DNA of 62,693 bases from Pyrinomonadaceae bacterium (GTDB lineage: Bacteria; Acidobacteriota; Blastocatellia; Pyrinomonadales; Pyrinomonadaceae), in contig JAJQRF010000007.1 of NCBI GenBank assembly GCA_021228405.1, forward strand, positions 1 to 62,693, written 5' to 3'. This document shows, piece after piece, positions 1 to 62,693 of the stretch. Under the pieces are notes generated by a model that saw only the letters and a program-made list of their open reading frames with translations, searched no databases and was not told where the DNA came from. The position numbers and the translations under genes were made by a program. Numbering within the stretch: the first letter of the stretch is position 1; each line of letters opens with the position of its first letter.

Positions 1-74
1 TTCCCGTGATCCACGTGTCCGATCGTCCCGATATTCACGTGCGGCTTCGATCTGTCAAATTTCTCTTTGCTCAT
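1..74 (-). CDS. tuf: Elongation factor Tu, 5' end only
   Basis: Only the first 24 codons are present; the gene runs off the left edge. The peptide begins [20 protein letters not shown] and continues into VDHG, the start of the EF-Tu P-loop (GHVDHGKT). A Shine-Dalgarno (AGGAGTT, positions 81-87) sits 6 nt upstream of the ATG. EF-Tu is the GTPase that delivers aminoacyl-tRNA to the ribosome. It is the last gene of the str operon rpsL-rpsG-fusA-tuf, 30 nt downstream of fusA, so it is probably co-transcribed. Confidence 0.95.
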
Positions 75-104
75 CTCATTAACTCCTAAAAATTTTTAAT
101 GGGT

Positions 105-2201
105 TTAGTTCCCTGCTCCTTTAACTTTTGCGATGATTTCTTCAGCGACGTTACGCGGAGCTTCGTCATAACGCTCGAAATGCATGCTCGATGTTGCGCG
201 TCCCTGGGTCGAAGAGCGTAAATCCGTCGTGTATCCGAACATTTCTGAAAGAGGAACGTAAGCGGTGACAACCTGAACGTTGCCCGGACGCGGCTCCATT
301 TTTTCGATCTGTCCGCGACGGCGGTTCAAATCCCCGTTTACCGAACCCATATATTCTTCCGGCGTAACGACTTCGACTTTCATAATCGGCTCGAGCAAAA
401 CAGGTTTCGCTTTTTTAACCGCATCCTGAAAAGCAAGGCTTCCGGCGATGTGGAATGAACGCTCGTCCGAGTCAACTTCGTGATACGAACCGAAAACAAG
501 ACTTGCTTTGATGTCAACCAATTCATAACCAGCCAAAAATCCGCGGCGCATCGCATCCTGAATCCCTTCGGAAACAGGCTTGATGAACTGACGCGGAATC
601 GCGCCGCCCGTAATTTTGTCTTCAAAGACAAAACCTTCGCCCGGAGCCGGTTGGATTTCGAGTTCGACGTGTCCGAATTGACCGCGACCGCCGGATTGTT
701 TCTTGAAGATTTCTTTTCCGGGTGCCGGCATCGTGATCGTTTCGCGGTAAGCAACCTGCGGTTTACCGACGTTCGCTTCGACACCGAATTCGCGCTTCAT
801 ACGGTCAACGATAATTTCCAAGTGCAATTCGCCCATTCCGGCAATAATCGTTTGACCCGTTTCGTGATCGGTCGAAACCTGAAAACTCGGGTCTTCCTGC
901 GCCAAACGATTGAGCGCGATGCCCATTTTGTCCTGATCGGCGCGGGTTTTCGGTTCAACCGCGACACGTACGACCGGATCGGGAAATTCCATCGACTCGA
1001 GAATAATATGTTTCGATTCGTCCGAGATCGTATCGCCCGTCGTAACGTTTTTCATACCGCCGATAGCGACGATTTCACCTGCCGACGCGCTTTCCACGTC
1101 TTCGCGTTTGTTCGCGTGCATCAACATCAGACGACCGACGCGTTCTTTTGAACCTTTGATCGTGTTCGTGACATAAGAACCCGAATTAACCGTTCCCGAA
1201 TAGATACGAACGAAGGCAAGCTGACCTAAGTGCTTGTCCGCCATCAGTTTGAAAACCAATCCCGAGAATGGAGCGGTCGGCGTAGCTTCACGCGTTTCGA
1301 CTTCATCGGTCTTCGGATTGGTTCCTTCGACAGCCGGAATATCGAGCGGCGACGGCAGATAATCGACAACCGCGTCGAGCAATGTCTGAACGCCTTTGTT
1401 TTTGAAAGCCGAACCCGTCACAACCGGAACGATTTTCAATTCGATGGTTCCCTTACGAAGAGCTTTACGAATTTCATCTTCCGAAATTTCTTCGCCTTCG
1501 AGGTATTTCATCATCAGATCGTCGTCGATTGCCGAAACCGCTTCGACCAATTTTTCGCGTGCTTCCGTTGCCGCCTCAACCAAATCAGCCGGAATGTCCG
1601 TCGTTTCGTATTGCGCGCCTTTGGTTTCATCATTCCAGATCAAACCTTTCATCGTGATGAGATCGACAACACCTTTCAATTGATCTTCAAGACCGATCGG
1701 AATTTGCAGTGCCACCGCATTTGCGCCGAGTCTGTCCAGAATCGATTGGAACGAACGGTCGAAAGATGCGCCCGCACGGTCTAATTTATTGATGAAACAA
1801 ATTCTCGGAACGCCGTATTTGTCAGCCTGTCGCCAAACCGTTTCCGACTGCGGCTCAACGCCCGCAACGCCGTCAAAAACTGCAACTGCGCCATCGAGAA
1901 CGCGCAATGAACGCTCGACTTCCATGGTGAAGTCAACGTGTCCCGGCGTATCGATAATGTTGATTCGGTGTTCGACACCGTTACGTTTCCAGAAACAGGT
2001 AGTTGCAGCGGACGTAATCGTGATGCCGCGCTCTTGTTCCTGTTCCATCCAGTCCATCGTCGCCGTTCCTTCGTGAACTTCGCCGATCTTGTGCGAAACA
2101 CCCGTATAGAAAAGCACACGTTCGGTCGTCGTAGTTTTACCCGCGTCGATGTGCGCCATAATGCCGATGTTTCTAAATTTGTCTAAGCTAATCTTTGCCA
2201 T
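105..2201 (-). CDS. fusA: Elongation factor G
   Basis: 698 residues, the usual EF-G length. EF-G is the cytoplasmic GTPase that drives ribosomal translocation and, with RRF, ribosome recycling. Visible GTPase motifs are G1 AHIDAGKT (residues 16-23), the switch I region ending [10 protein letters not shown]3 DTPGH (84-88) and G4 NKLD (138-141). Domain IV/V motifs such as [10 protein letters not shown] and [13 protein letters not shown] follow toward the C-terminus. It lies between rpsG and tuf in the classical str operon order. The ATG at 2201 has only a weak upstream purine stretch, so translation may depend partly on coupling from rpsG despite the 84-nt gap, which holds a short-word repeat hairpin. 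Confidence 0.98.
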
Positions 2202-2205
2202 AACT

Positions 2206-2280
2206 CTTGATCTTTGATTTTTGAGCTTTGATCTTTGAATTCAACTTCTTTCAAAGGTCGAAGATCAAAGTTCAAAGGTC
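2206..2280. repeat. Short-word inverted repeat (copy A)
   Basis: The rpsG-fusA spacer consists of repeated 6-8 bp words (CTTTGAT, TTTGAGC) followed by their approximate reverse complements (TCAAAGG, GATCAAAG), so it can fold into a hairpin with a short central loop. The architecture matches other intergenic elements in this window, although the words differ. It would fold in the str mRNA between rpsG and fusA. Confidence 0.6.
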
Positions 2281-2285
2281 GTTAA

Positions 2286-2768
<483 letters not shown>

Positions 2769-2773
2769 TCAAA

Positions 2774-3166
2774 TTACTTTTTGCCCGGTGCAGCACCTTT
2801 CGGACGTTTCGCGCCGTATTTTGAACGCGCCTGATTACGATTGGCAACGCCCGAAGCGTCGAGCGTTCCGCGAATAATGTGATAACGAACACCCGGCAAA
2901 TCTTTAACGCGACCGCCGCGAATCAAAACGATCGAGTGTTCCTGCAAATTGTGTCCGATGCCCGGAATGTAGGTCGTAACTTCGATCTGGTTGGTCAAAC
3001 GAACACGGGCGACTTTACGAAGTGCCGAGTTAGGTTTTTTCGGGGTTTGCGTATAAACGCGGGTGCAAACGCCGCGTTTCTGCGGATTTGCCTGCAAAGC
3101 CGGACTCGCCGTTTTGTATTTCACCGCTTGGCGACCTTTGCGAACTAATTGGTTAATCGTTGGCAT
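2774..3166 (-). CDS. rpsL: 30S ribosomal protein S12
   Basis: 130 residues. S12 lies at the decoding centre and controls accuracy. The diagnostic segment [17 protein letters not shown] and the loop [17 protein letters not shown] are both present. The two lysines whose mutation gives streptomycin resistance in other bacteria (K43 and K88 in E. coli numbering) are unchanged. It is the first gene of the operon. The start ATG at 3166 is preceded by AGAGGAAAG on the coding strand. A strong promoter maps about 310 nt upstream. Confidence 0.97.
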
Positions 3167-3474
3167 TCTTTCCTCTTACTTTAAAATCCGAAAGGCAAAA
3201 GTAACCTTTCACCTGACTCTTGCCGAAATTCTTTTCAGCAGTTAGCAACAAGTTTCTACTTGTGTCTTAAATTAAATGGATTAAAACTAAATTTATAATT
3301 TCCGGCTTCGACTTTGCTGTAGCGTGGCGATTATTTGATATGTTTCATATATGCCGCAATCCGATAGGTTCGGTTGCTTTACGCTACAATTCCTGTGTCA
3401 ACCTTCAAAAATCTTCAGCACAACACTTTTCAGTATTGCCCTGTCAGTCCAGACGTTTATGTCCGAAACTACAA

Positions 3475-3504
3475 ACTATACGACAACGCGAAAATCTTTG
3501 TCAA
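3475..3504 (-). promoter_or_regulatory. Sigma70-type promoter of the str operon
   Basis: On the minus strand TTGACA (3499-3504) and TATAGT (3475-3480) are separated by 18 bp: a perfect -35 and a 5/6 match -10. Transcription would start near 3468 and run left into rpsL, leaving a leader of about 300 nt (3167-3468). I see no other gene in that interval; short frames on the plus strand there look fortuitous. The long leader leaves room for regulation, but I recognise no named riboswitch in it. Confidence 0.75.
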
Positions 3505-3519
3505 GTGAACTTTTGCACA

Positions 3520-3546
3520 AAAATAAAACTCTATCCGAAGATAGAG
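3520..3546 (-). terminator. Rho-independent terminator with UUCG tetraloop
   Basis: Read on the minus strand, CTCTATC-TTCG-GATAGAG forms a perfect 7-bp stem closed by the very stable C(UUCG)G tetraloop and is followed by TTTTATTTTT. It lies about 33 nt beyond the stop codon of the minus-strand gene at 3579 and just upstream of the str promoter, so it insulates the str operon from the preceding gene. Confidence 0.85.
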
Positions 3547-3578
3547 CTTTATTTTGTGGTTAGAATGTCGTAATCGAT

Positions 3579-4574
3579 CTATTGATTAACAAAAGTCTTC
3601 GTATCCGAATCCCAAAACTTTTCCGCCCCCGCAAAATTAGGTGCCAACAAAGTGTCGTCCAGAGTTTGATTTACTTTTAATTTAGTAACCGTAAAAACTG
3701 CCTTCAAATTCAAATTTCCTGTTTCGTCACGCGCCCCGACTTCCACATTATGAGGAATTTTTACGTTTATTCCGGGAACCGTTCGCAAATCATTCAATAA
3801 TAATTCCGCCAGAGGAATGCCGTTTCCTTTAACTCTCGAAATAGAAATCGGTTGAAGATTAGCAGAAGAATCTCCTACTAATCTTACTCTGTAATTGTAA
3901 GGAATCTTATTCAAATCGCCGCCGGGCATCTGGATAAGACTATGAATCGTTCCATTACTGTTTTCCGAAGTGAGTTCGGATATAGAGCTGACCCGCTTTG
4001 CCCATCTGATCGGCATTTTAACGTCTTGAAGACGCATCTTACACCCTTCACAATTATCATCGTCGTTACTGAGAAATTCTATCGGCAAAAAGAAGGGATT
4101 CGGCAAAGCGGCAGGCAACCGCACTTCTTCACTTGACTGAGATGAAACAATCTTTGATTCAGGGTCATAAAAATAAAATTTTGAACCATTATATAAAATA
4201 TATACATCCCTCATTAAACCTTCGTTTTGCAGATTTTCGGAAATCGTGCAGGAATATTTATATTTATTATCCTTTGCAATATAAATGATCTGCCCTGTCC
4301 CTGCTACGATTGAATTATTTCTTATAATCTCGATGGCAACATTGGCTTCCATCTCGACATTTTTAACGTTTGAGTATTCATTTCTGATCTTTTCTAAAGC
4401 ATTAATATATGTTTCATTGTTTGCAGACGAATCATTTACTTGTTCTATATTATGAACAAAGTAATTTTCCGCTCCGGTATGCTTTTCTGCTGATAGAACT
4501 AATGCAGTTACAATTCCGACAGTTAATAAACAAACACCCAAGAAAAGAATTCTGAATTTCGAGAAAATTTTCAT
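3579..4574 (-). CDS. Secreted or membrane-anchored protein, LolA-like sheet pattern, unknown function
   Basis: 331 residues. An N-terminal hydrophobic segment (about residues 8-29, ILFLGVCLLTVGIVTALVLS) looks like a signal peptide or membrane anchor. The body alternates short beta-type stretches (for example GQIIYIAKDNKYKYSC and VYILYNGSKFYFYDPESK), recalling the outer-membrane lipoprotein carrier (LolA/LppX) fold, and contains a CEGC pair near residue 175. I do not recognise a specific family. The start is well supported by GAGGAG about 8 nt upstream of the ATG. The gene is followed by its own terminator and lies 26 nt downstream of a small Cys-rich secreted protein, with which it may be co-transcribed. 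Confidence 0.75.
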   Translation of the reverse strand: MKIFSKFRILFLGVCLLTVGIVTALVLSAEKHTGAENYFVHNIEQVNDSSANNETYINALEKIRNEYSNVKNVEMEANVAIEIIRNNSIVAGTGQIIYIAKDNKYKYSCTISENLQNEGLMRDVYILYNGSKFYFYDPESKIVSSQSSEEVRLPAALPNPFFLPIEFLSNDDDNCEGCKMRLQDVKMPIRWAKRVSSISELTSENSNGTIHSLIQMPGGDLNKIPYNYRVRLVGDSSANLQPISISRVKGNGIPLAELLLNDLRTVPGINVKIPHNVEVGARDETGNLNLKAVFTVTKLKVNQTLDDTLLAPNFAGAEKFWDSDTKTFVNQ

Positions 4575-4600
4575 AATGTGACTCCTCTCAGTAAAAAATA

Positions 4601-4971
4601 TTATTTGACCTTTTCAGTCGGCTCATTCTCACAAGAAACAACTGAACTTCCCGCAACTCTGGGAGTACAAATTCCCGCTCCTAATGCCGGACCGCACTTA
4701 CAGGCGAAGAACCAATAGCAACGTTTCGCTCCGCAATTTCCGCTTCCCACACTAAAACCATATCCTCCATTATAAGAAGAACTAACCGCCGGTAAAGTCG
4801 TCGGCAGGGGAATACAAGGAGGATACAGACCTCCGTCGTAACAAAAAGTTTGGTTACCGCATCTGCCTCGTTGGGCATTCACAAGATTATTGAAACCGCT
4901 CTGTGATAATAAAAAAGTATAGTCACCAATATACTTAATCGTTTTAATAGGTTTGAAAGTTTCATTTTCAT
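4601..4971 (-). pseudogene. Small Cys-rich secreted protein, split by a one-base frameshift in an A6/T6 run
   Basis: The frame ending at 4601 codes for a Cys/Gly-rich domain of about 93 residues (RGRCGNQTFCYDGGLYPP, later CGAKRCYWFFACKCGPALG), with at least nine cysteines. It has no good start of its own; its first candidate is a GTG at 4882. Upstream, in another frame, ATG at 4971 begins MKMKLSNLLKRLSILVTIL, a typical signal-peptide start, but that frame stops at 4879. Adding one T to the T6 run (plus-strand A6 at 4911-4916) joins the two frames as ...VTILFLLSQSGFNNLVNA-QRGRC, giving a complete signal peptide with a VNA cleavage site. The gene is therefore probably frameshifted, phase-variable, or affected by a sequencing error. 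Confidence 0.6.
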
Positions 4972-5000
4972 ATCTCTTAATTCATTTTCATATCTCTTAA
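4961..5000. repeat. Exact 20-bp tandem duplication over the ribosome binding site
   Basis: Positions 4961-4980 and 4981-5000 are identical (ttcattttcatatctcttaa). On the minus strand each copy carries AAGAGAT followed by ATGAAAATG, so the duplication copies both the ribosome binding site and the start codon of the small secreted protein. The upstream copy runs immediately into TAA, leaving a 3-codon upstream reading frame. Confidence 0.9.
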
Positions 5001-5037
5001 TGTGAAAATCGAGAAAATCTTTATCTGATATTATTTA

Positions 5038-5053
5038 TCAAATAATTATTTGA
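5038..5053. promoter_or_regulatory. Perfect 16-bp AT-rich palindrome, candidate operator
   Basis: TCAAATAATTATTTGA reads the same on both strands. It lies between the small Cys-rich gene and the AraC-type regulator gene that precedes it on the same strand, so it could be an operator for the 4971-3579 transcription unit. No protein is assigned. Confidence 0.4.
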
Positions 5054-5108
5054 AATCAACATCTTTTTCTTGGCGAAAACTGTTTTTTTCTTGCGGATTC
5101 TATCATTT

Positions 5109-5459
5109 CTATCCGTTTTGCTGTTCAACTTGGATTTTTTGCCAATACTGATTGCGGTATTCGGTTGGAGTTACTCCGTATTTCTTTTTAAAGTCCCGCG
5201 TAAAATGGCTGTCGTCCGGCATTCCGACCTCAATACCGATCTGTTTTATTTGATGAAATGAAACTTCGAGAAATTCGCGGGCTTTTTCTAATCGCAAATC
5301 TCGCAAATATGTGATAGGCGGCGAGCCAATTTGAGCTTTAAATAATTTTTGGAAATGAGGGACGGACAGTTCGGTAATTTCTGCCATTTGCTCGATTGTC
5401 CAACTTTTTTTCAAGTCACGGAAAATACAATCACATAAATGAAATATTCTTCCATCCAT
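5109..5459 (-). CDS. AraC-family transcriptional regulator (DNA-binding domain only)
   Basis: 116 residues, consisting essentially of the AraC/XylS DNA-binding domain. The first helix-turn-helix is WTIEQMAEITELSVPHFQKLFK (about residues 20-41), followed by the linker RLEKAREFLEVS. The second is IKQIGIEVGMPDDSHFTRDFKKKYGVTPTEYR. There is no N-terminal sensor domain, so any ligand response must come from elsewhere. A good Shine-Dalgarno (AAGGAG) lies about 10 nt upstream of the ATG. It is divergent from the [2Fe-2S] protein gene at 5570, a common layout for a regulator and its target, and lies upstream of the secreted-protein genes on its own strand. Confidence 0.9.
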   Translation of the reverse strand: MDGRIFHLCDCIFRDLKKSWTIEQMAEITELSVPHFQKLFKAQIGSPPITYLRDLRLEKAREFLEVSFHQIKQIGIEVGMPDDSHFTRDFKKKYGVTPTEYRNQYWQKIQVEQQNG

Positions 5460-5569
5460 AGCAGGAATTCTCCTTAGATTTTTGAGTGATTACAGAAATA
5501 TAATACAGCCAATTTGTTTAAGTCAATATTTTTTGGTTAAATCATAACTTTGTCGGGAGATTAGAAAAA

Positions 5570-6601
5570 ATGTCATTAACATCCTATTTAAACAAATTCA
5601 GCGAAAAAGATTGGTTTTCTGCCGTCGAGAAAATCGCGCCTGAGATTCACGAAGTAGATAAAAATGCGACGCAGATTTGGTTTCGCTTTTTTCCGTTGGA
5701 ACTTTTCCGCTATCTGGAAGCGGCGGAAGACAAAGCGAAAGCCGTCCATAAATTTGCGATGCAGGGAAATTATGAACTGAAAGATCAGATCGATTCTTCG
5801 CACAATTTTCTTTACGGTCATCGTTTCTGGAAACAAACGAAAGCGGCGATCGAATCGTTTGCCGATTCTTTCAGTGATGAAAATGCCGATTTGGTCGGGA
5901 CGATCGAGAAAATCGCCGACGTTGCGGCTGAAAAAGCGCACACGAAAAAAGCTCTGATTTTGGGAATTACGGCTGTCGGCTTGATGACCTTGAATCAGGT
6001 CGGGCTTGAAGCTTTCAAAAATGCGAAAGGCGAACCCGAAAAATCGATTCCCGCTTTGCAAAAAGCACCGAGCGAGATCGTCGAAGAACGCGCCAAAGAC
6101 GATTCGCAAGGAATTTTCGGATTTTTGAAAACGGTCGATAAGAAATTCACGGCGCATTGGATCAATTCAAAAACGAGCGGTTCGTTCCCGATCAAGAACG
6201 ATGCCGATATTGCGACGGCTTCCGCGCTCGACCAATCGAAAAACTGGAAGGAAAACGACGAACGCTGTTGGGAAGGCGTAGTTCCCGTCGAATGCCGTTC
6301 GGCGGCTTGCGGAACGTGTTGGGTCGGCGTGGTCGGCGGACAGGAAAAACTTTCCGAAGTTCAGCGGCTCGAACGTAAACAGATGGAAATTTTCGGCTAT
6401 AATCAGCCATCGGACGAAAAACCTTATATGCGGCTGGCGTGTCAGGCGAAAACGTCGGGCAACGTTTCCTTTGTGATTCCGCCGTGGAACGGTGTTTTCG
6501 GCAGAAAAGTTTACAAAGTCGAAGAAGGCGATCTCGAACCCGTCACGACTTCCGCCAGAAAACTGCGCGAAGCGATAAAAACCGCAACGCAAGACGAGTA
6601 A
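5570..6601 (+). CDS. Protein with C-terminal plant-type [2Fe-2S] ferredoxin domain
   Basis: 343 residues. The C-terminal part carries the ferredoxin pattern C-x4-C-x2-C (C242, C247, C250 in ECRSAACGTCWVGVVGG) and the fourth ligand in MRLACQ (C291), which predicts a [2Fe-2S] cluster used in electron transfer. The N-terminal 200 residues are helical and charged, with a moderately hydrophobic stretch at 128-143 (ALILGITAVGLMTLNQ); I do not recognise that domain. GGGAGA lies about 9 nt before the ATG. The gene is alone between the divergent AraC-type regulator and a terminator at 6608. The partner redox enzyme is not evident nearby. Confidence 0.8.
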   Translation: MSLTSYLNKFSEKDWFSAVEKIAPEIHEVDKNATQIWFRFFPLELFRYLEAAEDKAKAVHKFAMQGNYELKDQIDSSHNFLYGHRFWKQTKAAIESFADSFSDENADLVGTIEKIADVAAEKAHTKKALILGITAVGLMTLNQVGLEAFKNAKGEPEKSIPALQKAPSEIVEERAKDDSQGIFGFLKTVDKKFTAHWINSKTSGSFPIKNDADIATASALDQSKNWKENDERCWEGVVPVECRSAACGTCWVGVVGGQEKLSEVQRLERKQMEIFGYNQPSDEKPYMRLACQAKTSGNVSFVIPPWNGVFGRKVYKVEEGDLEPVTTSARKLREAIKTATQDE

Positions 6602-6607
6602 ATATTT

Positions 6608-6643
6608 TGAGGCGCAACTCCGAAAAACGCGCCTCATATTTTT
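6608..6643 (+). terminator. Terminator after the ferredoxin-like gene
   Basis: TGAGGCGC (6608-6615) pairs with GCGCCTCA (6629-6636) around a 13-nt loop, followed by TATTTTTTC. It begins 6 nt after the stop codon at 6601. Confidence 0.75.
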
Positions 6644-6687
6644 TCACGAACCAATCGCTCTGATAAACCTTTCTCCCGGACTAATAT

Positions 6688-7581
6688 ATGAACGCCGAAA
6701 CCCAGCCGACCCGATTTCCGCCTGTCCTCTACGTTCTGATCGCCGTTTTGCTGTGGTCAACGGGCGGGCTTTTTATAAAAATGACGACGCTCGATGCGTT
6801 TTCGGTCAACGCGGGACGTTCGGCTTTTGCGGCTTTGACAGTCGCGGCTTTTACTTATAAAAAAGGATTGAAACTCAACGGTTTTACGCTTTTGACTTCA
6901 ATTTTATACGCGGGAACGCTGTCGCTTTTCGTTTATGCAAACAAAGCGACGACCGCCGCTAATGCGATTTTTCTGCAATATACCGCGCCGCTTTACGTGT
7001 TGGTGTTGTCGCCGTTTCTTTTAAAGGAAAAATTTCGTTTCAGAGATTTGCTGACGGTCTTTTTCTGCCTTGCGGGAATGAGTTTATTTTTTCTCGAAAC
7101 GTCGGGCGAAGAAAGCAAACTTGCCGTGAACGTCTTTGCGGGAAATATCGCCGCTTTGCTTTCAGGCTTATTTTTCGGACTTTTTCTGCTTCTCCTGCGT
7201 CATCCGCGTTCGCTCGAAAATAAGAATCCCTCGCTTTCGGTTTTCTACGGCAATTTGATGATCGTCGTGTTTATGATTCCGCTGTTGGTGCAAAATCCGC
7301 CGCAACCGAATACGACTGATCTGTTCGCGGTTTTATTTCTCGGTTTTTTTCAAATCGGAATTTCTTATCTTTTATTCACTTATGGCGTTTCCGCCGGAGT
7401 TCGTTCGCTCGATGCCAGCATCATCGGCTTTGTCGAACCTTTCCTGAATCCTGTTTGGGTTTTCCTGATCCTCGGCGAAAAACCGAGCAAATGGGCGATC
7501 ATCGGCGGCGCGATCATCGTGGTTACGGTCGGAATTCATACATTTATTAATAACCGCAATAAATTGAAACCGTTAAAATAA
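6688..7581 (+). CDS. EamA/DMT-family transporter
   Basis: 297 residues with about ten hydrophobic segments arranged as two EamA repeats, the pattern of drug/metabolite transporters of the inner membrane. The first repeat begins VLYVLIAVLLWSTGGLFIK and includes the family-typical ANAIFLQYTAPLYVLVLSPFLLKEKF. The second includes GFFQIGISYLLFTYGVSAG and ASIIGFVEPFLNPVWVFLILGEKP. Such proteins export or import small metabolites or amino acids; the substrate cannot be read from the sequence. It stands between terminator-like hairpins and is probably monocistronic. Confidence 0.93.
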   Translation: MNAETQPTRFPPVLYVLIAVLLWSTGGLFIKMTTLDAFSVNAGRSAFAALTVAAFTYKKGLKLNGFTLLTSILYAGTLSLFVYANKATTAANAIFLQYTAPLYVLVLSPFLLKEKFRFRDLLTVFFCLAGMSLFFLETSGEESKLAVNVFAGNIAALLSGLFFGLFLLLLRHPRSLENKNPSLSVFYGNLMIVVFMIPLLVQNPPQPNTTDLFAVLFLGFFQIGISYLLFTYGVSAGVRSLDASIIGFVEPFLNPVWVFLILGEKPSKWAIIGGAIIVVTVGIHTFINNRNKLKPLK

Positions 7582-7584
7582 GGA

Positions 7585-7740
7585 TTTGCCCGTGAAATAT
7601 ACGAAAAGGACGAAAAAAAGACAAAATGAGAGAAAAATAGAAATTCTTTAATATTCTTTTCCTTTTTTCGTTACTTTCGATTCTTTCGCAGGCAATATTT
7701 TTCCTTATTTCGTGTCTTTTCGTGTATTTCGTGGGCAAAA
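7585..7740. repeat. Short-word inverted repeat (copy B)
   Basis: The left arm (TTTGCCCGTGAAATATACG, continuing AAAAG) at 7585 pairs imperfectly with the right arm ending at 7740 (CTTTTCGTGTATTTCGTGGG, then CAAA), leaving a central AT-rich section of about 100 bp that itself contains the words CGAAAAAAAG and CTTTTTTCG. It fills the space between two convergent genes and may act as a bidirectional terminator. It is one of seven such elements in the window. Confidence 0.7.
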
Positions 7741-7743
7741 CTC

Positions 7744-8166
7744 TTAAAAAACCACTTTCGGTTTCGGCTGTGCGGCGGTGAAAGTATCGATCGGAGTTAA
7801 AACCAACGGCATTGAAGTTTCGCCTTTGAAGGCTCCGGTCGAAACCGTGAAATGGTAAACGCCTTCGTTTGCCTTGTTTTCGTCAAACGGTTTGGCGCAC
7901 CATTTTGCTTCGGCTTTTCCGTCGGTCAAAGCCGCGCCGACGGTTCCGACCTGGATTCGCTGTGCGCCTTTGACAAAAAAGATCATAAATTGAACGGCAT
8001 TTGCGTTCATCGCTTTCGTTGCCTGCGCTTTCATCACGACAAAGCTGTGCGGTCTTGCCTGATTCGTGTTCCAGCTTGCTTCAAAATCCTGTCCTTTTTT
8101 CGTTTCTTCGCGGTATGGCTGGACTTTATACGGCGAATTTACGGGCGGTCTTCCAACATTTGTCAT
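7744..8166 (-). CDS. Hypothetical protein, conserved-looking, no recognised domain
   Basis: 140 residues, soluble, with no signal peptide. It is mostly predicted beta structure (for example AVQFMIFFVKGAQRIQVGTV and GVYHFTVSTGAFKG) and has a Pro/Lys-rich end (AAQPKPKVVF). I do not recognise the family. The start is strongly supported by AAGGAG about 8 nt upstream of the ATG. It is convergent with the EamA transporter and divergent from pckG, so it is transcribed alone. Confidence 0.7.
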   Translation of the reverse strand: MTNVGRPPVNSPYKVQPYREETKKGQDFEASWNTNQARPHSFVVMKAQATKAMNANAVQFMIFFVKGAQRIQVGTVGAALTDGKAEAKWCAKPFDENKANEGVYHFTVSTGAFKGETSMPLVLTPIDTFTAAQPKPKVVF

Positions 8167-8592
8167 TTCTTATATCTCCTTATTTATTGATTACAAAATA
8201 TGATTTCGATTTTTTCGATAAAATTGAAAACCGTTCGTTTTCGGCTTTCAACATCTAACGCGCCAAATTAAACGAAAAAATATCAGACCGCGCCCGCTTC
8301 GGCGTTTCACTGCTCAAAACGAACAAATTTCTCCGCAAAAGATAACCGTCCGCATTACGTTTTGCTTATACTGTGATAAAATATGCGAATATTTACGTGT
8401 TCGGGGCGTTCGTAATATCACGAACCGGCGTTCCGAATCTTGAACAAAAATTTTAAAATCATTGCAATCATTCGGTTTTCAAGTTAGTTTTGGCTTGGAA
8501 ACCTGAAATAAAAAATTCATTTAGTAATACTGAAATCCGGCAAACGAGATATTTTTTTTACATTTTACCGGCAAAATTTTGGAGAAATTAAT
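8167..8592 (+). other. Divergent intergenic region upstream of pckG
   Basis: 425 bp without a supportable gene. It must contain the promoters for the minus-strand gene at 8166 and for pckG at 8593. TTATACT at about 8377 and TAATACT at about 8525 are plausible -10 elements on the plus strand, but neither has a convincing -35 at the right spacing. No clear palindrome or riboswitch is seen. Confidence 0.4.
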
Positions 8593-10533
8593 ATGGAAAA
8601 CTTAAACATTCCGGCACACGTTAACAACGCCGAATTAATTGAGTGGGTGACGAAAACGGCGGAGCATTGTCAGCCGGATAATGTCTATTGGTGCGACGGT
8701 TCGCAGGAAGAATACGACCGTCTGTGCGAGGAAATGGTCGCGGCGGGGACGTTTATCCGCCTCAATCCCGAAAAGCGTCCGAATTCGTTTCTGGCGCGTT
8801 CGCACCCGTCGGACGTGGCGCGGGTCGAAGACCGCACCTACATTTGCTCGTTGGCAAAAGGCGATGCCGGACCGACGAACAACTGGATGAACCCGAAGGA
8901 AATGAAAGCGGTTATGAACGAGAAGTTCCGCGGCTGTATGACCGGACGCACGATGTATGTGATTCCGTTCTGTATGGGACCGATCGGTTCGCCGATCTCG
9001 CAGTTCGGCGTGCAGATTTCGGATTCGCCGTATGTCGTCGTCAATATGAAAATTATGACGCGGATGGGCAACGCCGCGCTCGAAGCACTTGGCGAAGGCG
9101 ATTTTGTGCATTGTCTGCACTCGGTCGGAATGCCGCTTGCCGAAGGTCAGGCGGATGTCGCGTGGGCTTGCTCGCCCGATCCGAAGGACAAATACATCGT
9201 CCATTTTCCCGAAGAACGTTCGATCGTTTCTTACGGTTCGGGTTACGGCGGCAACGCGCTTTTGGGTAAAAAATGTCTTGCACTGCGTATCGCTTCGACG
9301 ATCGGACGCGATGAAGGCTGGCTTGCGGAACATATGCTGATCGTCGGTGTCGAATCGCCTGACGGACAGAAGGATTATGTTTGCGCGGCTTTCCCGTCGG
9401 CTTGCGGAAAGACGAATTTTGCGATGCTCATTCCGCCGAAGCCGTTTCAGGAAGAAGGCTGGAAAGTCACGACCGTCGGCGACGACATCGCGTGGATCAA
9501 ACCCGACGAAGAAGGCAAGCTTCGTGCGATCAATCCCGAAAACGGATTTTTCGGCGTTGCACCGGGAACGAATTACAAAACCAACCCGAACGCGATGGAT
9601 TCGATCCGTGAAAACACGATCTTTACGAACGTTGCTTTAACGGATGACGGCGACGTTTGGTGGGAAGGAATGGACGGCGACGCACCGGCACACGCGATTG
9701 ACTGGCAGGGCAACGATTGGACACCCGACGCGGGCAAACCCGCCGCGCATCCGAACGCACGTTTTACCGCGCCGATCACGCAATGCCCTGTTGTTGACGA
9801 AGATTTCAACAACCCGCAAGGCGTTCCCGTTTCGGCGTTCATCTTCGGCGGTCGCCGTAATTCGGTCGTGCCGCTCGTTCTGCAATCGTTCAACTGGGCG
9901 TTCGGCGTTTATATGGCGGCGACGATGGGCAGTGAAATGACCGCCGCCGCGTTCGGAAATATCGGCGAAGTCCGCCGCGACCCGTTTGCGATGCTTCCCT
10001 TTGCGGGCTATCATATGGGCGATTATTTCTCGCACTGGCTCAATTTCGGTCGTTCGATTCCCGAACCGCCGCGCATTTTCTCGGTCAACTGGTTTTTGAA
10101 GGGCGAAGACGGCAAATTCCTCTGGAACGGTTTCGGCGATAATATGCGTATCCTGAAATGGGTCGTCGAGCGCGCGCGCGGAAAGTCGAAAGGCGTTGAA
10201 ACGCCGTTGGGCTGGCAGCCGAAATACGAACATCTCGACTGGCGCGGAATGGAAGATTTCACGGAAGAGGATTTCAAAAAAGTGATGCATCTCGATCGCG
10301 ATATGTGGCTCAAGGAAATCTCGATGCACGACGATCTTTTCTACAAGCTCTACGACCGTCTGCCGAAAGAAATGGCGTTCATCCGCGAATTGCTCGTTTC
10401 AAACCTGTGGCGGCAACAGGAATTAGGCTTGGCAACCCCGCGCATCGAACCGACGGAGAAAGGATTCGAGAAAACCAAAAACCTCGAAGCCGACCGCGCC
10501 GTTCCCGACAAAGCGGCGGCGACGGCGGAATAG
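8593..10533 (+). CDS. pckG: Phosphoenolpyruvate carboxykinase (GTP)
   Basis: 646 residues. The enzyme converts oxaloacetate + GTP to PEP + GDP + CO2, the first committed step of gluconeogenesis, in the cytoplasm. GTP-class features are visible: the substrate-loop region [20 protein letters not shown] (about 213-232), and the P-loop [13 protein letters not shown] (267-279) with the class-specific cysteine C271 next to the nucleotide-binding lysine. The metal-binding VGDDIAWIK follows, then the late GTP-binding region ending in [14 protein letters not shown]. The C-terminus has a short Ala-rich tail. The ATG is preceded by GGAGAAATTA. The gene is monocistronic, with a terminator at 10561. Confidence 0.96.
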
Positions 10534-10560
10534 GTTCTTAGGTTTCAGGTTCTGGATTTT

Positions 10561-10590
10561 AGGCGATTCAAATTTGAGTCGCCTTTTTTA
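10561..10590 (+). terminator. pckG terminator
   Basis: AGGCGATTC and GAGTCGCCT form a 9-bp stem (one G-U pair) around AAATTT, followed by TTTTTTA, 28 nt after the pckG stop. Confidence 0.85.
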
Positions 10591-10680
10591 ATTCTAAAAA
10601 AAATACGGCACAATCGGACAATGCTGTGTTGTCCTTCCTTTCAGCCAATGAAAAATTAAATAAAGGTTTTTATAGTTAAA

Positions 10681-10740
10681 ACCGCTTGTGTGAGTTAATG
10701 GTTAAGGTCTAACCGTTACTTTTGCAAGCGGCTTTTATTT
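10681..10740 (+). ncRNA. Long two-level hairpin with T-tract (terminator or small RNA end)
   Basis: The outer arms CCGCTTG (10682-10688) and CAAGCGG pair, and within them TTAATGGTTA pairs with TAACCGTTA around AGGTC, making one extended hairpin of about 50 nt. It is followed by CTTTTATTTTTT. It lies about 100 nt beyond the pckG terminator with no gene between, so it may end a small unannotated RNA. Transcription has not been shown; the structure is read from the sequence only. Confidence 0.45.
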
Positions 10741-10836
10741 TTTATGGAAAATTCTGATCCTGAATTTCCGGCTAAAACATTTTCGGAGAAACCTCTTATG
10801 CTAATTATCGGTTCCGTGCCAGTAACTTCTATTCCA

Positions 10837-11372
10837 AATCACGGCTCTGCCGTTCGATGTGCGGAAAGGCTTTTCCGAATCACGGCTCTGTCGTTCGATG
10901 TGCGGCAAAGCTTTTCTGAATCACGGCTCTGCCGTTGGATGTGCGGAAAGGCTTTGCCTTTCCGACTGCATTTCCTTTATTTTATGAGGCTCTGCCTCAT
11001 CGGAGGCGGAGCCTCGAATCCTATATATTCACTTTACGGAAAGGCAAAGCCTTTCCGCACATCAGCGGGCAAAGCCCTTCCAATCTTACAGGTAACGCTA
11101 TTTTTAGCTTCAGGCAAAGTTATTTTTATTTTCAGGTAAGGCTTTTCTGAATCACGGCTTTGCCGTTAGATGTGCGGAAAGGCTTTGCCTTTCCGACTGC
11201 ATTTCCTTTATTTTATGAGGCTCTGCCTCATCGGAGGCGGAGCCTCGAATCCTGTATATTCACTTCACGGAAAGGCAGAGCCTTTCCGCACATCAGCGGG
11301 CAAAGCCCTTCCAAACTTACCGGCAAAGCTATTCTTAGCTTACAGGTAAAGCTATTTTTATCTTCAGGTAAA
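10837..11372. repeat. Repeat island: 41-bp units and a 231-bp tandem duplication
   Basis: Three near-identical 41-bp units begin at 10837, 10878 and 10919 (AATCACGGCTCTGCCGTTCG...). The third is the start of a 231-bp unit that is itself tandemly duplicated (about 10911-11141 and 11142-11372) with few differences. Inside each large unit are nested hairpins, such as GGAAAGGCTTTGCCTTTCC and GAGGCTCTGCCTC...GAGGCGGAGCCTC, and a pair of inverted GTGCGGAAAGGC arms about 120 bp apart. Open frames here repeat with the DNA and lack ribosome binding sites, so I treat the region as non-coding. Confidence 0.8.
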
Positions 11373-11449
11373 GCTATTTTTGATTAAATTTCATTAATTT
11401 TTGACTGCTATTCGGAGCTTTTTAGTGTTTTTTTATAAATCGTTGATCG

Positions 11450-11638
11450 CTGAAAGTGTTTCAGGGGTTGCTGAAACACTTTCAGCAGTTGCTGAACTAT
11501 TTTCAGCAGGTGCTGAATGACTTTCAGGGGTTGCTGAATCAGTTTCAGCACGTGCTGAATCATTCTCAGGGGTCGCTGAAAGTGTTTCAGCGTGTGCTGA
11601 GAGTGTTTCAGTTGTTGCTGAAAGTGTTTCAGCGATAA
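11450..11638 (+). repeat. Nine-unit 21-bp tandem array, GCTGAA...TTCAGC type
   Basis: Nine contiguous units start at 11450 and each is exactly 21 bp, with core CTGAA-N4-TTTCAG-N4-TG. Each unit is itself a small palindrome (CTGAA/TTCAG). The frame CTG AAA GTG TTT CAG... stays open for the whole array and would encode a heptad-like peptide (FQQLLNY, FQQVLND, FQGLLNQ), but there is no ATG and no ribosome binding site. The array lies upstream of the gene at 11811. A DNA-level function with helical phasing (two turns per unit) and a short repeat peptide are both possible. Confidence 0.85.
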
Positions 11639-11810
11639 AAAAAGTCTTGCCTTAAAATTAAAATTAAGTTATAAAAAAGGGCATCGGCAAGCAAAATTTT
11701 GTGACTATTCCCAAAGGTTACGCCCAAAAAATTTTCGCGCAACTCCTGAGAAATAGCCGATCAAACTCGATTTTTCCTGCCGAAATTCAAATATTTCTGG
11801 AGATAAAACT

Positions 11811-12485
11811 ATGTATGACAGCAAGGATTTAGGAAATCTTTCCGATCGTGAACTGTTGGCTGAGTCGCGTGCATATGAGGCTAAAATAACTTCGGATGCG
11901 GCGGGTTTGAATTTTACCAATACCGAGGTTCAGTCGATCAAGGGGGTCAATGATGCTTTTGAGGCGACGCTCGATGCGTGGGATGCGCTTCAGATTCAGG
12001 AAGCGGGATTGTCACAGCAAAAAACGGCGAGTCGGCAGAATGTGCTCGGCGAGCTTCGCGGTCAGCGAAATACGGCGTATGCCGACCGTTCTCTGACGGA
12101 CGAAGCACTCGCCGCAAAAGGCATTCCGCCGCGCGACAAGGTCAGAACCGACGCGCCCGCGCTCGAAGATACGTCTTTTCCGACCGCGTGGGTCGATACG
12201 GTGCAGTTAAAACACATCATCCATTTTCGTGACGTGAACACGCCCGAAACGACACGCAAGCCCGAAGGCGTGCGAAGTTGCGAAATTTACCGCTATATCG
12301 GCGCGTCGCCGTCCGCACCGCTCGAAGATTTCGATTTTGTGGCGGACGATACGAACACGCCGTATGTCTGCAATTACAGGAGCGAAGATGTCGGCAAAAA
12401 AGTCATCTACAGACTGCGCTGGCATTCAAAGAACGGCGAGGTCGGGACGTGGAGTCAGGAGGTCGAAGCAACCGTCAACGGTTAA
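11811..12485 (+). CDS. Hypothetical protein with FnIII-like C-terminal part
   Basis: 224 residues, no signal peptide. The N-terminal half is helical and charged (about residues 5-95, rich in A, E, L, Q). The C-terminal half has beta-sheet character with an EIYRYIG...VIYRLRWHSKNGEVGTWSQEVEATV pattern typical of fibronectin type III-like modules. The start is supported by GGAGATAAAACT before the ATG. It precedes the DUF1800/DUF1501 genes and, with the FnIII-like gene at 16845, brackets them, which suggests a surface or structural role (inference). A hairpin repeat follows it directly. Confidence 0.7.
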   Translation: MYDSKDLGNLSDRELLAESRAYEAKITSDAAGLNFTNTEVQSIKGVNDAFEATLDAWDALQIQEAGLSQQKTASRQNVLGELRGQRNTAYADRSLTDEALAAKGIPPRDKVRTDAPALEDTSFPTAWVDTVQLKHIIHFRDVNTPETTRKPEGVRSCEIYRYIGASPSAPLEDFDFVADDTNTPYVCNYRSEDVGKKVIYRLRWHSKNGEVGTWSQEVEATVNG

Positions 12486-12509
12486 CATCGGAAAAATGTT
12501 GAGAGTCCC

Positions 12510-12580
12510 GCGCTCAGAGTCCCTTCTTCAGAAGGCTTTCCGTTTAGCGGTTTGCCGCCTGAAGGCGGGACTCTGAGCGC
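12510..12580. repeat. CAGAGTCCC hairpin repeat, copy 1
   Basis: The perfect 14-bp terminal inverted repeats GCGCTCAGAGTCCC and GGGACTCTGAGCGC enclose TTCTTCAGAAGGC...GCCGCCTGAAGGC. Copies 2 (35864) and 3 (39086) share the ends and the internal GCCTTCAGGCGGC and GAAGCCTTCTGAAG-type words; copy 1 is inverted relative to copy 3. It starts 25 nt after the stop of the upstream gene. Confidence 0.85.
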
Positions 12581-12826
12581 GTTCCGGTGAAATTCACGAC
12601 CGAACCGCGCCCGGAATTGTTCTGTCTGATTCTTTTAACTCTCGCGATTATCTTCATTTACGCGCTTTCAAAAATCCGTTTACAAAACCCCTTCAATCAT
12701 TTAATATTTTTATAGAGCAAACAGCTCAATTCCCTGCATTTGGAACGTTTCGGAATATTCGTTTATCCGGGGCTGTTCATTCGATCAAATATAAGACAAA
12801 TCGCCGATAAATTTAGGAGTTTCGAT

Positions 12827-15082
12827 ATGAAAGGATTTTCCCCGTTTTCTGTGACAGAACGGGCAAAATATACAGTTTTTTGGTTGACGGCTCTGCTGTT
12901 TTGCAGTGCGTCGGCAGTCACGGCACAGGACGAAAATTTTGAATCTTCCGACCCCGTTCTTATCAGCGAAGCGGATTCGGTCAAGGCTTTAGCCGTCAAA
13001 CCCGAAAGCTGGCGCGGCGGTTTGCCCGCACCGAACGCCGAATATTTTTCGCCGGGTTCGCGTGTCATCGTTTTCGTGACGAACGTTGCGCTCGCGGCGG
13101 ACGAAGGCGCAAATGCCTTTCGCGCTTTTGCCGAGGACGCACGCGGGAAAAAGTTTCGTCTGACGGTCGAAAACGTTCAGCAGTTGAAAAAGCAGGATTG
13201 GATTTACGCGCTGACACTGCAAATCGCTGACGCGAACGGCTACAACGGACAGCCGCTCGAAAACAGCGGAGTTTTAATCAATGTTTCGTGGCGCGGAAAC
13301 GTCAGCAACCGCGTGAAATTGAGTTTAGGAAAAGAAGTTGGGAAATTTCCCGATACAACAGGATTAACGCCGACACCTGCGCCGTCTGCGCGTCTGAATC
13401 AAACTTCGCTCTATTCGCCCGTCGGCGACCGCCGCAGATTTATCGAACAGGCAACCTTCGGACCGACCGACGCGCTCGATGCACGTCTGCGCCGCATCGG
13501 TCTGCGCCGTTGGATCGAAGAAGAATTTGCGAAACCTTACCCGTCGATTCCCTATCCGAATTTTCCGCTCAAACCTTTCGACGGAACGCAGGGGTGCGGA
13601 GTTTACGATTCGAGTCCCGAAGTAAATCTCTGTCACCGCAATCATTATTGGGGCTACAACAACCAGAAATGGATGGTGCAGGAAGCACTTTACGGCGACG
13701 ACCAACTGCGGCGGCGCGTTTCGTGGGCGTTGCATCAAATCTGGGTCGTGTCGCAATCGACCGTTTACCAGCAACGCTGGATGCAGGAATATATCGAGAT
13801 TCTCGATAGAAACGCGTTCGGAAATTACCGCGATCTGATGACGGAAATGACGCTCAGCCCCGCGATGGGCGAATATCTCGATATGGTTCGCTCGACCAAA
13901 GCGAACCCGAACGAAAATTATCCGCGCGAGCTTTTACAGCTTTTTTCGGTCGGTTTATACAAACTGAATCAGGACGGAACGCTTCAATTAGACGGTCAGG
14001 GCAACCGCATCCCGACTTACGATCAGGACAAGATCAACCAATTTACAAAGGTCTTTACGGGCTGGTCGCAATGCAACAGCGGAAACAATCCCGCGTGTCC
14101 GAACGCGGTCGTCAACGCGCCGAATTTCATCGACCCGATGTATCTCAATTTCCCGAACGACCACGACCAAACGGCGAAAACCTTGTTCGATTACGCGGGT
14201 GCGCCGAACCAGACGATTCCCGCCTGCACAAACTGCACGACGGACGCGAACCGCCGCGCTTACGCGACCGATTCGCTCAACAAAACGCTCGATAATATCT
14301 TTTATCATCCGAACGTCGCGCCATACATCGGCAAGCTTTTGATTCAGCATCTCGTCACGAGCGATCCTTCTCCCGCTTATGTCGGACGCGTCGCGGCGGC
14401 ATTCAACAACAACGGCGCGGGCGTTCGCGGCGATATGAAAGCCGTGATCCGTGCGGTTTTGCTCGACCCCGAAGCGCGCGGCAGTCGAAAAACCGATCCG
14501 ACTTACGGCAAACTCCGCGAACCTTTACAGCATTTGACGAATTTCCTGCGGGCGTTCAAAGTCCGCGCCGGAAGAAACGGCACAAATTCTCCGCCCGCCG
14601 CCTGTCAGAACCGGAGCGACGGCGTTTTCGATTGGGTGACGCGCGAAATGGGACAGGAAATCTGGGGACCGCCGACCGTTTTCAACTATTTTCCGCCCGA
14701 TTACGTCGTGCCGGGAACCGACATTCTCGGACCCGAATTCGCGGTCAACAACACGGGCACATCGTTTTCGCGCATCAATCAGATTTTCTTTTTCTCGTTC
14801 GGAAACATCGCCTTTTCGCCGTCCACGACGGCTGACCCTTACCCATATGTTCCCTGCGGAACCGAGATCGATCTGACCGAACCGACGGCTTGGATGACGG
14901 CTGACCCGACGGGCAATACTCTGATCGAAAATCTGAACACGAAAATGATGCACGGCACGATGAGCGAAGCGATGAAAGCCAAGATTCGCGCCGCGATAAA
15001 TTTCAGCGTTTCAGCCGATCAGAAAGCGAAACAGGCAATTTTTCTGGTGGCGACTTCTTCGCAATACCAAATACAGAGATAA
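12827..15082 (+). CDS. DUF1800 family secreted protein
   Basis: 751 residues from the ATG at 12827, which I prefer over an in-frame upstream start at 12740 because TTAGGAGTTTCGAT precedes it and it begins a good signal peptide (YTVFWLTALLFCSASAVTAQ). After an Ig-like N-terminal section the DUF1800 core starts near RRFIEQATFGPTDALDARLRRIG and includes NYPRELLQLFSVGLYKLN and the C-terminal FNYFPPDYVVPG. DUF1800 proteins are nearly always encoded beside DUF1501 proteins, as here; their function is not established, though a role in outer-surface or polysaccharide-related processes has been suggested. The next gene starts 90 nt downstream after a word-repeat hairpin. Confidence 0.9.
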   Translation: MKGFSPFSVTERAKYTVFWLTALLFCSASAVTAQDENFESSDPVLISEADSVKALAVKPESWRGGLPAPNAEYFSPGSRVIVFVTNVALAADEGANAFRAFAEDARGKKFRLTVENVQQLKKQDWIYALTLQIADANGYNGQPLENSGVLINVSWRGNVSNRVKLSLGKEVGKFPDTTGLTPTPAPSARLNQTSLYSPVGDRRRFIEQATFGPTDALDARLRRIGLRRWIEEEFAKPYPSIPYPNFPLKPFDGTQGCGVYDSSPEVNLCHRNHYWGYNNQKWMVQEALYGDDQLRRRVSWALHQIWVVSQSTVYQQRWMQEYIEILDRNAFGNYRDLMTEMTLSPAMGEYLDMVRSTKANPNENYPRELLQLFSVGLYKLNQDGTLQLDGQGNRIPTYDQDKINQFTKVFTGWSQCNSGNNPACPNAVVNAPNFIDPMYLNFPNDHDQTAKTLFDYAGAPNQTIPACTNCTTDANRRAYATDSLNKTLDNIFYHPNVAPYIGKLLIQHLVTSDPSPAYVGRVAAAFNNNGAGVRGDMKAVIRAVLLDPEARGSRKTDPTYGKLREPLQHLTNFLRAFKVRAGRNGTNSPPAACQNRSDGVFDWVTREMGQEIWGPPTVFNYFPPDYVVPGTDILGPEFAVNNTGTSFSRINQIFFFSFGNIAFSPSTTADPYPYVPCGTEIDLTEPTAWMTADPTGNTLIENLNTKMMHGTMSEAMKAKIRAAINFSVSADQKAKQAIFLVATSSQYQIQR

Positions 15083-15155
15083 CGGATAAGTGATAACTGA
15101 TAACTGATAACTGATAACTGATTTTATCACTTATTTACTTATCAATTATTCGTTT
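15080..15155. repeat. Short-word inverted repeat (copy C)
   Basis: GATAACTGATAACTGATAACT (7-bp words in tandem) is followed by TTATCACTTATTTACTTATC, its approximate reverse complement. It starts within the DUF1800 stop codon and fills the gap to the DUF1501 gene. Confidence 0.7.
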
Positions 15156-15172
15156 TCCCTAAAAGGAGTTTT

Positions 15173-16675
15173 ATGGACGAAAACAGAAGAGAATTTTTAA
15201 AGAAATCGGGTTGCGCCCTGAGTATGTTGGCATTGGCGACGCAAGCGCGGCATTTCGGATTGATGAGCGCGATGGCGCAAACAATTGATGAAAAAACGCA
15301 AGATGCAGGCGTTCCGAGCGATTACCGCGCGCTCGTCTGCATTCTTTTGGCGGGCGGAAATGACGGGAATAATATGATCGTCCCGAATCATTCGGATGCG
15401 AATATCAGTAATTATGCGGCTTATTCCGCCACGCGCGCCGCGCAAGGTTTGGCGATTCCGCAAGCGCAACTGCTTCCCGTTGCGGTTCCGCGTCTGGGAA
15501 ACCTGACTTACGGACTGCACCCGAATCTCGGAACGGTTGCGGGCGGTGTCAATAACGGGATTCACGAACTCTGGGCGCAGGGCAAATTGGCGGCGGTCGT
15601 CAATGTCGGAAATCTGATTCGCCCGATGACGAAGGCGCAATATATTTCCAATCCCGCGTGGCGACCGTATCAGCTTTTTTCGCATTCCGACCAGATTCAG
15701 CAACAGCAGACTTCGCGTTCGGATTCGCCCGTTCCGATCGGTTGGGGCGGCAAGATCGCCGACCGCATTCACGCGTCCGACAATCCGAACGGTCGGATTT
15801 CGATGATTACGTCGATCGCGGGAACACAGCTTTTCACGCTCGGACAGAGCACGACACCGCTGGCGATCAGGGACAGCGGAACGCCGCTCAACGAAGCGTT
15901 GATACTTTACAGTAAAACCTGCTGTAACGACCCGTTTTCAAATGCGCGAAACGCCGCCTTAGCCGAACTCCGCACGGTCGACCTCGATTCGCAACTCGTC
16001 GGCGCGGCAAGTCATATCACGAACCAAGCCCAGATCGCCGGAAACGCACTCAGCACTTTTCAGGAAGTGACCGCGACGTTTCCGAATACGAATCTCGGCA
16101 GACAATTGAAACAAGTCGCCCGCGTAATAAAAAAACGCGGCGATCTTTCGATCAACCGGCAGGTTTTCTTTGTCGAGCTCGGCGGTTTCGATACGCATCA
16201 GAATCAGCTGAACGGTCAAAACGGTCAGAACGCACTGCTCGTTCAATTGAGTCAGGCGATGCGCGCTTTTTACGATGAAATGGGCGCACAGGGAATGCAG
16301 AATAAGGTCACGGCTTTCACGCTTTCCGATTTCGGGCGCACGATGAATCCGTCGGGCGTTGGCGGAAACGTCGGAACCGATCACGCGTGGGGCAGTCATT
16401 CGCTCGTGATGGGCGGCGCGGTGATGGGCGGCGATTTTTACGGAAGCACGCGAGCCGACGGCACGGGCAATATTTTTCCGACATTGCAATTGGGCGGACC
16501 CGACGACATCGACAGCGGTTCGGGCGCACGCGGGCGTTGGCTTCCGACCACGAGCGTCGAACAATATGCCGGAACGCTGGCACGTTGGTTCGGTCTGAAC
16601 GATGCCGATCTCGCGGCGGTTTTTCCGAATATCGTCAATTTTCCGAACAACAATCTCGGTTTTATGATGCCTTAA
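15173..16675 (+). CDS. DUF1501 family protein with Tat signal
   Basis: 500 residues. The N-terminus NRREFLKKSGCALSMLALAT is a twin-arginine signal (R5-R6), so the protein is probably exported folded. The DUF1501 core shows VCILLAGGNDGNNMIVPN near residue 55, FVELGGFDTHQNQ, and TLSDFGRTMNPSG...GTDHAWGSHSLVMGGAV; this is the sulfatase/alkaline-phosphatase-like arrangement of metal-binding Asp/His residues. AAAGGAG lies upstream of the ATG. It pairs with the DUF1800 gene in the order usual for this two-gene unit. Confidence 0.92.
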   Translation: MDENRREFLKKSGCALSMLALATQARHFGLMSAMAQTIDEKTQDAGVPSDYRALVCILLAGGNDGNNMIVPNHSDANISNYAAYSATRAAQGLAIPQAQLLPVAVPRLGNLTYGLHPNLGTVAGGVNNGIHELWAQGKLAAVVNVGNLIRPMTKAQYISNPAWRPYQLFSHSDQIQQQQTSRSDSPVPIGWGGKIADRIHASDNPNGRISMITSIAGTQLFTLGQSTTPLAIRDSGTPLNEALILYSKTCCNDPFSNARNAALAELRTVDLDSQLVGAASHITNQAQIAGNALSTFQEVTATFPNTNLGRQLKQVARVIKKRGDLSINRQVFFVELGGFDTHQNQLNGQNGQNALLVQLSQAMRAFYDEMGAQGMQNKVTAFTLSDFGRTMNPSGVGGNVGTDHAWGSHSLVMGGAVMGGDFYGSTRADGTGNIFPTLQLGGPDDIDSGSGARGRWLPTTSVEQYAGTLARWFGLNDADLAAVFPNIVNFPNNNLGFMMP

Positions 16676-16683
16676 GATTAAAC

Positions 16684-16789
16684 AAAATTTTGAACGCGGA
16701 TCGGGCAGATTAGGCGGATATACGCGGATATTTTTTTGAAAATCCGTATTTATCCGTTTGATTCGCCAAATCCGCGTTCTAAATTTTGA
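16684..16789. repeat. Short-word inverted repeat (copy D)
   Basis: The outer arms AAAATTTTGAACGCGGAT and ATCCGCGTTCTAAATTTT are almost exact inverted repeats. Inside, the words GGCGGATATACGCGGAT are answered by ATCCGTATTTATCCG. It lies between the DUF1501 gene and the FnIII-like gene. Confidence 0.75.
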
Positions 16790-16844
16790 TTTCCACTTTC
16801 CCCTTTGTGAAATTTCTTTTGTTTCGCTAAATTTAAGAAGGATT

Positions 16845-17351
16845 ATGAACAAGAAAAAACTCAGAAACAAAAAGAAATTACTGCAAAAAATCGATAAAAC
16901 GATTGTCGGCTATCACGTTTACCGTTCGGTGAATGAACAACTGCCGTTCATTTTCTGGGAAAGAATCACGGATGAGCCGATTCCCGAAGGCAGTTTTAAC
17001 GATCCGGCGGCGGAAGTCGGCACGCGTTATTTTTACAAGCTCACGCAGGTTGACTCGAACGGCAACGAAAGCGCGCCGATCACGCCGCAAGTTTCCTTTA
17101 CCGATCACGCCGGAAACCAATTCGCGCAAAATCCGCTCGTCGATTTTGCCGGCTACAATATCTATCGCTCGGCAGACGAAAAAACGCCGCTCGACCAATG
17201 GGAAAAGCGCAACGCCGAACCGCTTCCGACGACGAGTTTCAAAGACGAAGGCGTTGAATCGGGCGAAGTTTACTTCTATTACGTTCGCGCCGTCGATTCA
17301 AACGGAACGGAAAGCACACCCGGCGAAATCGTCCGCGTCATCAGGAAATAG
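16845..17351 (+). CDS. Protein with two fibronectin type III-like repeats
   Basis: 168 residues from the ATG at 16845 (preceded by AAGAAGG); an in-frame ATG at 16758 lies inside a repeat element and is rejected. Two similar modules are visible: GYHVYRSVNEQLPFIFWERI...YFYKLTQVDSNGNESAP and GYNIYRSADEKTPLDQWEKR...YFYYVRAVDSNGTESTP, each ending in the FnIII-type Tyr-x-V-x-A-V-D-x-x-G pattern. There is no signal peptide; the N-terminus is Lys-rich (NKKKLRNKKKLLQK). Its place at the end of the DUF1800/DUF1501 cluster suggests a binding partner or surface protein, which is inference. Confidence 0.8.
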   Translation: MNKKKLRNKKKLLQKIDKTIVGYHVYRSVNEQLPFIFWERITDEPIPEGSFNDPAAEVGTRYFYKLTQVDSNGNESAPITPQVSFTDHAGNQFAQNPLVDFAGYNIYRSADEKTPLDQWEKRNAEPLPTTSFKDEGVESGEVYFYYVRAVDSNGTESTPGEIVRVIRK

Positions 17352-17406
17352 GAAAAAATATGCCGTCGAAGAAGTAAAATAAATTCGCTCCGATGAAAAA
17401 AAACCT

Positions 17407-17435
17407 TTGACAAATTGCTCGCGTTTAGCTAGTCT
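17407..17435 (+). promoter_or_regulatory. Promoter of the small stop-interrupted gene
   Basis: TTGACA (17407-17412), a 17-bp spacer, then TAGTCT (17430-17435), similar to the TAGACT -10 seen before recA. The predicted start is near 17442, immediately before the Shine-Dalgarno. Confidence 0.6.
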
Positions 17436-17456
17436 AAGTGTGGGAGGTGATAAGAT

Positions 17457-17672
17457 ATGATAGAAAATTCAATCGAAACACCACCGGATAGTTTGAGCCG
17501 GTAACAAGCCGGTAAAATCATTCGGAAAGGTTTAATAGAAACCGATGAGGTTAATGATCGAGAAGTTGATAACAAAGAAAATGTCGGTGGAATAAAGCCA
17601 AAAGCTCATTCCGGCAACTTTCGGTTAAGACGGCAAAATCATCCGACCAAATCAAAAAAATTTAATAAGTAA
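17457..17672 (+). pseudogene. 71-codon small gene interrupted by a single in-frame TAA
   Basis: ATG at 17457 is preceded by GGAGGTGAT (17443-17451), a full-length match to the 16S anti-Shine-Dalgarno, with good spacing. The frame reads MIENSIETPPDSLSR, then TAA at 17502-17504, then stays open for 55 codons (QAGKIIRKGLIETDEV..., ending KSKKFNK) to TAA at 17670-17672, which adjoins a terminator. The whole unit from promoter to terminator is about 300 bp. Possible readings are a recent nonsense mutation (CAA to TAA), a 15-residue leader peptide, stop-codon readthrough, or a small RNA with a fortuitous frame. No family is recognised. Confidence 0.5.
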
Positions 17673-17709
17673 AGGCGACTTAAAAAAGAGTCGCCTTTTT
17701 CTTTTTTTA
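17671..17709 (+). terminator. Terminator of the small gene
   Basis: AAAGGCGACT (17671-17680) pairs with AGTCGCCTTT (17689-17698), followed by TTCTTTTTTT. It begins within the final stop codon of the interrupted frame. Confidence 0.85.
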
Positions 17710-17829
17710 TTTATATTGCAACCATTTTCAAGCAGCTTCACATCTTTAAGGCAAATCATTCGCACTTTCCCTGCTTTTCAAAGCGTTTGACCGATTAAAA
17801 TTTAGGATCAATGCTATAATTTTGCCGAT

Positions 17830-19032
17830 ATGCCGCCCCTTAAATATCTTAGCTTAACGATTTTGCTGTTTCTGCTTTGCAGTTTCGGAGTTTATTCCCA
17901 ACAAATTCAAACCTGTCTTTCCGACTCGTTACCGAAAGCGCAGAATCCCGATACAAAACTGGCGCAAGGCGTTTTCAGAACGTCGTCGAAATGGCTTCCG
18001 GGTCAGAAAGTTTACGTCAGATTTCTGGATGGAACGCCGTTCTTGAGATCAAAAGTCAAATATTACGCCGAAACCTGGGAGCAGTTCGCCAATATCGACT
18101 TCGTTTTCGTCGAAACGGGAAAAGCCGACATTCGTATCAGTTTTCAAACCGAAAAGGGTGCGTCGTGGTCGCTGGTCGGCAAAGCGTCACAGCAATGGTC
18201 GGTCAGAAAACGCGGCGGTTCGAGCGAAACTTACGAAAGCGCAGACGGAACTTCGATGAATTTCGGCTGGTTCGACGCAAACACGGATGATGCCGAGTTT
18301 CGGCGCACGACCTTGCACGAATTCGGACACGCGCTCGGACTTCTGCACGAACACCAAAATGCGAATCGGAATTTTGAATGGAACAAGCCCGTCGTGCTCA
18401 ATTATTATATGAACGAACTCGGCTGGTCGCGTGAACAGGTCGATAGTCAAATTTTTCAGCGTTACGGAAACAACACGGAATATTCAAACAAGGCTTACGA
18501 CCGACTTTCGATAATGCACTACGGCATCGATCCGAGTTTTACGAAAAGCGGTTTTGCGGTCGCCCGCAACAGCGTTCTTTCCGCCGGAGACAAAGCGATC
18601 ATCGCCGAAATGTATCCGTTCAATAACGTTAAAGCCAATGCCGACCTGAGCTTTAAAGCCATCACCGCCGACTTTAATATTTTCAAAGATGAGCAAAAAG
18701 GAATGAATGTTCTGCTCAATTTCAATATCAATCAAGCCTACAAAGAAAAGCATTTGGTCGTCGTTTATTTCTACAAGGCGGACGGAACCGCGTTGAAGGA
18801 TTCAAATAAAAAATTCTACACCGTCACGGGAAATGTTGCCGCCACGCGAAACATTACGCCGGGTTTTGAACGGACGGTTTACAAAGACCTCGATATTTTT
18901 ATTCCGTATTCCGAACTCGAACTTCCCTGCGGCGATTACCGTCTGAAATATTATGTCGCGATCTGGAAGGACAAAATAAATGTCGCCAACAGCGGTTATT
19001 CTTATTTCACATATCGAAAACCCTGCAATTAA
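17830..19032 (+). CDS. Secreted astacin-like zinc metalloprotease
   Basis: 400 residues. A signal peptide (LSLTILLFLLCSFGVYSQ) is followed by a catalytic domain with the extended zinc motif HEFGHALGLLHEH (H163, E164, H167, H173) and a Met-turn SIMHYG (M229, Y231). The HExxHxxGxxHE plus Met-turn combination is diagnostic of astacin-type metzincins (peptidase family M12A or close). The C-terminal 150 residues, after about residue 260, form an unrecognised beta-rich domain (for example LSFKAITADFNIFKDEQKGMN). TATAAT at 17815-17820 is only 9 nt from the ATG, so the mRNA may be leaderless. The next gene follows after 9 nt. Confidence 0.9.
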   Translation: MPPLKYLSLTILLFLLCSFGVYSQQIQTCLSDSLPKAQNPDTKLAQGVFRTSSKWLPGQKVYVRFLDGTPFLRSKVKYYAETWEQFANIDFVFVETGKADIRISFQTEKGASWSLVGKASQQWSVRKRGGSSETYESADGTSMNFGWFDANTDDAEFRRTTLHEFGHALGLLHEHQNANRNFEWNKPVVLNYYMNELGWSREQVDSQIFQRYGNNTEYSNKAYDRLSIMHYGIDPSFTKSGFAVARNSVLSAGDKAIIAEMYPFNNVKANADLSFKAITADFNIFKDEQKGMNVLLNFNINQAYKEKHLVVVYFYKADGTALKDSNKKFYTVTGNVAATRNITPGFERTVYKDLDIFIPYSELELPCGDYRLKYYVAIWKDKINVANSGYSYFTYRKPCN

Positions 19033-19041
19033 AATCTATCG

Positions 19042-20007
19042 ATGAAAGAAAAACTTAACTTACTGACGCAGATAATTCTTAATGATGAAAATCCGAGCAA
19101 CCTTCGCGCGGCTTGTTTCGAGCTTTACGCGCTTTTCTGCGAAATCGTCGGACTTAAAGAAGATGTCGAAGAAACGCAAGCTCACGACGGAACGATTCTC
19201 TCGCAGGGAAGAGCCATCTCACCGTTCCAAGCCGCGCTTTGCGTGCGCGAATACAAACGGACTTCGCAATTTCTGCGCGGAGTTTTGGCGGCGATCAATG
19301 AACTAAAAAACCGTTTTCCGCATAAAAAGATCGAAATCCTCTATGCGGGCATCGGTCCGTTCGCAACCTTGATTACGCCTTTGCTCGATCGTTTTTCGCC
19401 TGACGAGCTTGATCTAACACTTCTCGATTATCACGATTTTTCGATCGGTGCCGCAAAGAAGATTTTTCAGGTATTCGAGTTGGAAAGATTCAATCCTGAA
19501 TTTATCCGAACAGACGCGTGTTCATACAAACATCCGCGCCAAGTTCATCTCGTCATCAGTGAAACGATGCAAAACGCACTGCAAAATGAAACGCAAACCG
19601 CCATCACGCTGAACCTTGCACCGCAGATTTGCGAAAACGGCATTTTCGTTCCGCAAAAGATTTTCGTCGAAGCGGTTTTCGTTGATCTGAAAAAGGAATT
19701 CGGCGAAAAAGAAAGGATTTATGCGGATAGGATTCTCGAACTCGATGCGGAAAAGATCAAACAAAATCCTTCGCTCGATTTTCCGAAAGTTTATGTAAAA
19801 ATTCCGAATAAAGCCAAAGAAAGAGATTTGGATTTGCGATTGTTCACCGAAATTCGGATTTTTGATTCGTTCGCTCTTAAAGATTACCAATCGAGCATCA
19901 GTTATCCGGTGAAAATCCGACCTTATTTCGATATTAAAACGACAAACTCGGTCGAATTTTCATACATAATCGACGAAAAACCGCACTTTGAACACCGCGT
20001 TTTTTAG
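19042..20007 (+). CDS. SAM-dependent methyltransferase-like protein, PRMT-type fold
   Basis: 321 residues. The SAM-binding motif I is YAGIGPFATLITPLL (about 101-115) and the acidic motif II is LTLLDYHDFS (126-135). LVISETMQNALQNETQ (170-185) resembles the double-Glu loop of protein arginine methyltransferases (E174, E183). The C-terminal half is beta-rich, as in PRMT barrels. It starts 9 nt after the astacin-like protease gene and is probably translated from the same mRNA. The substrate is unknown. The fold call rests on motifs only; the PRMT comparison is tentative. Confidence 0.6.
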   Translation: MKEKLNLLTQIILNDENPSNLRAACFELYALFCEIVGLKEDVEETQAHDGTILSQGRAISPFQAALCVREYKRTSQFLRGVLAAINELKNRFPHKKIEILYAGIGPFATLITPLLDRFSPDELDLTLLDYHDFSIGAAKKIFQVFELERFNPEFIRTDACSYKHPRQVHLVISETMQNALQNETQTAITLNLAPQICENGIFVPQKIFVEAVFVDLKKEFGEKERIYADRILELDAEKIKQNPSLDFPKVYVKIPNKAKERDLDLRLFTEIRIFDSFALKDYQSSISYPVKIRPYFDIKTTNSVEFSYIIDEKPHFEHRVF

Positions 20008-20008
20008 T

Positions 20009-20707
20009 CTAATTTTCCTTGTAATAATCTTTCGTCAAAGCCGTTTTCCGCGTTTTTTTCCAGCGACCGTTGACCAAAATTTCGGTCGTTAAAACAATCT
20101 TGTCATCCGCACCCGAGAGCGCATCTTCGGTGAAAACATAAACTTTTTTCGGGCGGTTATTAACGATCTGATAACGCACCGTTTGATGCCAGCAACAGCC
20201 GCTTTTATTAAAAGTTTCGAGGGTTTTAGTCTTTTTATTGACCGTAAAAAGTCCGAGATTTTCGCTTGCAAGCGTCGTTAAAGCAGGGCTTTTCACGAAA
20301 CTGTTCGATGCTTTTGAAAAAAGCAAAATGTCGTAAGAAGGTCCGCCGTATGCGCCGTCGTTGCCGTTTCGCAGAGCCAGATCGTCCAGACCGTCGAAAT
20401 TAAAATCGTCGAAAACCACGCCGCTGTTATTTTCGCCGTAAAGTTCGATCAAATTTGCCGTCGGCTTTTGATCGGTGCCGAGTTCGAGAAAAAGATTCGG
20501 CATCCGGATCGTTTGGAAAGGCTTTGACGAATTCTTTTTCGAGATCGAAACCGCCGCTTTTCCTTCGCACGTTTCATTTTCGCATTTCGTTATTTTGATT
20601 TGGACATCAAAATTTTTTGAAGCGGTTTTTATCAGGAAATTTTGCTGTCCGAAGACGCTTGCTGTGGCTAAAAAGAGCAAAAGAATAAAATAAATCTGGA
20701 TTTTCAT
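20009..20707 (-). CDS. Secreted protein with FG-GAP-like Ca-binding segment (XAC2610-like)
   Basis: 232 residues from the ATG at 20707, chosen because it begins a signal peptide (MKIQIYFILLLFLATASVFG); an upstream in-frame start adds 25 residues of unlikely sequence. The centre has DDFNFDGLDDLALRNGNDG, a DxDxDG-type calcium loop as in FG-GAP/XAC2610-related proteins, followed by KSGCCWHQTVRYQ. It is probably periplasmic or extracellular; its function is unknown. It is convergent with the methyltransferase gene, with 1 bp between the stops. Confidence 0.7.
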   Translation of the reverse strand: MKIQIYFILLLFLATASVFGQQNFLIKTASKNFDVQIKITKCENETCEGKAAVSISKKNSSKPFQTIRMPNLFLELGTDQKPTANLIELYGENNSGVVFDDFNFDGLDDLALRNGNDGAYGGPSYDILLFSKASNSFVKSPALTTLASENLGLFTVNKKTKTLETFNKSGCCWHQTVRYQIVNNRPKKVYVFTEDALSGADDKIVLTTEILVNGRWKKTRKTALTKDYYKEN

Positions 20708-20860
20708 AATTTCGTAGGTTAAACTTTTTATTGTAATTGGACAAATTGAAAAAAATAGAATTTCTAAAATACTTGAAACCAAGTATCAGACAGATTTTTG
20801 GGATATTTTTGCATCTAAAAATCAGTTTTCTTTTAAGATATATTTAGGAGAAACAATAAT

Positions 20861-21580
20861 ATGGAAACATACACTAATACATTCGGAAACAATTCGGCGG
20901 CAAATGCCTTGCCCGAACAACGCGCAAGGTTTATCCGCAACACATATTTACATCTTGCAATGGCAATTCTGGCATTTATCGTGCTGGAAGGCTTTTTATT
21001 CGTTTCAGGCGCGGCAGGTTCCATCCTTTCGGTAATGAGCATCGGCGGAAAATTTTCGTGGCTGCTCGTTCTCGGCGCATTTATGGGAGTTTCGTGGCTC
21101 GCGGGAAACTGGGCAAACTCGCAGACATCGAAACCGATGCAATACGTCGGCTTACTGCTTTACGTCGTTGCCGAAGCAGTGATTTTTGTTCCCTTGATCG
21201 CAATGATCGCAACTTTCAGCAGCAATCCGGGCGATGTCATCGTCAAAGCCGGAATCGTTTCGCTCGGACTTTTTCTCGGCATTACGGCGGTCGTCTTTAT
21301 CACGCGTTCCGATTTTTCATTTCTGGGACCGATTCTGGCGATTGGCGGATTCGTCGCGCTCGGCTTTATCGTGGCGAGTATCTTGTTCGGCTTCAGCTTG
21401 GGAAGTTTATTCGCTTTTATAATGGTCGCTTTCGCGGGAACGGCAATTCTTTATGAAACGTCGAACGTTTTGCATCGCTACAACACGTCACAGCACGTTG
21501 CCGCGTCGTTGACGCTTTTTGCTTCGATCGCACTTCTTTTCTGGTATCTTCTCAGCATTTTCGGCGGAAGCGACGATTAA
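20861..21580 (+). CDS. Bax inhibitor-1/YccA family membrane protein
   Basis: 239 residues with seven hydrophobic segments. Features of the BI-1/YccA family include the N-terminal RARFIRNTYLHLAMAILAF and the late ILYETSNVLHRYNTSQHVAASLTLFASIALLFWYLLSIF. YccA in E. coli modulates the FtsH protease; eukaryotic relatives are calcium-leak channels. It sits in the inner membrane. AGGAGAAACAAT precedes the ATG, and a strong terminator follows at 21605. It is monocistronic. Confidence 0.93.
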   Translation: METYTNTFGNNSAANALPEQRARFIRNTYLHLAMAILAFIVLEGFLFVSGAAGSILSVMSIGGKFSWLLVLGAFMGVSWLAGNWANSQTSKPMQYVGLLLYVVAEAVIFVPLIAMIATFSSNPGDVIVKAGIVSLGLFLGITAVVFITRSDFSFLGPILAIGGFVALGFIVASILFGFSLGSLFAFIMVAFAGTAILYETSNVLHRYNTSQHVAASLTLFASIALLFWYLLSIFGGSDD

Positions 21581-21604
21581 TTCGTTTCCCGGTAAAAATC
21601 GATA

Positions 21605-21632
21605 AAAGGCGGATTTCAAATCCGCCTTTTTT
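21605..21632 (+). terminator. Terminator after the BI-1 family gene
   Basis: AAAGGCGGATTT and AATCCGCCTTTT form a 10-12 bp stem with a 2-nt loop followed by TTTT, 25 nt after the stop at 21580. Confidence 0.85.
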
Positions 21633-21647
21633 GTTTATAATCGTGAA

Positions 21648-22148
21648 ATGTTCGACAATCATTTAACCCGAAAATTTGCAGATTTTCTCCACGAAATCGG
21701 TCTGAAAGTTTCTCCGCGAAATCTTGAAGGCGAAACCTTTCTGCGCGGAATTTTGATCGAAAACGGCGAAATCTTCGTCGATGAAACTCTTCTCGAATTT
21801 CCGGGCGACATTCTGCACGAAGCCGGGCATCTGGCAACTGCGCCAGCGAAATTTCGTCCGCAGTTGAGCGATACGGTCGAGCTTCCCGAATTTAATATGG
21901 ACTCGCTCGAAACCGCCGCGATGCTTTGGTCTTATGCCGCCGCGATTCATTTGGAGATCGATCCGCGCATCGTCTTTCATCCGCACGGATATAAAGGCAA
22001 TTCGGAGGGAATTCTATTCAATTATTCGCTCGGAATGTTTATGGGCATCCACGTTCTGGAAGAATCGGAGATGGCTTTCGGGCAAAATCCTGCGGCGCAG
22101 AAAAATGTCGAGCCGTTTCCGAAAATGCAGAAATGGCTTCGTGATTGA
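21648..22148 (+). CDS. Putative zincin-like protein (HEAGH motif)
   Basis: 166 residues, soluble, no signal peptide. DILHEAGHLATAP carries an HExxH motif (H57, E58, H61), the zinc site of many metallopeptidases; a downstream Glu or His ligand is not obvious, though H106 and H110 lie in the region VFHPHGYK. I do not recognise a named family. TATAAT at 21636-21641 is 6 nt from the ATG and there is no Shine-Dalgarno, so the transcript is probably leaderless. It is followed after 70 nt by the small zinc-ribbon membrane protein. Confidence 0.65.
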   Translation: MFDNHLTRKFADFLHEIGLKVSPRNLEGETFLRGILIENGEIFVDETLLEFPGDILHEAGHLATAPAKFRPQLSDTVELPEFNMDSLETAAMLWSYAAAIHLEIDPRIVFHPHGYKGNSEGILFNYSLGMFMGIHVLEESEMAFGQNPAAQKNVEPFPKMQKWLRD

Positions 22149-22218
22149 TTTGCAAAAAACTGAAACTCTCACGGTTTTTAAGCGTTATAAAATTTATAAA
22201 TAAGGATTTTATTAAAAT

Positions 22219-22476
22219 ATGAACCAATTTGCACCGTGTCCGAAATGTCAGAATACCTTTGCCGAACAACTGAAGTTTACGTGGTGGGGCGGAGTCCTGG
22301 GACCGAAACTTTTAAAACACGTCAAATGCCGGAATTGCGGCGCAAAATATAACGGGAAAACCGGAAAAGACAATACGACCGCAATAATCATCTATTCGCT
22401 CGTGATCGCTGTGGTCGTATTTTTTATCTTTTTCTTTTTTATGGCGTTGGTCGCCGGGATTTCCTTTATGAAATAG
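22219..22476 (+). CDS. Small zinc-ribbon membrane protein
   Basis: 85 residues. The N-terminus has CPKCQNTF and CRNCGAKY, two CxxC pairs forming a zinc ribbon. It is followed by one long hydrophobic segment (AIIIYSLVIAVVVFFIFFFFMALVAGIS), so the zinc ribbon probably faces the cytoplasm from an inner-membrane anchor. Similar small proteins are widespread and uncharacterised. It is convergent with xseB (3 bp between stops). Confidence 0.8.
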   Translation: MNQFAPCPKCQNTFAEQLKFTWWGGVLGPKLLKHVKCRNCGAKYNGKTGKDNTTAIIIYSLVIAVVVFFIFFFFMALVAGISFMK

Positions 22477-22479
22477 CGG

Positions 22480-22797
22480 TTAAAAAGGCGATTCTTCCTC
22501 TTCGTCGTCATCGAAAACGATACGTTTTTTGATGGTCGGCTGGCGGCTTTCGCGCAAATCGTCGCTTTCGAGCGATTGTAAACCGAGTTTTCCGTCCGAA
22601 TCCTTTAATAAAACTTCGATACGGCGTTCGGCTTGGTCTAATCTTTCCTGACATTCGCGTGAAAGTTTTACGCCGTCCTCAAACAATTTCAGACTTTCTT
22701 CTAAAGATAGGTCGCCGTCTTCCAATTTGCGGACGATCTTTTCCAGATCGCCGAGTGATGATTCAAATGTTTTCGCTTTCGTCGTCATATTTTTCAT
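22480..22797 (-). CDS. xseB: Exonuclease VII small subunit
   Basis: 105 residues. The XseB coiled-coil core FESSLGDLEKIVRKLEDGDLSLEESLKLFEDGVKLSRECQERLDQAERRIEVL is clear; an acidic tail (FDDDEEEESPF) extends beyond the usual 80 residues. With XseA it forms exonuclease VII, which degrades single-stranded DNA to oligonucleotides. Translation may start at the in-frame MTTKAK three codons in. It is last in a minus-strand cluster, separated from xseA by an unrelated membrane protein gene, an uncommon arrangement. Confidence 0.92.
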   Translation of the reverse strand: MKNMTTKAKTFESSLGDLEKIVRKLEDGDLSLEESLKLFEDGVKLSRECQERLDQAERRIEVLLKDSDGKLGLQSLESDDLRESRQPTIKKRIVFDDDEEEESPF

Positions 22798-22798
22798 C

Positions 22799-22885
22799 CA
22801 CAGATTAACACAGATTCACACGGATAAAATCATCAATAAAGATTTTTCTTTATCTGAGTTGATCCGCGTGAATCTGTGGATAATT
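22799..22885. repeat. Short-word inverted repeat (copy E)
   Basis: CCACAGATTAACACAGATTC with CACACGGAT on the left is answered by ATCCGCGTGAATCTGTGG on the right; the centre is AT-rich. It lies between xseB and the membrane protein gene on the same strand. Confidence 0.75.
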
Positions 22886-22891
22886 TTTTCT

Positions 22892-23671
22892 TTATTTCAA
22901 AATGTCTTCGGCTTGGTTAATCAAATCCTGTAAATTTCTGATTCCCAGAGTTTCGCCCGCCTTGCGGATGCCGCCTTTGGTTACGACGGCGATGATTTCC
23001 TGCCCGATCTTTTGCGCGATTCGTGTCGCGAGTTGTTCATCCTTAACACCGACAACTTGCCATTTATCGCCGTTTTTCTTCATTTTTACTTCCAACGGAC
23101 GCTCGACGATCTTGCTTTTGACGGTGGCGACATCGCCCGTTTGATCGATTTCCAGATACCTGTCCGCACCGATCACGATTGCAAAGAAAGGCACGCTCGA
23201 AAATTTATCGGTTTTCTCACGAATCACACGCGGAAGCTCGGCGCGCGCCCGGTCTTTGATGGCGGGCAAAACAGGCGCGGCGACCTGCGCGACCTTTGAG
23301 ATGGTCGCCTGCGGCAAACCTTTGCCGTAAAGTTCGACGGCTTTATCGGTGATCTGCGGCAAAAAATCATCGACGACAGCGTTCGTATCGACCAGCGAAT
23401 CGATCGTTTTCTGATCTTCGTTGCGCGCCGCATCGATTAAGAGCGCAAGCGAATATTGGGGAGTTTTCTTCAAGCTCTGCCAATAAAAATACCCGCCGAC
23501 CGCGCCGATCAATAAGATTACTCCGTGAACGGCGGCAAAAATGCCGAGAATTTTCCCGAATTTTCCGCGCTTTTTCGGCGGATTGACTTCGCCGAACGAA
23601 GGAACGTTTTTGCTTCTGACATTCGCATTCGTTTGAGGCGAATCTTCCAAATTTACTGTAAATCTCGACAT
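22892..23671 (-). CDS. Membrane-anchored hypothetical protein (DUF2939-like)
   Basis: 259 residues. A Lys-rich cytoplasmic N-terminus (NPPKKRGKFGK) precedes one membrane helix (ILGIFAAVHGVILLIGAVGGYFYW, about 40-63). A periplasmic alpha/beta domain follows, with the segment TPQYSLALLIDAARNEDQKTIDSLVD resembling DUF2939-type proteins and a sheet region WQVVGVKDEQLA. Function is unknown. It lies between xseA and xseB and is flanked on both sides by word-repeat hairpins, which may uncouple its expression from its neighbours. Confidence 0.7.
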   Translation of the reverse strand: MSRFTVNLEDSPQTNANVRSKNVPSFGEVNPPKKRGKFGKILGIFAAVHGVILLIGAVGGYFYWQSLKKTPQYSLALLIDAARNEDQKTIDSLVDTNAVVDDFLPQITDKAVELYGKGLPQATISKVAQVAAPVLPAIKDRARAELPRVIREKTDKFSSVPFFAIVIGADRYLEIDQTGDVATVKSKIVERPLEVKMKKNGDKWQVVGVKDEQLATRIAQKIGQEIIAVVTKGGIRKAGETLGIRNLQDLINQAEDILK

Positions 23672-23680
23672 CTTTTAATT

Positions 23681-23777
23681 AGTGGATAAGTGATAGTGGA
23701 TAGTTGATAACGGATAGTTAAATTCTTGTATTTTTTCTCACTTATCCGTTATCCGTTTTCCATTTTCAATTTTCCGT
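23681..23777. repeat. Short-word inverted repeat (copy F)
   Basis: AGTGGATAAGTGATAGTGGATAG on the left (7-8 bp words) is answered by CTCACTTATCCGTTATCCG and further TTTTCCATTTTCAATTTTCC words. The right end overlaps the last codons of xseA. Confidence 0.7.
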
Positions 23778-25154
23778 TTTTATTACCTGCGCCGTAAACT
23801 TTCCTTTTGCCAGACGAATTTTCACGGTTTCGTCAGTTTTAACGGCTTTCACATCGCGCAAAATTTCGCCTTTTTCGTTTTCCGCCAGTGCAAATCCGCG
23901 TTTTAAAACCGAAAGCGGCGAAAGTGCATCGAGCGAAGCCATATCTATTTTCAATCTTTCATCCTTGCCATCGATCAGTTTTCTCACCGCCGCTTCGCTT
24001 CGCTGTTTCAGCAACGCCAGACGCTTTTGATTTTCCGCGACTTTCGATGCGAGTTTGACGGGTGAAAGTTGCGAACTGATTTTTTCCAGTTTTTTCGTCG
24101 AAGTTTTTAATTTATCCGCGAAAGCCGTTTTCATCTGCAATTCCAAATCCTCGGTTTCATAACGCCAATCTTTGATCGTTTGCGGAAATTCGACAAAAAC
24201 AGGCGAAAGAGCGAGTTCCTGTAAATCGTTACGCGATTGCAGTATTTTGTAGTCGATCAGTTGAAATAAATCCTGTGTTCTCTGCACGACAAACGCTTCG
24301 ATCTGGTCTTCCGACTGCGCCACGATCTCCGCCGCCGCGCTCGGTGTCGGCGCACGGCGGTCGGCGACAAAATCCGCGATCGTAAAATCGATTTCGTGTC
24401 CGACCGCCGAAATGATCGGGATTTCCGAAGCACGAATCGTCCGCGCCAGATGTTCTTCGTTAAAAGCCCACAAATCTTCGGACGAACCGCCGCCGCGCCC
24501 GACGATTAAAACGTCTATCTTTTCCGTTTCGTTCGCGATTTTATTAAATTCGTTCGCGTTTAATATCGCCTGCCGGATTTCCTCGCCCGCCGTTTCGCCC
24601 TGCACACGCGTCGGAATCAGAACGATGCTGACCGAACGCGTCCGACGCGAAAGAACATTCAGAATATCGTGAAAAGCCGCGCCGTTCGGCGAAGTAACAA
24701 CGCCGACTCTTTTCGGGAAGAACGGCAAAGGTCGTTTCAGTTCTTCGTCAAAAAGCCTTTCCTTTGCGAGCTTTAACTTAATCTGCTCGAACGCCACTTT
24801 TAACGCGCCTTCTCCGACAGGTTCGAGCGATTCGACCAGAATCTGATATTCGCCTTTCGGTTGATAAACGCTCAATTTCCCGCGCACGCGAACCTGAATT
24901 CCGTCAAAAGGCTGAAATTTTATCCGCATATTGTTGCGAATGTAACAAGCCGCTTTCAACTGCGAATTACCGTCGTGAAGCGTAAAATACCAGTGTCCCG
25001 AATGCGCCGCGACAAAATTGACGATCTCGCCCTCGATCCAAACCGAAGAAAACCCACGTTCGAGCGAAATTTTCACCTGTTCGTTCAGTTCGGAAACCGA
25101 AAGCGGACGGCGTTCCCGTTCGTCGAAAAGCGATTGTAGAAGCGAAGATTTCAT
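23766..25154 (-). CDS. xseA: Exonuclease VII large subunit
   Basis: 462 residues. The N-terminal OB-fold (residues about 15-110, SVSELNEQVKISLERGFSSVWIEGEIVNF) binds single-stranded DNA. The catalytic Exonuc_VII_L domain follows with PFFPKRVGVVTSPNGAAFHDIL, the conserved GGGSSEDLWAFNEE and AVGHEIDFTIADFVADRRAPTPSAAAE, and then a coiled-coil region that binds XseB. The C-terminus has the typical DPLSVLKRGFALA-like strand (SPLSVLKRGFALAEN). The start codon directly abuts the stop of the VWFA gene (TAAATG), implying translational coupling. Confidence 0.96.
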   Translation of the reverse strand: MKSSLLQSLFDERERRPLSVSELNEQVKISLERGFSSVWIEGEIVNFVAAHSGHWYFTLHDGNSQLKAACYIRNNMRIKFQPFDGIQVRVRGKLSVYQPKGEYQILVESLEPVGEGALKVAFEQIKLKLAKERLFDEELKRPLPFFPKRVGVVTSPNGAAFHDILNVLSRRTRSVSIVLIPTRVQGETAGEEIRQAILNANEFNKIANETEKIDVLIVGRGGGSSEDLWAFNEEHLARTIRASEIPIISAVGHEIDFTIADFVADRRAPTPSAAAEIVAQSEDQIEAFVVQRTQDLFQLIDYKILQSRNDLQELALSPVFVEFPQTIKDWRYETEDLELQMKTAFADKLKTSTKKLEKISSQLSPVKLASKVAENQKRLALLKQRSEAAVRKLIDGKDERLKIDMASLDALSPLSVLKRGFALAENEKGEILRDVKAVKTDETVKIRLAKGKFTAQVIKTEN

Positions 25155-28100
25155 TTATTTTACAGTTTCGGCGTGTTCTAAAATTATCGTGAAATTATTT
25201 TCTCTGGCTTCCTGAATGCCCTTTTTGATGAAACTTGCATCTTTTTCAGTGAAGGAATTATCGTTCAGAAATTTGCTTATCTCTTCGTCTTTCGTGTCCG
25301 AATTTATCGAACCTTTCAGTTGGTTTGCTGTCAGACGGATTTGGACTTTCAACACGAAAGGCTTTGTGCCGACTTTGACGTTTTGCAGATTTATGTAAAG
25401 CATCATTTTGATAAAGCCGTCTTTGATGTCGTTTTTGGACGGCATTTTGGCGCGGACGCTGTGTTTCGCTTCGATCAGGTAAACGTTTTTGTTCTCGATC
25501 TTTGTTTCATCGCAGGTAAAGAAATATTTGCCGAAAAGCGCGTTGGTAATCGTGACTTTCGCTTTCGTGTCGGTTGAAAGTGCCTCCTTCGGCTGATTGG
25601 TGACAAATTCTCTGGTTTGCGCTTTTTGCGATTTACTGCGCGAAAATTCGAGAAATTTCTGCGGCGTTTCGGCAAATTTTATCAATTCATCGAGAGCGTT
25701 CGCATCGTGCAGGTAAGTTTTGGTTTCTCCGGCGATCTTTTGATATGAAAGTTTGGCTTTTTCAAAAACGTTTTTGAGTTGTTTCGTTTCGCGTTCGTTC
25801 CATTCACGCGGCGTTCCCTGAAATTCGTAAATCTCGCTTAAACGCGACAAAATATAATTATTATCGAATTTCTGAGCGGTGATCCGATCGGCGCGTTTCG
25901 CGTTTTTTTCGGCTGAATCGTAGTAAGCCAGAATTACCTGCACGTCCAAAAGACTCAAAAGCGAAATCGTATCCCATTGCAGAAAATCGCGTTCGCCGCC
26001 CAATCCTTCGTCTTTGACGACAGGAATTATCGCCGCTTTTTTACCCGGATGGGCGAGCGTGTCGTAAACGCGTTCATACGGGTAAGAGCGTGTTCGTTTC
26101 GGCGAAATCCAACGGCTGACGGCAATCGTTTCCTTGCCGTTATTCACTAAAAACGCACCGTTCGCTTTATTTATATCGAAATTTTCAAATCTCGATTCGC
26201 GCAGTTCATCATTGACGAATTGCTTGTATTTTATCTTTTCGACATTTCCCGAAATTTCTTCGGATTGATAAAGATCACTTTCTGTTTCCGGCTGAAAACC
26301 CGCTTTTTGAAAAAAAAAGGAAGCCGGATCGTTTCGTCCTGAATCTTCAAAAACTTGCGAAGTTTTGTTTTCCTCGACCGCGACGACCGAACCGAGTTTG
26401 ACGAACGCATTTTCGCGTTTCACCCTGACTTTCAGGCGCGGCGAAGCGGTCGATTTATCGACGGTTTCGGGCAGATCGGAGCGAAACGTGACCGAATAAG
26501 CGGTTCTGAGTTGTAAAACGATGTCGTCGTAAGCCTTTTGAATTTGGTCTAACTGCGTGATCGGATAGTAAACGCCGCCGCTGATCTTGGCGAGCTTTTC
26601 GCCTTCGCCCTCGGCTTTGGTCGTCAAGCCCGTGTAGCGCGCCCGAAGCGGATCGACAGTTTGATTCGGATTGACCGACGAAGCGATCAGACTTGACGGA
26701 ACATAAAGCGGATAAACGAGCGCACCGCTTTCCTGAATCGAACCGAGCAAGGAATCGAACGACAAAAACGAACGGTTATCGTCGCCGTCCGTGAGCGCGA
26801 CGATCGCAGTGCGTTCGCCCTTCATCGGTCGCAGAGTTTCGGTCAAAACGAAGCCGAGCGAGTCGTAAAGTGCAGTTGCGCCGCCCGCATCGAAAGTGTC
26901 CAAAGATTCGGAAAGTCTGGTTTTATCGGTCGTAAAATTGGAAATGACCTGCACGTCTTCGTTAAAAATAACGATCGCAACTTTGTCTTTTTTATCGACC
27001 GTATTGACGAACGAACGCGCCGCTTTGCGGATAAAATTGACGTAATTATCAACGCTTCCCGAAACATCGAGCAATAAAACCAGATTAAAAGGCGCGTTCG
27101 TCGGCTGAACCGAAACGACTTCGCGGACATTGCCCGCTTCGGTGATCTCAAAATCTTCGGGCTTTAATTCGGCAATCGCACGATTGTTTGAATCGAGGAC
27201 GCGGACGAGAACTTTTTTGAATTCGGAAACGGTTTGATTTTGATTTGCGGTGCGCTCGGCTAAAACGGGTTCGCGTTTCGCGGGCGGCAGAGTTTTTGCG
27301 AAATCGCCGAAATATTTCGGACTTGCGCGGCGGATCGCATCCGTCAAAAGCGAATCACCGCTCCGAATGATCGCTTTTGCCGCGTTCGTGAGCGGACGTT
27401 CGCGCAAATCGGATGAAACTTCATTCGGCGGAACGTTCAGCAAAATGATTCCCCGCGCGGTCGTGAAATTCAGTTTTATTTCGTTGGAAACGGGTCTTGT
27501 TTTTTGTTTTTCGGTCTTTGGTTTTCGGTCATCTGGTTCGTCGTTCGTTGATTCTGAGTTTTCTTCCTCGCCCTTTTTCCGCTTCTCCGCGTTTCCGCGC
27601 CGCTTCTTTTCCCCGATTCGTCCGCTTAAAACGAACTTTCCGGCAGATTTTTCGGAAACTTTTTCAAGTTCGACATCACTTAAAAAACGCGGTCGGCTTT
27701 GCGTCCAGAGAAAATCGTAGCGAACATTATCGAGCGGAACGTCTGCCGCAATGGTTCCTGTTTCGCTTTTTATTTCGATCAGTTCGAGGTTGCCCGAAAC
27801 CAAAGCTTCGCCTTCGTTCGTTTCGATCCTGAGTTTGATCCTTTCGGGAATCCTGAAGAAAAGATCGATTCTTTTTCCCGTTTTTTCCGGCGCGACCACA
27901 ATACGGATTTTGCCTTTTGAATTGTCTATCTTTATTTCATTTTCGACAGCGGAAACGGCGGAAAGAAAAACTTTTTCAGGATTGATTCCGGCAGATTTTT
28001 CATCGTTTCCGTCTGTTTTCCTTTCTTCTGCGGCGGCGTTTACTTTGCCGTAAAGATTGATTATTTCGAGCATTCCGCCCGTTTGCAGATCGAATTCGCG

Positions 28101-28184
28101 TTCAAAACTTTGCGCTTGAGCCGATAAAGCCAAAGCGCAAAATAATGTAATAAATACCGCAATTTTCCTGAAAATAGACTTCAT
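25155..28184 (-). CDS. Large secreted VWFA-domain protein (acidobacterial VWFA-related type)
   Basis: 1009 residues with a signal peptide (IAVFITLFCALALSAQAQ). The N-terminal 190 residues are an auto-transporter-like beta region. A highly charged linker follows (about 192-232, EKKRRGNAEKRKKG..., PDDRKPKTEKQKTRPV). A sheet segment VLVRVLDSNNRAIAELKPEDFEI leads into a VWA domain with MIDAS DVSGS (373-377) and a later LTDGDDNRSF. The C-terminal 450 residues are alpha/beta with VYDTLAHPGKKAAIIPVVKDEGLGGERDF. VWA domains bind ligands through a divalent metal. The gene is coupled to the upstream Ser/Thr kinase (TAA-A-ATG) and the downstream xseA. Confidence 0.85.
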   Translation of the reverse strand: MKSIFRKIAVFITLFCALALSAQAQSFEREFDLQTGGMLEIINLYGKVNAAAEERKTDGNDEKSAGINPEKVFLSAVSAVENEIKIDNSKGKIRIVVAPEKTGKRIDLFFRIPERIKLRIETNEGEALVSGNLELIEIKSETGTIAADVPLDNVRYDFLWTQSRPRFLSDVELEKVSEKSAGKFVLSGRIGEKKRRGNAEKRKKGEEENSESTNDEPDDRKPKTEKQKTRPVSNEIKLNFTTARGIILLNVPPNEVSSDLRERPLTNAAKAIIRSGDSLLTDAIRRASPKYFGDFAKTLPPAKREPVLAERTANQNQTVSEFKKVLVRVLDSNNRAIAELKPEDFEITEAGNVREVVSVQPTNAPFNLVLLLDVSGSVDNYVNFIRKAARSFVNTVDKKDKVAIVIFNEDVQVISNFTTDKTRLSESLDTFDAGGATALYDSLGFVLTETLRPMKGERTAIVALTDGDDNRSFLSFDSLLGSIQESGALVYPLYVPSSLIASSVNPNQTVDPLRARYTGLTTKAEGEGEKLAKISGGVYYPITQLDQIQKAYDDIVLQLRTAYSVTFRSDLPETVDKSTASPRLKVRVKRENAFVKLGSVVAVEENKTSQVFEDSGRNDPASFFFQKAGFQPETESDLYQSEEISGNVEKIKYKQFVNDELRESRFENFDINKANGAFLVNNGKETIAVSRWISPKRTRSYPYERVYDTLAHPGKKAAIIPVVKDEGLGGERDFLQWDTISLLSLLDVQVILAYYDSAEKNAKRADRITAQKFDNNYILSRLSEIYEFQGTPREWNERETKQLKNVFEKAKLSYQKIAGETKTYLHDANALDELIKFAETPQKFLEFSRSKSQKAQTREFVTNQPKEALSTDTKAKVTITNALFGKYFFTCDETKIENKNVYLIEAKHSVRAKMPSKNDIKDGFIKMMLYINLQNVKVGTKPFVLKVQIRLTANQLKGSINSDTKDEEISKFLNDNSFTEKDASFIKKGIQEARENNFTIILEHAETVK

Positions 28185-28185
28185 T

Positions 28186-30504
28186 TTAAGACTTACTCAC
28201 GCCGCTCGTGATTCTGCCCGATTGAATCAAACGATTGCGAACGCGTTCCTGCCATTTTTTACGCGGCTTGTCAGTTTCCTCAAATTGTTCGAGCAAATCT
28301 TTCATCGATTCGCCACCCGATTGGCGCGTTTTCAGATACAAGAGCGCGATGATGATCGCCGAGAACGACGTGACGAAAATATGCGCCGGAAGCCAGAAAA
28401 TCTGGATCAGAGATTCAAGAATCGTATTGACGACGCGCGTCCGCATATCCTTTGACGTGTTATTCAATGTGAATTTTTGACCGTTTCCGATCTCGATCTT
28501 AAAGTCCGGTTCTTTTGCCGTATCCTCGGAAGGATTAACTGTGTTTTCCTGCGAACCTGCCTGATTTTCGACCACTTTTACGACCTCCGACTTGTCTTTG
28601 CGCGTGTTGTCAAAAGCACGTGCCGTGACGTTGACCACGAAAGAGATCATTCCCGAAAAGATCGCGGGCATCAGAAACATCAGAAAGACGGTGCCGACCG
28701 CGGTTAAAAATCTGCGCCAAACCAATTCCTGCGAACGTTTCAGAGCCTTCCAGCCGCGCAGATTTTCCATCATCACGACCGGCGCAAGCAACGACCAGAA
28801 AACAGATGTCACGAGGAAACCGATTCCGCACGTCAAAAAACCGACGACGAAAGTCAAAATCGTGCTCAACAAACCCGTTCCGGCAAAGGTTTTCCACTTT
28901 TTGACGGATTCCTTCAAAGCCGGACGAAGCCTAATCGGACGCAGCGGAACGGCGAGATACTGCGTGACGATCCACGTTGTCGTGCCGAGAATGAAATACA
29001 TACAAAACGCACTGGCGATGCCGAGCAAAATCGTCACGGCTCCGACCAGTATCTTCCCGTTCTGCTCGGAAATCACATCGCTGACGCGCAAAAAACTAAG
29101 CACGATCAAGGCTATCGTGAGCAGAATCAGCGGAATCGAAAGAAACGTGGTCAAGCCTAAAAACTTCGGCAAATGTTCGCTGTAAATGACGAGCGAGCGG
29201 CGAATCAGCGTCGTCAAACCTTCCGATTGCGAACGCAGTTTACTGGCGAAGGCTTCGGCGGTCGCGGGACGTTCGTCGGGATTTTTGGCAAGCGCGGAAT
29301 AAATGACCTTTTTTACGCGTGACGGGATTTTTTTCGCCGTCAGCGGCGGCGGTTCGACTTCGCGATGCGCTTCCATCACACTCGTAAAATCGCCGTCGAA
29401 CGGAGTTTTTCCGCCGAGCATCCGATACGCGATCACGCCGAGGCTGTAAATGTCCGAACGCGGTGAAAGTTTTTCGCCTTTGCACTGTTCGGGCGACATA
29501 AAGAGCGGCGTTCCCAAAACCGCCCCGACGCGGGTAAGCTCGGCGGTTTGGCGCGGTTTTAATAAAAGGTCGTCGGTTGCCTTGATTTCCGCCGAACGTT
29601 CCGTAAAAAGCGGCTCGGTAATGATCTTCGTTCCCGCATCCTTTTCGCTTTCGGCAATGGTCTTATGATTTTCCGTAAAGATCGCCGTTTTATCTTCCGC
29701 TTTTGAATCATCGATCGTTTGAATCAAAGTTCCGGCTTCGGAAACCGGCTGAATGATCGTTGCGCTTTCGGTGACGGGTTGAATCAAAGTTCCGCCTTCA
29801 CCGATCAGCGTGTTTTTCTCAAAAGTTTGCGCGATGGTCGCCGATTCCGAAAGTTTTGTCGGCGAATTGTTGTCGGAAACGGTTTCGTTATATGAAATAT
29901 CCGCGACGGTAGCGCGTCCGCCGGCGATATTTTTTTCCAAAGACGGCAGTTCGACCGGGAGTTTTTCAGCCGAATGATGATTGAAATTTTCTTCGAGCTT
30001 GGCGATTCCGAAATCGAGAACTTTGACCGTGTAACCGCCGCTCGGATTCGGTTCGAGCCAGATGTTATCGGGTTTCAGGTCGCGGTGAATGATGCCCTGA
30101 TTGTGCGCTTCGTGAACGGCGGAGCAAACCTGTTCGAGAATGTCGATAGTCCACGCGACGGGCAGATTTTTCTCTTCTTCGAGAATTTCGCCCAGCGTGC
30201 AACCGTCCAGATATTCCATCACGAGATAAGCGATTTTGCCGTTGATCGAATCGGTAATGCCGAAATCGGTCACGTCAACCACGTGCGGATGGCGCAAACG
30301 TCCTGCCGCACGCGCTTCGCGGCGGAAACGTTCGACAAATTCGGCGCGCTGCATAAACTGCGGCGCGATGATCTTCAAAGCAACGGGACGTTCCGTGCCG
30401 AGATGCGTGGCGAGAAAAACCGTTCCCATACCGCCGCGCCCGATCTCGCTTTCGATTCTGTATTTACCGTCCAGCGTTTGCCCGATGTAGTTTGAAAAAC
30501 TCAT
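28186..30504 (-). CDS. Membrane Ser/Thr protein kinase with a large activation-loop insert
   Basis: 772 residues. Kinase motifs are the Gly loop IGRGGMGTVF (21-30), VAIK-type lysine K44, HRDLKPDN (140-147, catalytic D142) and DFG (164-166). The segment GTPLFMSPEQ (331-340), which normally lies 15-30 residues after DFG, is about 165 residues away; the insert is Ser/Thr/Glu-rich with repeated phrases TLIQPV, TIIQPV and TLIQTI. After the kinase come about six membrane helices (430-630) and a cytoplasmic tail. It probably senses a membrane signal and phosphorylates itself and partners. It is followed 1 bp later by the VWFA gene. Confidence 0.9.
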   Translation of the reverse strand: MSFSNYIGQTLDGKYRIESEIGRGGMGTVFLATHLGTERPVALKIIAPQFMQRAEFVERFRREARAAGRLRHPHVVDVTDFGITDSINGKIAYLVMEYLDGCTLGEILEEEKNLPVAWTIDILEQVCSAVHEAHNQGIIHRDLKPDNIWLEPNPSGGYTVKVLDFGIAKLEENFNHHSAEKLPVELPSLEKNIAGGRATVADISYNETVSDNNSPTKLSESATIAQTFEKNTLIGEGGTLIQPVTESATIIQPVSEAGTLIQTIDDSKAEDKTAIFTENHKTIAESEKDAGTKIITEPLFTERSAEIKATDDLLLKPRQTAELTRVGAVLGTPLFMSPEQCKGEKLSPRSDIYSLGVIAYRMLGGKTPFDGDFTSVMEAHREVEPPPLTAKKIPSRVKKVIYSALAKNPDERPATAEAFASKLRSQSEGLTTLIRRSLVIYSEHLPKFLGLTTFLSIPLILLTIALIVLSFLRVSDVISEQNGKILVGAVTILLGIASAFCMYFILGTTTWIVTQYLAVPLRPIRLRPALKESVKKWKTFAGTGLLSTILTFVVGFLTCGIGFLVTSVFWSLLAPVVMMENLRGWKALKRSQELVWRRFLTAVGTVFLMFLMPAIFSGMISFVVNVTARAFDNTRKDKSEVVKVVENQAGSQENTVNPSEDTAKEPDFKIEIGNGQKFTLNNTSKDMRTRVVNTILESLIQIFWLPAHIFVTSFSAIIIALLYLKTRQSGGESMKDLLEQFEETDKPRKKWQERVRNRLIQSGRITSGVSKS

Positions 30505-30728
30505 AAAAAATTGGGTCTTGGGTCTTCGGTCTTTGGTCTTTGGTCTTTGAAATTAAACGGATCCGGAATATTAAATAACTCCAAAACCCAACATCAAAGA
30601 CCTAATACCTAAATCTCTTACCTCACTAATTTATAACGCACAGCAAAAACTCAAGTTTCATATTTACCGTATCTTAACAAAACTTTAAAGTTGCTTTTTC
30701 CAAAAACCGAAGACCCAAGACCACAGAC
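30505..30728. repeat. Short-word inverted repeat (copy G)
   Basis: GGGTCTTGGGTCTTCGGTC, then TTTGGTCTTTGGTC words at 30510-30550, are answered by CATCAAAGACC at about 30590 and by CCGAAGACCCAAGACC at about 30710. The central part is AT-rich. It separates the ECF sigma gene from the kinase gene on the same strand. A minus-strand -10-like TAAAGT lies within it, but no convincing promoter. Confidence 0.65.
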
Positions 30729-31283
30729 CTATATTCGCGTTTTCAGCCACGCTTTCGCCATTCGCCATTCGCGTTTGACGGTCGAATCGGAAATACCCAA
30801 AACCTGCGCGGTTTCTTCGATGGTCAAGCCGCCGAAAAATCTCAGTTCGACGATCTTTGCCTGTTTTTCGTCGAGTTTTGCCAGAGTTTTCAGGGCTTCG
30901 TCCAGACTGACCAGATCGAAATCGCGCCCATCGGCAAAACTGATCGCTTCGTCTAATTCGACCTGAATCGCGCCGTCGCCGCGTTTTTTGGCGTTGCGCT
31001 GAACAGCGTAATTAACCAGGATTCTCCGCATCATCTCCGACGCGATCGAAAAAAAATGCAGACGGTTTTGCCAATCGACTTCCTTTTGTTCGAGCAGACG
31101 AATATATGCTTCATTGACGAGCGCGGTCGCCTGCAGCGTGTGATTATCGCGTTCATTCCGCAAATGACTGCCCGCCACACGCCGCAGTTCGTCATAAACG
31201 AGCGGCAGAAGTTCGTCTAAAGCCTCCCGGTTTCCCGTCTGCGCTTTGCTCAAAAGTTGTGTTACATCGCTCTTTTCTGCCAT
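30729..31283 (-). CDS. ECF-type RNA polymerase sigma factor (TIGR02999-like group)
   Basis: 184 residues. Region 2 is LLPLVYDELRRVAGSHLRNER with LVNEAYIRLLEQ and HFFSIASEMMRRILVNYA, the signature of the sigma-70 ECF subgroup common in Acidobacteria and Planctomycetes and often paired with Ser/Thr kinases. Region 4 is DEKQAKIVELRFFGGLTIEETAQVLGISDSTVKREWRMAKAWL. Its gene lies upstream of the membrane kinase on the same strand, the usual pairing; phosphorylation by the kinase is a plausible but unproven control. Confidence 0.93.
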   Translation of the reverse strand: MAEKSDVTQLLSKAQTGNREALDELLPLVYDELRRVAGSHLRNERDNHTLQATALVNEAYIRLLEQKEVDWQNRLHFFSIASEMMRRILVNYAVQRNAKKRGDGAIQVELDEAISFADGRDFDLVSLDEALKTLAKLDEKQAKIVELRFFGGLTIEETAQVLGISDSTVKREWRMAKAWLKTRI

Positions 31284-31509
31284 TGCCGGAAATTATCGTT
31301 TCAATTCGTTTGATTTTACACGAAGATCGCCAAAATCAGAATCTGACACATCCGCCAAACTCCGCTTTAGGGTTGTGCGCCTAATCCGACAAATCAATCT
31401 TTGTCCGATATTTTTGTTTTTCCTGACCCATTTTTCTCAGCTTCCTTGCGATTTATTTCGGAAGCGCGAAATCCGCGCAAAAAACCGAAAAATTAAAGGA
31501 GAGTTTTCA

Positions 31510-33336
31510 ATGCAAAAAAGTATCAAGATATTCGTTTTTGTAACGCTGATTTTTTTAGTCTTTTTAACCGTCAAAACCTTTGCCGAAACGCCGATCTGGT
31601 CGGTCAAGGGGGCGAAATGGTATTCGATGATGGAAACGGGCAACGTGATGGTCGGAATGGATAAATCGATCGCGATGATCGACGGCGCGACGGGCAAACA
31701 ACTTTGGACGCGTAACGATCTCGGCGAAATAAAAGAGGACGAATATACCGAACTCCCCGGCACGCCGCTTTTGCTCATCGCCGACAATTCGGGTTGGGCA
31801 CAGCGCAAAACCAAGCTCACCGCCGTTGACACCTTGACGGGCGCGACCGTCTGGACGACCGACAAAATGCTCGGCTACACGGTCGAAGTTTCGCCCGTTT
31901 ACAAAAAAGATATGCTCGTCTTTTTAACCATCCGCGACAACCGTATGAACAAGGACAAGCCCGATATTTTCGCATTAAAGATGTCAACGGGTGAGCTTTT
32001 GTGGCAAAACGAATACACCGAAAAGGTCGATCTTTACGGCGTTGAAAAGAAAAAACGCGGCGGCGCGGGCGCGATGCTTTTAGGTTCGGGCGGCGGACGT
32101 TCGGACAGATTCAACCTCGACGGCGAAAATCCGCCGATCTTTGACGGCGATTCGATGTATATGACCTACGCCGGATTGCACCGCTACAATCTCGCAGACG
32201 GAAAATTAGTCTGGAAAACCATTTACGACGTGACCGACGGAAGCCTGAAAAACACGAACGGACAGGCGATCATCGACGGCGACACGATCTATACTTCCGC
32301 GCAAGGCATCATCCGCGCCATCGACAAAAACAGCGGCAATATCAAATGGACGACGAAGGATTTCGGCAAAGGCGGCATCGCCGAAATGCAGATGTTCGGC
32401 GATGTCGTTTACGGCAGAATGGGCGGACAATTTTACAGTGGCAAAAAAGGCGAATGGCAGAAAAAATCGCCCATCGGCGTGGTTGCGCTGAATAAATCGA
32501 ACGGAAACACCAACTGGATTTACGAAGGCGCGAAAAATTCGATCACGAATATGATGATTTTGCCCGAAGACAATTCCCTGCTCATCGCCGACGAAAAAAA
32601 TCTCATCGGTTTAGATATGACCAGCCAAGGCAAAGTTAAGGAAGCTTATAAAATTCCGCTCAAATTCAAATTCAAGGTCGGCGCGGCGGCAACGGCAGGA
32701 AAAGTTGCGGCAGTCGCGTTCGGCGGAGTCGGCGGATTTTTCAAAAAAGGCGCGGACACTACCGACAATCCGGTTTCGCTCGTCCGGCAGGAAAACGGCA
32801 CGGTCGTCGTGCGCGGAATGCAGCATCTCATCGGATTTTCGCCGAAATCGCGCGAAATCGTCTGGTCAACCAAATACGACGCGCCCGGCATCAGCGGTTG
32901 GCAATCGATCGTGATGACCGCTTTAACGGTGACGGCGGCGATGATGAGCGAAGGAATGGAAGCAAGCTATTCACAGCGCGGCGATTACAATTCGGCATTC
33001 GATCAGAATTCGCAATTCCTCAACCTGATGTCGAATTATCAGCAGTTTATGTCGAAAAAATTCAGTTCGTCGAAACAAAGCGGAAATAATTATTACGTTC
33101 TCACGACGATCAAAGGCAAAGACGAGAAAGGTTCTGGACTCGTCGGCGTAAATATGCTGACGGGCAAAGCGTTAAATCAGATCATTTTCAACGACAAATC
33201 GCCCGACTACGAAGTGGATGAAGCCGCCGGACGTTTGTTCAATATGAACAAAGGCGAGCTTTCCGCCTACAACATCACCGAACAGGTCGAACAAGCCGTC
33301 AACGATGACAAGGAAGACGGCAAGGACAATAAATAG
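31510..33336 (+). CDS. Secreted PQQ-like beta-propeller protein
   Basis: 608 residues from the ATG at 31510, preceded by AAAGGAGAGTTTTCA and starting a signal peptide (IFVFVTLIFLVFLTVKTFA); an upstream in-frame start at 31246 lies in the divergent promoter region and is rejected. Repeated blades of the PQQ-enzyme-like type are visible: DGATGKQLWTRNDLG, DTLTGATVWTTDKML, KMSTGELLWQNEY, DKNSGNIKWTTKDFG and NKSNGNTNWIYEG. No catalytic dehydrogenase residues were identified, so this is more likely a structural or binding propeller (BamB-like in style). It is divergent from the ECF sigma gene. Confidence 0.85.
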   Translation: MQKSIKIFVFVTLIFLVFLTVKTFAETPIWSVKGAKWYSMMETGNVMVGMDKSIAMIDGATGKQLWTRNDLGEIKEDEYTELPGTPLLLIADNSGWAQRKTKLTAVDTLTGATVWTTDKMLGYTVEVSPVYKKDMLVFLTIRDNRMNKDKPDIFALKMSTGELLWQNEYTEKVDLYGVEKKKRGGAGAMLLGSGGGRSDRFNLDGENPPIFDGDSMYMTYAGLHRYNLADGKLVWKTIYDVTDGSLKNTNGQAIIDGDTIYTSAQGIIRAIDKNSGNIKWTTKDFGKGGIAEMQMFGDVVYGRMGGQFYSGKKGEWQKKSPIGVVALNKSNGNTNWIYEGAKNSITNMMILPEDNSLLIADEKNLIGLDMTSQGKVKEAYKIPLKFKFKVGAAATAGKVAAVAFGGVGGFFKKGADTTDNPVSLVRQENGTVVVRGMQHLIGFSPKSREIVWSTKYDAPGISGWQSIVMTALTVTAAMMSEGMEASYSQRGDYNSAFDQNSQFLNLMSNYQQFMSKKFSSSKQSGNNYYVLTTIKGKDEKGSGLVGVNMLTGKALNQIIFNDKSPDYEVDEAAGRLFNMNKGELSAYNITEQVEQAVNDDKEDGKDNK

Positions 33337-33409
33337 CGATCAGTTTCAAATTTTGATTTGAACTCTGAACACACAATTTTCCCCTGCAACCCCATAACCT
33401 CACCAAAAA

Positions 33410-33440
33410 AGAGTTTCGTTGTGCCAGACGGAACTCTTTT
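33410..33440 (+). terminator. Terminator after the PQQ-like gene
   Basis: AGAGTTTCGT (33410-33419) pairs with ACGGAACTCT (33428-33437) around TGTGCCAG, followed by TTTTTTT. Confidence 0.85.
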
Positions 33441-33522
33441 TTTATGACCTCTTTTTTATAAATTTCGTGCGATTATAGCTGAGAGGAATTTTTCGGTAGT
33501 TTTTGCCGAAAGATCAAAGAAT

Positions 33523-34404
33523 ATGAAATTCAAAATATTGTTATTTTCGGCATTTTGTTCATTGATTTGCGCCTGCAATCAAGGTTCGACCGACACGATC
33601 GCGTCGAACACGGTAATGAGTTCGCAGGTTTACCAGATTTATTACGTCGAAGGCAAGAAAAGCGGCACGACCGTCGTTGCAACTTTTCGTGTCGGCGGTG
33701 CGACCGGAACGACGCTTGCGCTGACCGAACCGGGCAAGATTCTTTATAACGGAACGGCTTTGGACAAATCCGACCCGTCGAATCTGATCGGCACGAATTA
33801 CCGTATGAAAGGCACGGATTACCGCGCGATGGTGAAAAACTATCAGCCGAAACACGAATTCGTTTTCACCGACAACGACGGAAAAACTTCGACCAATTCG
33901 GTCACGCTACTGCCGCTCGAAGTTTCGGCAAACGGCGGTTTGTTTTTAGATTCCGCACAACCGACGACGATTTCGCTTTCGCGTGCGGTCGGCGCGGACG
34001 AAACGCTCGTCCTCGGAATCAATACGTCGATCGGCGACGATATTTCCGGTGGCGGAATGGTGTTCTTAAATCCGGCGCGAAATGCCGTGACGATCACGCC
34101 GCAATACTGGGCGGAGAAAAAACTCGGCGCAAGAGCGTCGATCGAGATCAAAGTTAAGAAAAATTCGTCGATCGCGGCAAATAATAATCTCGGCGGCTCG
34201 GTCAGCGTCGAATATCTCGCCGAACCTGTTTACGTTTCGGTTAGCCAAGCGAAAAAAGCCGTAAATGCAAACGCTAATACGAAAACCGCAAACGCCAATG
34301 TTTCGGCGGCAAATGCAAATACGACCGCAAAATCGTCGGCAAACGCGAACGCCGCAAACACCGCGCCGAAATTGAAAATTTCAAACGCGAATGCAGGTAA
34401 ATAA
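33523..34404 (+). CDS. Lipoprotein with Asn/Ala-rich tail
   Basis: 293 residues. The N-terminus MKFKILLFSAFCSLICACNQGS ends in a lipobox (I-C-A-C, lipidated C18), so it is probably an outer-membrane or periplasmic lipoprotein. The middle is beta-rich, without a recognised domain (VYQIYYVEGKKSGTTVVATF; SIEIKVKKNSSIA). The last 50 residues are low-complexity Asn/Ala/Thr (KAVNANANTKTANANVSAAN), a tail type seen in related acidobacterial lipoproteins (from memory, not checked). The gene has its own flanking terminators. Confidence 0.75.
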   Translation: MKFKILLFSAFCSLICACNQGSTDTIASNTVMSSQVYQIYYVEGKKSGTTVVATFRVGGATGTTLALTEPGKILYNGTALDKSDPSNLIGTNYRMKGTDYRAMVKNYQPKHEFVFTDNDGKTSTNSVTLLPLEVSANGGLFLDSAQPTTISLSRAVGADETLVLGINTSIGDDISGGGMVFLNPARNAVTITPQYWAEKKLGARASIEIKVKKNSSIAANNNLGGSVSVEYLAEPVYVSVSQAKKAVNANANTKTANANVSAANANTTAKSSANANAANTAPKLKISNANAGK

Positions 34405-34444
34405 TTACGTTTCCGAGAAAATAATTTGACCTCATTTTCAACCA

Positions 34445-34488
34445 AAAATTGCGATTTATCACAGAGAGGGTAGATCGCAATTTTTTAT
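34445..34488 (+). terminator. Terminator after the lipoprotein gene
   Basis: AAATTGCGAT pairs with ATCGCAATTT around an 18-nt loop and is followed by TTTTATTTG. It lies between the lipoprotein gene and the TPR gene. Confidence 0.75.
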
Positions 34489-34507
34489 TTGCGAAGATAA
34501 ATTTTTT

Positions 34508-35851
34508 ATGAGAAAGCGATTATTTTACATTTTTGCGGTTTTGATTTTGACGGCTTCGGTTTTTGCACAGGAAAACGAATACCTGACACGCGGAAAGGAA
34601 TTTCTTGCGGCGGAAAAACTTTCGGAAGCAAACGCCGAATTCAGCAATTGCGTTTTGAAAACGAAGGAATCCGTTATTGTCAGCGAATGTTACGCCCTGC
34701 GTGCCGAAACTCAGCCGACCAATCTTAAAAAACTTGCCGATCTCAATATGGCGGTTAAAGTTGCGCCGACCAATGGGAAGGCATATTTTTACCGCGCCAG
34801 ATTTTTCTATCGCGACGAACAAAGCGCGAAGGCTCTGCCCGATTTCAATAAATCCATCGAACTCGACCCGACCAACGCCGAAGCGTTTTATCTGCGTTCG
34901 ATCGTGCTCGGCGATTACGACGACAAACAAAAACCGATCGACGATCTGACGGCGGCGATAAAATTGAAACCCGATTATTCAAACGCTTACATTATGCGGG
35001 CTTACGCATACAACGACGCGGAAAAATACGATCCGGCGATTGCCGACTTCAATAAATTTCTCGAATTTGAACCGACCAGCGACGAAGCCGTTTATCAGCG
35101 CGGAAAAACCTATCAGGCAAAAGGCGATAAGGAAAAAGCCGCCGCCGACATCCGCAAAGCGATCGAAATGCAGCCCGACATTCCGCCTTACAAGGAAGCG
35201 TTAGCCGACATTAATCTTTCTAAAGAGGAAGTCGTCAAAAAAGCCGATGAAATTTCCAAAAAGGAAAATCCTTACAGGGTTCTCGAATTTTTGGACGATT
35301 ATCCCGAATATGCGGAAGATGTCGAAATTCTTTACTTAAAATCCGTCGCGAACGTCGAAGCCGGAAAGTTCAAGAAAGCGGACATTTATTTTCAGAAACA
35401 GTTCGACAGTTTTTACAAAGACGCGCTTTCGAGCATTGCGGCGGGCGACGAATACGCGGCAAAAGAAAAATCTGCGGAAAATTATGAAATGGCTTCGCTG
35501 ATGTATGCGACGGCGTTGGTCGGTTTCGGTTCGGCTGATCTGGTCAATTCCCTGCGCGCCGTGGCGACCGAGAAAAACGGGCTTCCGGCAAGCAAACGCA
35601 ATCCGAAAAATCTGAACGGTTACGCAGAATTCAAAAAGGCTTACGAAGAAACTGCCGTCAAAGCCGCCCGGATTGATCTTGAAAACAATAAATTGGATTT
35701 GGCTCTCGGGAATTTCAACAAAGCGATCGAATTAAACCCGAAATCCAAAGCCGCGCTCGAAGGTCGCGCCAAAGTTTACCGCAAGCTCGGCAAAATAAAA
35801 CTCGCATTAGCGGACGAAGCAAAAGCCAGGCTTTTGACGGCAAAAAAATAA
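34508..35851 (+). CDS. Secreted TPR-repeat protein
   Basis: 447 residues. A signal peptide (LFYIFAVLILTASVFAQ) is followed by about six tetratricopeptide repeats in residues 25-230, including KAYFYRARFFYRDEQSAKALPDFNKSIELDPTNAEAFYLRS and KPDYSNAYIMRAYAYNDAEKYDPAIADFNKFLEFEP. A divergent helical stretch follows, and a last TPR at the C-terminus (LDLALGNFNKAIELNPKSKAALEGRAKVYRKLGK). TPRs mediate protein-protein contacts; the partner is unknown. It is one of three secreted TPR proteins within 7 kb. Confidence 0.88.
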   Translation: MRKRLFYIFAVLILTASVFAQENEYLTRGKEFLAAEKLSEANAEFSNCVLKTKESVIVSECYALRAETQPTNLKKLADLNMAVKVAPTNGKAYFYRARFFYRDEQSAKALPDFNKSIELDPTNAEAFYLRSIVLGDYDDKQKPIDDLTAAIKLKPDYSNAYIMRAYAYNDAEKYDPAIADFNKFLEFEPTSDEAVYQRGKTYQAKGDKEKAAADIRKAIEMQPDIPPYKEALADINLSKEEVVKKADEISKKENPYRVLEFLDDYPEYAEDVEILYLKSVANVEAGKFKKADIYFQKQFDSFYKDALSSIAAGDEYAAKEKSAENYEMASLMYATALVGFGSADLVNSLRAVATEKNGLPASKRNPKNLNGYAEFKKAYEETAVKAARIDLENNKLDLALGNFNKAIELNPKSKAALEGRAKVYRKLGKIKLALADEAKARLLTAKK

Positions 35852-35863
35852 AATCTGATTATA

Positions 35864-35928
35864 GTTCAGAGTCCCGCATTCAGGCGGCTAACCCTAAGCG
35901 AAAGCCGCGTAAACGAGGGACTCTGAAC
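35864..35928. repeat. CAGAGTCCC hairpin repeat, copy 2
   Basis: The 12-bp ends GTTCAGAGTCCC and GGGACTCTGAAC enclose GCATTCAGGCGGC and GCGAAAGCCGCG words. It begins 13 nt after the stop of the TPR gene. The remaining interval to 36047 is AT-rich with no clear feature. Confidence 0.85.
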
Positions 35929-36046
35929 ACGATCTCAAATTCTTTATGCTGCACGCCTACTTAAAATAATTAATTTGAACCTTTTTAATTAAAATTCCTG
36001 CGTTTAGTATTAGAAAGATAAATTTCATCTTGTCGAGAATAAAGTT

Positions 36047-37144
36047 ATGTTAAAAAATACATTTTCAGCCGTTTTGATTTCGTTTTTACTGATCGTTTCA
36101 GCCGATGCGCAATCGTTGAAATACAGCGCGGACGGAAAAACTATGGTGCTCAATCTGCCCGTTGCCTTCGGCACGGACAAACAGATAAATCACCTTCTCT
36201 TCTTTGATGTCGCCGGCGGTAAGATCAAAACTTCGATTAATTTGTCGGAACTCGAATTCGATAAAGCGAAGATGCTTTTCACGGGAAACGGACAAAGTTT
36301 GATGATTACCGACAACGGCGATACACGCGTTCTGAAAATAACCGCCGACAATAAAATTAATAAACAGGAATTCAATTCGGAATCGAACGACTATGAAAAT
36401 TCGCTCATCGCCGCCACGATTTCGGCGGACGGAAAGACGTTTTATAAGTTGCACAAAAAAAAATTAACGGCTTACAGCATTGCAACGCAGGCAGTTGTCG
36501 AAGAAGGCGGAAAAACGACGGCGGAAGTTGAAAATGCAACGAGCAGAAATGAATTTCTGGCGATCAGCGCAAACGGGAAAGTTGTCGTCGAGTATCGCAA
36601 AAACGGCGCGAAACATTCGCTCGTGGCGCACGATCTGACGAGCAATCAATCAAAGACGGTCGAGCTTCCGTATAAATTTGAAAAAAACGACGAAGTCGAA
36701 TTTTCGGCGGAAATCAGCGACAACGGCGAACGGCTCGTGCTGAAATGCGAGAAAGGACCCAATGCACAAATCACGGCTTGGGATTTGAAAAACGGATTGA
36801 CGCTCAGCACGTTTACCCATCCCGAAATGGAATCCGAACCGGATGCGGATTTTTATCAGATCAAAAATATTGCGATCAGTCCTGACGGGAAAAAGATTGC
36901 GGTCAAGATCGACGAAATGTTCGACGATGAAAACGATGCGGTCGTTTTGTGGGACACGGCGGCGAAAACATTCACTAATGTCGAAGCCAACCATTATTCG
37001 GAAGAATATTTCGCCAAAAACGTCGTTTTCAGCCCCGATTCAAAAACGCTGGCAATTTCGTCCGAAGTTTTATTGACGAATTCCCTGACGGCTAAAATTC
37101 AGTTGTTCGATGCGAACACGGGAAAATTTATCAGAGAATTCTAA
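36047..37144 (+). CDS. Secreted WD40-like beta-propeller protein
   Basis: 365 residues with a signal peptide (TFSAVLISFLLIVSADAQ). Propeller-type blades are visible at LKYSADGKTMVLNLPVAFG, AATISADGKTFYKLHKKKL, FLAISANGKVVVEYRKNG, NIAISPDGKKIAVKIDEMF with VVLWDTAAKTF, and FSPDSKTLAISSEV with IQLFDANTGKF. This matches TolB/WD40-like periplasmic propellers, which usually serve as binding scaffolds. The next gene follows after 18 nt and is probably co-transcribed. Confidence 0.8.
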   Translation: MLKNTFSAVLISFLLIVSADAQSLKYSADGKTMVLNLPVAFGTDKQINHLLFFDVAGGKIKTSINLSELEFDKAKMLFTGNGQSLMITDNGDTRVLKITADNKINKQEFNSESNDYENSLIAATISADGKTFYKLHKKKLTAYSIATQAVVEEGGKTTAEVENATSRNEFLAISANGKVVVEYRKNGAKHSLVAHDLTSNQSKTVELPYKFEKNDEVEFSAEISDNGERLVLKCEKGPNAQITAWDLKNGLTLSTFTHPEMESEPDADFYQIKNIAISPDGKKIAVKIDEMFDDENDAVVLWDTAAKTFTNVEANHYSEEYFAKNVVFSPDSKTLAISSEVLLTNSLTAKIQLFDANTGKFIREF

Positions 37145-37162
37145 TATTTCGGAGATACATTC

Positions 37163-37570
37163 GTGAAAAACGTGAAAAATATGAAAAATATGAAAAAGAT
37201 CGTCTTTTTGATTTGTGCATTATTCATCCTTGCGGGTGCGGCATCGGCGCAAAAGTCCAAATTTACGGGCAAATGGGAATATTACTGGGATAGAGAAGCG
37301 AGCAAAGGTTTCGAGGTCGAGTTAAAGGAAAGGAACGGGCGCGTTTCGGGAACGGCAAACGGTTTTATCCCGCATTTGTATGAAGCGGAAATAAAATCCG
37401 CGAAAATCGTCGGCAACGGTTTTACGGCAAACATTGCCGACGACTGGGGCAATACGGCAACGGTCAAAGTCACGGTTCGCGGCAGAAAACTCTATTGGCG
37501 CGTGCTGAAAAGTAAACGCAAAGGAAGTTTCACATTTCCCGACAAGCTCGACCTGAATAAAGTAAAATAA
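37163..37570 (+). CDS. Small secreted beta-barrel-like protein, unknown
   Basis: 135 residues from a GTG at 37163 with GGAGATACATTC upstream. The first codons are a short tandem of GTGAAAAAY/ATGAAAAAT (MKNVKNMKNMKK), giving several in-frame starts; the exact one is uncertain. A signal peptide (IVFLICALFILAGAASA) precedes a single compact beta-rich domain (KFTGKWEYYWDREASKGFEV, GRVSGTANGFIPHL, ADDWGNTATVKVTV). It lies 18 nt after the propeller gene and is followed by a terminator. The family is not recognised. Confidence 0.75.
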   Translation: MKNVKNMKNMKKIVFLICALFILAGAASAQKSKFTGKWEYYWDREASKGFEVELKERNGRVSGTANGFIPHLYEAEIKSAKIVGNGFTANIADDWGNTATVKVTVRGRKLYWRVLKSKRKGSFTFPDKLDLNKVK

Positions 37571-37594
37571 ATAAAAATTACCGTTACCCTTTTT

Positions 37595-37636
37595 CTCAAA
37601 AAATCCTGCGAGTATAATCGAGCAGGATTTTTTGAG
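37595..37636 (+). terminator. 15-bp perfect stem terminator
   Basis: CTCAAAAAATCCTGC (37595-37609) and GCAGGATTTTTTGAG (37622-37636) are perfect inverted repeats with a 12-nt loop that contains TATAAT (37613-37618). The U-rich part of the 3' arm can act in termination. The TATAAT in the loop may double as the -10 of the next gene, whose ATG is at 37646. Confidence 0.75.
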
Positions 37637-37645
37637 AATAAATAT

Positions 37646-39079
37646 ATGAAATTTGTAAATTTGCGTAATTCTTTTTTGGTCGTTTCGTTCGTTTCCCTGT
37701 CGGCGTTTGCCCAAAAACCGACACCGACACCGAAAATCAAACAAGTTCCGAAAACGCTCGCCAAAACCGTGCAGAAAACTCCCGACATTTCCGCCGCAGA
37801 CAGTGCGAAGGCGGCGGAGTTCGTCAAACAAGGCAAGGCTTTTTGGAAGGAATTCGAGATCAGACCCGCGATCGACAGTTTTACCAAAGCGATCGAAATA
37901 AACCCGAATCACCTCGAGGCTCTGACCGAACGCGGAGTTATTTATTTTCTGATTAACGAAGACAAAAACGCCGCTTCCGATCTGGACAGGGTTTTGAAAA
38001 TCGAGCCGAACAACCTCAAAGCCTTGCATTTTCGCGGTCTGGCATTGACCGATATTGCGATTGATACTAAAGACGAACTCAACGACCGCAATACTGCCGG
38101 CGACATTGCCCAGAAAGCATTGGCGGATTTCAACAAAGCGATCGACCTCGAACCGAATAATCTCAACTATTACAACGGGCGCGGAAAATTGATTCTCGCC
38201 TTCGGTTTCTATAAGGAAGCGGTTTCGGATTTTGAGAAATCGATCTCGATCGAACCGAACGAAATGGCTTACACTCAACTCGGTCTGGCGAAATATTATC
38301 TGGACGACAAAAGTGCGATCGGCGAAATAAACAAAGCGATCAAACTCGCGCCGACTTTTGCCGAAGCCTATTACACCCGCGCCACGATCAACCGCGACGA
38401 AGGTCGCTACAAAGAAGCGATTCTCGATTTCGACGAGGCGATCAAACATAATCAATACAACGCCAAATACTACAACACACGCGGAATGCTTTATTTTCGT
38501 CTGCAGGACGGCTATCAGGCAGTTGCCGATTTTACCCGCGCCATCAAGGAAAAAAACGATTACGCGATGCCGTATTTCAACCGGGCGATGACGTATAAAA
38601 GATTGCCTTACAGCGTCAGCGACAATGACGACGACGACGCGATCGATAAAATCCGTCTGCAACGCCAGAAAATGCTCGAAGATTTAGACTCTGCGATCAG
38701 ATACAAAACGAATTTCGACGCGGCTTATGTCGAACGCGGTCTGATAAATTCGACCGATATGCGCAACAAACTCACGCCCGATGCCGAAACGATCAGCCGT
38801 CTGAAGTTCGCTCTCGCGGATTTTGAAAACGCGATCAAATACAACCCGAAAAATGCCGAAGCCTATAACGGACGCGCAAGCTGTCACGACCGGCTCGGTA
38901 AAAAAGATGCGGCTTTAGCCGATTACACCAAAGCCATCCAACTCGACCCGACGCTGGCGACCGCGTATATGGGCAGAATGGCGATCTACTGCGAAATGGG
39001 CAAAAAAGAACTTTCCATCGCCGACGAGAAAAAGGTCAAGGAACTGGGTTTTGCCGCCTTTAATGCTTGCAGTTTCTAA
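37646..39079 (+). CDS. Secreted TPR-repeat protein
   Basis: 477 residues. A signal peptide (RNSFLVVSFVSLSAFAQ) is followed by a Pro/Thr-Lys linker (KPTPTPKIKQVPK) and about nine tetratricopeptide repeats, including RPAIDSFTKAIEINPNHLEALTERGVIYFL, QKALADFNKAIDLEPNNLNYYNGRGKLIL and ADYTKAIQLDPTLATAYMGRMAIYCEMGKK. The repeat array covers almost the whole mature protein, suggesting a scaffold. The last repeat-like section ends KELGFAAFNACSF. It is followed 7 nt later by hairpin repeat copy 3. Confidence 0.88.
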   Translation: MKFVNLRNSFLVVSFVSLSAFAQKPTPTPKIKQVPKTLAKTVQKTPDISAADSAKAAEFVKQGKAFWKEFEIRPAIDSFTKAIEINPNHLEALTERGVIYFLINEDKNAASDLDRVLKIEPNNLKALHFRGLALTDIAIDTKDELNDRNTAGDIAQKALADFNKAIDLEPNNLNYYNGRGKLILAFGFYKEAVSDFEKSISIEPNEMAYTQLGLAKYYLDDKSAIGEINKAIKLAPTFAEAYYTRATINRDEGRYKEAILDFDEAIKHNQYNAKYYNTRGMLYFRLQDGYQAVADFTRAIKEKNDYAMPYFNRAMTYKRLPYSVSDNDDDDAIDKIRLQRQKMLEDLDSAIRYKTNFDAAYVERGLINSTDMRNKLTPDAETISRLKFALADFENAIKYNPKNAEAYNGRASCHDRLGKKDAALADYTKAIQLDPTLATAYMGRMAIYCEMGKKELSIADEKKVKELGFAAFNACSF

Positions 39080-39085
39080 AACCGC

Positions 39086-39151
39086 GCTTTGAGTTCCGCC
39101 TTCAGGCGGCTTTTCGCTGAAGCAAAGCCTTCTGAAGAAGGGACTCAAAGC
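39086..39151. repeat. CAGAGTCCC hairpin repeat, copy 3
   Basis: The ends GCTTTGAGTTCC and GGGACTCAAAGC enclose GCCTTCAGGCGGCTTTTCGC and GAAGCAAAGCCTTCTGAAG. It is the reverse complement of copy 1 apart from about 10 differences. It begins 7 nt after the TPR gene stop and ends 14 nt before the next ATG. Confidence 0.85.
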
Positions 39152-39165
39152 TAAAAGAATTCATT

Positions 39166-39708
39166 ATGAAAAATTCTATTCTGAAAATATCGTTTCTGCT
39201 TTTGTTTTTGTCGGTTTCGGCTTCGACCGGCTTCACACAGCATTGTCCGTTCGACGGAACGCGGATGATCGTCATTCATTTGACCGATGCGGAAAACAAA
39301 CCCGTTGTCGATGCCTTCGACAGCTTGATTCTGCGCGAAATCGATAACGCCGATGCCGAAGCCTGCACTTATTCAGAAGGTTTGATCGAAAAGCCTTTCG
39401 CACGCGCTTTGAATGCTTTTTCCGAGCTTTACGGCATCAATGGTTCCGCCGAAATTATGCAAAAAAACTGCGGCGATTGCAGTTTTTTGACCGACGGTTT
39501 TTATGCCGCCAAGCTCAATCAAGCCGAATTTAATTGTATGGTCAAAAAAGACAACGACTTCAATTACAAAAAACGGAAATTTGAAGCCGTCTATGAAAAA
39601 AACGGCGTAAAGAAAAGCGTCAAAGTCAGCGAAAACGATATTTACAGCTTATGCACCGGAACCGGAAAATGGTCGCGCATCGTGCCGGTCGAGTTAAAAA
39701 TAAATTAA
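39166..39708 (+). CDS. Secreted hypothetical protein with several cysteines
   Basis: 180 residues. A signal peptide (ILKISFLLLFLSVSASTGFTQ) precedes HCPFDGTRMIVIHLTDAENKPVVDAFDSLILRE, which resembles the start of a carboxypeptidase-regulatory/Ig-like beta-sandwich. Six cysteines lie in the mature part (two in NCGDCSF). I do not recognise a family. It is monocistronic, with a strong terminator at 39785. Confidence 0.7.
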   Translation: MKNSILKISFLLLFLSVSASTGFTQHCPFDGTRMIVIHLTDAENKPVVDAFDSLILREIDNADAEACTYSEGLIEKPFARALNAFSELYGINGSAEIMQKNCGDCSFLTDGFYAAKLNQAEFNCMVKKDNDFNYKKRKFEAVYEKNGVKKSVKVSENDIYSLCTGTGKWSRIVPVELKIN

Positions 39709-39784
39709 GCGAATCAAAAGCAGAACAAGCTTCTGCCTTTTCTCACTTTAACTATTCCAACAATACTTAAGTTAAATCGAATAA

Positions 39785-39820
39785 AAACTCCCCTCCTTAA
39801 AAAGGAGGGGAGTTTCTTTT
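39785..39820 (+). terminator. Strong GC-rich terminator
   Basis: AAACTCCCCTCC (39785-39796) and GGAGGGGAGTTT (39804-39815) form a perfect 12-bp stem with a 7-nt loop followed by CTTTT. Confidence 0.9.
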
Positions 39821-39894
39821 GGGTTTCATTCTAATATTGTGAGGGTGTTTATCTACTCAAAGATTTTAGCCGTCACGTCCTCGATATTGATTAG

Positions 39895-40125
39895 CTCATC
39901 ATCCGTATGAGCCGGCTTATCATTAGAATTTAACAGGTCATCATTGCAATTTAACAAGTCATCATCAGACTTGAACACGTCATCATTGAAACTTAACAAG
40001 CCATCATTGGAATTTAACACGTCATCAACAGACTTTTACAGGTCATCAATAGAGTTTGACAGGTCATCATTGAAGTTTTACAGGTCATCATCAGGATTAG
40101 TAAACTCGTCATTTATATTAGTAAT
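39895..40125 (+). repeat. Eleven-unit 21-bp tandem array, GTCATCATT type
   Basis: Eleven consecutive units keep an exact 21-bp register from 39895 to 40125; the consensus is GTCATCATTGAANTTTAACAN, with degenerate ends. One frame stays open across the array and would encode heptads such as NTSSLKL, NKPSLEF, YRSSIEF and DRSSLKF, but starts are only TTG and no ribosome binding site is seen. It lies between a terminator (39785) and the TPR gene at 40266 and is unrelated in sequence to the 11450 array, yet has the same period. Confidence 0.85.
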
Positions 40126-40265
40126 CTCAGCAATGCTTTTGACAATACTGCAAACGGTTCCGGCAGTCTTTCTTTGCAGTTTCACAAGAAATATTTGTTT
40201 TTTGTAAAATTTGCTGACCCATTTTTCAAGCGATTTATGCGATTTAGGTCAGAGAGATAAATTTT

Positions 40266-41198
40266 ATGAAAAAAATCAGCTTAATAATCGCCGCCGTTTT
40301 CGTTTTTACCGGAATTTCCTTCGGTCAAACCGCGCAGGAATTCCTAAATCGCGGAAATCAGTTCTATACGAACAAACAATACACGGAAGCAATCGCCAAT
40401 TTTTCTTCCGCCATCCAACTAATGCCGTCCGCGCCCGAACCCTGGTATAACCGCGCTCAATGCTACTACTTTACGGGAATGTATAATCTGGCAGTTTCCG
40501 ATTATACAAAGGCTTTATCATTAAAACCGAACTATCTCGACGCGCTTTTCCAACGCGGATTGTCCTACAACAAATTAAAAAATCACGATGCGGCAATCGC
40601 CGATTACACGCAAGGCATCGCACTCGCACCGAACGATTCGCAGTTTTGGTATAATCGCGGCATCGCCTATTCCGACAAAGGTGACATCGAAAGTGCGTTT
40701 GCCGATTACAACAAAGCCATCGCGCTCAATCCGAATTATATGAAGGCGTTCGTCAACCGCAGCGGAATCTATTTCAAAAAGAAACAAAACGATCTCGCGC
40801 TTGCCGACATTAATAAAGCGATTCAGCTTGATCCGAGTTACGTCGAAGCGTGGAACAATCGCGGCGTGATCTACAACTCGCAAAACCTGCCCGATCTCGC
40901 CATCGCCGACCTTAATCAGGCTCTCAAACTAGACCCGAATTACTCCAAAGCCTATCTCGACCGCGGAATCTCCTATAATAAAAAGAAACAAAACGATCTC
41001 GCCATTGCCGACCTAAGCAAAGCCGTTTCGATCAGTCCGAACTACGTCAACGCCTATATTATGCGCGGCGCGATCTATTTCGACACGAAAAGATTCGACC
41101 TCTCTAAAGCCGATATGGACAAAGTTTTAACTATCGACCCGAATCACAAATTCGCCAAAGACATTCTCAATAGAATCGCCGCTCTGCCGAAACCTTAA
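40266..41198 (+). CDS. Secreted TPR-repeat protein
   Basis: 310 residues. A signal peptide (ISLIIAAVFVFTGISFGQ) is followed by eight nearly perfect 34-residue tetratricopeptide repeats, for example PNDSQFWYNRGIAYSDKGDIESAFADYNKAIALN and PSYVEAWNNRGVIYNSQNLPDLAIADLNQALKLD. The repeats are more regular than in the two other TPR proteins of the region, suggesting recent internal duplication. GAGAGATAAATTTT precedes the ATG. The 3' end carries a small duplicated stretch (CGAAACCTTAA-TTTTT occurs twice around the stop). Confidence 0.9.
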   Translation: MKKISLIIAAVFVFTGISFGQTAQEFLNRGNQFYTNKQYTEAIANFSSAIQLMPSAPEPWYNRAQCYYFTGMYNLAVSDYTKALSLKPNYLDALFQRGLSYNKLKNHDAAIADYTQGIALAPNDSQFWYNRGIAYSDKGDIESAFADYNKAIALNPNYMKAFVNRSGIYFKKKQNDLALADINKAIQLDPSYVEAWNNRGVIYNSQNLPDLAIADLNQALKLDPNYSKAYLDRGISYNKKKQNDLAIADLSKAVSISPNYVNAYIMRGAIYFDTKRFDLSKADMDKVLTIDPNHKFAKDILNRIAALPKP

Positions 41199-41251
41199 AT
41201 TTTTACGCGTATTGCGCCGAAACCTTAATTTTTTCACCCGCATTTGTTCAA

Positions 41252-41289
41252 AAACGTAAATCGCCCAATTTCAACGGCGATTTACGTTT
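41252..41289. terminator. 14-bp perfect stem between the TPR gene and recA
   Basis: AAACGTAAATCGCC (41252-41265) and GGCGATTTACGTTT (41276-41289) are perfect inverted repeats with a 10-nt loop. There is no long T-tract on either side, so it is either a weak terminator or an RNA-stability hairpin. Confidence 0.55.
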
Positions 41290-41366
41290 CGACCACTTTA
41301 AACTTGCACACGCCTTTATTTTTTATTAACTTAAAACTCCAACTTGTAATACATCGGAGAAAATAT

Positions 41367-41386
41367 TTGTTTCACACGTGAAACAA
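41367..41386. promoter_or_regulatory. Palindromic operator-like site upstream of recA
   Basis: TTGTTTCACACGTGAAACAA has 9-bp inverted arms (TTGTTTCAC/GTGAAACAA) separated by AC. It ends 3 bp before the recA -35 element, the right place for an SOS repressor or other regulator. It equals the ParB site half-arms with 2 extra central bases. Confidence 0.6.
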
Positions 41387-41389
41387 GAT

Positions 41390-41418
41390 TTCACAAAAGC
41401 CCTTTTTTATGCTAGACT
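41390..41418 (+). promoter_or_regulatory. recA promoter
   Basis: TTCACA (41390-41395), a 17-bp spacer and TAGACT (41413-41418). The predicted start near 41425 leaves a leader of about 36 nt containing AAAGGAGAA before the ATG. Confidence 0.65.
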
Positions 41419-41460
41419 GTTTTCAGTTTGCTGGAAAAAGCAGAAAAAAGGAGAATATAA

Positions 41461-42495
41461 ATGGCTGGAGAAGCAGTAAAAATGGCAACAGAAGCAAAAG
41501 GTAAAGCGATCGAATCGGCTTTATCGCAAATTGAAAAGAAATTCGGCAAAGGCTCGATTATGAAGCTCGGCGAACAGCCGAAGGAAGACATCGGCGCAAT
41601 TTCGACAAATTGTTTAAGTCTGGACGCGGCAATCGGGGTCGGCGGAATGCCGCGCGGTCGTATCATTGAAATCTACGGACCCGAAAGTTCGGGTAAAACG
41701 ACGCTCGCCTTGCAGGTCGTCGCTTCGGCGCAAAAGATGGGCGGAGTCGCCGCCTACATCGACGCGGAACACGCGATGGACCCGGATTATGCCGAAAAAC
41801 TCGGCGTTGACATCGACGAATTGTTGATCTCACAGCCGGACTCGGGCGAACAGGCTCTCGAAATCGCCGAAACGCTCGTCCGCTCGGCAAGCATCGACGT
41901 GATCGTGGTCGACTCGGTCGCTGCGCTCGTTCCGCGTGCGGAAATCGACGGCGATATGGGCGATTCGCATATGGGTTTGCAAGCGCGGCTGATGTCGCAG
42001 GCGTTGAGAAAATTGACGAGCGCGATTTCAAGCACCAACACCTGTTTTATTTTCATTAACCAATTGCGTGACAAGATCGGTGTAATGTTCGGAAGCCCCG
42101 AAACGACAACGGGCGGAAAAGCTCTGAAATTCTACGCTTCGGTGCGTATGGACATCCGTCGCATCGCCGCGATCAAGGAAGGCGATAAGGTCGTCGGAAA
42201 CCGCACGAAGGTAAAATTCGTCAAAAACAAAGTTGCGCCGCCGTTCCGCGAATGCGAATTCGATATTATGTATGGCGAAGGAATCTCGCGCGAAGGCGAT
42301 CTGCTCGATCTGGCGGTTAACAACGGAATCGTCGAGAAATCGGGCGCGTGGTTTTCATATTCGACCGAACGGCTCGGTCAAGGACGCGAAAACGTCAAAA
42401 ATATGCTCAAAGAAAACCGCGAAATGTTCGACCGCATCGAACACGATGTTAAGGTAAAACTCGGAATGATTAAAGAAGAATCCGACGAAGCATAA
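41461..42495 (+). CDS. recA: Recombinase RecA
   Basis: 344 residues. RecA forms filaments on single-stranded DNA, catalyses strand exchange and stimulates LexA and phage repressor self-cleavage. Walker A is GPESSGKT (73-80). Other hallmarks are the N-terminal [23 protein letters not shown]-like helix, [19 protein letters not shown], loop L2 region [22 protein letters not shown], and the acidic tail [16 protein letters not shown] precedes the ATG by 8 nt. It is monocistronic, with its own promoter, palindromic site and terminator. Confidence 0.98.
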
Positions 42496-42515
42496 GCTTT
42501 TGAGGAAACGGAAAT

Positions 42516-42548
42516 AAAAAAGACGGAGTTTTCGACTCCGTCTTTTTT
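42516..42548 (+). terminator. recA terminator
   Basis: AAAAAGACGGAGT pairs with ACTCCGTCTTTTTT around TTTCG, with poly-A before and poly-T after, so it may also work for the convergent minus-strand gene. Confidence 0.92.
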
Positions 42549-42570
42549 ATTTTCTAAACTTTGAAAATAT

Positions 42571-42999
42571 CTATGGCTTCTTAACCGTTCGTTCACGATC
42601 GATACCACTCGTCGCCGTATTTACCGTGTTCACGTTCGCAGGCTGATTCATCTGCTTTTTCAATGTTTCAGGATCGGGAATCCCGGGAGTCGGTGTTGCA
42701 CCTTTCGGCACTTTTCCGCTTAACTGTTTCCTAAGCGTTTCTTCGTCGGGAATTCCGGGAGTCGGAGTTGCACCCTTTGGCAAATTAGCGTTGCCTGATT
42801 TCATATCGGGAATGCCGGGCGTAGAGTTTCCCGAAGGTTGAATCGGGCTTGCCGAAAGTCCCGGCGGCATATTTTTAGGATCGATATTGGTGACGTTCGC
42901 ACCGTTTGCTGAGTTTGAAGTTTTCTCATTCGCGGAAGAGCAAGCAAAACCGATTACGAAATTAACTAAAACTAAAACCAAAATTAATTTATTCGACAT
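42571..42999 (-). CDS. Lipoprotein with repeated PTPGIPD motifs
   Basis: 142 residues from the ATG at 42999, which starts a lipoprotein signal MSNKLILVLVLVNFVIGFAC with lipobox (I-G-F-A-C, lipidated Cys 20); a longer in-frame start would put the signal inside the protein. The mature part is disordered, Pro/Gly/Asn-rich, with three copies of the phrase TPGIPD, two inside PKGATPTPGIPD. No enzymatic domain is present. It has a consensus promoter (43163-43190) and a structured leader of about 157 nt. It is convergent with recA. Confidence 0.8.
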   Translation of the reverse strand: MSNKLILVLVLVNFVIGFACSSANEKTSNSANGANVTNIDPKNMPPGLSASPIQPSGNSTPGIPDMKSGNANLPKGATPTPGIPDEETLRKQLSGKVPKGATPTPGIPDPETLKKQMNQPANVNTVNTATSGIDRERTVKKP

Positions 43000-43041
43000 A
43001 AAACTAAAAATTAAAATAACCTCACTAAATTTAAAATAGCT

Positions 43042-43096
43042 GTGCCGATTTGAAGGTTGCGTCTCTGGAGGACAGCGACGGCGTTCAAATCGGCAC
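43042..43096 (-). promoter_or_regulatory. Strongly structured leader of the lipoprotein mRNA
   Basis: GTGCCGATTTGAA (43042-43054) and TTCAAATCGGCAC (43084-43096) are perfect 13-bp inverted repeats. Between them a second stem CGTCTCTG-GAGGA-CAGCGACG (one mismatch) closes a 5-nt loop, so nearly the whole 55-nt segment folds into one long hairpin in the leader of the lipoprotein gene. It may be a cis-regulatory RNA; no known riboswitch class was recognised. Confidence 0.5.
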
Positions 43097-43162
43097 GGGC
43101 AGGTATCAAACGGAATTCGGAAGGTTAAGCAACCGCCATGGGCATAACAGCTGCTAAATTGG

Positions 43163-43190
43163 ATTATATGCCTATAACATTTTATGTCAA
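43163..43190 (-). promoter_or_regulatory. Perfect-consensus sigma70 promoter
   Basis: On the minus strand TTGACA (43185-43190) and TATAAT (43163-43168) are separated by 16 bp. Both boxes match the consensus fully. Transcription from about 43156 produces the lipoprotein mRNA. Confidence 0.85.
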
Positions 43191-43313
43191 CCCTTTTTTT
43201 TCGCTTTTGAACAAAAATTTCAATATTTCTAAGATTTACATTTAACGATTTGACATAAAATCTTCGATTATTTACACTAACAAATTCGTGCTGTTGTGCA
43301 AACAAACACGAAC

Positions 43314-43386
<73 letters not shown>

Positions 43387-43389
43387 TTT

Positions 43390-43568
43390 TCACTTAAAGC
43401 CCAGTATTAATCGGTATTTCAAGCCTTTTGCCTAAAAGACCTGCACTCTTATCGTGCTTTCAAAATCGGTCAAAATCGCCCAAAAACGGGCAAAATTCGG
43501 TCAAAAATTGTGAATAGAAATTGTGAAGTAAAATCCCGCAATTTTTCGCATTTTTCACAGCAAAAGGT
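43390..43568 (+). repeat. att-to-integrase spacer with short direct repeats
   Basis: The interval contains repeated words AAAATCGGTCAAAATCG, GCCCAAAAACGGGC and AAATTCGGTCAAAAA at about 43466-43508, and two AATTGTGAA words further on. Such direct repeats near an integrase are typical of arm-type integrase binding sites or of an excisionase operator; this is inference. GCCCAAAAACGGGC is also a small hairpin. Confidence 0.4.
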
Positions 43569-44879
43569 ATGCCCAGAAAAAAGAATCTGCCGCGTTATGT
43601 CGTCCTGAAAACCTATTACGGCAAAAAGCATTGGTATGTCCGCCGCACGTTTCCGACCGCCGAGTTCTATCCGAACGGTCAGCGCGTGTATATCGAGATG
43701 GTCACGAAATGCGAACCCGAAACCGCCGAACGCGCCGCCGAGCTTTCCGCCTGGCTCGTCGAAGAGTTCAACCGTCAAAAGGCAAAGACGGTCAGCAACA
43801 CGCCCGATCCGACCGTTTCGGTTTATTTGAACGAATATCTCGAAATAATAAAACCGAAACTGTCACGCCGAACGCACGAAGATTATTCAGAGATTCACAA
43901 AAGATATATTAAGAACACAATCGGCAAATTGAAGATTGCGAAACTTGCGCCGCTGGACGTGCAGAAACTTTACTCCGCGCTTTCGGCAAAAGGAATTTCG
44001 GGCGGCGTGGTCAGAAAGGTTCACTCGCTGTTGTTTCAGGCATTAAAACAAGCCGTGAAGTGGCAAAAAACGGAAATAAATGCGGCTGAAGATGCGATCT
44101 TGCCGAAACTCACGCACATCGACAAAGCGGCAATGTCCAAAGAAGAGCTTGCGAAATTTATCGGCTACTGCAAAAAATCGTTGAAAAATCTCGTTTTCTG
44201 GTTCGCGCTCGAAACGGGTTTCCGTCCCGGTGAATATCTCGCCTTGCGATGGTCGGACATCGATCTCGAAACCTGCGTTGTCAGACTCGACCGCGCCGTT
44301 TCGTTTGCGCGGTCCGGCGGGAACCCTGAATTCAAGGAGCTCAAAACATCCTTTTCGCGCCGTTCGGTCAAACTTACGCGCGAGCTTACCGACGCGCTTT
44401 GCGGTTTGAAAAAATCGCAGGAAGCGCAAGAGGCGGAGTTGAAAGCGAAGATTTTACGATTTCGGAATGTTCAAAAACAATTTACGCCGCATAAAAAGAA
44501 AATCTCGTCACGCGGCGGAATGTTCTCGAACCGAAAAAAGCGGGAGCAGATTATCGAAAACACGCACGAACACCTTAAAAATATCAAGGAGCTCGATCTC
44601 GTCTTTCCGGGTCGAAAAGGCAAGCCGCGATCGATGCTCAACCTCAATCGGCGCGAATTGAAGGAAATTTTGAAAGCGTGCGGGATCGACCCTCGAAAAT
44701 ATTCGCTTTATTCGTTGCGCCATACTTGCCTGACGCAGATGTCGCACGTTTTAACGGTCAGGGAATTGCAGGATTTTGCGGGTCACGCGTCGATCACGAC
44801 GACCTTAAAGTTTTACGTCCACGCGTCCGACGATGCCAAGGCGAAAGCGGCGGACGCGTGGAGCAGTATAATTTCGTAA
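43569..44879 (+). CDS. int: Tyrosine recombinase (phage integrase)
   Basis: 436 residues. An arm-binding N-terminus and the SAM-like core-binding domain (about 75-170, TVSVYLNEYLEIIKPKLSRRTHEDY) precede the catalytic domain. Active-site residues are Arg I in TGFRPGEYLALRWSDI (R219), box II YSLRHTC (R384, with Tyr381 where His is usual), FAGHASITTT (H406) and the nucleophile in KFYVHA (Y416). A Lys-rich insert (about 285-345) lengthens the catalytic domain relative to most integrases. It catalyses site-specific integration and excision, here presumably at tRNA-Phe. It is convergent with the tail genes. Confidence 0.94.
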   Translation: MPRKKNLPRYVVLKTYYGKKHWYVRRTFPTAEFYPNGQRVYIEMVTKCEPETAERAAELSAWLVEEFNRQKAKTVSNTPDPTVSVYLNEYLEIIKPKLSRRTHEDYSEIHKRYIKNTIGKLKIAKLAPLDVQKLYSALSAKGISGGVVRKVHSLLFQALKQAVKWQKTEINAAEDAILPKLTHIDKAAMSKEELAKFIGYCKKSLKNLVFWFALETGFRPGEYLALRWSDIDLETCVVRLDRAVSFARSGGNPEFKELKTSFSRRSVKLTRELTDALCGLKKSQEAQEAELKAKILRFRNVQKQFTPHKKKISSRGGMFSNRKKREQIIENTHEHLKNIKELDLVFPGRKGKPRSMLNLNRRELKEILKACGIDPRKYSLYSLRHTCLTQMSHVLTVRELQDFAGHASITTTLKFYVHASDDAKAKAADAWSSIIS

Positions 44880-44902
44880 AAAATGAAATTTCAGCTTATT
44901 TA

Positions 44903-47179
44903 CTATGAAATAGTGATGCTTGCGCGCCCCGATTGATGATTTGAACAAAACATTTTCGGCACTTTCACGATTGTTCCGTTCGGCAAATCCGCATCCGTAA
45001 TAAATCGCAAATTTTGCCCCGAAAAAACCTGACTCGTCGTGTAAACAACCGAACCGTTTCGGGAAATTCTGATATATCCGCCCGAAACTATTTCCATTTT
45101 AATAATGTCGTTCACATTCCAGCCTGCAATAGCAGCGAACGTGTCGCCGCCCGGATGATAAAATCTTAAAAAGTCCGGATTGCCCCCCGCATAATAAACC
45201 GCCCGGTAATTTGTCGCATCGTTTTCGAGTCCGACCCAATAAGGATTGGTTTTCGCAACGATAAATTCGACCCAATCGCCGACCGTATTAAGCGTTCCGT
45301 TGGATTTCGCCTGCATAAAATAACCCGCCGTCGAGGTGTTTTTGGTCAAAGTATCGTCGTCGTTTTTGGTGAAGAAAGAAGTGTTGACATAGTTCCAAAA
45401 ACTCGAATGAGCGCGAATAGTTGCCGTGCCCGCCGTGTTCGGCGCGGTATAGATTCCCGATTGATTAAGCGCGCCCGCACCGTCGAGTGTCCAGACGGGC
45501 GATGAAATATCGGTATCGAAATCGACTTCGCCGCTGCGCGGAACGGTCAGAGTGAGATTCGAGCCGTTCGACAAAACGAGTGCGGGAGTCGTTCCGCGCC
45601 GGATGTTCGACCATTGAGCAACGTTTCCGACCTCATCCCTTGCTCTGATTTTTACATTGTAGAGCGTGTTCGGAACGAGTCCGTTAATTTCGTAAGAATA
45701 GATACTACCCGAAACTAAAATGAGATCGGCGGGTAAAAACGTCGATTCGACACCGTTCAGACTTAGATCATATCCGACGATTGCGACATTATCCGTCGGC
45801 AAAGTAAATGCGATTGTGCCGCGAATTGCAGTATTAACCGTAAATTCAAGATCGGTCACGGTTGTCGGCGAAATCAGATCGTTATCGAATTCAACCGTCA
45901 AAACTTCAGAGTAACCGACATTTCCCGCGCTGTCCGTTCCCGTTCCTTGAATGGTATGCGAACCGTTCGGAAATGTTGTCGTATTGACTTCAAAAATGTG
46001 ATCCGTTCCGGCAAACTCGGCATAAGTTACGCCGTCGATCAAAAGCTTGACAAAAGCCGCCCCCTCGTCGGCTTCGACATAAAACGGAACTGCCGTGCCG
46101 CTATACGGTCCGCCGAACTCGGATAAAGTCACGATCGGCGCGGCTTCGTCGGGAATGACAGGCTCATTCGTGACGGTGAAAGTTCCGACCGCCCAGGTGC
46201 TTTCAAAAACATTGAACGAATAGGTCGAAAAATTCAGGTTTTCATTTATTTGCGGTTCCTGCGGGACGACGAAACGGCACGCGGTATCTTCGGGCGGAAC
46301 TAAATTCAGATCGCGGTAAATAAAAGTTTGCGCCGGATAGAACTGATTCCAGAATGTGCGGAAATCCTTGATCTCGCGCATCGTGCGGTCATTGAAAGAA
46401 AGTGCAAAATCGCGTCTTTGCGAATATTTCACGCGCACGTTCGGCTCTCTCTGCCCGTCGGTCAAAACGGTTGTCGAGAGCGTGCGGGGATCGTTTCGCA
46501 TCCCTGAATACGGATAGACTTCGGAAATCGGCAGTTGATACGAATACGAAAGCGAACGCATCATATTTCTGATTTCCGATTCGCAAAAGTCGCGGTTATA
46601 AAGTGCAATTAGAGAAATTTCGCCGTTGAATTTCCGCGAAGCATCCGCCCGGTCTTGTCCCAATTGAACGCCGTCCATCTGCAAGTTCGTCCAGAACTTG
46701 AAATAGATAATCGCAAAACCGCCGACGGGAGCGGGCGCGTTCAGCGTTTCAATTCGTTCGCCGTTTGCCCACGTTTCGACAGGCGAATAAATACGGTCTT
46801 TGAGTCGATATTCGTAATATTTGTATTTAACGTCGAAAAAGATGCTCGCGCCCGCGCCGCCGCCGATTAAGATCGGCGCATTGGCAAGCCCTGTCAGAAC
46901 GCCGTCGAACGACGCGAACGAATTGACCTTGACGACCGCAAAGCCGCATCTGATCTCCAGATTTCCCGTCCATTTCAAAGGATTGCGCGAACCGTTGAAA
47001 TTCACGCTTTTCTTGCCGTTCAGGGCGTTCGTTTTGACGGTCGGCTGATTGCTCGAAGCCGTCAGATTGCGACCTTTGCCCGAAAGGTCAGTCCACGAAG
47101 ACACGCTCGCACCGTTCGCACCGGCGAGCGTGTCCGCTTCCAAAAACAATTCCAATCCCCTAGTGTAAACATTCGTCAT
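44903..47179 (-). CDS. Phage tail fibre/receptor-binding protein with LamG-like and FnIII modules
   Basis: 758 residues. The N-terminus (LELFLEADTLAGANGASVSSWTDLSGKGRNL...) is a concanavalin/LamG-like module ending near residue 205 (FNGEISLIALYNRDFCESEIRNMM). A short phage-type section follows (YSQRRDFALSFNDRTMREIKDFRTFWNQFYPAQTFIYRD). Next are an Ig-like module (GGPYSGTAVPFYVEADEGAAFVKLLIDG) and an FnIII module (TTVTDLEFTV...YNVKIRARDEVGNVAQWSN). A C-terminal carbohydrate-binding-like sandwich ends the protein. As the last gene of the tail module it is the likely host-recognition protein. It starts 2 bp after the hub gene. Confidence 0.75.
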   Translation of the reverse strand: MTNVYTRGLELFLEADTLAGANGASVSSWTDLSGKGRNLTASSNQPTVKTNALNGKKSVNFNGSRNPLKWTGNLEIRCGFAVVKVNSFASFDGVLTGLANAPILIGGGAGASIFFDVKYKYYEYRLKDRIYSPVETWANGERIETLNAPAPVGGFAIIYFKFWTNLQMDGVQLGQDRADASRKFNGEISLIALYNRDFCESEIRNMMRSLSYSYQLPISEVYPYSGMRNDPRTLSTTVLTDGQREPNVRVKYSQRRDFALSFNDRTMREIKDFRTFWNQFYPAQTFIYRDLNLVPPEDTACRFVVPQEPQINENLNFSTYSFNVFESTWAVGTFTVTNEPVIPDEAAPIVTLSEFGGPYSGTAVPFYVEADEGAAFVKLLIDGVTYAEFAGTDHIFEVNTTTFPNGSHTIQGTGTDSAGNVGYSEVLTVEFDNDLISPTTVTDLEFTVNTAIRGTIAFTLPTDNVAIVGYDLSLNGVESTFLPADLILVSGSIYSYEINGLVPNTLYNVKIRARDEVGNVAQWSNIRRGTTPALVLSNGSNLTLTVPRSGEVDFDTDISSPVWTLDGAGALNQSGIYTAPNTAGTATIRAHSSFWNYVNTSFFTKNDDDTLTKNTSTAGYFMQAKSNGTLNTVGDWVEFIVAKTNPYWVGLENDATNYRAVYYAGGNPDFLRFYHPGGDTFAAIAGWNVNDIIKMEIVSGGYIRISRNGSVVYTTSQVFSGQNLRFITDADLPNGTIVKVPKMFCSNHQSGRASITIS

Positions 47180-47181
47180 AT

Positions 47182-48864
47182 TTATATTTCTTGCAAAGTA
47201 AACTTTCGCGTGTCGGCAGTCGATTCGGGCGAATAGTCCGTCGCCTCGACGACCTCGAAACTTTTTGCGTCGAAACCGCCGTCCGCGTGTGTGAGCGTGA
47301 TTTCGTCGCCCTTGATGACCTGATACATCAATGCCGTGCCGTCGAATTCGACGACCGTATCTTTGACCGCAACATCGACGATCCTCTGCAAAACTTTTCG
47401 CGCCTGCCAGCGCGTCATATTTTGCAGATCGACGGGCTCGCCGTAAATCTTTCTATTTCCTGCCGCTTCGACGAGTTCGGGCACTTCGATGGTGACGGGC
47501 GAGAGCGGTTCTTCGATATATTGTGAATCGAGATCGCCGAACTTAGCTTCCCAGACGTTGCGGATTTCGGACACGCGCCGGTCCGTGCGCGAAATCGTGA
47601 TCTTATCGCCCAAGATATGCCCCGCGCCTTCCGCCGCATCGAACGTCGAAGTTCTCTGCTCGATGCACATAAATTCCATTTTCCCGTCCACGTCCTGACG
47701 AATCGAATTTGACACAAGCAAAAGCACACGCTCCATTTCGTCGAAAGAAGTCGGAGTCGAGAAGGCGATATGCGCTTCATAACGCGGCTTTTCTTCAGGT
47801 AACGGATAAAGCACTTCGGGCGGAATGATTTCCTCGGTTTGCGATGCAGAACTCCACAAAAGACGGAATTCGCCCGGTCCGCCCCCTTCGTTCCACTGCA
47901 CCTCAATACTGTAAAAATTCCCTGCCGTGAGCGCGATCGTGCCCGTGTCGGTCGCGGCGGGAGATTGTCCGTCGTTTTGCCAGTTGCTGATAATCTCCGT
48001 GCCGTTTATCCAGAGCCGCGCGCCGTTGTCGTGAACGATCTTGAAAGTATAGGTTTCGGTGTAAAGCGGTTTGATCTTACCTTCCCAGTGCACCGAAAAA
48101 TTATCGGTCGGGATGCCGACTGCCGGCGCGCCGTTTGAGAGATTGAATTCGATGACGGGATCGACGCGCTTTGATAAAAGAGTATCGAAAGCCGTTCCGG
48201 AATAATATTTCGCGGTCAGACCGAAGCCGTCGAATCCCGTGATCGAAGTGTAATCGACCGTTTCGAGCTCGTTGCAGTAATCGCGCCACGCCGTCCATTT
48301 TTGCCAGTTGAAATCATTGCGCTTCGCATCGAATGCGTATTTGAAATACCAACCCGCATAGACGCGCGCGGGATTCGCCGTGTAAGTAAAATAATCTTCG
48401 TCGAGCGGGTCATCGAACCCGCCCACGATGTCGCCGTCTTCGGGTGCGATCTGATTGCCGTTTTCGTCAAAATCGGGAAAAAGCTCGCATTTGAAAATTC
48501 CCGTCAGCCCGTCGGGAGTGTTGTTTTTCGTGTCCGCTTCGCCGACTCCTACGGGAAGTTTGGCGGCAAGCGTGACGGTGCGGAAATGCGGCACGTCCGT
48601 ATCGAAATAGGGCGGCGGCGTTGTTTGCAGTCCGTTTTGAAATTGATAATCGGAAGCAGGGATATTCAGACCGCGAAACCAAACGCCTTCCGCGCCGAGC
48701 CACGTTCCGCGCCCCAAAGCGTGAAGCAGATAGATATTATGTGCCGGCGACGTGCCGACCGTGTATGACCAAAGCAGATGACCCGCCGCGACGTGTTTGC
48801 CCGATGCGACCGCGAGCACCTTTCTCTGTGCCTCGACATTGCGGATGTGATTAATCAGTGCCAT
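47182..48864 (-). CDS. Phage tail hub/tip protein with PA14 domain
   Basis: 560 residues. The N-terminal half (GRGTWLGAEGVWFRGLNIPASDYQF...) and the C-terminal part (RWQARKVLQRIVDVAVKDTVVEFDGT...FEVVEATDYSPES) look like a tail-hub protein of the gpJ/gp27 type. Between them, residues about 218-350 form a PA14 domain: GLTAKYYSGTAFDTLLSKR, FSVHWEGKIKPLYTETYTFK, DNGARLWINGTEII and FYSIEVQWNEGGGPGEFRLLW. PA14 domains bind carbohydrate, so this may be an adhesion module. The start overlaps the stop of the upstream gene by one base (TAATG). Confidence 0.7.
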   Translation of the reverse strand: MALINHIRNVEAQRKVLAVASGKHVAAGHLLWSYTVGTSPAHNIYLLHALGRGTWLGAEGVWFRGLNIPASDYQFQNGLQTTPPPYFDTDVPHFRTVTLAAKLPVGVGEADTKNNTPDGLTGIFKCELFPDFDENGNQIAPEDGDIVGGFDDPLDEDYFTYTANPARVYAGWYFKYAFDAKRNDFNWQKWTAWRDYCNELETVDYTSITGFDGFGLTAKYYSGTAFDTLLSKRVDPVIEFNLSNGAPAVGIPTDNFSVHWEGKIKPLYTETYTFKIVHDNGARLWINGTEIISNWQNDGQSPAATDTGTIALTAGNFYSIEVQWNEGGGPGEFRLLWSSASQTEEIIPPEVLYPLPEEKPRYEAHIAFSTPTSFDEMERVLLLVSNSIRQDVDGKMEFMCIEQRTSTFDAAEGAGHILGDKITISRTDRRVSEIRNVWEAKFGDLDSQYIEEPLSPVTIEVPELVEAAGNRKIYGEPVDLQNMTRWQARKVLQRIVDVAVKDTVVEFDGTALMYQVIKGDEITLTHADGGFDAKSFEVVEATDYSPESTADTRKFTLQEI

Positions 48865-49952
48865 TAAACTAAAATCTCCGGCTGTTTCGTGTTATGCACC
48901 GCGAAACGGTTCGCGAAATAATTTTGATTTCTTTCGACGTGAAAATTGTAAACCTCCGTCACGATGCCCGAATTCCAACGTTTTTTTCTAAGCTTCACAA
49001 GTTTCCATCTGCCCGACGTGAATCGCCGGAACTTATCGCCGCAAACCATCTCATCGACGCGCACGAATTCGCCCGATTCCGACAGGAACGGATGCTCGTA
49101 AGTGACGTGCGCGAATCCATCCTCGAATAAAAGGGAGTAATATCCCGTCACGAAATGTTTGAAAACTTCTTTGACGGTATCGATTTCGATCTCGCGGGTC
49201 TGCGGGTTGAACGAATAAACCTGAAAGCCTTTCTTTATTTTTTCGATGCCGATCTCGCCGCGCGGCGTAAAAACAAGCGTTCCTTTCAAAAAACACGAAC
49301 CCGTGCCGATGCCCGTGCCGGGATTGCCGCCCGAACCGGGCGAACTTTGTGTCGGATTGTCGGGAAATGTGAAACCGCCGTTGTGTTCGGTGTTATTGCG
49401 TCCGCGACATCCCGCCTTCGATTTCAATTGCAGATTGCAGGTCGTTTCCGTGCCTGTGTATTTGCACGTCAAAGGGTCTTTGAAAACCCACGCGCACGTT
49501 GGCGAAAGCGTCTGCGTTGCGAGGCACACGCCCGATGCGGTCGTTTTCGGGATAACATCGAACGTCAAAGACGTTTCCGACGATTCCGCACCGACGAGCT
49601 TTCCGCCGAAAAAATGTTTGTGAAAAAACGTCGTCGGATTGCCGATCTCGCGGTAAAGCCGTTTGATCTGCACGTCCGCTAGTTCAAGTTTCCGCAAAGA
49701 CGAGGCGAGCAGAACCGACCAGGCGCGGTCAATATTGGATATTTCGACCGAAACGCGGTTTGTCGATGCACCGCCCGATTCTTTAAGGTCGCCCGTTCTG
49801 ATTAAAAGCGGCTGATACGTGTTTCCGCTCAAAACAAGCGGAACGGGCGCGAAACGATGCACCGTGTCGTCGCGCAAAACCATTTCGACCGTGCTGAGTG
49901 TTTCGCACGCGGGAAGCAATTCTTCAAATTCGGGTGTCGTCGGTCTGGGCAT
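48864..49952 (-). CDS. Phage minor tail protein L-like with C-terminal intein/Hint domain
   Basis: 362 residues. Residues 1-200 resemble phage minor tail protein L: the cysteine series CAWVFKDPLTC (C153, C163), C172 and GCRGRNN (C182) matches the iron-sulfur-type Cys pattern of that family. A Gly/Ser/Pro linker (201-219) leads into a Hint domain. Its block A is CFLKGTLVFTPRG (C220), block B is VTYEHPF (T284, H287), and the end is VYNFHVERNQNYFANRF followed by AVHN (H353, N354) before T355. All autocatalytic residues needed for splicing or cleavage are present, and only eight residues (TKQPEILV) follow. The start abuts the tape measure stop. Confidence 0.8.
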   Translation of the reverse strand: MPRPTTPEFEELLPACETLSTVEMVLRDDTVHRFAPVPLVLSGNTYQPLLIRTGDLKESGGASTNRVSVEISNIDRAWSVLLASSLRKLELADVQIKRLYREIGNPTTFFHKHFFGGKLVGAESSETSLTFDVIPKTTASGVCLATQTLSPTCAWVFKDPLTCKYTGTETTCNLQLKSKAGCRGRNNTEHNGGFTFPDNPTQSSPGSGGNPGTGIGTGSCFLKGTLVFTPRGEIGIEKIKKGFQVYSFNPQTREIEIDTVKEVFKHFVTGYYSLLFEDGFAHVTYEHPFLSESGEFVRVDEMVCGDKFRRFTSGRWKLVKLRKKRWNSGIVTEVYNFHVERNQNYFANRFAVHNTKQPEILV

Positions 49953-52900
49953 TTAGTTTAAAATCCCCCGCTTGAATGTTTCGTTATTAATCGCATCTTG
50001 TTCCACGCCTTTCACGATCACTTTTTGACCTGTGGACGTTTGACCGCCCATCACGAAAATTTTCGTCGCATCGTCTTTGCCGACCGACACGGTTAAACTG
50101 CTGATCTCAATCACAATCGGCTGATTTCCGCCCGCAATGTTTTGGTTTGCGAATCCACTCACGACCCCGCCGTCCGCAAAACGCGGCATCGTGTCTTTTT
50201 TCGGATAACGCGGAACTCCGATGTGCTGGAGCGGATCAAATCCGACCAAAGCCCGCATTCTCGCAATGTGCGCGGGATTCAAAACGACTTCGCCTTTTGA
50301 TAATCTCGCAAGAATATCGTCTTTGCCGTCGAAAATGCCCGGAATGAATCCGCCCGTCGAAAATTCGGGTAAAATCCGCCGGTTGCGGTCGTTTGCCGCC
50401 CGCGCCATATCCGCCGCGTCGCGAAGCTGGGCGATGATCGAATCGGCTTCGGAAAGTTTTCCTTGAATTTGTTGAGCCGAAACTTTTTGATACTTTTTAC
50501 TCTGCCAGTTCAAGCCGAAGCCCGACGCGATCGCTTGCCGCAATTCCTGCGCTTTTGAAAGTGCCGAATCGGGATCGACACGCAAAGATTTCGTATCCTG
50601 CAAAAGCTGTCTGAGTTGCTGTAAAGCGTCCGCAAAACCCGATTGCAGTTGCGGCAATTGCGCTTTGTCCGCTTTTCGTTTCGGGTCGCCCGAAAACAGA
50701 CCGATCAGCGCACCTGCCGCCGCGCCGATGCCCGCACCGATGGGACCGAACATCGCCCCGATCTGTGCGCCCGTTCCCGCCATCGATAAAATGCCGCCGA
50801 ACCTGCCGCCGATCAAACCGCCCGCTAAACTTGCCAGACCGCCGATGCCGCCCATAATCCCGCCGAGTCCCGACGTGCCGCCGAAAACCGTTTTTTGCGG
50901 TGCGAAGATGCCGCCCTGACGCGTCGAGAAAAGGTTTTTCAGATTTCCGAAGATTCCGCCGCCGCCCGTGTTAAAGCCCGCATTCGGCACGTCCCAGATT
51001 GAACGCAGTCCGCCTGTAAAAGGCGCGAGTCCCGCCGGATTGTTCGCAAAGAAATTTCCGGTCGAAGACAATTGATTTGCAGGAACATTTCCGCTTGTAA
51101 ATTGTCGATAATTAGGGTTAAAAGGTGGCGTTCCGATATTTCTGCCGCCACCAAAAATCGAACCGAAAATGCCACCGATTGGGTTTCCGCTAAGAATACC
51201 GCCTGAGTTATTACTTCCAGTCGCGCCGCCTATACCGCCACCGAAAATATTAAAAATTTTCGATGTCAGCCATTGCGCCGCCATATCGAGAAGCATATCT
51301 CTCCATCTTTGAGCAATATTTTTGAAGAAACCGCCAAATCTTTCCGAGAGAGATTTGCCTTGCTCAGTTAAAATATCAAGCGAATCTCTGACTAAACCGA
51401 AAGTTTCATCAAATGCTTTTCGATATTCTTCCTGTGCATCTTTTGCGGCTTTTAGGCGATCAACTTCCTCTGCTTTAGCTTCTAAAACCTTTTTCATTTC
51501 AGGTGTGAGGTTTTTATAAGCGTCGGTTTGAAGCATTTTAGCCAAAGCGTCCGCTCTTGATATTTCCGCTGAATAGCCGAGTTCGACATTTAACTTTTGA
51601 ATTTCACTGTCTAAATCATCAACGACATTTTTATATGTCGAAAGATTTTCCGAATTAGCGGCTTTATTAACTGCATTAAAAAGATAGATCAGTTCATTCG
51701 CCGTTTCTTTATTACCGCCTTCACCTTCAAAGAACGACGTAAACGACACTTCGCCGTCGGACTGCACTTTCTGACGAATTGTCCGCATATACTCAACAAA
51801 ATTTGCGTGCCAATCGTCGATAATCTTTTGAGTTTTAATTTTTAGTTGTTCGCTGATTTGCTCAGGATCGCCGATGGCGGCAGATGCCCAATCATTAATA
51901 TTTGCCAAGTCCCGTTGGAAAGTTAATATTCTTTTTTCGATTTGATTTGCAATGCCGTTATTGTCGAGTTTTTCGCCTGCGACGGTAAACAATTCAATTC
52001 CTTTCAAAAGTTCACGGATTTTACCCTGAAAAGGCGACACATCTACTTGGCTTAACTCTTCAATTGATTGTCTTGATGATTTAAGCGAATCAACAAACTG
52101 CTTAGTGCTCGCCCCTGCTTTATCATATTCTCTGGATAGTGCAAGCAATCTCAGAGCTTCGCGGGTTTGGTTAATTTCAAAAGCCAGACCTTTAAATTCC
52201 AAACCGCTTTGATTCACTTTTCGATTAAACTCATCAAGTTCGGAAGGATTTGCAAACTGAAGTTTGAATTCCGCATCTTCTCTAACTTGACGAACTTCAT
52301 CGGCAAAAGATTCAAAACGTTTATTGAAGTCATCTTGTGCCTGTTTATTAGCTTTGAGAACATCTAAAGACTTCGCCGCTTCAACTGCAAACTTTGCCCA
52401 ACCTTGCGAAAAATCCGTAATCCCTCTGCCAAGTAACTGCTGTTTGACCGCCGCTTCTTCGGTTTCGTTCCCAAAGAATCGAACCTGCAATGAAAGGTTT
52501 TTGGTAAGGTCTGATGCAAATTTACATTGCTCGTTGAGGGCTTTCATTTTTGCGACAGCTTTATCAATTTTTAACTGGTCATCAATCGCTTTGAGGTCTT
52601 TAGTTTTCTGTGCGGTTTTATCAAGTTCGGCATTGAATTTTTTAGCCAAATCAACCATTCCTGATTTAACGATGTCGGGAATGCCGCTAAACACTTTTCC
52701 GCCCGTGATCGCGTCAAACTGTCCGCGCAAAAAGTCAATACCAAGAAAACCAACTCCTGACCATTCACCTTTGACAGTTTTTGCGAAGATACTTGCAAAA
52801 CCTTTCCCCGTTAATTCTGCGATGGTCGGAACGGTTTTTGCGAGTCCTTCGCCAATGTATTGAGCGATTAATGAGCCGATTGCTTCAAAATCACCGCCTT

Positions 52901-54128
52901 TGCTTTGAATCTCATCTGCAAATCGCACAGCGACAGATGAAATCTTATCGAAAAGCGGTTGAAAAGCAGTATTAGCAGTAATGAGAAGTGTGTCTTTAAT
53001 ATTAGACATCGCGCCGGAAAGCGTGCGCGATTGTTTTTCCATTGCATCGCCAAACTTTTGCTGAGATATTTGCTGTAAAGCCTGAACCATAACGCTGGAG
53101 GAAATTTTTCCCTGCTCGGCAAGTTTTCTGAGTTCGGCTTGAGGTTTTCCGGTTGCTTCAGATAGCAGTTGAAAACCATTGATGCCGCGTTCGGCAAGTT
53201 GTTCCATTTCTTCAGCAGACACTTTCTGCTTAGAAATCATTTGCGTGATTGCCACCGTGACACCTTCAAGTCTTTCCTGACTGGTTTCTCCTGTTGCCGC
53301 AACGATATTTCCGATGTCGCGCATTAAAGGGATAATTTTTTCCGCTTCGACATTTGCCCCTAAAAAACGTTGTGAAAGTTGTGTGAGTCCGCCAAACTCA
53401 AACGGAGTAGATTTTGAAAATTGTTGAATTTCCTGTAAAAGTTTATTGGCTTTTTCGCCGTTTCCGAGAAGAGTTGTGAAGCCAATTTTTGTTTGTTGCA
53501 GTTTAGAACTGTAATCAAGCCACGCCGCCGCACCTTCTTTCGCTAAACTGATAGTTTGAGCAACTGCATCGGCGGCGAGATTGCCCGTGAAAGACGCTAT
53601 ACTGCCTCTTTCAATTTTGCTATTAGTTGAGGGAAGGAAATTAGATCGCGTTGCTCTGGCTTTCTCACGTTCAAGTCTAACGAATTCCTGATATTCACGC
53701 TTTTTCGCGTTTTCGGCGGCGCGTGCGGCTTGAATTGATTCCTGTGCGTGTCTGCGTGCCGTAATTTCAGCAATTCGAGCTTTACTTTTTTCGGCTTCGG
53801 CAAATTTCCTTGCTTCTGCCGTTACAATTGCGGTTTTTTGGCGAGAAGCATCTTGTTGCTGTTTAATTTCACTGCGAACTTGATCGTAAACCAGTCTCTG
53901 GTGTTTTTTTGATAAATTATTTATCTCCGAATATTGTTTTTTTATTTCTTCAATATTTACCAGACCGCCGCCAGATGCTTTTACGGAATTATCGAAACCG
54001 GAAAAATTGCCGTTTGAATTCATACTTTTGAGGCGCAAAAATTCTTTTTGCAAGCGATCAACAGACGCTTTTACTTTTGCCTCAAGCAATGACATATCAC
54101 CGTCAAATCTGATTTTGGTAACTTTCAT
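49953..54128 (-). CDS. Tape measure protein
   Basis: 1391 residues, which by the usual 1.5 A per residue rule suggests a tail about 200 nm long. The N-terminus is coiled coil (to about 165). The tape measure domain follows (LQQTKIGFTTLLGNGEKANKLLQEIQQFSKSTPFEFGGLTQLSQRFLGANV... to about 350). A long helical rod comes next. The Gly/Ala-rich membrane-inserting segment (GGIMGGIGGLASLAGGLIGG...AAGALIGLFSG) is at about 1090-1170, and the C-terminus has STGGFIPG...ILARLSKGEVVLNPAHIARM. The first ~970 codons are clearly more AT-rich than the rest, with a sharp change near 51100-51250. Confidence 0.93.
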   Translation of the reverse strand: MKVTKIRFDGDMSLLEAKVKASVDRLQKEFLRLKSMNSNGNFSGFDNSVKASGGGLVNIEEIKKQYSEINNLSKKHQRLVYDQVRSEIKQQQDASRQKTAIVTAEARKFAEAEKSKARIAEITARRHAQESIQAARAAENAKKREYQEFVRLEREKARATRSNFLPSTNSKIERGSIASFTGNLAADAVAQTISLAKEGAAAWLDYSSKLQQTKIGFTTLLGNGEKANKLLQEIQQFSKSTPFEFGGLTQLSQRFLGANVEAEKIIPLMRDIGNIVAATGETSQERLEGVTVAITQMISKQKVSAEEMEQLAERGINGFQLLSEATGKPQAELRKLAEQGKISSSVMVQALQQISQQKFGDAMEKQSRTLSGAMSNIKDTLLITANTAFQPLFDKISSVAVRFADEIQSKGGDFEAIGSLIAQYIGEGLAKTVPTIAELTGKGFASIFAKTVKGEWSGVGFLGIDFLRGQFDAITGGKVFSGIPDIVKSGMVDLAKKFNAELDKTAQKTKDLKAIDDQLKIDKAVAKMKALNEQCKFASDLTKNLSLQVRFFGNETEEAAVKQQLLGRGITDFSQGWAKFAVEAAKSLDVLKANKQAQDDFNKRFESFADEVRQVREDAEFKLQFANPSELDEFNRKVNQSGLEFKGLAFEINQTREALRLLALSREYDKAGASTKQFVDSLKSSRQSIEELSQVDVSPFQGKIRELLKGIELFTVAGEKLDNNGIANQIEKRILTFQRDLANINDWASAAIGDPEQISEQLKIKTQKIIDDWHANFVEYMRTIRQKVQSDGEVSFTSFFEGEGGNKETANELIYLFNAVNKAANSENLSTYKNVVDDLDSEIQKLNVELGYSAEISRADALAKMLQTDAYKNLTPEMKKVLEAKAEEVDRLKAAKDAQEEYRKAFDETFGLVRDSLDILTEQGKSLSERFGGFFKNIAQRWRDMLLDMAAQWLTSKIFNIFGGGIGGATGSNNSGGILSGNPIGGIFGSIFGGGRNIGTPPFNPNYRQFTSGNVPANQLSSTGNFFANNPAGLAPFTGGLRSIWDVPNAGFNTGGGGIFGNLKNLFSTRQGGIFAPQKTVFGGTSGLGGIMGGIGGLASLAGGLIGGRFGGILSMAGTGAQIGAMFGPIGAGIGAAAGALIGLFSGDPKRKADKAQLPQLQSGFADALQQLRQLLQDTKSLRVDPDSALSKAQELRQAIASGFGLNWQSKKYQKVSAQQIQGKLSEADSIIAQLRDAADMARAANDRNRRILPEFSTGGFIPGIFDGKDDILARLSKGEVVLNPAHIARMRALVGFDPLQHIGVPRYPKKDTMPRFADGGVVSGFANQNIAGGNQPIVIEISSLTVSVGKDDATKIFVMGGQTSTGQKVIVKGVEQDAINNETFKRGILN

Positions 54129-54140
54129 TTGATTAATTTA

Positions 54141-54169
54141 TTGCGATCAATAAAACATCTATGTAATAA
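54141..54169 (+). promoter_or_regulatory. Moron promoter
   Basis: TTGCGA (54141-54146), a 17-bp spacer and TAATAA (54164-54169), on the strand opposite to the structural genes and 18 bp before the ATG of the cargo gene. Confidence 0.6.
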
Positions 54170-54187
54170 TTCGACTCGGTAACGGTT

Positions 54188-54736
54188 ATGAAAATAATTT
54201 CCACTTGTCTTTTTTTTCTTTTATTCTCACAAGTTTGTTATTCGCAAACTTGTAATATTCCTTCCCTGCGCGGTCTCAAACTCGGAATGACAGCGCAAGC
54301 GGTAGATAGTCTTTTTGCTGTTGAAGATGACACGATTTATTTTGACGATGCACAGTATCAGTTATCTTTTACACGTAATAAACTGATAAAAATTTCGGTC
54401 GATTATCTACAGCCAAAATGGAGTGATATTCGCCAATTCACGGAAGCATATTCCGCTGAACTCGGTTTGCCGAACGATTGGCAGAGCGTTCAAGATGTCT
54501 CACGTCTAAAACAATTGGAAAAGAAACGTGCTGAATTAATAGCTAAATACACGCCTGAATATTTTCAAGTCCAACAGATTGACCGTGAAATTGAAGTCTT
54601 GAAATCTAATTCTTTCACTGTCTTGAAATGCCCAACTTTTACCGTTTCGGCAAAACTCAACAAACAAGACGAAGCGCAAGTAATTTTGCGGCTCACAAAT
54701 CGTGTCAATTCAAAGAGCGGTAAATTCAAACCTTAA
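54188..54736 (+). CDS. Secreted moron protein encoded on the prophage
   Basis: 182 residues. A signal peptide (ISTCLFFLLFSQVCYSQ) is followed by NIPSLRGLKLGMTAQAVDSLF, a short motif seen at the start of small SmpA/BamE-like and other secreted domains (G-x-x-L-G-M-T). A coiled-coil section (LKQLEKKRAELIAKYTPEYFQVQQIDREIEVL) and a beta end (FTVSAKLNKQDEAQVILRLTN) follow. It lies between the tail chaperone and tape measure genes on the opposite strand, with its own promoter and AT-rich composition. This is the standard description of a moron expressed in the lysogen. Its function in host change is unknown. Confidence 0.75.
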   Translation: MKIISTCLFFLLFSQVCYSQTCNIPSLRGLKLGMTAQAVDSLFAVEDDTIYFDDAQYQLSFTRNKLIKISVDYLQPKWSDIRQFTEAYSAELGLPNDWQSVQDVSRLKQLEKKRAELIAKYTPEYFQVQQIDREIEVLKSNSFTVLKCPTFTVSAKLNKQDEAQVILRLTNRVNSKSGKFKP

Positions 54737-55108
54737 TTATTTGAGAAGCTGCTGAATTACGCGATTGGTTTGTTGTCTTTCAAGTCGATCAATTTCTTTT
54801 TCTACATATCTCCAAGTCGCATAGAGTTTGAGAATTTCAAAAGAATATACTGACCAATCCGTTTTGAATCCCGCATTTTCCCAAAAAACTAAATTTTCAA
54901 TTTCCTCAAAAAGTTCGCTTTTCTGCGAAAAGTTATTTTTACTCGGCAAAAGTTCGCAATTAACACAAGCATCTAGCCCGTTACCTGTTTCACTTTTTGC
55001 TATCGCAAACTTTCCGCAGCTTTCTTCGCCCGGACAGGTTTTCTCGGTTTCAAGAAATCCCGCATTTTCAAAAAGTCTTTTGTGAATTTCAGCAGACGCT
55101 TCTGCTAC
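54737..55108 (-). CDS. Tail chaperone frameshift extension (gpT-like), -1 frame
   Basis: An open frame of 123 codons without a start codon at its beginning. It opens exactly where the tail chaperone frame ends, one base back: after the slippery A-AAA-AAG the -1 frame reads VAEASAEIHKRLFENAGFLE and goes on to TAA at 54737. Four cysteines (CPGEESC and CVNC) suggest a metal-binding knuckle. An ATG within it at 54949 has no good ribosome binding site and would discard the Cys part. A fusion product of 352 residues is predicted. Such G/GT pairs assist tape measure folding and tail-tube assembly in siphophages, and this one lies between tail tube and tape measure as expected. Confidence 0.75.
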   Translation of the reverse strand, partial: VAEASAEIHKRLFENAGFLETEKTCPGEESCGKFAIAKSETGNGLDACVNCELLPSKNNFSQKSELFEEIENLVFWENAGFKTDWSVYSFEILKLYATWRYVEKEIDRLERQQTNRVIQQLLK

Positions 55109-55114
55109 TTTTTT
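55091..55114 (-). promoter_or_regulatory. Predicted -1 ribosomal frameshift site with hairpin
   Basis: The heptamer A-AAA-AAG (55114-55108, zero-frame codons as written) is the most slippery class known in bacteria (as in E. coli dnaX) and is followed immediately by the zero-frame stop TAG. One nucleotide beyond, AGCAGA-AGCG-TCTGCT (55106-55091) forms a perfect 6-bp hairpin. The hairpin is closer than the usual 5-8 nt, so its lower base pairs would have to open; its role is uncertain. Confidence 0.75.
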
Positions 55115-55794
55115 TCGTCAATTTTTGAAGCGAAAATATAATCGATGACTTTTACTTTGAATCTGAGCGGTGTAAAAGACTTAAAACCTGTCGAAGAAAC
55201 TAGCATTTCATCATATAATTCGCCGTATTTTTCATCTTGAGGCACATACCTTATCTTCGGTTTGCGGCTCAAACCTTTTGTTTTTTCAGTTTCAAAAGAC
55301 TTTCTCCGAATTTTGTCGTATTTTTTTGCAAATTCTAAAGTTTTAGACTGCATTGTGTGAGTTTGGGAAACCGGAAACCCGTTGAAAAATGCTTCTGTGA
55401 TAACAGTTTCCGTTTTTTGTTGAGTTAATTTTCGCTTTCCGTTCTGTGCGATTTCAGGCTCGACAATTACGACAGTTAAAAACATATTCATTGCATCGAC
55501 TTTTTCATCAATATCAATAAGCGACTTCCAGTCGTCGGATGGATCGACCTCAATATTTTCAACTTCTTTGATTTGCGCGTCCCACAACGCGGCGGTAATT
55601 AATTTATCGTTTGCGTCAACATTATCCGCATTTCCTTCAATGCTTACTGAATTAACGTGACTCAAATAATCTTTATCCGAAAGTGGATTGAAAACGTGTG
55701 CCGTATCAAATTTTTCGCCGTTTTCGGTAACGACTAGCGCGTATCTTTGAACTGCGTCAGCATCGTAAATGTTCATACTTTCTTGCTTTTCCAT
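55105..55794 (-). CDS. Tail assembly chaperone (gpG-like)
   Basis: 229 residues, acidic N-terminal half, basic C-terminal half (KKYDKIRRKSFETEKTKGLSRKPKIRY). There is no clear sequence family, but the position between the major tail protein and the tape measure, together with the frameshift signal at its end, identifies it as the tail assembly chaperone. The last codons are GAC GAA AAA AAG TAG. The composition is AT-rich relative to the tail tube gene upstream. Its ribosome binding site is poor, and just before it lies a nested pair of inverted repeats (55812-55874) that could control its translation. Confidence 0.7.
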   Translation of the reverse strand: MEKQESMNIYDADAVQRYALVVTENGEKFDTAHVFNPLSDKDYLSHVNSVSIEGNADNVDANDKLITAALWDAQIKEVENIEVDPSDDWKSLIDIDEKVDAMNMFLTVVIVEPEIAQNGKRKLTQQKTETVITEAFFNGFPVSQTHTMQSKTLEFAKKYDKIRRKSFETEKTKGLSRKPKIRYVPQDEKYGELYDEMLVSSTGFKSFTPLRFKVKVIDYIFASKIDEKK

Positions 55795-55811
55795 ATTTTT
55801 TTGACAAAATT

Positions 55812-55874
55812 CTCAAGTTTTGAGTGAAAACAGGCTTGCAGACAAAACTTGAGTTAGAAAATCTGCAAGCCTGT
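55812..55874 (-). promoter_or_regulatory. Nested inverted repeats able to form a pseudoknot or two exclusive hairpins
   Basis: Stem 1: ACAGGCTTGCAGA (55830-55842) with TCTGCAAGCCTGT (55862-55874), 13 bp perfect. Stem 2: CTCAAGTTTT (55812-55821) with AAAACTTGAG (55844-55853), 10 bp perfect; one arm lies in the loop of stem 1 and the other outside it. In the leftward mRNA this fits an H-type pseudoknot with 8-, 1- and 8-nt loops. It follows the major tail gene stop by 27 nt and ends 17 nt before the chaperone ATG at 55794. Confidence 0.7.
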
Positions 55875-55901
55875 GCTTTGCTCAATCGCTCCGAGCAAAA
55901 T

Positions 55902-57050
55902 TTACGAACCGACGAACGTCGAAAAATCGGCAACGGGGCTGATGATTTCGAGTTCGAGCGGCATTACCGACGAAACGGCTTCGGGTTGCGTGGCGATCTG
56001 GATGCCGCGCACGCTGTCGATGGTCGGATAGGAAATCCCGCCGATCGTGAACTTATTGAGCGAGAACGTCGCCTTTTGATTGTAGATCGTCGCGCCGATG
56101 ATCTTGCCGAGAAACGTCCAGTCCGCTGACAACGCCGTGCCCGCTTCCATCAATGCTTCAAAATCCGCCGCCGCTTTGAGTTCGGGCGTTAATTTCGCCG
56201 AGAACTCGACCGCCGCGACCTGTTCGGTGATCGGCAATGAGCCGCGAATCTGCGCCGAGGTCGGATCGTTGTCGATCTGGAATTTCTGACAGCCCGAATA
56301 GCCGATTTCCATATTCAGATTTTCATTGATCGAAGCCTGAAAATTGTAAAAATCGCATCCGAGAGCATACGCCGTGCCGCCTTTCGACGGTTGCGAATAA
56401 ATGCTCATCGTGCCGTTTTCGGGAATTCTCTGCTCCGTGCCGAGTTCGCCTGAACCCGTGCCGATGACGTGCTTTCCCGATCCGAAAAACTTCACGTCGC
56501 CGGCTTCACGCTTGCCCGAACCGTGCCACGCGACATTCGCCGTCAAATACGGTTTTTCGGCATTGTGCGGTGTCGAAAACTGGATCGTTTCGACCTTGCA
56601 CCCGCGAAACTTTTTGTTATAAACCTCGTTCGACGAAAGCGCGGCTTCGTTGAGTTTGACCGCGAGCATCCACGCGGGAAGCTCCCGGACAAGTTGCGGA
56701 TTGAGCAATTTGAAGGTGTGGCGGTAAACGCCGGAAACAACCGCCGCGACGGTATAATCACCGAACGAACGATATGCCCAGAAGCCGAGTTCCTCGAACG
56801 TCAGAAAAATATCGAACGAGCCTGAAGCATCGGCGCGTCCTTTATTGTTTTTGGTCGAATAAGCCGAGCCCGTCGCTTCACCCTGGTTGCCGACGTTCGG
56901 ACTGGCGAATTCGGGAACGCTGATATAGCTTGCCGCGACTTCCTGACGAAAATTCGCCGGAGTCGTCGCGGGCGTAACGCCCGTATTATAGTCGCTCTGC
57001 GCGGGCGAAACCGCCATCACGCCTTGTGATTCCGTTACTGTAACTCCCAT
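55902..57050 (-). CDS. Major tail (tube) protein
   Basis: 382 residues, beta-rich with Gly, as expected for a siphophage tail tube subunit. The N-terminus MGVTVTESQGVMAVSPAQSD is followed by a strongly strand-forming middle (DASGSFDIFLTFEELGFWAYRSFGDYTV, LTANVAWHGSGKREAG). The C-terminal domain (PLELEIISPVADFSTFVGS) is Ig-like in style. Assignment rests on size, position just upstream of the chaperone/tape measure pair and composition; no exact family signature was recognised. The GC-rich composition contrasts with the next gene. Confidence 0.75.
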   Translation of the reverse strand: MGVTVTESQGVMAVSPAQSDYNTGVTPATTPANFRQEVAASYISVPEFASPNVGNQGEATGSAYSTKNNKGRADASGSFDIFLTFEELGFWAYRSFGDYTVAAVVSGVYRHTFKLLNPQLVRELPAWMLAVKLNEAALSSNEVYNKKFRGCKVETIQFSTPHNAEKPYLTANVAWHGSGKREAGDVKFFGSGKHVIGTGSGELGTEQRIPENGTMSIYSQPSKGGTAYALGCDFYNFQASINENLNMEIGYSGCQKFQIDNDPTSAQIRGSLPITEQVAAVEFSAKLTPELKAAADFEALMEAGTALSADWTFLGKIIGATIYNQKATFSLNKFTIGGISYPTIDSVRGIQIATQPEAVSSVMPLELEIISPVADFSTFVGS

Positions 57051-57058
57051 TTATTTAT

Positions 57059-57454
57059 TTATTCTCCTTCAGTATTAATTTCAGAGCTGTCTGCGCCCTG
57101 TTCGGTTTCGGGTAAAAGTTGCGGTGCACGCGGCATCAGGATAAGTTCGACGAGTTCCGTTTTGTTCATCGCCGGCGAAAAACCTTCGAGCTCGTCGGCT
57201 CGTTTGACCAGTTCGCCTTTTCCGAGCTTCATCAGTTCCGCGCGTTGCTCGTCTAAAGTTTTTCCGGTTTCGGTTTCTGAGCTTTCTTCCGCACTTGTTT
57301 CGGGAATCGAATCGACGAAACCGAATGCACCTGTCGAAAGCGCGATCTCGGCTTCGTAAGACGAAAACTCTTGACGGTCGCCTTTTTTCGCGCTGACCGT
57401 CACGTTGCCGACGGTGCGGCGAATATCTTCTGTTGCTTCTAAAATTACCTTCAT
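57059..57454 (-). CDS. Phage hypothetical protein with SAP-like segment
   Basis: 131 residues, acidic. The N-terminal 45 residues are beta-rich (MKVILEATEDIRRTVGNVTVSAKKGD), similar in style to the 79-residue protein at 59534. A Glu/Ser/Thr linker precedes LDEQRAELMKLGKGELVKRADEL with NKTELVELIL, a pair of helices like a SAP or HeH motif. It lies between the tail terminator-like gene and the tail tube gene. Its role is unknown. Confidence 0.65.
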   Translation of the reverse strand: MKVILEATEDIRRTVGNVTVSAKKGDRQEFSSYEAEIALSTGAFGFVDSIPETSAEESSETETGKTLDEQRAELMKLGKGELVKRADELEGFSPAMNKTELVELILMPRAPQLLPETEQGADSSEINTEGE

Positions 57455-57465
57455 AATTCTCCTTC

Positions 57466-57915
57466 TTACTTTTTATTGATGGTCAGCCTGACGACCGTGA
57501 TCGGTGTTTTCAGCGTTCCGACTCTGCGCCAATCATTAACTTTCTGCACGGAACAATCGGAAATGATATTGCAGTTATTCGTGCCGAGTCTTTGATCGTC
57601 ATAGATTGCCTGAATGAATTCGATTGCCATTGCATCGACTTTATTTCTGGCGGCAAGCCGATCTGTCAAACCCTGCGTCTGCGGAATCTGCAAAAAATGC
57701 ACGTCCAAAAAGGCGTTGAATTCTTTCAGAACGTTCGGCGCGGCGGGTTGCGGAATACTGCCGCGCAGATCATCGACGCGCACATATTTCGATTCGGGCG
57801 CGCCTTTCATTTCCTCGTAAAGATCGGCGTGCACAATCGCTTCGTAAAGTGCCGTTTTAGCAGGATTTCCCGCCAGACTTACGGCAAAGTCGTAAACCGC
57901 ATTCGATAAATTCAT
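57466..57915 (-). CDS. Phage tail terminator/completion-like protein
   Basis: 149 residues. Position (between the gp10-like connector and the tail tube gene), size and sheet pattern (YVRVDDLRGSIPQP, FLDVHFLQIPQTQG, NDWRRVGTLKTPITVVRLTINKK) suit a tail terminator protein of the gpU/HK97 gp11 type. No diagnostic motif is visible, so this is mainly positional. The start codon overlaps the stop of the upstream gene (ATGA), implying coupled translation. Confidence 0.55.
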   Translation of the reverse strand: MNLSNAVYDFAVSLAGNPAKTALYEAIVHADLYEEMKGAPESKYVRVDDLRGSIPQPAAPNVLKEFNAFLDVHFLQIPQTQGLTDRLAARNKVDAMAIEFIQAIYDDQRLGTNNCNIISDCSVQKVNDWRRVGTLKTPITVVRLTINKK

Positions 57916-58316
57916 ACGCTTTCAAGGCGTTTCACCGCATTTTCAAGCCCTTTCTCGACAAAAGGACGATTCAAGTATCCGGCATTTTCTCCGTCGAAAA
58001 CCGGATCGAGAAAATAACCGTGTTCGCTCATTTCCAAAACGACCGAATTTCCCTGCTTTTCCGCTTTGAGCGAATCGTAAAGCTCGAAACTGTCTTTCGC
58101 GGGAACCTCGCCGCTCGCCGATCTGGTGAAACTTCCCGCTTTTGCGCTCGTTGCTTTAACACCCGTGCGCGTTGCCAAATCCATCAAATTTCTGATTTCT
58201 TCAGGCGCGTAATCGGCAATGTTTTCAAGAATCCTGTCAGTTTCATCGCTTGCCGCCGCTTTTAAGTCGCGGACAGCTGAATCGATCACCGGAGAAAGAT
58301 CGATCAGGATTTTCAT
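57912..58316 (-). CDS. HK97 gp10-like head-tail joining protein
   Basis: 134 residues from the ATG at 58316, which overlaps the stop of the previous gene (TAATG); a TTG three codons upstream is less likely. The sequence DYAPEEIRNLMDLATRTGVKATSAKAGSFTRSASGEVPAKDS...LYDSLKAEKQGNSVVLEMSEHGYFLDPVFDGENAGYLNRPFVEKGLENA matches the gp10-like pattern: a basic linker, an EhGYfLDp-type strand and an RPFvekgl end. These proteins join the neck to the tail. The composition is GC-richer than the gene before it. Confidence 0.7.
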   Translation of the reverse strand: MKILIDLSPVIDSAVRDLKAAASDETDRILENIADYAPEEIRNLMDLATRTGVKATSAKAGSFTRSASGEVPAKDSFELYDSLKAEKQGNSVVLEMSEHGYFLDPVFDGENAGYLNRPFVEKGLENAVKRLESV

Positions 58317-58780
58317 TAACAGCAAATCTCCGCATTGATTACCGGATGCGAAAACTCGATTGGATTATCGAAGCTGTCGCCGTCCGCATTCTGAATCAGA
58401 TACGGACTCAAGTCTTCTAAAGCCGATTGATAAAACCACTCACGCCTTTTCTCCGTTTCCGAAGCTTTTTCGTATTGATTCGTGACGCTATCATTCTGGT
58501 CTTTTTCCTGTGATATAACACCGCCCGCACGGTAGCGTCCTGTTTGAATTGTAAGTAAGGCACGGTAAGCTAATTTGCCTTGTGCGCGTCTTACTGCCTT
58601 GTTTTTGCGTGAAGAATCATCACCTGCATCTTCGATTTCTGTAACTAAAGTTTCGCCGCATAATTTAGCGATTAAATCAATACCTTCCTCAAGACATTGA
58701 TTGTATTGAGCGGGCGATAATTCGCTTTCGCTATTGGTTACATATAAAACGCGAAACTCTTCTTCAGTTAAAAACGCCAT
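58316..58780 (-). CDS. Phage head-tail connector-like protein
   Basis: 154 residues, mostly helical (FLTEEEFRVLYVTNSESELSPAQYNQCLEEGIDLIAKLCG, RRAQGKLAYRALLTIQTGRYRAGGV). The arrangement of short helices followed by a Tyr/Leu-rich end fits HK97 gp6-like connectors. Assignment is mainly positional (first gene after capsid-related genes and before gp10-like). It is AT-rich like the adjacent HNH nuclease gene, suggesting both came together. Confidence 0.6.
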   Translation of the reverse strand: MAFLTEEEFRVLYVTNSESELSPAQYNQCLEEGIDLIAKLCGETLVTEIEDAGDDSSRKNKAVRRAQGKLAYRALLTIQTGRYRAGGVISQEKDQNDSVTNQYEKASETEKRREWFYQSALEDLSPYLIQNADGDSFDNPIEFSHPVINAEICC

Positions 58781-58831
58781 TGTTTTACTTTATAAAGCGT
58801 GAACGCTCGCTTTATACTGCTATATATAACA

Positions 58832-58860
58832 TTGATTTTTCGAGCTATCCCTAGTATAAT
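58832..58860 (+). promoter_or_regulatory. HNH gene promoter giving a leaderless mRNA
   Basis: TTGATT (58832-58837), a 17-bp spacer and perfect TATAAT (58855-58860). The ATG at 58868 is 7 nt after the -10, at the expected transcription start. Confidence 0.7.
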
Positions 58861-58867
58861 TTCCTTA

Positions 58868-59494
58868 ATGAATACCTTAAGAAAAAGAGCAGTCGAAAAA
58901 TACTACAATTCACCAAAACACTGCGTTCAATGTTCGGGAATAATTAAAATCGGTGAAAGCGAACCAGTTCGTTACGTCAGACGCAAGAAATTCTGTTCTC
59001 GAACTTGCTACATCAACTCCAAAACAGGTCAGCCTGTGGAAAACGCAAAATTCAGATATTTTGGAAAATCCAAAGATATTTTTTGCGCCAGATGTCAGGC
59101 TGTTTTCACTGTTCATCGAAACTCTAGCGGGGCTATACCTTCTCGCAAGGTTTGCGATTTCTGTTATAAAAACCCGCCCAGAAAGCCTTTTAGTGAAACC
59201 ATTGGCAAAATCGGCGATTTCACTAAATCCGAACTGTTTGTTAATCGAGCGTCTTACCAGTCCGCTCGGTCTGCTGTCAGAAAACACGCTGTTGCGATTT
59301 TTCAAACACATCATAAAACAAATAGTTGCCATATTTGCGGCTATGACAGACACATTCAAGTGGCTCATATCAAATCAGTTAGCAGTTTTAGCGGTGAAAC
59401 ATTAATTTCTGTAATTAATGACCCGAAAAATCTTGTCGGTTTATGCCCAAATCATCATTGGGAATTTGACCACGGTATTTTGTCAGTTATCTAA
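58868..59494 (+). CDS. Free-standing HNH endonuclease
   Basis: 208 residues from the ATG at 58868. The N-terminal part has Cys pairs of zinc-finger type (HCVQCSG, FCSRTCYINS, CARCQAVF, VCDFCYKN). The C-terminus is an HNH domain: CHICGYDRHIQVAHIKSVSSF, NDPKNLVGLCPNHHWEFDHG, with the metal- and catalysis-related His and Asn residues present. It is encoded opposite to the phage structural genes, is AT-rich, has its own promoter, is flanked by 10-bp direct repeats, and its stop codon lies at the edge of a tRNA 5' half. This fits a homing-type nuclease cassette. Confidence 0.85.
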   Translation: MNTLRKRAVEKYYNSPKHCVQCSGIIKIGESEPVRYVRRKKFCSRTCYINSKTGQPVENAKFRYFGKSKDIFCARCQAVFTVHRNSSGAIPSRKVCDFCYKNPPRKPFSETIGKIGDFTKSELFVNRASYQSARSAVRKHAVAIFQTHHKTNSCHICGYDRHIQVAHIKSVSSFSGETLISVINDPKNLVGLCPNHHWEFDHGILSVI

Positions 59495-59527
59495 GCCGCA
59501 TGCTCTGCCTGACTGAGCTATCCCGCA
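59492..59527 (-). tRNA. tRNA 5' half (truncated at the anticodon loop)
   Basis: On the minus strand TGCGGGATAGCTCAGTCAGG, then CAGAGCATGCGGCTTA, is a normal tRNA from position 1 through the D arm and 5' anticodon stem to about position 35; then the sequence becomes the 3' end of the HNH gene. No 3' half (T-arm, acceptor 3' strand) is found between 58781 and 59491. The original tRNA identity is uncertain. It is not functional as it stands. Confidence 0.75.
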
Positions 59528-59533
59528 GTAAAA

Positions 59534-59773
59534 TTATTTCTTTTTATCTTTGCCCGAAACTTTGTCGCCTTCCGATTCGGTTTCGGTTTCCGCTTCCGCT
59601 TCGACTTCATCCTTGTCGCCGACTTCTTCGATTGCTTCGAGCTTCAGATAACGCTCAATGACCGCATCGTCGCCGAGCTTTTCGGCTTCGACAATCGTAT
59701 CAGGCGCGATAATGTCGCCGTTTACGTCCTGCAAATGTGATTTCGTTTTGAATTTATATGTTTTCTTTGCCAT
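59534..59773 (-). CDS. Small phage protein, unknown
   Basis: 79 residues. A beta N-terminal part (KTYKFKTKSHLQDVNGDIIAPDTIVEAEKLGDD) is followed by an acidic Glu-rich tail (DEVEAEAETETESEGDK). Its position just after the capsid gene corresponds to lambda FI, a packaging-associated protein that is also acidic, but this is only positional. It is followed by the tRNA remnant and HNH cassette. Confidence 0.65.
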   Translation of the reverse strand: MAKKTYKFKTKSHLQDVNGDIIAPDTIVEAEKLGDDAVIERYLKLEAIEEVGDKDEVEAEAETETESEGDKVSGKDKKK

Positions 59774-59801
59774 TGCTTTTTCCTTTTGCTTTTGAATTTA
59801 C

Positions 59802-59837
59802 CGATGCGGAAATTGCTTTTAGACGATCTCCGCATCG
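59802..59837. promoter_or_regulatory. 9-bp perfect stem after the capsid gene
   Basis: CGATGCGGA (59802-59810) and TCCGCATCG (59829-59837) are perfect inverted repeats with an 18-nt loop in the gap downstream of the major capsid gene. No T-tract follows, so it may protect the capsid mRNA 3' end rather than terminate. Confidence 0.5.
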
Positions 59838-59851
59838 AATGATTGAAATGA

Positions 59852-60865
59852 TTAAACGCTCATCCGCACGATTGCCGACGGGAAGTAAATGCGCGGACCG
59901 CCGTTGTGTCCGTCGTGCACCGTAATCAAGCGCGGCACATCGTCTTCATCATCGACGACCTTCATATATGCGCCCGCCTCCATATTCGGATTGTTCGCAT
60001 TGCGCGTCATCGCGTAATCGCCGACCGGCTGATTTGCGGGACGTGCGCCGATCACAATCACCTTATCGTCGGCGATAAACGGCACGAACGTTCCGGCATC
60101 GTTAAGATAGCCTTCGTCGTAAACAACGATCATCGGCAAGCCTTCGCCCGCTAAGATTGCGTTGATCTCGGTCAGATTCAAAACCGAATTCAACCCCGAA
60201 GTGCGGCGACCTGCGAGATCGTTCGCGTTCAGGTTCTGAACGAGCTTGTTAAACGTGACGCGGTTCATATACGCTTTGGCGCGGGTGCCGAAATCGACCG
60301 AATAGCCGCGTGAAAGCAATTGCACGGCGCGGAAGTTCGCAAGCGGTGTCGCCGTCGCGGAAGTTCCCCACGCTACGCCCGCCGTGAACGACTGCACGGG
60401 AAAAGTTCCGCCGTAAACCGTTTGACCGAGTTCGTTCAAAACCGTGAAAACTCCGAGCGTGACGAGCGTCCACAAAACCGCTTTGATACGGTCGATGCGG
60501 CGCGCAAGCAGTTGATCTTGTTTTTCGGTGACGAGATCGTCGATGTTCACGGGCTGATTGAACGAACCCCATTGACGGCGCGTCGTCAGTTCGATTTCGT
60601 CGATCGTAGCGAATTCACCGTAAACGCCCGGTTCGATGGTGAATTTTTTGCCGCCGACCGCATTGACGCGCTTCGGCTGACCGTTCAGACCGCGCACCTG
60701 CTGCAAGCCTTTGTAATTGTCGCGTTGTTCCCACGAAAGAACGTGCGAATCAACATCGACTATCGGGAAATGCTCGAAGATCGGATCATTCATCGAAAGC
60801 GCGTGAATCTTCGTTTGCTCGATGGTTTTCAGTTCCTCGTTTGTCGGGTAAATAAAATCTGGCAT
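59852..60865 (-). CDS. Major capsid protein (lambda gpE type)
   Basis: 337 residues, close to lambda E (341). Family-like features are the N-terminal FPIVDVDSHVLSWEQRD, EFATIDEIELTTRRQWGSFNQPVNIDDLVTEKQDQLLARRIDRIKAVLWTLVTLGVF (the spine helix region), and the C-terminal FIADDKVIVIGARPANQPVGDYAMTRN. It follows a decoration protein and protease/scaffold genes, the lambda order C-Nu3-D-E. It builds the icosahedral head shell. Confidence 0.88.
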   Translation of the reverse strand: MPDFIYPTNEELKTIEQTKIHALSMNDPIFEHFPIVDVDSHVLSWEQRDNYKGLQQVRGLNGQPKRVNAVGGKKFTIEPGVYGEFATIDEIELTTRRQWGSFNQPVNIDDLVTEKQDQLLARRIDRIKAVLWTLVTLGVFTVLNELGQTVYGGTFPVQSFTAGVAWGTSATATPLANFRAVQLLSRGYSVDFGTRAKAYMNRVTFNKLVQNLNANDLAGRRTSGLNSVLNLTEINAILAGEGLPMIVVYDEGYLNDAGTFVPFIADDKVIVIGARPANQPVGDYAMTRNANNPNMEAGAYMKVVDDEDDVPRLITVHDGHNGGPRIYFPSAIVRMSV

Positions 60866-60900
60866 TTTTCTATAAGCTCCTTTTCAAAAATTAATAATGA

Positions 60901-61302
60901 TTAACCGATGCGGAGAACGCCGTCTGCGACCGTTCCCGACAAAAGCCGTCCCAAATCCGTGACACCCGCCGCGTCAAGCCCTGTCAGCTCGTTCGTGCGG
61001 AACGTTCCCGCGACGTAAACGGGCGCGGTGTCATACGTCACGTTCGTTTCGTTGGCAATCGTGACCTTACCGCTCGAATCGGTCGTAAAGTCATACATCG
61101 CAATCGCTTTCGCCGTTTGCGTGCCGTCCGAGTTCGCGTCGGCGTAAGCGTAAAACTTGCCGTCCGCCGTCTTGATGCCGAGAATTGTTCCTTTGGCGAT
61201 CGTCAGCGAATTGCCGAACGGAACGGATTCGGTCACGGCTTCGCACGGGCGAGCATACGGCTGAAGTTTTTGACCTGTAAAATTTTGTGTTTGCAAAGAC
61301 AT
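60901..61302 (-). CDS. Head decoration protein (gpD-like)
   Basis: 133 residues, close to lambda D (110) in size and character: beta-rich, rich in Thr, Ala and Gly, with AKGTILGIKTADGKFYAYADANSDGTQTAKAIAMYDF, a typical gpD/HDPD strand pattern, and a late GTFRTNELTGLD. It trimerises on the capsid surface and stabilises the head. It lies between the protease/scaffold and capsid genes. An AGGAG ribosome binding site precedes the ATG. Confidence 0.8.
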   Translation of the reverse strand: MSLQTQNFTGQKLQPYARPCEAVTESVPFGNSLTIAKGTILGIKTADGKFYAYADANSDGTQTAKAIAMYDFTTDSSGKVTIANETNVTYDTAPVYVAGTFRTNELTGLDAAGVTDLGRLLSGTVADGVLRIG

Positions 61303-61342
61303 TTTCTTTTATTCTCCTTTAGAAATCCGGCGAATCGCCGTT

Positions 61343-61912
61343 TTAAGCCCCGCCGCCTTTGACGACCTTCAAAGCCGATTTTCCGAGCGGTGTTTTTTCG
61401 AGCAGTTCCTTTTGACGACCTGCCGAAACCTGATTACTGTCCCCGCCGACTGCGGCAAGGACGATCTGATTCGCTTCCGCGTCGATAACCTCGTCGGTCA
61501 GCGTGTGCGGCTTGCGCTTCGTCTGGTTCGCCTTCAGCGTTGCGAGCCGTGAACCTTCCGCCAGCGGCGAAGCAGTATCATCTGCCGCCGCCTGCACGAA
61601 CAGCGATTTGAATGTTTCCTTTTCCGACGGGAACATTCTGCCCGCCTTGATCTCGCTTTCGACGAACGCATCGGCATCGGCTGAAATCTGCCTTTTGCGG
61701 GCATCTTCCTGCTCTGTCTTAATGCGGGCAAGCTCATCATTCGCCGCTTTCGCGCTTTTTTCAGCCGCTTCTTTTTCGGCAAGAATCGTGCTTTGCGCTT
61801 CGGCGGCGGTTTCGGTTTCCGCGTTTTCGGCTTCCGCATTGGGCACGATCTGTTCTTTAACATCGAAACCGAGTTTTGCCGCAAACGCTCTAAAATCATC
61901 TTTGAATCCCAT
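61343..61912 (-). CDS. Nested capsid scaffold protein (Nu3-like), in-frame internal start
   Basis: An internal ATG at 61912 (MGFKDDFRAFAAKLGFDVKE) is preceded by GAAGGAGA (61921-61928) at 8-nt spacing, a better ribosome binding site than chance would give inside a gene. It would yield a 189-residue scaffold identical to the C-terminus of the protease. This repeats the lambda C/Nu3 arrangement, where scaffold is made in excess from a nested start. Confidence 0.8.
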   Translation of the reverse strand: MGFKDDFRAFAAKLGFDVKEQIVPNAEAENAETETAAEAQSTILAEKEAAEKSAKAANDELARIKTEQEDARKRQISADADAFVESEIKAGRMFPSEKETFKSLFVQAAADDTASPLAEGSRLATLKANQTKRKPHTLTDEVIDAEANQIVLAAVGGDSNQVSAGRQKELLEKTPLGKSALKVVKGGGA

Positions 61913-62689
61913 TTCAAATTCTCCTTCTGTGTTTTCCGCGCCGATAGACGCTGTATTTCGTTTCGGTCGTCCGAGTTCACGAATGACCTGCTCCAAACTT
62001 CCCGTGCGGTCAGCCATTTTTGCTTTGACCGCATCCGCGCCGCTGTAAACGCCGCCCTGATTGAAATCCTGCTTGACCTGCTCGACCGTCATTTTGCGGT
62101 TGCGGGCGACTGCCTTCAAAAACACGGATTCCAGCGAATCTAGCTCGCGCATCAGTTCCGCGCGGTCTTCGTCTTTGTCGAGATTGAGCCGTTTTTTCGG
62201 CGCGTTCGTCGAGGTGATGACCTCGCGGCGGATGCCCATTGATTTATAAAATCCGCTGTCGTCCGTCCACGTCGTCACGACTCCGATCGAGCCCAAGAAC
62301 GAGGATTTATCCGCGATGATCTCGTCGCACGCCGAAGCGATCCAGTAAGCACCCGAACAACCCAATCCCGAAACGTAAGCCTTCATCGGTTTCTTGCCGC
62401 GTGCGTCGAAGATTGCCTGTGCGAGCTCGTTGATACCGAAGGCTTCGCCGCCCGGACTGTCGATGTGAAAAGCGATCGATGAAACGTTCGGGCTGACGAG
62501 TGCCGATTGAAAATCGCGCATCAGAATTTCGGTCGAAGTGCCGCCGCCGCAAATTTCGGCAAAGAAATTCATTTTTTTGGCGATCACGCCCGAAACTTCG
62601 ATCACCGCCACGCCGTTTTCGCGCACCTGCACGTAGCGCGTGCCGTTCAGCCGTTCGCCGGTGCGTGCCATCATTGCATCGAATTGCAA
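61343..62689 (-). CDS. S49-family head maturation protease fused to scaffold (lambda C-like), 5' end at window edge
   Basis: At least 448 residues; the frame is still open at 62693, so the true start may lie outside (first in-window ATG near 62674). Residues about 25-215 are an S49/SppA-type protease: VIEVSGVIAKKM, FHIDSPGGEAFGINELAQAI, GLGCSGAYWIASACDEI with the nucleophile Ser, and FLGSIGVVTTW; the general-base Lys is probably in KKRLNLDKDEDR. The C-terminal 190 residues are a charged coiled coil (AEKEAAEKSAKAANDELARIKTEQEDARKRQ), the scaffold. It matures the procapsid. Confidence 0.88.
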   Translation of the reverse strand: MQFDAMMARTGERLNGTRYVQVRENGVAVIEVSGVIAKKMNFFAEICGGGTSTEILMRDFQSALVSPNVSSIAFHIDSPGGEAFGINELAQAIFDARGKKPMKAYVSGLGCSGAYWIASACDEIIADKSSFLGSIGVVTTWTDDSGFYKSMGIRREVITSTNAPKKRLNLDKDEDRAELMRELDSLESVFLKAVARNRKMTVEQVKQDFNQGGVYSGADAVKAKMADRTGSLEQVIRELGRPKRNTASIGAENTEGEFEMGFKDDFRAFAAKLGFDVKEQIVPNAEAENAETETAAEAQSTILAEKEAAEKSAKAANDELARIKTEQEDARKRQISADADAFVESEIKAGRMFPSEKETFKSLFVQAAADDTASPLAEGSRLATLKANQTKRKPHTLTDEVIDAEANQIVLAAVGGDSNQVSAGRQKELLEKTPLGKSALKVVKGGGA

Positions 62690-62693
62690 ATTG

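Follow-up and report, generated by a model that had tools for sequence, protein, structure and literature searches.

A predicted lambda G/GT-type programmed -1 frameshift with the slippery heptamer abutting the stop codon in tail assembly chaperone genes of Acidobacteriota phages

Programmed -1 ribosomal frameshifts of the G/GT type are described as widespread in tailed phages, and in phage lambda a short form of the chaperone is reported to coat the tape measure protein, and a rare, longer form to bring in the tail tube protein (PMC5009743). In the lambda genome (J02459, 9711-10549) G/GT occupies the slot between the major tail protein and the tape measure protein, the -1 shift takes place on an X-XXY-YYZ heptamer close to the 3' end of the gene for the chaperone, and the extension runs past the first stop codon. 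Annotated frameshifted or split chaperone genes are likewise located just before the tape measure gene in P2 (E/E'), N15 (gp14/15), and mycobacteriophage D29 (gp24/25), and HK97 (AF069529) carries the chaperone pair gp13/gp14. The heptamer is separated from the stop codon by 15 nt in lambda, 18 nt in P2, 15 nt in N15, 18 nt in D29 (our own reading), and 15 nt in HK97 (from G-GAA-AAG, read by analogy with the annotated heptamer of N15), and the mean distances reported with PRFect are 26 nt for the SEA-PHAGES set and 36 nt for the Xu set (PMC10885494). In the acidobacterial prophage locus described here gene slot, predicted shift and extension are the same as in lambda, whereas the distance between the heptamer and the stop codon is 0 nt. 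As read from the sequences, the locus is distinct in that the heptamer abuts the stop, the chaperone is duplicated, and the predicted extension bears cysteines.

The locus is located in a stretch of 62,693 nucleotides from a Pyrinomonadaceae bacterium (contig JAJQRF010000007.1, positions 1 to 62,693), hereafter the window, and belongs to a prophage on a contig of 279 kb within a genome of 5.7 Mb. The minus strand contains the zero frame of a tail assembly chaperone (gpG-like, 55105-55794, 229 aa) with GAC GAA AAA AAG TAG as its final codons. An earlier sequence-only reading had placed an in-phase slippery heptamer directly against the stop codon, and this is confirmed on the minus strand at 55105-55114: the heptamer A-AAA-AAG lies in zero-frame phase at 55108-55114 and is followed by the TAG stop (55105-55107) without an intervening base. 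The -1 frame, which encodes the gpT-like extension (54737-55108, minus strand), is open for 123 codons (54740-55108) and ends with TAA at 54737-54739. As had been claimed, this frame lacks a start of its own, the first ATG, GTG or TTG being a TTG at codon 54. The two frames overlap by only 10 nt, and slippage would produce a fusion of 352 residues (229 + 123) with the predicted lysine-rich junction ASKIDEKKVAEASAEIH.

To identify relatives, the zero frame of the window was used as a protein query against 195 related genomes, which resulted in 10 matches including the window itself, and a profile search of the class returned the same ten genomes (10/162). One of the ten loci is cut by the end of its contig; the other nine, whose 3' ends are readable and which belong to nine genomes in eight genera, form the class set. 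All nine contain an in-phase XXXYYYZ heptamer with zero spacer to the stop codon, followed by a -1 frame that is open over 123-147 codons, so that no readable relative in the class lacks the slippery run or the open frame, the observation by which the sequence-only reading had proposed to judge the frameshift. Since the search sequence included nothing of the extension and the search required no heptamer, the heptamer and the extension in the class set are independent evidence. The nine -1 extensions align as one family with variable C-termini.

A degenerate DNA pattern (heptamer, stop, CPGE-C, CxxC) matched a further eight IMG/VR contigs, which together with the class set give 17 members. A homologue of the zero frame is present in each of the eight, with a -1 frame that spans 121-138 codons; as these contigs were picked by the motif, they provide no independent evidence on the heptamer or the cysteine motif. 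The same pattern identified three true loci in genome contigs (the contigs of G013, G071, and G060), and two further pattern matches (L041 and L042) were judged to be chance, with zero frames of 21 and 61 codons and -1 frames of 33 and 27 codons. Protein-profile scans of IMG/VR recovered six loci, of which four (L043, L044, L046, and L078) were already present in the query alignment, one (L077) is a 100% copy of the query row L008, and the only new contig (L045) ends before the stop; the case for the heptamer thus gains nothing independent from these scans. The loci L016 and L045, both cut by a contig end, and repeat loci were left out of the counts. Scans of IMG/VR with one protein at a time (the window chaperone, the L009 extension, and the L014 extension) found no relative, and a tblastn search of 50,697 phage records with the window chaperone and the L009 extension gave no match. 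Among the matches listed in a literature search, no title concerned frameshifting in acidobacterial phages.

The slot between tail tube and tape measure, which the sequence-only reading had likened to that of lambda G/GT, was borne out in the window and in part of the relatives. Upstream on the minus strand lies a probable tail tube or major tail protein (55902-57050; a weak match to phrog_290, 'minor tail protein', E 5.7e-5) and downstream, on the same strand, a tape measure protein of 1391 aa (49953-54128; PF20155, E 9.3e-30; phrog_12798, E 2.5e-34). A BLAST comparison of the window proteins with 17 stretches identified a tail tube match on the upstream side of the chaperone in 12 stretches; in 6, a tape measure match follows directly downstream, several stretches ending before that position. 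PF20155 was found below E 0.001 in only one of the eight IMG/VR records (that of L031) and over the cut-off in none, and BLAST support to the tape measure of the window was present for the other IMG/VR records only in L035 and L036. The order in L035 is unusual: a gpL/Hint gene directly follows the extension, and the homologue of the tape measure gene is displaced downstream by about 4 kb. The prophage also carries an integrase (43569-44879), a lambda-D-like decoration protein, a phage capsid E-type protein, and an S49 protease.

Several neighboring genes are of separate interest. Between the extension stop and the tape measure gene, an opposite-strand gene (54188-54736, plus strand) is arranged tail to tail with the extension without a gap, and its product has a signal-peptide-like start as read from the sequence. 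A moron gene (gp15) occupies the same slot in HK97, between gp14 and the tape measure gene, and L049 has an antisense ORF there. Downstream of the tape measure gene, 48864-49952 (minus strand) encodes a lambda gpL-like tail protein (PF05100, below the curated cut-off) with a C-terminal Hint/intein-like domain (PT-HINT PF07591, E 3e-6) that ends in VHN-T. This protein is matched in L047, L048, L050, L051, L035, and L036, near full-length in L050 and L036, which suggests from the sequences that the Hint-like domain is kept in some relatives. The adjacent minus-strand gene (47182-48864) encodes a tail protein that matches the PA14 and GLEYA domains, possibly for carbohydrate binding, and an HNH endonuclease gene (58799-59494, plus strand; PF13391, E 5e-9) that sits between head and tail genes but on the other strand is possibly a homing or moron gene.

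The extension in the window contains four cysteines, at residues 25, 31, 48, and 51, within the motif CPGEESC...CVNC (54956-55036, minus strand). The columns C25, P26, G27, C31, C48, and C51 are invariant in the nine similarity-found extensions and in all 17, 8 of which were found with the cysteine motif in the query; the spacing varies, with C-x4-C in L008 and L011 and a seven-residue insertion between the last two cysteines in L015. The knuckle pattern noted by the sequence-only reading is thus present and shared among relatives, and the motif is a candidate zinc knuckle that may bind zinc. Lambda T as translated differs in that it contains no cysteine.

The same extensions bear on the possibility of translational coupling, in which ribosomes that stop at the UAG would re-initiate nearby and the extension would be a separate protein. 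A possible start (GTG, TTG or ATG) is located between the heptamer and the CPG motif in 9 out of 17 members. The window and seven other members lack an ATG, GTG or TTG in this interval (L011 has a GTG that sits far upstream in its long open -1 frame), and a scan of the window extension for ATG, GTG and TTG found none of these before codon 54, which lies past all four cysteines. Furthermore, coupling needs neither a heptamer nor its phase, yet both are conserved.

More distant homologues give coupling some ground outside the class set. Wider searches added five readable loci (G196, G407, G116, G392, and G560), resulting in 14 similarity-found readable loci, none of which has both parts fused in one frame; extension matches in G419 and G238 (E 8e-4) lie outside these 14. 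Overall, the spacer is 0 in 10 out of 14 loci, with UAG as the stop in 7 of the 10, and a canonical heptamer is located at most 3 nt from the stop in 11 out of 14. G196 contains the heptamer A-AAT-TTT (AAATTTT) directly before TAG (spacer 0) after a zero frame that is open for only 72 codons, and in G407 A-AAA-AAC is followed by one codon and then TAG (spacer 3 nt); both extensions keep the four cysteines and lack the CPG motif. In G116, which was found through its extension, the slippery sequence is reduced to an A-AAA quartet, located 9 nt ahead of the TGA stop. No slippery heptamer was seen in G392 (L079, 1324-2182), where the extension-like frame is separate, or in G560 (L091, 1054-1725), a weak extension match (E 1.1e-4). 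In G560 a TTG overlaps the zero-frame stop and is preceded by AGGAG, as read from the sequence; this TTG could start the extension, and it may hint at a switch between frameshifting and coupling. The outgroup may thus couple its two frames, while for the window and its close relatives coupling is very unlikely to explain the extension.

The heptamer itself changes within the class set while its phase and its contact with the stop are kept: AAAAAAG is found in three loci (the window, L010, and L011), GGGAAAG, which is lambda's own heptamer, in two (L008 and L015), GGGAAAC in two (L012 and L014), GGGAAAA in one (L009), and AAAAAAC in one (L013). Of the expected conservation of the A7 run and both frames, the frames are therefore kept in all nine loci and the A7 run is not, five of the nine having G-GGA-AAN instead. 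Runs of seven A occur in the window, L011, L032, and L036 and would suit transcriptional slippage on the A7 run in place of ribosomal slippage. However, no conserved long A or T run was found at the site in the similarity-found loci, and the five with G-GGA-AAN contain only three or four A with frame and stop kept. Polymerase slippage is not known to occur on runs as short as three or four A, and this explanation is very improbable. That two abutting frames are one gene split by decay or a sequencing error is the default reading and homopolymers are error-prone, but nine genomes from eight genera, as well as IMG/VR contigs that were assembled separately, are split identically and in an identical position with respect to the stop, and the extension is conserved as a protein, which makes the probability of this reading negligible.

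A chance check further indicated how specific the motif is to the chaperone. A total of 18 out of 598 mechanical ORFs (at least 100 codons, 20 stretches) carry (AAA or GGG)AAAN directly before the stop, and 17 of the 18 are the chaperone (8 of these 17 rows were selected with the motif and one locus was counted twice), compared with 1 out of 581 other ORFs.

The protein encoded by the zero frame was not recognized by family searches. Pfam contains no family for either window frame up to E 1, and among the aligned members only single-member matches (E 0.001-0.06) were found. In PHROGs, the zero frame of the window matched phrog_27212 (E 0.0053), and the single extensions L014 and L011 matched phrog_21202 (E 5e-5) and phrog_17146 (E 0.0045), all three of which are annotated with unknown function. 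A profile comparison of both frames with lambda G and T and the N15, P2, and D29 proteins gave no link, and a PDB sequence search with profiles of both frames returned nothing convincing. These results agree with the earlier statement that there is no obvious sequence similarity to known chaperones.

A profile-profile alignment of the two halves of the zero frame gave an hhalign probability of 96-97% (E 1e-9 to 1e-10), and the frame is therefore a tandem duplication, with two TAC-like domains at residues ~3-108 and 109-229. This differs from lambda G, which has 140 aa compared with 229 aa and two domains here, and from the HK97 chaperone, which has one domain. AlphaFold models were fair for both parts (zero frame pLDDT 85.5, pTM 0.83; extension 83.6, 0.63). 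Among 999 solved chains compared, the HK97 tail assembly chaperone 2ob9 ranked at the top, aligned with the first domain, but its score is weak (Z 4.4, rmsd 5.5, 93 residues aligned; next row Z 3.1), and according to the tool's own warning a Z under 8 may reflect a common arrangement. In sequence, HK97 shares no weighty similarity with the protein (hhalign probability 12% over 33 columns). A Foldseek search of the PDB with the zero-frame model gave nothing at E <= 0.001. Among the 50 BFVD matches listed, seven are named tail assembly chaperone (E 0.08-0.8, none below E 0.01) and two more are named tape measure chaperone, the nine together spanning E 0.08-0.9. The extension model is helical, and among the matches listed in its fold search none was of weight. 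The case for a G/GT-like mechanism is strong, membership by fold is only suggestive, and the profiles provide no sequence link to G or T.

Downstream of the heptamer, the sequence-only reading had pointed out a perfect 6-bp hairpin. This hairpin (AGCAGA-AGCG-TCTGCT, 55091-55106, minus strand) exists, begins 1 nt past the heptamer, and has a modest predicted stability of about -8 kcal/mol; its position is not common to most relatives, the first predicted stem beginning 5-8 nt past the heptamer in 9 out of 17 sites, and it is therefore not a conserved stimulator and probably not the main stimulator in the window. The predicted RNA stability at the 17 sites was compared with synonymous-codon shuffles of each extension, with the reservation that sites sharing ancestry are not fully independent. 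The 60 nt starting at +6 were more stable than the shuffled sequences in 15 out of 17 sites (mean z -2.26, whereas 51 control positions within these genes gave -0.44), and the nine similarity-found loci alone gave a combined z of -5.5. Windows of 40 nt showed a weaker signal (mean z -1.32 from +6, 12/17; -1.08 from 0, 14/17). Most members therefore have an excess of predicted structure downstream of the heptamer; exceptions are the window (z +0.22) and L011 (z +0.20), with no excess from +6.

Overall, the sequence comparison makes it very probable that the locus represents a lambda G/GT-type programmed -1 ribosomal frameshift; that ribosomes slip here in cells, and at what rate, is inferred. 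Most ribosomes would terminate at the UAG and produce the 229-aa chaperone, which would coat the tape measure protein. A minority would shift by -1 on A-AAA-AAG, either as the UAG enters the A site or shortly beforehand, and read AAA-AAA-GUA, resulting in the 352-aa form, whose cysteine-bearing helical extension would recruit tail tube subunits. This division of labor between the short and the long form is proposed by analogy with lambda.

The timing of the slip would be constrained by the abutting stop. As no zero-frame codon is left after the heptamer, the ribosome may slip with the last Lys or Asn tRNA in the A site. Alternatively, it may slip once translocation has moved the stop into the A site, which would couple the ratio of the two forms to the release factor; the A site would then contain a stop codon that is still unfilled, and the E and P sites the slippery codons. 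A tentative extension of the frameshift reading, which we consider possible but rather unlikely, is that termination is part of the signal, the balance of short and long chaperone being set by release factor 1 competing with -1 slippage. UAG is over-represented at the sites, with 12 out of 17 (6 out of 9 in the similarity-found loci) compared with 35 out of 188 (19%) long ORFs of the same stretches, a background that still includes the chaperone frames. This excess fits competition with release factor 1, but a coding need for Ala at the second residue of the extension could also explain it. If true, the competition would be the -1 counterpart of the +1 prfB switch and would link tail assembly to the release-factor supply.

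By comparative evidence, these results extend the G/GT tail-chaperone frameshift to phages of the Acidobacteriota and to a chaperone family that Pfam and PHROGs do not recognize. Ordinary gene callers are expected to give the short chaperone only and to lose the extension. The 18 natural zero-spacer sites (the 17 and G196), with seven different heptamers, would allow testing how -1 slippage responds to a downstream stem and to a stop codon in the A site. Furthermore, the divergent homologues seemingly express the second part by other means, and a switch between frameshifting and coupling could be traced through them.
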